Source: a virus
Length of the DNA stretch: 20,129 bases
IMG/VR virus record: IMGVR_UViG_3300045927_000021
Span: 1-20,129 of that record
Strand: one strand, 5' to 3'
The notes under the pieces are model-generated. The model did no database searches. It was not told where the DNA came from and saw nothing but the letters and a program-made list of their open reading frames with translations. Position 1 is the first letter of the stretch. Every line of letters starts with the position of its first letter. Position numbers and translations under genes: made by a program. Shown piece by piece: positions 1 through 20,129 of this stretch.

Positions 1-64
1 CCACGCAGCCGAACCGATTGCGAGGACGCCACCAAGCAGGCTGCTGTGGCGGATTCCAGGGCAT
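1..64 (-). CDS. Partial gene after the lysin, N-terminus only
   Basis: An ATG at 64 on the minus strand overlaps the stop of the lysin gene (TGATG), the same coupling used by several genes in this operon, and the frame stays open to the window edge. Only 21 residues are visible, starting MPWNPPQQPAWW, rich in Pro, Trp and Arg. No domain can be recognised. In actinophage genomes the gene after a lysin is often a holin or another membrane protein, but no membrane segment is visible in this fragment, so that is only a guess from position. Confidence 0.55.
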   Translation of the reverse strand, partial: MPWNPPQQPAWWRPRNRFGCV

Positions 65-963
65 CACGCCGCGTCCCCCGTCGGCGGGGGTGGCATCGTC
101 ACCACCGGCAACGTCGACACCTTCGGCGCCCGCAACTGCGTCCACTGAGCATCCGACAGCACGTCGAGCACCGGCACCCCGAGCCGCACGAACTGCTCGA
201 GGTCAGCACCCGACGCGATGACCGTCGTCGTCGTCCCCGACCCGGTCATGGCGATCAAGTGGAACCCGCCCGAACCGCTCTTGGCGATGAACAGCATCTC
301 GTCCTCCAACATCGGCACCGGGGGCGGCACCGGATCAGGCTCCGACGGTGGCTTGATCGACAGCACGTCACGGATCGCCGGTAGGAGCTCCGCTCGCAGC
401 TGGCCGATCTTCCCCGCGCCGGGACACGTCTTCGTCGCGGTCTTCGTCCAGATCGTGTCGTCGTGTGGATCGTCGGGGGTGACGGTCCGCCACATGCTGT
501 GCCATCCGAACCCGGGCCCGTACGGGTCGGGGCACCACTGGATCGGCAGGTCGTGCGTCTCGACGTACCAGGCGCACAGCTTGACGAGCGTGTCCCACTG
601 GCCGAGATCCGAGAAGGTCTTGGTCAGGCCGGGGTCGCCGTCGTAGAACTCGTCGCCGGTCTCCACGGAGCCGGAGATGTAGTAGACGCCGTCACGGGTG
701 AAGCCGTTGGCCTTGTAGTTGTTGTCGGCCCGGATGCTCGAATCCATGTACTGGCGCAGTCCGGGGATGCCGAGCCGGTCGGCGCCGACGCACAGATCGA
801 ACGTGTACTCCTGGCCCGGTTGGGGCGGTTTGCGGAACCCGCCGCCCTTCGGTCCGACATGGGTGTGGATCACGAACGACCGGACCGTGCCGGTCGGTTG
901 CAGCTCGGGGCCCGGCAGCGTCTCCGGTAGGGGCCGCCACTCGGCGTACGGGTAGCGGGGCAT
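64..963 (-). CDS. Peptidoglycan amidase-type lysin (PGRP/amidase_2-like)
   Basis: Predicted 299-aa lysin that would cleave the amide bond between muramic acid and the stem peptide. The N-terminal part (about residues 25-200) looks like an amidase_2/PGRP zinc amidase: RSFVIHTHVG with a candidate zinc His at 33, GWHS at 153-156, His167 and the KTCPGAGKI stretch at 178-186, whose K-x-C-P-G matches the usual C-terminal zinc/catalytic motif. A Pro-rich linker (about 204-217) leads to an unrecognised domain of about 80 residues, perhaps for cell-wall binding. I chose the ATG at 963 because it overlaps the upstream stop (TGATG); the open frame extends further but that would bury the tail-fibre gene. 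The lack of a signal peptide suggests holin-dependent release. It could instead be a virion-associated lysin, since it follows tail genes directly. Confidence 0.78.
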   Translation of the reverse strand: MPRYPYAEWRPLPETLPGPELQPTGTVRSFVIHTHVGPKGGGFRKPPQPGQEYTFDLCVGADRLGIPGLRQYMDSSIRADNNYKANGFTRDGVYYISGSVETGDEFYDGDPGLTKTFSDLGQWDTLVKLCAWYVETHDLPIQWCPDPYGPGFGWHSMWRTVTPDDPHDDTIWTKTATKTCPGAGKIGQLRAELLPAIRDVLSIKPPSEPDPVPPPVPMLEDEMLFIAKSGSGGFHLIAMTGSGTTTTVIASGADLEQFVRLGVPVLDVLSDAQWTQLRAPKVSTLPVVTMPPPPTGDAA

Positions 964-1571
964 CAGAGGTCGAGCGGCACGAGCGCGAACCCGTTGAGCT
1001 GATCCGTCGACGTCCACGTGAACGGGATCGTGTTCGACACGTTCGACACGCCGCCCTGCACCTGACCGATGCGGATGAGCGTGGTATCCGACGTGTGGAT
1101 GAACGGGACGAGCACCTGATCGTTGGCGGCGGTGGACGCGTCGTAGGCGTGGAATGTCCCGAGCCGCCACGCCACCGAGTTGTAGGTCGTCAACCCGTCA
1201 GGCAGTGGCAGCCGCCACTCTCCCGACCCGTACGTGTCGGACGATCCGAACGTGAATTGCCACATGAACAGCCCGAGGTTGCCGAGCAGGATGTACTGCC
1301 CGGACCAGGTGCCGTTGACGCGGGCCGGGTCGCTGGTGGCCCCGTCGATCGTCGGCGTGAAGCTGTGCCACGCACCGAGGCGCATGATCTCCCGGAAGTC
1401 GGTGCCGTCGTGCGCGAGATAGGCGTCGTTGTCCGACTCGTGGATGACCTGGCCTTCGACGCCGGAGGGGTGCGACCCGGAGGTGACTTGCGAGACGACC
1501 TGGTCGCCGACCTCCTCCGTCCATTCCGTCGCCGTCTTCGTGACGTTGTGCGTGAACGTCGGGTAGGGCAC
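963..1571 (-). CDS. Tail-tip/fibre-like minor tail protein
   Basis: A 202-aa protein with no motif I can name. It is rich in Thr, Ser, Gly and aromatic residues and poor in Lys, with alternating beta-type patterns (GQYILLGNLGLFMWQFTFG, GEWRLPLPDG) resembling trimeric receptor-binding or C1q-like tips of phage tail fibres. The start is GTG at 1571, preceded at 4 nt by a strong GGAGG that overlaps the stop of the upstream minor tail gene. Its place between the large tail protein and the lysin supports a distal tail role. Function is inferred from composition and position; the host-receptor role is a guess. Confidence 0.6.
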   Translation of the reverse strand: MPYPTFTHNVTKTATEWTEEVGDQVVSQVTSGSHPSGVEGQVIHESDNDAYLAHDGTDFREIMRLGAWHSFTPTIDGATSDPARVNGTWSGQYILLGNLGLFMWQFTFGSSDTYGSGEWRLPLPDGLTTYNSVAWRLGTFHAYDASTAANDQVLVPFIHTSDTTLIRIGQVQGGVSNVSNTIPFTWTSTDQLNGFALVPLDL

Positions 1572-1580
1572 AACGCCTCC

Positions 1581-4577
1581 TCAGAAGTGGAACGGATCGA
1601 TGCCCGTCGGCGACACGCCGATCGTGAACCACGGCGCATCGTCCGCCGATTCGATTGCGGGAACCAGGTAGAGACGGGTCGACCAGACCCCGCCGGCATC
1701 GAACTGGTGCTCGACGCCTTCGACGAAACATTCTTGGGTGAGCTCGGCACCGACGTCGTTCGGGGTGCGGTTCACCTGCACCCGCCAACCTGGTTGCACT
1801 CCGAACACGAACGGCCAGACCGTGGCCGCCGTCTGACGGGTGTGCTGCGGGTAGATCGTCACCTCGGCGAACCGGGTCTGTCGGACGGCGTACCGGTCCA
1901 ACAGGTAGGTGGCGAAGTTGCCTACCCCCTGGTCGTTCGACAGGAGCAGTCCGGCATACGACGCGGTGTGTGTGGTGCGCCGCTGCGAACGGGGGACCGC
2001 CCGCCGTTGCAATACCCCGCCATCGCGGACCGCCACTACCTCGTTGATGATCGTCTCCCGCGAGGCTGGGATGGTGACCACGTCCGAGTACCAGATTGAC
2101 CCGGTATCTGCGATGTCATCGGAGAGAGTCGCTTGTACCGTTGTCGCCGCGGTGTTCTGCAGATCCCAGATGCGGCCTCGGAACGTGACCTTGCCGTCTC
2201 CGGCAGCGAACAGCCGGCCCTGTTCGGCGACGGCGAGCTCTTGAAGGTAGGAGAGCACCGACCCGGCCGGGATGCCGCGGATGTACGACGATCCGTCGTC
2301 GATGTCGACGAGGGCCTCCGGCCAGCCGATGGCGTGCAACACCATCCGAGCTCGGACTCCTGTCTTCTGGGTGCCGAGCCCGACGTGGGAGGCGACGTGA
2401 TGTTGCAGGATCGACTGCGGGTCGAGGTCATGGTCGTAGACGGCGACATGGCCGACCGGCACACCGCGGGGGGCGAGCCGGACACGAACCGAGTTGGCGA
2501 CCACGCCAGCGCTGCCCGGTGAACCGGTCGACGTCGACGACGCCTTCAACTCGCCATCCACCCACACTTGCAACGTCGGCCCTGACGTGAGCCGGCCGAC
2601 GATGTGAACCGGACGGAACGTGTCGTCGCGGGCGACGTCGAGATGGGTGAGCACCGCCGCCGACGACGACGCCAGCACGGTCGCTGCCTTGTACGCCTCC
2701 GCCGCGAAATCGTTGTCGCGGCGCAACCGATCGAGCTCCCGTTCCTGCGCTCTCGCCAAGTCCAACGTGCGGGACGCGTCCCGCCCGGTGGAAGCTTCGA
2801 CCCACGCCCACACTTGCAGGTTGCGGTAGATCCTCGCCGCTTCGACCGCTGCCGCGTTCGCGGTCGCCGCCTTCCGGTAGGCGATCGCCTTCTGATACTT
2901 GGCGAACGCCGCATCCGACGTCGGGACGTCAGAGAACCGGATGCGCCCGATCTCGATGTCGGTCGCCGCCCGCTCCGTCGCCCCGTCCGTCCAATACAAC
3001 GCAAGCGTGGTGACCTCTGCGAAGTTCCCGGCGAGCGGCGCCTCGGAATAGGTGCGGGTGATGCGCGCCACCCACGACGCCAACCCCGACTCGATCTGCA
3101 GGACACGAGCGACGTAGCTCTCCGTCCCCGACCCGGAGTAGTCGGGGAACTCGTTGACGCCGACGTCGACCAGGAACTCGAACGCGGCGATGTCCACGTC
3201 GCCGTCCGGGTGGGTGTGCGTGACGTCGCCGGCCACCCCGGAAAGCGCCGACGACATGTACGGGCCGACCACGCCGCCGTCACCGCCGAACTCGGCGACC
3301 CTCGACGTTCGCGGCCCGGACGGCAGCTCGCCGTAGAAGTCGTTGTCGGAAGCGTCCCTCGTGAACCCGTTCACCGAATCGTCGAGCGGCAGGTACACCA
3401 TCGGGTCGTCTTGCAATACCCGCAGCTCGTACTCTGAACGGGGAGCGGCGGTCTGGGCCAGCACGGAGAAGGCATCCGCCGATTCGAGCGGGGTGGAGAT
3501 CGCCACGTCGGCGGCGCCGCCGACCGTCTGCTGCGGCCACTCCTGAACAAACCCGTAGTGCATCCGATACGTGACAGCGTTGTAGGTGGCCGAGATGCGG
3601 GCCGGGGTGGCCTCGAGCAGCGCACCGAAGTACGGGCCGGCCGCATAGTCCGGGTCGAGGGAGCGGTCTTGGGTGATGTTGTCGATGCGGGCGGTGCCGG
3701 GGTCGAAGGCGACGAGCTCGGACTGGCGGCCCATCCGCATCGTTAGCGACACACCGTCGCAGGTGAGGTCGGTCCACTCGTGGGATTCGGCGAGCGGGTC
3801 CGACTCGTCCAGGGCGGCTTCGATCAACAACCCGACACCGGGGATGACTTCGGTCGCCGTGTTCCCGCCGGTCCCTCCGCCGCCGCCGCCGATCGCGCCG
3901 GTGATCGTCAACGACAGGGCGGAACCGGTGTGCGACCAGCCGCCCCCCGACTCGTAGAAGAACTCGACGTCCCCGTCTGTCGTGTCGGTGCGGATCACGT
4001 CCCGCCAGCGCAGCACCGTCGACACCGATGAGGTAGTGCCGTCGCCGAGGCTGCCGTAGGTGGTGGTCGTGCCGGCGTCGGGCGTGTAGTTCGACGGGAT
4101 CGAATATTCGGACTGGGCGCAGACGTAGATCGTCCAATCGTCGATCGCCACCCCGGTGACCGCGGGGATGATCGGCAGCGCCCCGTTGTCGTCGATGTCC
4201 GTGTCGTTGAACTCGACCGTGCCGTCGACGAAGTAGCAGTCCACCCGCACCACGTCAGCGTTGGACACCGTGGCGGTGACGGCTCCGGTGACGTCGGCGC
4301 CGACGGTCGCCGTGTAGATCGCCGTCAGCGTCTGCCGGTCGGTGTCGTCCGGGTTGGCGTCCTTCGCGATCGTCGACGTGAGCGCGTTCGGCGTGTCGTC
4401 GTAGGTGAGGTTGCCGAGCGTGTCCGTGATCACCGGGTTGCCGAGCGTGGACGCCGAGTCGCCGGCGGCCTTGACAGTGACGATCAGGGTGCCGCCGTTG
4501 ACGAGCCCAGTGAGCGCCGGCGTGGTCGAGGCGGTGCCGAGCGTCGCCCGGCCGGTCAGGTAGGTGAGGGTGGGCAT
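1581..4577 (-). CDS. Large minor tail protein (hub/Dit-Tal-like) with LamG-like insert
   Basis: A 998-aa tail-tip protein. Residues 1-225 are beta-rich and Thr-rich, like an Ig or adhesin module, and end in a Gly-rich linker (230-238). Around residues 280-350 lies the pattern of actinophage minor tail hubs: GRQSELVAFDPGTARIDN, then SLDPDY and GFVQEWP. From about 394 (YLPLDD) a LamG/concanavalin-like jelly roll begins; its last strands are near 655-720 (VHIVGRL, LQVWVDGELK, VGHVAVYDHDL). A charged, Ala-rich helical stretch (about 554-645) interrupts it. The C-terminal 260 residues resemble the Gp37-like hub/Tal region. The ATG at 4577 overlaps the tape measure stop (TGATG). The protein probably forms the tail-tip hub below the tape measure and carries a carbohydrate-binding module. 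Distal-tail assignment is confident; domain limits are estimates. Confidence 0.8.
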   Translation of the reverse strand: MPTLTYLTGRATLGTASTTPALTGLVNGGTLIVTVKAAGDSASTLGNPVITDTLGNLTYDDTPNALTSTIAKDANPDDTDRQTLTAIYTATVGADVTGAVTATVSNADVVRVDCYFVDGTVEFNDTDIDDNGALPIIPAVTGVAIDDWTIYVCAQSEYSIPSNYTPDAGTTTTYGSLGDGTTSSVSTVLRWRDVIRTDTTDGDVEFFYESGGGWSHTGSALSLTITGAIGGGGGGTGGNTATEVIPGVGLLIEAALDESDPLAESHEWTDLTCDGVSLTMRMGRQSELVAFDPGTARIDNITQDRSLDPDYAAGPYFGALLEATPARISATYNAVTYRMHYGFVQEWPQQTVGGAADVAISTPLESADAFSVLAQTAAPRSEYELRVLQDDPMVYLPLDDSVNGFTRDASDNDFYGELPSGPRTSRVAEFGGDGGVVGPYMSSALSGVAGDVTHTHPDGDVDIAAFEFLVDVGVNEFPDYSGSGTESYVARVLQIESGLASWVARITRTYSEAPLAGNFAEVTTLALYWTDGATERAATDIEIGRIRFSDVPTSDAAFAKYQKAIAYRKAATANAAAVEAARIYRNLQVWAWVEASTGRDASRTLDLARAQERELDRLRRDNDFAAEAYKAATVLASSSAAVLTHLDVARDDTFRPVHIVGRLTSGPTLQVWVDGELKASSTSTGSPGSAGVVANSVRVRLAPRGVPVGHVAVYDHDLDPQSILQHHVASHVGLGTQKTGVRARMVLHAIGWPEALVDIDDGSSYIRGIPAGSVLSYLQELAVAEQGRLFAAGDGKVTFRGRIWDLQNTAATTVQATLSDDIADTGSIWYSDVVTIPASRETIINEVVAVRDGGVLQRRAVPRSQRRTTHTASYAGLLLSNDQGVGNFATYLLDRYAVRQTRFAEVTIYPQHTRQTAATVWPFVFGVQPGWRVQVNRTPNDVGAELTQECFVEGVEHQFDAGGVWSTRLYLVPAIESADDAPWFTIGVSPTGIDPFHF

Positions 4578-7000
4578 CAGACCGGGACGCGGCCACCCTG
4601 CCGCCGGTACTTGGCGAGCTCTGCGAGGAACCCACGAACATCCTGGACGCCGTACACGTTGACGACACCGATCGACATGGCGCCGCCATTGCCGTTGCCG
4701 CCCCCGCTGAATCCGCCGAGCGCTCCGAGCCCTGCCGTCTTCCCGCCCTTCTTGATCGCGTCGACCACATCGGCGGACAGCACGAACTCGCCGCCGTGAG
4801 CGATACCGAACGCCGGTTCCCCCTTGGCGCCGGGGATCGGTCCCCCGGCCTGAGTTTCGAAGTCGAGGTCGCTGCGACCCGACACGAACTGCTGCGCCCC
4901 GCCACCAGTCACGCCGACGTTGATCGTCAGGCGAGCCGTCGCCCCGTTCAACTCGATCAGCCGACGCCGGATGTTCTCGATCCGCGCCTCGGTACCGCCA
5001 TCGTTGAGATCGACGGTCGGCCTCGCCACAGTGCCCGCCAGATCGTCGAGCTGAGTCGCCATCCGCAACAGTTCCTCGCGCACCGGCGGAATGGCGTTCG
5101 TAGCGAGGGCCCGGAGGGTGTCGGCCTGGATCTTCGCCGACTCACTTGCACCTTCGGCGCCTTCGCTGATCTTGCCTTGCGACTCGGCCAGGCGGGCGTT
5201 CTCCGCCGCGAGACGCAACGCCGAGTCGATGGCGTCGTCCTGCTGAGCGGCCAGCCCGGCGGCCGCCTCCCGCCCCTCGTCCGTGTCCTGCTTCGCGACC
5301 TCGGTAGCCAACGCGAGCTCGTTCATCGCCGACGCCGTGTCGCGGGCGGCGTCACGCTGACTGAGCTCGGCGTTGAACAGCCCCAAGGTGGCGTTGAGCG
5401 CTTCGTTCGCGGCGTCGGTCTGCCGCTTGTACGCCTCCGCCACCTCGTTCGTCGCGTCGGCGATCTCCGACGTGATCTCGGCGCTGGCCTCCTGCGCGGC
5501 GGCGTACTCGAACGTGGCGACGGTCGCCGCCTGCGTCTCGGTCGTCACCGCTGCCGTGGTGGTCTTGATGATCTCCTGCGCCCTGGTAGCCCGCTCATAC
5601 CCTTCGGTGAGCGGCGAGAGGGCGTTGACGAGGTTCAACGCCTCACGAGCGTTGTCCCCGTAGGTGCCCCGCAACCGTTCGAGCGCGGCGTCGCCGGAGA
5701 GCCGGGCAGCGTTGACCTCCTCGGACACCGCCGCCGCCTCACGCAGAGCGGGGATCTCCTGCCCACGGATCGCCTTTGCTAGATCCTGCGTCGAGATGCC
5801 GAGCTGGTCGGCGAGGTCGAGCGCCTTCGAGTCTGCGAGTTGGCGGGCGATGACGGCCTCGAGCGCGTCGCCCTGTCCGCTCGCTTCCGCTTGGAGCGCC
5901 GCCGTGTAGTCGTCGGTGATCTTCTGGAGCTTCGCCTTCTCGCGGCCGACCAGCGCGTAGTGAACCGCGGCCACGGCGGCGACGCCCCCGGCTGCGGCAC
6001 CGACGACGCCGAGCCCGCCGAGCGAGGTGACGAGCCGACCGATGACCTTCGTGTTGTCTGTCAGAGTGCCGCGCAGCTTGATCGCCGCTCCACCGATGGT
6101 GGACAGCGCCCCCACCGCGGCGGTGCCAGCAACGCCGAACACCAACAGGTTGCCGACCAGCCCGCCGGTCGATTCGTTCAACTTGAGCAGTCCACCGGCG
6201 GCGTCGGCTGCGAACCCGGCAAGCTTCGACATGGCCGGCAACACGGCCTGACCAAGCGACGCGGCGGCGTTCGCGAACTCGGCAGTCGCGGTCTTCTGCT
6301 GGTTGACCGCCGAGTCGGAGGTGCGGACAAAGTCGCCCTGGGCGTCGCCGAGCTGCTTCAAGATGAGCGAGTTCGCGGCAAGCACCTTCTGCTGGCCGGT
6401 GAGAACGCCGGTCACCTTCTCGCCGGTGAGTGCTAGGTACTCGGCCTTGAGCGCCGCGTCGTTGAGGAAGATGCCGAACCTCTTGAGCGGCTCCGATTCG
6501 CCGGCCAGTCCGGACCCGATCGCGTCGAGCGCCTGCTGCACGGGGATGCCCGTGAAGGACGACAGGTCGCCGGCGGCCTGTACCAGCGTCGTCGAGAAGG
6601 TCGCCAACTCCTCGTCAGCCAAACCGGCGGACTTGCCGAACGTCCCGAAGAATGATGCGGCGTCCAGGGCGGCGGTCTTCGAGATGCCGGCGGTGCGGGA
6701 TGCGGCCGCGCCGAAGTCCTCGACCTGGCCGGATGCTTCGCCGAACACCTCCCCGGCTCGTGACACCTGGTCGGCCTGCTCGGCTGCGGACTGGCCGAGC
6801 TTCGCCAACCCGATCGTCGCCACCCCCGCGACGGCGATGGCCTTCGTACCGAACCCGATCAGGTTGTTGGCGAGCTTGTCGGTGCGCTGCTCCGCCTTGG
6901 ACAGGTTCTTGTCCGCCGACGCGCCGACCTTCTCGAACCCCTTCACCGCGTCGCCGACGTTGGCGGTGATCAAGAATTGGAGCTTCTCGGATGCGGCCAT
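4577..7000 (-). CDS. Tail tape measure protein
   Basis: An 807-aa tape measure protein that sets tail length and is threaded through the tail tube. The N-terminal 250 residues carry the conserved phage tape-measure core: SRAGEVFGEASGQVEDFG, then ASFFGTFGKSAG and the LSSFTGIPVQQALDAIGSGL stretch. Two hydrophobic segments (about 281-305 and 328-350) are of the kind associated with membrane passage during DNA entry. Long Ala/Glu/Gln-rich helical repeats fill about 355-660. The C-terminus has Gly-rich stretches (about 760-775) and the end YRRQGGRVPV. The ATG at 7000 overlaps the upstream stop (TGATG). At the usual rule of about 1.5 angstrom per residue the tail would be near 120 nm, which is an inference only. 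Confidence 0.95.
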   Translation of the reverse strand: MAASEKLQFLITANVGDAVKGFEKVGASADKNLSKAEQRTDKLANNLIGFGTKAIAVAGVATIGLAKLGQSAAEQADQVSRAGEVFGEASGQVEDFGAAASRTAGISKTAALDAASFFGTFGKSAGLADEELATFSTTLVQAAGDLSSFTGIPVQQALDAIGSGLAGESEPLKRFGIFLNDAALKAEYLALTGEKVTGVLTGQQKVLAANSLILKQLGDAQGDFVRTSDSAVNQQKTATAEFANAAASLGQAVLPAMSKLAGFAADAAGGLLKLNESTGGLVGNLLVFGVAGTAAVGALSTIGGAAIKLRGTLTDNTKVIGRLVTSLGGLGVVGAAAGGVAAVAAVHYALVGREKAKLQKITDDYTAALQAEASGQGDALEAVIARQLADSKALDLADQLGISTQDLAKAIRGQEIPALREAAAVSEEVNAARLSGDAALERLRGTYGDNAREALNLVNALSPLTEGYERATRAQEIIKTTTAAVTTETQAATVATFEYAAAQEASAEITSEIADATNEVAEAYKRQTDAANEALNATLGLFNAELSQRDAARDTASAMNELALATEVAKQDTDEGREAAAGLAAQQDDAIDSALRLAAENARLAESQGKISEGAEGASESAKIQADTLRALATNAIPPVREELLRMATQLDDLAGTVARPTVDLNDGGTEARIENIRRRLIELNGATARLTINVGVTGGGAQQFVSGRSDLDFETQAGGPIPGAKGEPAFGIAHGGEFVLSADVVDAIKKGGKTAGLGALGGFSGGGNGNGGAMSIGVVNVYGVQDVRGFLAELAKYRRQGGRVPV

Positions 7001-7464
7001 CAGCGGAACGCCCCTAGTCCTGCGTTGAACGTGCCGGTACGAACGATCCTGTTGACCCGCGGGATCGCTGCGGTGGTGCCGGTGCGGAACGGGAACTTGC
7101 CACGGGCACCAGGGTGGTGAGCGACCATCCGAGGTCCGACGCCGGGAATGACGATCGCCCGCTTACGGCGCGGCCGAATCACGTGCGCTGACGTCGGCCG
7201 CTCGACAAGATGCGCCGGACCGTAGGCCCGCACGTTCGCCACCGTCCGAGTCCCACCCTCGAACACCTTGTAACGGACACCGATGCGGGCGTTGCGCCTA
7301 CCCGACAGCCGCCGGTCACCGGTCGCCACGCCCATCGCCGATTCGATGATCCGCTTCGACTCCGCCGCCGCCGCCCCAACCGTCCGCCCCTGCGACTTCT
7401 GCAAGTCGACCGACGCCTTCGTGATCTTGCCGACGAGCTCGGCAGCCGACGACGACGTACCCAT
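7000..7464 (-). CDS. HK97 gp10-like tail/neck protein
   Basis: A 154-aa basic protein resembling the HK97 gp10 (tail completion/neck) family as found in actinophages: a helical N-terminus (about 10-45), then RIGVRYKVF, YGPAHLVERPTSAH, an Arg/Lys-rich IRPRRKRAIVIPG strand and HHPGARGKFPF near the C-terminus. The ATG at 7464 has GGGAG 8 nt upstream. It overlaps the tape measure start by TGATG. In HK97 itself this gene lies between the connector and the tail tube; here it follows the tail chaperones. It is separated from them by a plus-strand gene whose start codon is only 17 bp away. It could be a tail chaperone-linked minor tail protein rather than a true neck protein. Confidence 0.65.
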   Translation of the reverse strand: MGTSSSAAELVGKITKASVDLQKSQGRTVGAAAAESKRIIESAMGVATGDRRLSGRRNARIGVRYKVFEGGTRTVANVRAYGPAHLVERPTSAHVIRPRRKRAIVIPGVGPRMVAHHPGARGKFPFRTGTTAAIPRVNRIVRTGTFNAGLGAFR

Positions 7465-7468
7465 GTGG

Positions 7469-7474
7469 CAGACT
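7469..7474 (+). promoter_or_regulatory. Possible -10 element of the plus-strand DUF4177-like gene
   Basis: CAGACT lies 7 nt before the ATG at 7482, the spacing expected between a -10 hexamer and the first base of a leaderless actinobacterial mRNA. It matches TAnnnT at all but the first position. No clear -35 is visible. The call rests on spacing and on the lack of a ribosome binding site. Confidence 0.3.
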
Positions 7475-7481
7475 CCCGGCG

Positions 7482-7718
7482 ATGATCTGGGCCTACAAGA
7501 CGGTCAAGTGGCACAACCTCATGTACGACCGGCTACAAGACGAGCTACAGCTCCTCGGCGCCGACGGGTGGGAGCTCGTGAGCATCACCAACATGGAGAA
7601 GTCGGTCCTCGGTGGCCTGACCGGCGGTTCGATCGTCGGAGTGCTCAAGCGACCCGCCAGCGACGACGACATGCAAGAGATGCGCCGCATCGTCGAAGCA
7701 CGATCGGTGGCGTACTAG
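7482..7718 (+). CDS. DUF4177-like small protein on the opposite strand
   Basis: A 78-aa protein on the strand opposite to the operon. It has the DUF4177 pattern: an aromatic start (WAYKTVKW), a central DELQLLGADGWELVSI in which the G-x-x-GWELV core is diagnostic, a Gly-rich turn and VLKRP. The family is small, soluble and of unknown function. The gene sits in a 250-bp gap between the tail chaperone stop and the gp10-like gene, with 17 bp between the two divergent start codons. No good Shine-Dalgarno sequence is present on its own strand, but CAGACT lies 7 nt before the ATG, so the mRNA may be leaderless. Its stop overlaps the gpT stop in CTAG. The conserved pattern and the exact fit in the gap argue that it is real and was probably acquired as a moron. 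Confidence 0.78.
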   Translation: MIWAYKTVKWHNLMYDRLQDELQLLGADGWELVSITNMEKSVLGGLTGGSIVGVLKRPASDDDMQEMRRIVEARSVAY

Positions 7719-7732
7719 CGCTCCACCGATCG
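7701..7732. terminator. Hairpin around two converging stop codons
   Basis: CGATCGGTGG (7701-7710) and CCACCGATCG (7723-7732) form a perfect 10-bp stem with a 12-nt loop. The loop contains CTAG (7715-7718), which is the stop codon of both the plus-strand DUF4177-like gene and the minus-strand gpG-T fusion. No T-tract follows on either strand, so this would be a U-less bidirectional terminator or an RNA end-protecting hairpin. The symmetry is seen directly; termination is inferred. Confidence 0.55.
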
Positions 7733-8133
7733 GCGGGCATCCAACAACAGATGCATGTCTCGTAGCGACTGGCGGCGCGTCACGTCCGGCGACCACCCGT
7801 AGAGGGATGCCATCACGATGATCCACCAGTCGAGGGTTCTGCTTTTCCCTCTACAGGCAGCCCATCCTCGTACTCATTCGGCAGGTCATCATCCACGAGC
7901 TCGTACACCCCGATCAGATCCTCGGCCGAGATGTTCGGTTTCGGTGTCGCCCCCACTTCGCGACAGCATCGCTCGTAGACGGCCACCGCGCCGGCAGCGG
8001 ATTTGAGTGGGGTGTATTGCACGTCTCCCCACGTCAGCCCCGCCGCCTTGGCGATGTCTTCCAGCTCGAGAGCAGGAATGGATTGGACGCGAACCGTCTT
8101 GCCTTCGATGATGCAAGCCCATTGCTTGGCCAC
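7715..8133 (-). CDS. Tail assembly chaperone gpG-T fusion made by -1 frameshifting
   Basis: The long product of the tail chaperone locus, about 139 aa. Ribosomes read 97 codons of the gpG frame, slip back one base on GGGAAAA (minus strand, 7849-7843) and continue for 42 codons to the TAG at 7717-7715. The added tail begins SRTLDWWIIVMASLYGWSPD and ends LLLDARRSVER. The Trp-rich start and the following helix are typical of gpT-type extensions in siphovirus chaperones. The two products coat and fold the tape measure protein while the tail tube assembles. The slippery site is in the correct zero-frame phase (G GGA AAA), which makes this call strong without any search. Confidence 0.85.
7813..8133 (-). 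CDS. Tail assembly chaperone gpG
   Basis: The short, unshifted product of the chaperone locus, 106 aa, acting with the fusion protein on the tape measure. It is mixed alpha/beta and ends in an acidic tail (DDDLPNEYEDGLPVEGKAEP). It follows the tail tube gene by 27 nt, the standard siphovirus position. The start is a GTG at 8133, preceded by AGAGG at 10 nt. No ATG is available near the N-terminus. Family identity comes from position, size and the frameshift signal rather than strong sequence motifs. Confidence 0.85.
   Translation of the reverse strand: MAKQWACIIEGKTVRVQSIPALELEDIAKAAGLTWGDVQYTPLKSAAGAVAVYERCCREVGATPKPNISAEDLIGVYELVDDDLPNEYEDGLPVEGKAEPSTGGSS
7843..7849 (-). promoter_or_regulatory. 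-1 ribosomal frameshift slippery heptamer GGGAAAA
   Basis: On the minus strand the sequence reads G GGA AAA in the gpG frame, an exact X XXY YYZ heptamer. After slippage the -1 frame is open for 42 codons and encodes a gpT-like tail, whereas the zero frame ends 27 nt further on. The canonical place of such a signal is exactly here, at the end of the first tail chaperone gene before the tape measure. Confidence 0.88.
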
Positions 8134-8160
8134 GGGCGGTTGACCTCTTTCTGTCGGCTA

Positions 8161-8562
8161 TCAGCCGACCTTGGCGATCGCCGACGCCGCCGACCACGAA
8201 CCCGAGGTCGTGATCGCGCCACCGGTCGAACCGGACGCCGAGAAGTCGAAGAACGCCGTACCGAACCAGTAGACGCCCGACGCGTTCGACGTGTCCGGGT
8301 ACAGGTAGAACTTGCGGGCCACGCCGTCGAGCGCAGCCGTGTACGTCTGGACGGTGGCGTCATCCCAGAACCCGGCGAAGTCCCCGGACGCGTCCGGCAG
8401 ACCAGCAACGTAGGTCTTGTTGCTATCACCGAACGCCGTGACCTCGAACCGGTCAGAGACCTGGTTGAACGACCATGTGTTGAGGAACGCCACCGGCTCA
8501 GCGGTGCCGCCCGAAGTGAGGTTGATGTAAAGCCGCCCGTTGCGGCCGGCACGTCGAGTCAT
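8161..8562 (-). CDS. Major tail tube protein
   Basis: A 133-aa tail tube subunit forming the stacked hexameric rings of a siphovirus tail. The sequence is almost all beta: GRLYINLTSGG at the start, WSFNQVSDRFEVTAFGDSNKTYVAG, then GDFAGFWDD, which matches the small actinophage tube-protein family (GxFxGFxDD pattern), and a Ser/Gly/Ala-rich C-terminus. The start is ATG at 8562 with GGAAGG about 7 nt upstream. It directly follows a glycosyltransferase gene and precedes the chaperones, and is therefore a likely substrate of that transferase. Confidence 0.88.
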   Translation of the reverse strand: MTRRAGRNGRLYINLTSGGTAEPVAFLNTWSFNQVSDRFEVTAFGDSNKTYVAGLPDASGDFAGFWDDATVQTYTAALDGVARKFYLYPDTSNASGVYWFGTAFFDFSASGSTGGAITTSGSWSAASAIAKVG

Positions 8563-8601
8563 CTCTGACCTTCCTTGTGACGTGGTGGATCCGGGCGCCG
8601 G

Positions 8602-9639
8602 TCAGCGCACGGTCTTGGTTGCACCATCCACGAACCGCAGCAGACGGGCCGCTGTGTTGGTGAAGGTGCGGTCGGCCACCACGCCACGGGCGGACACCGC
8701 GGCAGCCTCACGCTCCGAATCGTGGGCGAGCCACCATCGGAGCTGATCTGTGAAATCCCCAGGATCGGTGAACGTCGGCAACATCGGGAACAGCCGGTCA
8801 CCCTCGGGGCGGGGGGAACGAAGGAAGAACGTGCCAGTGGCGGCGAGCTCGACCTCACGGGGCCCGACGGCTACACCGTCGTTGCGGCCACCCTCGTTGA
8901 TCTCCTGGCGGTACAGGTTCGCCGACGCCTTGCACGACCGGTAGATGTCGACCGTCTGCTCATTCGGGCAGCACACCCCGAGGTCGTCGATCAGGTACTT
9001 CACGATCGGCGAGTCATCGACGATCTGCCAGTTCCCGGCGAGCCGCACCTCAAGCCCGTCGAAGTCGCAGTACTCGAAGAACTCGACCCGGCTGGGGAAC
9101 CCGGTACCGACGAACGCGAAATCGGATTCATACTCCGGGACCTTCGGCCCTGGACAGTGCAGGTCAGGGTCGTAGCTGTGCGGGAAGTAGTACGAGCGCG
9201 GGTTGATCTGCCGGTACACGCCGAGGTTGAGCGGGTCGTTGACGACGACCGTGTCGACGTGCTCCGCCACCTGGAACTGCTGCTGGTCTTCGTAGGGGGA
9301 TTCGGTGAACCAGGCGACGATGTGATGCGGGCGGCGTTCGAGGACTTCGAGGATGATCGGCGGGACGAAGAACGTCGAGACGAGCACGACGACGTCGGGC
9401 CAGAACTTGTAGAGCTCGCCGAGGAGCGATTCGGCGGCGAGACGAATGGCGCCATCCTTGTCGAGCGCCTTGCGACGCTCACCGTTGACTTCGAGGTCGA
9501 CGGCGTCGTAGAAGTCGAGGCGGTCCCCGAAGTTGAAGTCGAACACCTGAGCGCCGTTGGCGCGCAGGCCTTTGACGAGCCCGTTGTGAACGTCGGCTAC
9601 GGAGAACCGGGGGCCGGGATGCACGACGAGGACTCTCAC
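8602..9639 (-). CDS. CgeB/YkvP-like glycosyltransferase
   Basis: A 345-aa enzyme resembling CgeB/YkvP-type GT-B transferases. The N-terminal half has a Rossmann-like start (MRVLVVHPGPRFSVADVHNG) and HHIVAWFTESPYED. The C-terminal half contains DFAFVGTGFPSRVEFF, KASANLYRQEI, RNDGVAVGPREVELAATGTFFLRSPRPEG with the family Glu/Gly region, and ends with the usual FTNTAARLLRFV helix. It probably transfers a sugar from a nucleotide donor to a virion protein; the acceptor is unknown. The GTG start at 9639 has a perfect AGGAGG 8 nt upstream. It stands alone between a noncoding gap and the tail tube gene, suggesting tail glycosylation. Confidence 0.82.
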   Translation of the reverse strand: MRVLVVHPGPRFSVADVHNGLVKGLRANGAQVFDFNFGDRLDFYDAVDLEVNGERRKALDKDGAIRLAAESLLGELYKFWPDVVVLVSTFFVPPIILEVLERRPHHIVAWFTESPYEDQQQFQVAEHVDTVVVNDPLNLGVYRQINPRSYYFPHSYDPDLHCPGPKVPEYESDFAFVGTGFPSRVEFFEYCDFDGLEVRLAGNWQIVDDSPIVKYLIDDLGVCCPNEQTVDIYRSCKASANLYRQEINEGGRNDGVAVGPREVELAATGTFFLRSPRPEGDRLFPMLPTFTDPGDFTDQLRWWLAHDSEREAAAVSARGVVADRTFTNTAARLLRFVDGATKTVR

Positions 9640-9663
9640 GGGCCGTGCCTCCTAGAATCATGA

Positions 9664-9768
9664 ACGTCAGGGCCGAGGGGTGACGGGGACGTAGGTCACC
9701 AGGAGCGGCCGGAGGGACCCGATAGGCCGGGCGATGCGGAGGCCGAGAGGGTGTGTAGGCCCTGACGT
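9664..9768. repeat. Inverted repeat enclosing a possible structured RNA
   Basis: ACGTCAGGGCC (9664-9674) and GGCCCTGACGT (9758-9768) are perfect 11-bp inverted arms 83 bases apart. Inside are two smaller stems, GGTGAC/GTCACC (9679-9684 with 9695-9700) and CGGCC/GGCCG (9706-9710 with 9725-9729), so the segment can fold as a multibranched RNA on either strand. It lies in the longest gene-free gap, just upstream of the AGGAGG of the glycosyltransferase-tail tube transcript. It may be a leader RNA, a small RNA or an operator. No known family was recognised. Confidence 0.45.
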
Positions 9769-9773
9769 AGAAT
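9768..9773 (+). promoter_or_regulatory. Candidate -10 element for a leaderless plus-strand gene
   Basis: TAGAAT ends 6 nt before the ATG at 9780, so transcription would begin at or next to the A of the start codon. That is the arrangement of leaderless mRNAs common in Actinomycetota. No convincing -35 hexamer is seen at 16-18 bp upstream. Confidence 0.4.
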
Positions 9774-9779
9774 CAGGAC

Positions 9780-9929
9780 ATGCGCCGCCTATGGCAGAAG
9801 TTGTTTCCTCGCCCTAAGCCGCCACGGACCTACGGAGTCCCTCCCGTAATGCCCGGAGAGGGACGGTGCAGACATCACGGCCCGTACCCCGGATGCTGGG
9901 GCGGCTGCAACTCGCGAATGCCGCGTTAG
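9780..9929 (+). CDS. Short Cys/His peptide on the plus strand, possibly leaderless
   Basis: An ORF of 49 codons running against the operon. The peptide starts with a basic segment (MRRLWQKLFPRPKPPR) and ends with a Cys/His cluster (CRHHGPYPGCWGGC, residues 30-43; C-x-H-H-x5-C-x3-C), which could bind zinc or other metal. It fills the otherwise empty gap downstream of the tail terminator gene, and its TAG overlaps that gene's TAA in TTAG, just as the other plus-strand gene overlaps gpT. There is no strong Shine-Dalgarno sequence, but TAGAAT is 6 nt upstream. No family is recognised. Chance occurrence is possible at this length. Confidence 0.45.
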   Translation: MRRLWQKLFPRPKPPRTYGVPPVMPGEGRCRHHGPYPGCWGGCNSRMPR

Positions 9930-10324
9930 TCGGCGAGCACTTCGAGCGAGATGACCGCCCCGTCGCCGACAAGCGCCTCGTTCACCACCAACCGACCGAA
10001 CTCGCCGACCGTCGTCGCCGTCGCCGACGACACCACCCCATCCAACGTCGAGTCAGCCTGCAGCGCCGACAACGCCGCCGCGATCAGCTCCTGCAACGCC
10101 AACACCGATGACCGGTCGTCGACGTGCGGGACGACGGCTCGCACCGGCAGAAAGATCGTCCCCGAGTCGTCCCCGAAGTAGGTAGCGACGTCGATCGACT
10201 CCGGCCACTCCACGATCAGGCACGGCGCCTCCGGCTTGTCCACCGGATAGCCGTACACCTCCACCCCGGCCACCACCGACAACGCCTCGGCGGTGGCGTC
10301 CATCACCTCCGCCAACGTCGCCAT
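9926..10324 (-). CDS. Probable tail terminator / neck protein
   Basis: A 132-aa protein following the connector gene by a TGATG overlap, the position of tail-terminator or tail-completion proteins. It opens with a helix (TLAEVMDATAEALSVV), then GVEVYGYPVDKPEAPCLIVEWP, whose pattern of an N-terminal helix followed by a strand with a Pro-rich turn recalls lambda gpU/minor tail terminator families. A second helix (VLALQELIAAALSALQAD) and C-terminal strands follow. It would cap the tail tube and join it to the connector. Identity rests on position and fold pattern more than on a signature motif. Its stop overlaps that of a converging plus-strand ORF. Confidence 0.6.
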   Translation of the reverse strand: MATLAEVMDATAEALSVVAGVEVYGYPVDKPEAPCLIVEWPESIDVATYFGDDSGTIFLPVRAVVPHVDDRSSVLALQELIAAALSALQADSTLDGVVSSATATTVGEFGRLVVNEALVGDGAVISLEVLAD

Positions 10325-10962
10325 CAGGCAACCATCAGCCCGCGGCGAGCCGACGCACGACGATAGATGTGCAACAGCTCCTCAACCTTCGGATCTTCAC
10401 GCACCCGGACGAGCAGCCCGTCGGCTCCGTAGCCGGCGACCCCGAACGGGGCATCCTTCCGCTTGTAGATGCCAGCGGCGAGCAGCCGATGTGCCTGCTT
10501 CACGTCGGCCGGGACCGCAGCCCAACCCCACGCCGCGGTCACCTGCAACGTGCGGCGAGTGACAACGCGGAAGCACTTGGAGCCGACGGCAACGATCCGC
10601 CAGTACGGCCAACCTGACGCGCCGTTGGGGCCGACCCCGTTCGCCGGTTCGAGCTCAAAGTCGGTGCCGATCGTCCACGTCGTCTCGAACACGCCGTCGT
10701 CATCCTCGTCGGTCTTGACGACCAGGTCGGTGAGAGTGGAGATGTCATCGACGATCGCCAACGTCGGGTTGGTCGGGGCGTAGGTGCGGGCTGTCGCCGA
10801 CGGGTCGCCGTCGACGTCGACGTCTTGGTCGAAGCGGCGGCCGCAGAACGAGTTGACGTCACGGGTGGCAGCCGCGACCGCATCAGCGATGTTCGTGTCG
10901 TTCTCGGTGCCGCCTATCCCCAGATAGGTCTTGATGGCGTCGGTGGTGTTGTAGTCGGTCAC
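10324..10962 (-). CDS. Head-tail connector (gp6/gp15-like adaptor)
   Basis: A 212-aa head-tail adaptor that would sit under the portal ring. The N-terminal helices (TDAIKTYLGIGG, then ADAVAAATRDVNSFCGRRF) match the gp6-like connector pattern, where an aromatic/Cys-Gly-Arg-x-Phe follows the second helix. A central beta region (DISTLTDLVVKTDEDDDGVF, YWRIVAVGSK) and LQVTAAWGWAAVPADVKQAHRLLAAGIYKRKD near the C-terminus are typical of the family; the WGWxxVPxDVKQA stretch is a strong marker. The GTG start at 10962 has GGAGG 7 nt upstream and lies 4 nt after the methyltransferase stop. Confidence 0.85.
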   Translation of the reverse strand: MTDYNTTDAIKTYLGIGGTENDTNIADAVAAATRDVNSFCGRRFDQDVDVDGDPSATARTYAPTNPTLAIVDDISTLTDLVVKTDEDDDGVFETTWTIGTDFELEPANGVGPNGASGWPYWRIVAVGSKCFRVVTRRTLQVTAAWGWAAVPADVKQAHRLLAAGIYKRKDAPFGVAGYGADGLLVRVREDPKVEELLHIYRRASARRGLMVA

Positions 10963-10966
10963 CGCG

Positions 10967-11512
10967 TCACCTCCGGATCACACCGAGCCCGTAGCAGCCG
11001 GACACGTACTCGCACACCTCGACCCGGTCGGCGAGGTAGTCGTCGATCGCCCGCCGGACCGGGAACGCGGCACAGGTCGGGTCGGCTTCCGGGTGCGGCA
11101 GCTCGGTGTCGTGCAGCAGGACGACACCGCCTGGCTTCACCTTCGGGACGTAGGCGATGAGCTCGGACATCGTCTGGTCGTAGGTGTGCAACGTGTCGAT
11201 GAACACGATGTCGACGTCATCGGGGAGCTCGTCGACGATGCGGAGATCGTCGGCGCGGCGGTAGGTCCAGAACGGCGCCTCGAACCAGGCGGGCGGCACC
11301 GACGGGGGCAGCGGGTCCACGGACCAGAGATGGCCGCCGACCTTCTCGATCGCGGCGAGGAACGCCGACGTCGAGTTGCCTGCCCGCACCCCGAGCTCGA
11401 TCACCTGCGGCTCACGCCGATCGGCGACCTCCTGGTACAGCCGGGGGAGGTGGTCGACGATGTCGGTCCACTCGAGGCATCGCTGCTCGTACTCGTAGGC
11501 GAACACCGTCAT
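10967..11512 (-). CDS. SAM-dependent methyltransferase (class I)
   Basis: A 181-aa Rossmann-fold methyltransferase. Motif I is VIELGVRAGNSTSAFL (37-52), an acidic strand end is at WSVDP (63-67), DIVFIDTLHTYDQ (101-113) is the post-II acidic segment, and the VKPGGVVLLHD loop (125-135) is typical of Methyltransf_24-like enzymes. The ATG at 11512 overlaps the upstream glycosyltransferase stop (ATGA); a longer open frame exists but would overlap that gene. In the sugar cassette it most likely O-methylates a sugar or the glycosylated product. A protein or small-molecule target cannot be excluded. Confidence 0.85.
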   Translation of the reverse strand: MTVFAYEYEQRCLEWTDIVDHLPRLYQEVADRREPQVIELGVRAGNSTSAFLAAIEKVGGHLWSVDPLPPSVPPAWFEAPFWTYRRADDLRIVDELPDDVDIVFIDTLHTYDQTMSELIAYVPKVKPGGVVLLHDTELPHPEADPTCAAFPVRRAIDDYLADRVEVCEYVSGCYGLGVIRR

Positions 11513-12147
11513 CGGTCGCTCGCATGTCCCGAGACGGTGAACCAACGGTTGCGCCACAGATTGCCGGGGATCGGTTCGGGGCGGAGGTCGTACTGGTCGA
11601 GCACCACCGGCAGCGACAACTGATCCTGGTAGGTCATCAGGTGGTTGTGTGCGAACCAGGCGGCACCGAATTGCAGCACGGTCGGCGTGTGCCGGCGAGC
11701 GAACGTCGTGGATGCCCACAACCCGCCGTTCTGCGGCCAGCCACGCGACCGGTACAAGGCGACCTGTTCCTCGAGCGGCTGCCCGACGTACTTGGTCATC
11801 GTCCGCGACACGGCCGCTTCTTCGTAGATGCAGGTCCGGTCAGGATGCCCGAACATCGCCAGGTCGGATTCGGCGAGGCAGTCGTAGAGGACGTCGAAGT
11901 AGTCGCCGCCGGTGAGCTGCACGGACCCGTCGAGCCAGACAGAGATGTCGGCTTGCGGCGGGTGGCACTTCCACCACTTCGCCGCCACTCGCGGATGCTG
12001 GTACGGGAGCGGGTGGTAGCGGACGTCCCAATCATCGGACTTGAGGTCGGGGTCGTCGGTATAGCAGATCCACTCGTCGACGAGCGGATGATCGGGGTGC
12101 GGCTTCAACCAGTCGTAGCCGCCGTAGATGGCGCAGAAGGCGATCAT
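11509..12147 (-). CDS. TOD1/DUF616-type glycosyltransferase
   Basis: A 212-aa GT-A-like enzyme. It starts MIAFCAIYGGYDWLKP and has EWICYTDDPD (25-34), then HPRVAAKWWKCHP (51-63) and SVWLDGSVQL (69-78). The order of YxxYD, YTDD, R-x-x-K-x-x-K and WLDGS matches the TOD1/MUCI70 (DUF616) glycosyltransferase-like domain, where the WLD Asp is taken as the metal/donor-binding residue. I chose the ATG at 12147 because it overlaps the epimerase stop (ATGA). It lies between a sugar epimerase and a methyltransferase, suggesting that it adds the sugar made by its neighbour. Confidence 0.82.
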   Translation of the reverse strand: MIAFCAIYGGYDWLKPHPDHPLVDEWICYTDDPDLKSDDWDVRYHPLPYQHPRVAAKWWKCHPPQADISVWLDGSVQLTGGDYFDVLYDCLAESDLAMFGHPDRTCIYEEAAVSRTMTKYVGQPLEEQVALYRSRGWPQNGGLWASTTFARRHTPTVLQFGAAWFAHNHLMTYQDQLSLPVVLDQYDLRPEPIPGNLWRNRWFTVSGHASDR

Positions 12148-12977
12148 GCTGCCATCACCCGCAGCTCGCGGCGGTACCAGTCGATCGTCGGCAACAGCCC
12201 GTACGGCCAATGCGTCAACGCCTTCGGCCACTCGGCCACCACACAGGCGCCCTCCGGTTCACCAAGGCGCATCGGGAGATGCACGACGTCCGAGTTGGAG
12301 TCGGTTGCCTTGATGACATCCCACGCCGCCTGGTTCACCGTCGTCGCCACGCCGGTGCCTGCCTCCCGCACCCTGCCCCACGGACCGCCCAGTCCTTCGA
12401 CGAGTTGACGGGCGACGTCCTCGACGTGGACGAGGTCGATCTGCTGTTCGCCGCTGCCCCACACTTCAAGCGGCATCCCCGTCAGGGCTCGGCAGATGAA
12501 CGACGGAATGATCTTGCGGACCCTGGCGGTGCCGTGCGGCGGCGGGATCTTCTGACCGGGCCCGTAAGCGTGAAACGCTCGGACGACGGTGATCTTCTCG
12601 CCCCGCCACTGAGCACGAGCGAGACCGAGCTCCTCGGCGGCCGCCTTTGTGATGGCGTACGGGTTCGGCTGACCCTTGTGGCCGGTGCCGATCTGCACCA
12701 CCGGGATACCCAACGCGGCAGCGGTGTCGTAGACGTTGACGGCGCCTTCGATGTTCACCCGCACAGCACGGGCCTCGGCGCCGATCATCTCCTCGGTGCC
12801 GAGCTGGCCGGCGAGGTTGATGATCCCGTCGCACGGCTCCGCCACGCCTCGCAGCACCTTGGGGTCGGTGATGTCGTGGAGTCCGTCGAACAGGACGGCG
12901 GCATGGCCGCGCTGTCTGAGCTCGGCGATGACGTGCCGGCCGATGAACCCGGCGCCGCCGGTGACGAGGACCCTCAT
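12144..12977 (-). CDS. NAD-dependent nucleotide-sugar epimerase/dehydratase
   Basis: A 277-aa extended short-chain dehydrogenase. The NAD-binding TGGAGFIG is at residues 6-13, GIINLAGQLG at 51-60, the catalytic YxxxK at Tyr107-Lys111 (NPYAITK) and RAFHAYGPGQ at 133-142, the usual sugar-epimerase YGPGQ signature. DLVHVEDVARQLV is the standard C-terminal segment. The position normally holding Ser upstream of Tyr reads IGTGHK, so Thr may replace it. It would convert an NDP-sugar for use by the adjacent transferases. The ATG at 12977 overlaps the stop of the preceding small gene (ATGA). The exact substrate cannot be told from sequence. Confidence 0.9.
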   Translation of the reverse strand: MRVLVTGGAGFIGRHVIAELRQRGHAAVLFDGLHDITDPKVLRGVAEPCDGIINLAGQLGTEEMIGAEARAVRVNIEGAVNVYDTAAALGIPVVQIGTGHKGQPNPYAITKAAAEELGLARAQWRGEKITVVRAFHAYGPGQKIPPPHGTARVRKIIPSFICRALTGMPLEVWGSGEQQIDLVHVEDVARQLVEGLGGPWGRVREAGTGVATTVNQAAWDVIKATDSNSDVVHLPMRLGEPEGACVVAEWPKALTHWPYGLLPTIDWYRRELRVMAA

Positions 12978-13150
12978 GACTGCCGACCCGCCGCCTTGAA
13001 CGCCGCCAGGGCATAGGCGTCGATCTCGTCACGCCATTCTTCGAAATCCTCGGTCCAGTTGTACCGGTCCCATCCTCGCTGATTCAGGAACTCGCGTCGG
13101 AGCGCCCTGCGAATAGCAAGGAACTTTGGATCATCCGTCTTCATGGACAT
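12974..13150 (-). CDS. Small hypothetical protein in the sugar cassette
   Basis: A 58-aa charged, helical peptide with many aromatics (RGWDRYNWTEDFEEWRDEID), no membrane segment and no recognised family. GGGAG lies 9 nt before the ATG at 13150, which makes that start better than the GTG at 13165. It is coupled by ATGA to the epimerase, so the two are made together. It could be a small partner of the sugar enzymes, but nothing in the sequence shows this. Confidence 0.65.
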   Translation of the reverse strand: MSMKTDDPKFLAIRRALRREFLNQRGWDRYNWTEDFEEWRDEIDAYALAAFKAAGRQS

Positions 13151-13176
13151 CTTGCGTTCTCCCACGGGCTAGAGAA

Positions 13177-13221
13177 CGCCTGTGCCCCCAACCGGCCCGT
13201 GAAGCGGCAGGGGCACAGGCG
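13177..13221. terminator. 12-bp perfect hairpin between two small genes
   Basis: CGCCTGTGCCCC (13177-13188) pairs exactly with GGGGCACAGGCG (13210-13221) across a 21-nt loop. It fills most of the gap between the 53-aa gene and the 58-aa gene. On the minus strand it is followed by TTCTCT, a poor U-tract. It may be an attenuator or terminator that splits capsid expression from the sugar cassette, or an mRNA processing or stability element. Confidence 0.6.
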
Positions 13222-13230
13222 AACGTCGAA

Positions 13231-13392
13231 CTACTTGTCTGCCGCCTTCTTCTTCGCTGTCGGCTCCACGATCGCCAACGCCTCGAAGAACTCGGGGATC
13301 ACCTGCGGATCACCCTCGGCGAGGATCGTCCCAGCAGGAACGAACGTGTCGCCCCGCCAATGAGCGACTGTGCAGCGCATCATGGTTGCCAT
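13231..13392 (-). CDS. Small capsid-region protein
   Basis: A 53-aa protein: MATMMRCTVAHWRGDTFVPA, then GTILAEGDP, an acidic/aliphatic helix and a Lys/Ala-rich end. The pattern of a short strand, F-x-P-A-G-T and a D/P turn resembles small proteins often encoded just after the major capsid gene in actinophages, which are of unknown role (possible decoration or head-closure). GAAGGAG lies 7 nt before the ATG at 13392, which decides the start over the ATGs at 13383 and 13380. It overlaps the end of the glycosyltransferase by 13 bp. Confidence 0.65.
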   Translation of the reverse strand: MATMMRCTVAHWRGDTFVPAGTILAEGDPQVIPEFFEALAIVEPTAKKKAADK

Positions 13393-14381
13393 TTCGCGAC
13401 TCCTTCGTACGCGTCCCGCCAGAGCTTCCAACCGGTTTGGATCGTCCACTGACGGGCGATCTCCCGCCCCTTCGCACCCATCTCGGTACGCATCGCCTCG
13501 TCGTTCACCAGATCGTTGAGACGTGACCGCCACTCGGCCTCGGTGCGCACCAGGAACCCGGACACCCCGTCGACGACCATGTCGCGGTAGGCGGGCCGGT
13601 CAGAGGCGATGACCGGGATGCCGAGCGCCATGTATTCGAGCGCCTTGATCCACGACTTCGACCGGTTGAACACCGTGTCCGCCAACGGGGCGAGCCCGAT
13701 GTCGAAGTCGATCGCCTTGAAGTAGGACCAAGTGTCCTCACGCCAAGGCGTGAACCGGCACGCCATCTTCAACAACGGCGAGTAGTCGGTGCCGCAGAAG
13801 TGGAAGTCGATCGTCGGGTTCGCCTCGAGCAGCTCACGGACCGGGTCGGCGGCTTCCATCCAGTCGATGAGATGCGACATGCCGCCAGCCCAACCGACCG
13901 TCAACCGGTCACGGCGGGGCCGTTCGAGGAACAGCATGTCACCGTCGATGTGGTTGGGGATGACGACCACGTTCGAGTTGAGCGGCCGCATCTGCTCGGC
14001 CAGCGGTTCGGTCGACACGGTGACCAGGTCGGAGATCGACACGTTGTGGCAGAAGGTGCGTCGGATATCCTCGTCATGCCACAGCGCCAACCCGGACGAG
14101 TTGTCGGGGTGGAGCACGTCGTCGTCGTTCTCGTAGACGAGCTTCGTCTTCGTCTTCCACCCGTCCCACAAGGCTTGACCTTCGGGGCCGATGAAACGCT
14201 GCCCGACGATCATGTCCAGGTCAGCGGCCTGGTCGAGATCCGGTGTGAACCGGGTACCCGGCTGCGGCAGGGCGATGCGATGCTCGGTGCCGCGGGCGAG
14301 GTGTTTGAACGGGAGGTAGAACCGGTAGTAGCCGGAACCGTCGGCTTGATGGGGGTAGCCGAAGATCGTGAGCGGTTGCAC
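13380..14381 (-). CDS. GT-B glycosyltransferase (group 1/GT4-like)
   Basis: A 333-aa GT-B enzyme. The N-domain has FGYPHQADGSGYYRFYLPF (7-25), the Gly-rich acceptor/donor loop, and KLVYENDDDVLHP. The linker VVVIPNHID (138-146) is the usual start of the donor domain, followed by LTVGWAGGMSHLIDW and the donor site DIGLAPLADTVFNRSKSWIK with ALEYMALGIPVIAS (247-260), where Glu249 matches the conserved Glu of the GT4 E-x7-E region. The GTG at 14381 is preceded by AAGGGA at about 8 nt. It is the first gene of the sugar cassette, directly after the major capsid gene, so the capsid is a likely target. Confidence 0.9.
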   Translation of the reverse strand: MQPLTIFGYPHQADGSGYYRFYLPFKHLARGTEHRIALPQPGTRFTPDLDQAADLDMIVGQRFIGPEGQALWDGWKTKTKLVYENDDDVLHPDNSSGLALWHDEDIRRTFCHNVSISDLVTVSTEPLAEQMRPLNSNVVVIPNHIDGDMLFLERPRRDRLTVGWAGGMSHLIDWMEAADPVRELLEANPTIDFHFCGTDYSPLLKMACRFTPWREDTWSYFKAIDFDIGLAPLADTVFNRSKSWIKALEYMALGIPVIASDRPAYRDMVVDGVSGFLVRTEAEWRSRLNDLVNDEAMRTEMGAKGREIARQWTIQTGWKLWRDAYEGVAKWQP

Positions 14382-14408
14382 GGGCGCGTCCCTTCACAGG
14401 TCGGGCAT

Positions 14409-14449
14409 TGGTCGGGCATGTGCTCCCCGCCGCGACGCCTGCCCGACCA
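14409..14449. terminator. Hairpin downstream of the capsid gene
   Basis: TGGTCGGGCA (14409-14418) and TGCCCGACCA (14440-14449) form a perfect 10-bp stem with a 21-nt loop. It is placed between the capsid stop and the glycosyltransferase start. GGTCGGGCAT is also repeated directly at 14399-14408, next to the stem. No U-tract follows on the minus strand. It probably tunes read-through from the highly expressed capsid gene or protects the capsid mRNA's 3' end. Confidence 0.6.
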
Positions 14450-14496
14450 TGTAGGGGGGACGCCGCGGCGGAGAAGTGGAAGGACCGGTCAGCCGG

Positions 14497-15885
14497 TCAC
14501 TTGATGAGCAGCGCCTGCATCGCCGTCGACACGGCGACCTTGGAGCTCACCCGCCAGAAGGCGAACCAGCCGGCCTCACCGGTCGGCAGGTTGCCGGTCG
14601 CGGCGGCCATCACCATCGGGTTGTAGAGGACGGACATGCCGACCCGATCCACGATGACGAACTGCTCGAAGTCGCCGAACAGCAGCACCTTCGACCCGGT
14701 TGCCGTCGCCGACGACATCGACGACGACTCGTACACCGGCTCGCCGAGGAGCTGCTCCGGCATCCCTTGTCCGAGGTTCGCCCAGAACGAAGAACCGCCC
14801 GACGTGTCGAACTGGCGGGTCTTGTTCAGGTAGTAGAGGTTCGCCAGCCACGCGGCCCGCTGCGAGTTGCGGAACCTGGGGCCGAGACGGCCCTGCAGCG
14901 TGTAGACGTCCGCCACCGCGTAGGCGGTGGTTGCCGCCGTCTCACCGGTGGTCGCACCGGTGATCGCACCCTGCGGGTAGACGCCGGTGCCGGCGCCCGT
15001 GGCGAACGCACCCTCCTCGAGACGGTCCTTGGCGTCGGCGAACAGCTTCGGAAGCTGCGACCCGAGATCCGAGTCCTCGAGGGACTCGTACGAGCCGAAC
15101 ACCCACGCCCGTGCACGCTGCGGAGTGATCTGCAGCTGCGACACGGACGGCGACGCGTCGGTCGCTCCACCGGCCTCCGAACCGAACGCCGCGTTCACGC
15201 CGGCCGAGGTGACGCCGTTCCACGTGTTCGACGTCGTCTGCTCGACGCGGGAGATGCGCCGGTACGGGTTCGACGAACCATCGTTCGAGAGGATGATCGT
15301 CGGGTCGAGCACGAACGGCAGCATGTAGCCGAGGGAGCCAGTGCCGACGGTCGTGGCGCGATGCGCCCACCCCTCCGGATCCTGGACGTACGAGCGGAAG
15401 TCCTCGTAGTAGTCCTGGCTACCGGTTCGCAAGATGTGACGAGCGATGCCGGCGTCACGAGCCGCGGCCCGTGTCGCCTGCTCGGCGCGATCGTCGGGGA
15501 AGTCGACCCACTGGGTGCGGGACACCCACTCGATCGCGTCGTGGGCACGCTCCCGCATCTCCGACGGACGCATCGTCCGGGTGCGAACGGCCTCCATGTC
15601 GTCGAACGGGTCACGCTTGTTGCGGTACACCTGCATCGGGGCCTGACGGCGAGCGTCGTCACCGGCTTCGGTGGCGGTCTCCTCCTTGGCGCCGGCCATG
15701 ATCAGGTTGAGGGATGCGGCACGCGCCGCAAGCGGAACACGACGCGTCTCCAGCGAGTCGTATTCGGCAACGAGCGTGTCGACGTAGTCGCCGTCGGATT
15801 CCTCAACGGCGGCAGGGTTCTCCTCGATCTTCTGCAGCTCGGACCGGATGGCCTCCTGCCGATCGAGGATCTCCTTGAGGTTCAT
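14497..15885 (-). CDS. HK97-fold major capsid protein
   Basis: A 462-aa shell protein of the icosahedral head. Residues 1-65 form a coiled-coil-like delta region (LKEILDRQEAIRSELQKIEE...YDSLETRR), serving as built-in scaffold that the upstream protease should remove. The mature fold begins roughly after residue 110-170 and includes GSLGYMLPFVLDPTII, QITPQRARAWVFGSYESLEDSD (the long spine/A-domain pattern), AAWLANLYYLNKTRQFD and the C-terminal VLLFGDFEQFVIVDRVGMSVL block typical of this family. The ATG at 15885 overlaps the protease stop (ATGA) with AAAGGAAC upstream. No separate scaffold gene is present, consistent with the delta domain. Confidence 0.95.
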   Translation of the reverse strand: MNLKEILDRQEAIRSELQKIEENPAAVEESDGDYVDTLVAEYDSLETRRVPLAARAASLNLIMAGAKEETATEAGDDARRQAPMQVYRNKRDPFDDMEAVRTRTMRPSEMRERAHDAIEWVSRTQWVDFPDDRAEQATRAAARDAGIARHILRTGSQDYYEDFRSYVQDPEGWAHRATTVGTGSLGYMLPFVLDPTIILSNDGSSNPYRRISRVEQTTSNTWNGVTSAGVNAAFGSEAGGATDASPSVSQLQITPQRARAWVFGSYESLEDSDLGSQLPKLFADAKDRLEEGAFATGAGTGVYPQGAITGATTGETAATTAYAVADVYTLQGRLGPRFRNSQRAAWLANLYYLNKTRQFDTSGGSSFWANLGQGMPEQLLGEPVYESSSMSSATATGSKVLLFGDFEQFVIVDRVGMSVLYNPMVMAAATGNLPTGEAGWFAFWRVSSKVAVSTAMQALLIK

Positions 15886-17069
15886 GTGGAGTTCCTTTCT
15901 CCGAGGGCGAGCCCCGGACGGATACGGCGAATCGCGGCGATGCGCTGATGCAGCGACGACCGCGACTCGGACTCATCCCGGCTCGAGTGCTCCGCATCGT
16001 CGGCGGGCGGCTCGTCGGTGACGGCTCCCTCATCGGGGGGAGTGTCGCTGTCCGGCGGCTCCCCCTCGGCGACGTCATCGTCGACGTCGTCGTCGGAAGT
16101 GCGGGACAGTTCGGTAGGCCACCCGACGGTGGCCCACATCGAGCGGACGCCGACGACAGCCGTGTCGACGTACGCAGGAAACGGGGTCGGCCCATACTCC
16201 TTGAGACCGAGCTCCAGGCGGTGCACCGTCGACAGGGCGCCGGTGGCGGAACGCCGGTACCCGCCGCGAGGCGGCATCGCCGGATTCGACTTGATGATCC
16301 GACCGGTGAACGAGTGCCCGGTGATGTCACCGGAGCGGATCGCTTCGAGGATCTCCTCGGCGAGCGACGTCTCGTTGTAGCGGGTGACAGTGACCAGCCC
16401 GTGGTTCTCGGCGCGGATCTCGACCGGGGAGCCGAGCGGCACCGAGAACCGGTCTGACGGCGTCCCATAGAGGGTCATCCCGTGGTTGTAGAAGACACCG
16501 GTGCGCCACGCCGTCCGCGACCCCTGCGGGCGGGCATCCTGGATCGCCTTGTCGAACGCGGTGCGTCCGATCGTCTCCAGGTAGTGACCCTGGTTGTCTT
16601 GGATCTCCGCCTCCCGGTCCCACACAGCGACGACCGCTTCGACGGTGCGACCGTCCGCGTACTCGGCGCCTTGGGCGCGGGACAGGATGCGGATGTCCTC
16701 GAGCGGGTAGGACCGGAGGAACACCTGCGGCATGAACGCCGCCCGAGCCTCGTCGGCGACTTCAACACCGAACTTCTTCGCGGCGGCCTTGATCTTCGGC
16801 ATGGCCTTGTCTCCAAACGGTGATTGAGGGGCACGGGCCAACGCGTTGCGGACATGAGCGGCGTCGTGAATCGGGAAGTGACGCAACGACCGGGGGACGG
16901 TCCGACCGGACTCGTCCTTCGACCCGCCAGGTTCGATGTAGGCGAACTGGTCATCCCTGAGGTCATTGGTAGCGGCCGCCGACATAGCGGCACGATGTCC
17001 CTCAAGTGCCTCGGCAATAGCTCTAGCGGCGGCCTTGGGGTCGATCGCTCCACCGACGTTGAAGTGCAT
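15882..17069 (-). CDS. Prohead protease with extra N-terminal domain
   Basis: A 395-aa capsid maturation protease of the HK97 type (serine protease, herpes-assemblin-like). Residues 30-105 form a separate N-terminal domain with QFAYIEPGGSKDE, HFPIHDAAHVRNALARAPQ and MPKIKAAAKKFGV, a DUF6582-like pattern. The protease follows (about 115-310): VEAVVAVWDREAEIQD, catalytic His196 in FYNHGMTLYG, Ser253 in ITGHSFTGRI and EYGPTPFPAY. An acidic tail (325-370, many Asp/Glu) may interact with the capsid delta domain or serve as scaffold. The ATG at 17069 follows the portal stop by 1 nt, with GGAGG upstream. At 395 aa it is longer than minimal proteases of about 200 aa because of these added regions. 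Confidence 0.92.
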   Translation of the reverse strand: MHFNVGGAIDPKAAARAIAEALEGHRAAMSAAATNDLRDDQFAYIEPGGSKDESGRTVPRSLRHFPIHDAAHVRNALARAPQSPFGDKAMPKIKAAAKKFGVEVADEARAAFMPQVFLRSYPLEDIRILSRAQGAEYADGRTVEAVVAVWDREAEIQDNQGHYLETIGRTAFDKAIQDARPQGSRTAWRTGVFYNHGMTLYGTPSDRFSVPLGSPVEIRAENHGLVTVTRYNETSLAEEILEAIRSGDITGHSFTGRIIKSNPAMPPRGGYRRSATGALSTVHRLELGLKEYGPTPFPAYVDTAVVGVRSMWATVGWPTELSRTSDDDVDDDVAEGEPPDSDTPPDEGAVTDEPPADDAEHSSRDESESRSSLHQRIAAIRRIRPGLALGERNST

Positions 17070-17070
17070 G

Positions 17071-18450
17071 TCACCCTCCGTTCGAGGACGCCGCCGGCAA
17101 CGCCGCCGGTTCCGACGACTCCGCCGTCACCGCCCCGAGCTGCTGCAACTGCACCGACACGAACCCCGTCGACTTGAGCAACGTCACGTCCTGCGCCGCA
17201 ACCGCGGCGATCGACGACTCCGGGGTGAACCCCTCCCGCACATACCGGGTGATCGTCTCCGCCTTGACCTGCTCGATCTTCGCCGCCGCCTCAGCGTCTT
17301 CCCGCAGAAACGGGATGTTGAACTCGTCGAACCACAGCTCCGACCCGGACGGCACATCCAGGATCGCCGCCAACGACCCGCACACGTTCCGCCACAACGG
17401 CCGGAAAGTTGTATCCGCAACAGAACGCCGCGCCGCCGCATAGTTCCCGGCGTTCAGGCTCGAGCCCTGCATCCCCTCCGACGACGGCACCAACACCGGA
17501 TGCAACCCGGCGGCGGCGATGATCCGCGTCTCACCCTTGCCTTGCGTCGCCGAGAAATCGAGCTGCTGCAAATCCTTGCCGACCACCATCGGCGTCGCCC
17601 CACCACCGAGGTACATCGTCTTGTACGCGTTCCGCCACCCCTTGTGCGAATCGTCCATCTTCGACACGAACTGAGAGAACGCCTCCTGTGACACCGAGGC
17701 GTCGAACGACACCACCATCTGCGGCGTCGCCCCGTTCTCGAAGAACGCCAGCTTGTGCATCGTCGTCGCCTGATCCGCCTGGATCTCCCGGATCGCCGGC
17801 GTCAACCACGACATCCCCCGAAACCGGGCCAACGGATCCGGGATCGGCGCCCAATGGGCCACCTCGTCGACCGTGAACGCCTCCGGCTCCGTCCGGGTGT
17901 CCTGCGGGTCGTAGATGAACCCGATGATCTCGGCGTCGAACTGCGCCGGCGACTGCAACGGCCGCCCCGACGCGTCACCCATCACGATCGTCACCCAATC
18001 CGGACGCAACATCCGCAACCGGTCCGGCTGCTCCGCAGTGCGAGCCACGTAGGCGTTGCCGCCGAGGTCGGCGTCGACGATCATCCGGGCCAGCAGGTCA
18101 CCGGTCGTGCCCCGCGGCCACGGCTTCTCCATGATGTCGAGCTCGAACGTGGAGAACACCGGACCCGGCCGACCCGAGTTGAACCCCCGCCACACGAACC
18201 GCGCCTCGGAGAAGATCGACATGCGCTTCAGCTCGCAGGCGAACACGACAGCGTTCGACCGCAACGGCCCATCCACGAGCTGCGCAAACCCGGCCGGCGG
18301 CGGCTCCCGATCCGGATACGCACCCGCCGTAGACGCCACCCCGAAGTAGTGCTGACCGCCGTAGCTGAACGACTCGAACCCCTGCGTCGGATACGGCCAC
18401 ACGAACGCCCGACGCGCCAGCGGCGACCTAGCCAGGAGACTCCGGATCAT
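17071..18450 (-). CDS. HK97-type portal protein
   Basis: A 459-aa portal subunit; twelve form the DNA channel at one vertex. Seen are PLRSNAVVFACELKRMSI near the N-terminus, LGGNAYVARTAEQPDRLRML, the strongly conserved WAPIPDPLARFRGMSWLTPA segment with the following HKLAFFENGATPQMVV, and YAAARRSVADTTFRPLW toward the end. A Ser/Ala-rich tail closes it. I set the start at the ATG at 18450 with GAGGAG about 7 nt upstream. The frame is open further upstream, but that part is Trp/Ser/Arg-rich out-of-frame reading of the small membrane gene. It overlaps that gene by 23 bp. Confidence 0.95.
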   Translation of the reverse strand: MIRSLLARSPLARRAFVWPYPTQGFESFSYGGQHYFGVASTAGAYPDREPPPAGFAQLVDGPLRSNAVVFACELKRMSIFSEARFVWRGFNSGRPGPVFSTFELDIMEKPWPRGTTGDLLARMIVDADLGGNAYVARTAEQPDRLRMLRPDWVTIVMGDASGRPLQSPAQFDAEIIGFIYDPQDTRTEPEAFTVDEVAHWAPIPDPLARFRGMSWLTPAIREIQADQATTMHKLAFFENGATPQMVVSFDASVSQEAFSQFVSKMDDSHKGWRNAYKTMYLGGGATPMVVGKDLQQLDFSATQGKGETRIIAAAGLHPVLVPSSEGMQGSSLNAGNYAAARRSVADTTFRPLWRNVCGSLAAILDVPSGSELWFDEFNIPFLREDAEAAAKIEQVKAETITRYVREGFTPESSIAAVAAQDVTLLKSTGFVSVQLQQLGAVTAESSEPAALPAASSNGG

Positions 18451-18604
18451 GAGACGTCTCCTCACCCGAATCCAACAGCAAACCGACCGCCACCAACCCG
18501 GCGCCGCCGACGATGAACGCCAACGGCTCCCACGCCAACCACAGACCGAACAGGACCACCGCCGCCCCAACCACCTCGAGGACGGCGACGACAAGGCGGG
18601 TCAC
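18428..18604 (-). CDS. Small two-helix membrane protein
   Basis: A 58-aa peptide with two hydrophobic segments (about residues 3-26 and 31-47) and a short acidic tail (DSGEETSHDPESPG). It sits between terminase and portal. The GTG at 18604 overlaps the terminase stop (GTGA); a GTG at 18619 is an alternative. No family is recognised; a small membrane protein here could be a holin-like, superinfection or head-associated protein, but this cannot be decided. Both the hydrophobic pattern and the tight coupling suggest a real gene. Confidence 0.7.
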   Translation of the reverse strand: MTRLVVAVLEVVGAAVVLFGLWLAWEPLAFIVGGAGLVAVGLLLDSGEETSHDPESPG

Positions 18605-20088
18605 GAGTACGCCACCCACGGAGCAGCCTCGGATGCCGCGACGAGCTGCGACGCCTCCGACACGGCGATGCAGAGCGCGACCCCGGCGTCGATCCGGTCC
18701 TTCGACTTCGACTTCGCCAACGTGAACCCGCGCTCGTTGTAGCGAGCCACCCCGGCGAGCACCTGATCCGTGAACGCCGCGTCGCCGTCGTGAGTCACCT
18801 CGCCACGGCGGATCGCCTCGTACGTCGCGCCCACCGCCGGAGACAGCCGCTCCAACGACTGCGGGAACTCCCGCATCGGCAGCCCTTCATCGGCAAGCAT
18901 CTGCGCCGGCAAGTCGAAGAACCGCGGGTCGTACCAGGCACCCCGAACATTGAACCGGGCGCACTCGTCACGGATGTGCTGCATCGCGTGCGTCACGTCG
19001 AGCCTGCCGTCCTCACGCGGCAACCAGATCCGCGCCTTGGCGTGCAACCGGCCGTCTGGGCGGCGCTGCACCGTGACGATCGCCGTCGAGTCGTGCTTCA
19101 ACGCCACGTCAACGCCGAGCCACACCGGTTCACCGTCGACGAACTCAAACGGCTCCGCCAACCGACCCCACAACTGCGGACCATCCACGCCGAGCCAACC
19201 CTCAACGTGATCCACCCACTGGCCGAGACGGAAGATCCGGAAGTGCGGCTCCGGCGACAACGCCACCGCAGTCCGCAACGCGTCCGGGTTCATGTACCCC
19301 TCGTCGAGCGCAGGGTTCGCCTTCGACCACTGAGCCTCGTCCCGGATGTCGCAACCCTCGTCCGCGGCGTACTCGGTATAGCGGAACCCCGGCAACGTCG
19401 ACCCTTCACGCACCGCCGAACGGAGATGCCACAACGCCGAGTCCTTGTCGAACCCCGGCGTACCGATCCCCACCACCAACGAGCTCGGCCGCTTACCGGA
19501 AGCCAGCAGCAGCGAGTCCCATGACTCGATCGGCATGAACCCGATCTCGTCGCAGATCGCCACCGACGGGTCAAGACCTTGCAGTCCGTCCGGGTCGTTC
19601 GACACCGGGAACAGTTCACCCTCGTTGTACGGCACCCGCACCCGCTGATTTCCGATCGCCGAATACACCAGCGACCGCTCCGCCAACGTCTGCGACTTCG
19701 CGACCATCGACAACGCCACGCCGTACACCGAACGGATCGCCTGGTTCACCGTCGTCGCCACGATCGGAATCTGCGGCGCCTGCCCCTCATCCTCATCGAA
19801 CAGAGCGTGCAACGCCACCGCCGCCAGGAACGTCGACTTGCCGTTGCCCCGCGGGAGCTGCATCGCCGCCGCCGTCACGTCACCGGCGTAGACCTCCTCG
19901 AGCCACTCCTTCTGGAACGCCGCCAAACGCAACGGCCGACCGGCGCCGTACCCCTTTGGCGCGACACAGAACTGCTCGATGAACTTGACCGCTCGCGCCG
20001 CACGCTTGCGCACCTTCCACGCCGACCACGGACCAGGCTCGACGATCGCGACGCGCTTCGCCGCGTTGCCATCCAGACGGGTCGCCAT
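18601..20088 (-). CDS. Terminase large subunit
   Basis: A 495-aa packaging motor. The ATPase has LPRGNGKST (78-86, Walker A) and VAICDE (176-181, Walker B with catalytic Glu181), with GIGTPG as coupling motif (208-212). The nuclease has GVDVALKHDSTA (Asp327), WYDPRF (Asp387) and KDRIDAGVAL (Asp467), the three acidic residues of the RNase H-like fold. It cuts the concatemer and pumps DNA into the head. The ATG at 20088 is the only start available, since an in-frame TAG lies at 20114-20116. The small subunit is not in the window. Confidence 0.95.
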   Translation of the reverse strand: MATRLDGNAAKRVAIVEPGPWSAWKVRKRAARAVKFIEQFCVAPKGYGAGRPLRLAAFQKEWLEEVYAGDVTAAAMQLPRGNGKSTFLAAVALHALFDEDEGQAPQIPIVATTVNQAIRSVYGVALSMVAKSQTLAERSLVYSAIGNQRVRVPYNEGELFPVSNDPDGLQGLDPSVAICDEIGFMPIESWDSLLLASGKRPSSLVVGIGTPGFDKDSALWHLRSAVREGSTLPGFRYTEYAADEGCDIRDEAQWSKANPALDEGYMNPDALRTAVALSPEPHFRIFRLGQWVDHVEGWLGVDGPQLWGRLAEPFEFVDGEPVWLGVDVALKHDSTAIVTVQRRPDGRLHAKARIWLPREDGRLDVTHAMQHIRDECARFNVRGAWYDPRFFDLPAQMLADEGLPMREFPQSLERLSPAVGATYEAIRRGEVTHDGDAAFTDQVLAGVARYNERGFTLAKSKSKDRIDAGVALCIAVSEASQLVAASEAAPWVAYS

Positions 20089-20129
20089 TTCTGCAACACC
20101 GTCCTTCCATTTCTACCCGTGCGCGTGGC
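20089..20129. other. Upstream edge, no gene assigned
   Basis: These 41 bases hold an AAGGA-like sequence about 15 nt before the terminase ATG and a TAG (20116-20114) that could end an upstream gene, possibly the small terminase. Too little is visible to call one. Confidence 0.3.

Follow-up and report, generated by a model that had tools for sequence, protein, structure and literature searches.

In the tail operon of the phage studied here, a small gene runs in the direction opposite to that of its neighbors, which raises the question of whether it is a component of the tail module that happens to be encoded backwards or an accessory gene inserted at the junction between the tail assembly chaperone and the tape measure genes. 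The stretch of DNA that was analyzed (20,129 nucleotides, referred to here as the window) belongs to a longer sequence: in reverse orientation it equals positions 1-20129 of the 45,832-bp contig IMGVR_UViG_3300049733_000161, and represents the end of that contig. The remainder of the contig encodes a tyrosine integrase (PF00589, E 1.4e-26) and two Cro/C1-type HTH proteins, and the presence of these genes indicates that the phage is probably temperate. Its major capsid protein is distantly similar to those of Gordonia, Mycobacterium and Rhodococcus phages, and its tape measure protein to those of Arthrobacter, Microbacterium and Gordonia phages. A set of sugar-modification genes, possibly involved in virion glycosylation, occupies the minus strand between the major tail protein and the major capsid genes (8602-14381).

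The reading frame at 7482-7718 on the plus strand is a real gene and encodes a member of the DUF4177 family, which occurs in both bacteria and phages. The earlier note on this DNA had recognized a 78-residue product with a DUF4177 core and had proposed that it be compared with the family profile; both the frame and the core residues (W/F-x-Y, G-x-[DN]GW[EQ]LV and the K-R-P end) are present in alignments, and the Pfam search yielded a match to PF13783 with 30.1 bits (E 5.9e-7), above the curated cut-off of 25, while a search against PHROGs gave no match above noise. The GC content at the three codon positions (0.62, 0.37 and 0.85) resembles that of other genes of the phage, and the codon-usage score per codon is +0.44 in the plus frame, the five other frames ranging from -0.08 to -1.12. 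The Pfam match and the codon bias rule out a chance open reading frame, and coding on the minus strand was discarded since each of its three frames is interrupted by two to four stops across the interval.

By inspection, the product appears to be a small soluble protein that carries neither a hydrophobic N-terminal segment nor a lipobox. An AlphaFold2 model, generated from an alignment of 25 sequences, predicts a compact globular fold with a beta-alpha-beta-beta-alpha arrangement and a mean pLDDT of 85.8. Viral proteins that match this model are annotated as DUF4177 or DUF1737, with weaker matches to proteins annotated as Cse60; no related solved structure was identified by sequence, and a Foldseek search of the PDB gave no match below E 0.001. 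The structural matches also include, over 59 columns, BFVD entry A0A8S5PW72, a 140-residue phage protein from outside the window that is named HTH cro/C1-type and whose predicted structure makes it a possible DUF4177-HTH fusion.

The features that surround the gene are listed in Table 1. As had been claimed, the gene opposes the structural operon and fills a gap of exactly 250 bp (7465-7714). At its 3' end it meets the chaperone gene in a convergent arrangement in which the stop codon of the frameshift product (7715-7717) and that of the DUF4177 gene (7716-7718) overlap. At its 5' end it faces a gene that had been labeled gp10-like; this label could not be confirmed, since the encoded protein displays neither a match to HK97-gp10 nor similarity to a Pfam-supported gp10-like protein that is likewise placed in another contig. 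The latter (L107:3909-4341; PF04883, at the cut-off) is encoded on the sense strand between the chaperone and the tape measure, which indicates that this junction also takes sense insertions.

Table 1. Coordinates, in the window, of the DUF4177 gene and of features of the tail and sugar-modification regions.
Feature	Positions	Strand	Remarks
Tape measure protein gene	4577-7000	-	807 aa; PHROG 1535, E 2.9e-15
Gene called gp10-like in the earlier note	7000-7464	-	154 aa; divergent from the DUF4177 gene
DUF4177 gene	7482-7718	+	78 aa; PF13783 match, codon bias, AlphaFold2 model
Perfect inverted repeat	7701-7732		10 bp, 12-nt loop; centered on the overlapping convergent stops; candidate bidirectional terminator
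Tail assembly chaperone, -1 frameshift product (gpGT)	7715-8133	-	conceptual frameshift translation; stop overlaps that of DUF4177
Tail assembly chaperone, unshifted form (gpG)	7813-8133	-	106-aa ORF that immediately follows the major tail protein gene; role assigned from its position and the frameshift
Slippery heptamer GGGAAAA	7843-7849	-	chaperone -1 frameshift site
Major tail protein gene	8161-8562	-	PHROG 10528, E 1.9e-10
Glyco_trans_1_2 protein	8602-9639	-	tail-proximal; common to L033
Methyltransferase	10967-11719	-	sugar-modification set
TOD1/MUCI70 glycosyltransferase-like	11509-12231	-	sugar-modification set
NAD epimerase	12144-12977	-	sugar-modification set
Group 1 glycosyltransferase	13380-14381	-	sugar-modification set

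The repeat that spans the convergent stops is the longest perfect inverted repeat in the window when loops of up to 20 nt are allowed, and its RNA fold z is -4.05. Since chance alone would give approximately 0.8 repeats of such size in 20 kb of resampled sequence, it is only the position of the repeat that is telling. The hairpin carries no T tract; an 11-bp repeat is located at the same point in Microbacterium phage Bernstein, and no comparable repeat was found in L033, a second metagenomic phage with the same layout. A search for a sigma-70 consensus promoter of the DUF4177 gene gave no match, and because its start lies 17 nt from that of the divergent gene, any promoter would most likely be within the latter. 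By inspection, no clear Shine-Dalgarno sequence precedes the DUF4177 gene, and a GGGAG element precedes the start of the divergent gene. An Rfam scan of the window gave no RNA match.

If the gene were a fixed part of this type of tail, it should accompany the tape measure in related phages. This idea is not supported: DUF4177 was absent from the examined flanks of the tape measure genes in all 80 metagenomic relatives sampled. The tape measure start was readable in 78 of them, and nearly all of these have a closed junction, with the chaperone frame ending within about 15 nt of that start or overlapping it. In one relative, G002 (IMGVR_UViG_3300025936_000416), the tape measure shares 43% identity with that of the window in the N-terminal region, and the junction is closed, the chaperone frame overlapping the tape measure start; this phage carries the closest phage DUF4177 that was found (42% identity over 59 residues), outside the tail operon, in antisense orientation just 3' of the integrase gene. 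A gene of this kind is therefore found in the lysogeny module of one phage and in the tail-operon slot of the other. L033, in turn, carries an antisense DUF4177 gene before the tape measure, with the order glycosyltransferase, major tail protein, DUF4177 and tape measure as in the window and 30-37% identity in the four comparable genes. The comparison of related junctions with and without the gene, which the earlier note had proposed, therefore finds DUF4177 between these two genes in some related genomes and not in others, as is expected of a moron.

Among 25 IMG/VR loci that encode DUF4177, two were recognized as antisense to a tail operon, namely the window's own contig and L033, and most of the others lie elsewhere. 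In two other phage contigs, DUF4177 genes adjoin genes that appear portal-like by eye (L031:6215-6379, antisense, and L191:90-440, on the same strand as its neighbors). A consensus DUF4177 query against the phage collection gave no match. A common origin of the DUF4177 genes of the window and L033 was also considered; the tree of these short proteins is poorly resolved, and in it neither of the two is nearer to the other than to bacterial members.

Cultured phages reveal that the position itself is reused. The statement that late tail operons are nearly always one-directional proved too strong, since five of 13 cultured tape-measure relatives carry an antisense gene at this very junction, between the frameshifted chaperone and the tape measure; these records were chosen among tape-measure matches so as to span different phage groups, and since they were not sampled independently the proportion is not an estimate of frequency. 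The five carriers are Bernstein and Franklin22 (Microbacterium, Armstrongvirus) and BatStarr, Dolores and Finkle (Gordonia). Their genes resemble that of the window in being small, antisense, placed between chaperone and tape measure, and associated with homologous tape measures, but none encodes DUF4177: they form two unrelated groups, one of which, that of Gordonia, begins with lipoprotein-like signal sequences by inspection. The Armstrongvirus phages (Microbacterium cluster EB) with an antisense slot gene have been listed as lytic (PMC7302621). Within an incomplete coverage of the literature, no statement describing a reverse slot before the tape measure gene was found.

These observations support the reading, to which we assign a probability of roughly three in four, that the DUF4177 gene is a reverse-strand accessory moron that was inserted into a probably temperate phage where its chaperone and tape measure genes meet. 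The suggestion of a self-contained moron is supported by the gene's own strand, the hairpin at the convergent stops, the closed junction and integrase-side gene of G002, the unrelated genes that fill the slot in related phages, and the precedent of HK97 gp15. The shared gene order of the window and L033 could nonetheless mean that the gene is old and fixed and not a mobile moron, and the DUF4177 protein could be a long-resident tail-module component that takes part in tail assembly or in chaperone/tape-measure control. The conservation of the order from glycosyltransferase through major tail protein, chaperone and antisense DUF4177 to tape measure, with 30-37% identity in the comparable genes, together with the presence of DUF4177 at the same place in Halobacterium virus PhiH1, favors such a role; however, the absence of DUF4177 near the junction in the 80 sampled relatives, its location beside the integrase in G002, the unrelated proteins that fill the slot elsewhere, and the fact that the window and L033 proteins are mutually no closer than to bacterial ones make it highly unlikely. 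An antisense regulator, in which the plus-strand transcript and not the protein would be the active product and would reduce chaperone or frameshift expression by extending into the chaperone gene, appears extremely unlikely: the tail-to-tail arrangement with overlapping stops and the overlap of the Finkle, BatStarr and Dolores slot genes with the chaperone end are consistent with it, but the protein frame is clearly conserved and a strong hairpin lies where read-through must pass.

A special case of the moron reading is that of superinfection exclusion or tail interference, in which a prophage-made product would interfere with the tape measure or the assembly of the tails of incoming phages. 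HK97 gp15 occupies this slot as well, changes in the tape measure or tail overcome the exclusion exerted by gp15 and by TP-J34 Ltp (PMC10883804), the 83-residue prophage protein Tab has the tape measure as its target (PMC10884400), and the Gordonia slot proteins carry the lipoprotein-like signals mentioned above. By inspection, however, the DUF4177 protein lacks a membrane or lipoprotein signal, and with it the type of anchoring displayed by gp15 and Ltp, and position is the one link between it and these systems; we consider the proposal unlikely. A broader version would make the junction before the tape measure a general reverse-strand slot, in use in actinophages and archaeal viruses alike, whose genes target the tape measure or the tail assembly of competing phages, with the DUF4177 protein as a cytoplasmic member; it is decidedly unlikely in our estimation.

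If the gene is indeed an accessory moron, it would be transcribed separately from the late operon, from a promoter within or close to the 5' end of the divergent gene, and the hairpin at 7701-7732 would end its transcript and shield the chaperone message. The protein would then act in the lysogen or early in infection, the stages at which the earlier note had suggested its expression, and not in the assembly of virions. An effect on competing phages or on host physiology, suggested by analogy with other slot morons, would be the least certain step. Published observations on members of the family are few: a 66-residue protein of Clostridium tyrobutyricum is antibacterial when recombinant (PMC11322243), YjzH of B. 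subtilis appears in a table of unknown RNA-binding proteins (PMC12456014), and a Streptomyces member is syntenic with Crp- and WhiB-type regulators (PMC13118837); none of these fixes the role of the phage protein. The organization of the gene as a separable cassette, together with a relative that carries its gene beside the integrase, makes it a clean target for deletion and expression. What makes the finding interesting is that a reverse-strand slot ahead of the tape measure gene recurs; antisense genes at this junction in several lineages suggest a predictable place for prophage-expressed accessory genes, possibly with anti-phage activity.

Besides the slot genes of the Gordonia and Microbacterium phages and the DUF4177 gene of G002, two described systems come close to this arrangement. 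In PhiH1, PhiH1_095 (MK002701; PMC6210493) is, as in the window, a DUF4177 gene that opposes the tail operon, already annotated and above the Pfam cut-off, and it directly precedes the tape measure gene; nevertheless, PhiH1 is an archaeal contractile-tailed virus, its protein has 57 residues and a sequence that is not closely related, and no extra gene separates it from the tape measure. Among relatives of PhiH1, the same place is taken by a sense gene in PhiCh1 and by a small sense gene in ChaoS9. HK97 gp15, like the window gene, is situated in the interval from the frameshifted chaperone pair to the tape measure, and is annotated as a moron product with an annotated terminator after it, but it is encoded on the operon strand and is a predicted membrane protein whose exclusion function has been tested (PMC10883804). 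On the favored reading, the DUF4177 gene is one more moron, and not a new kind of system.
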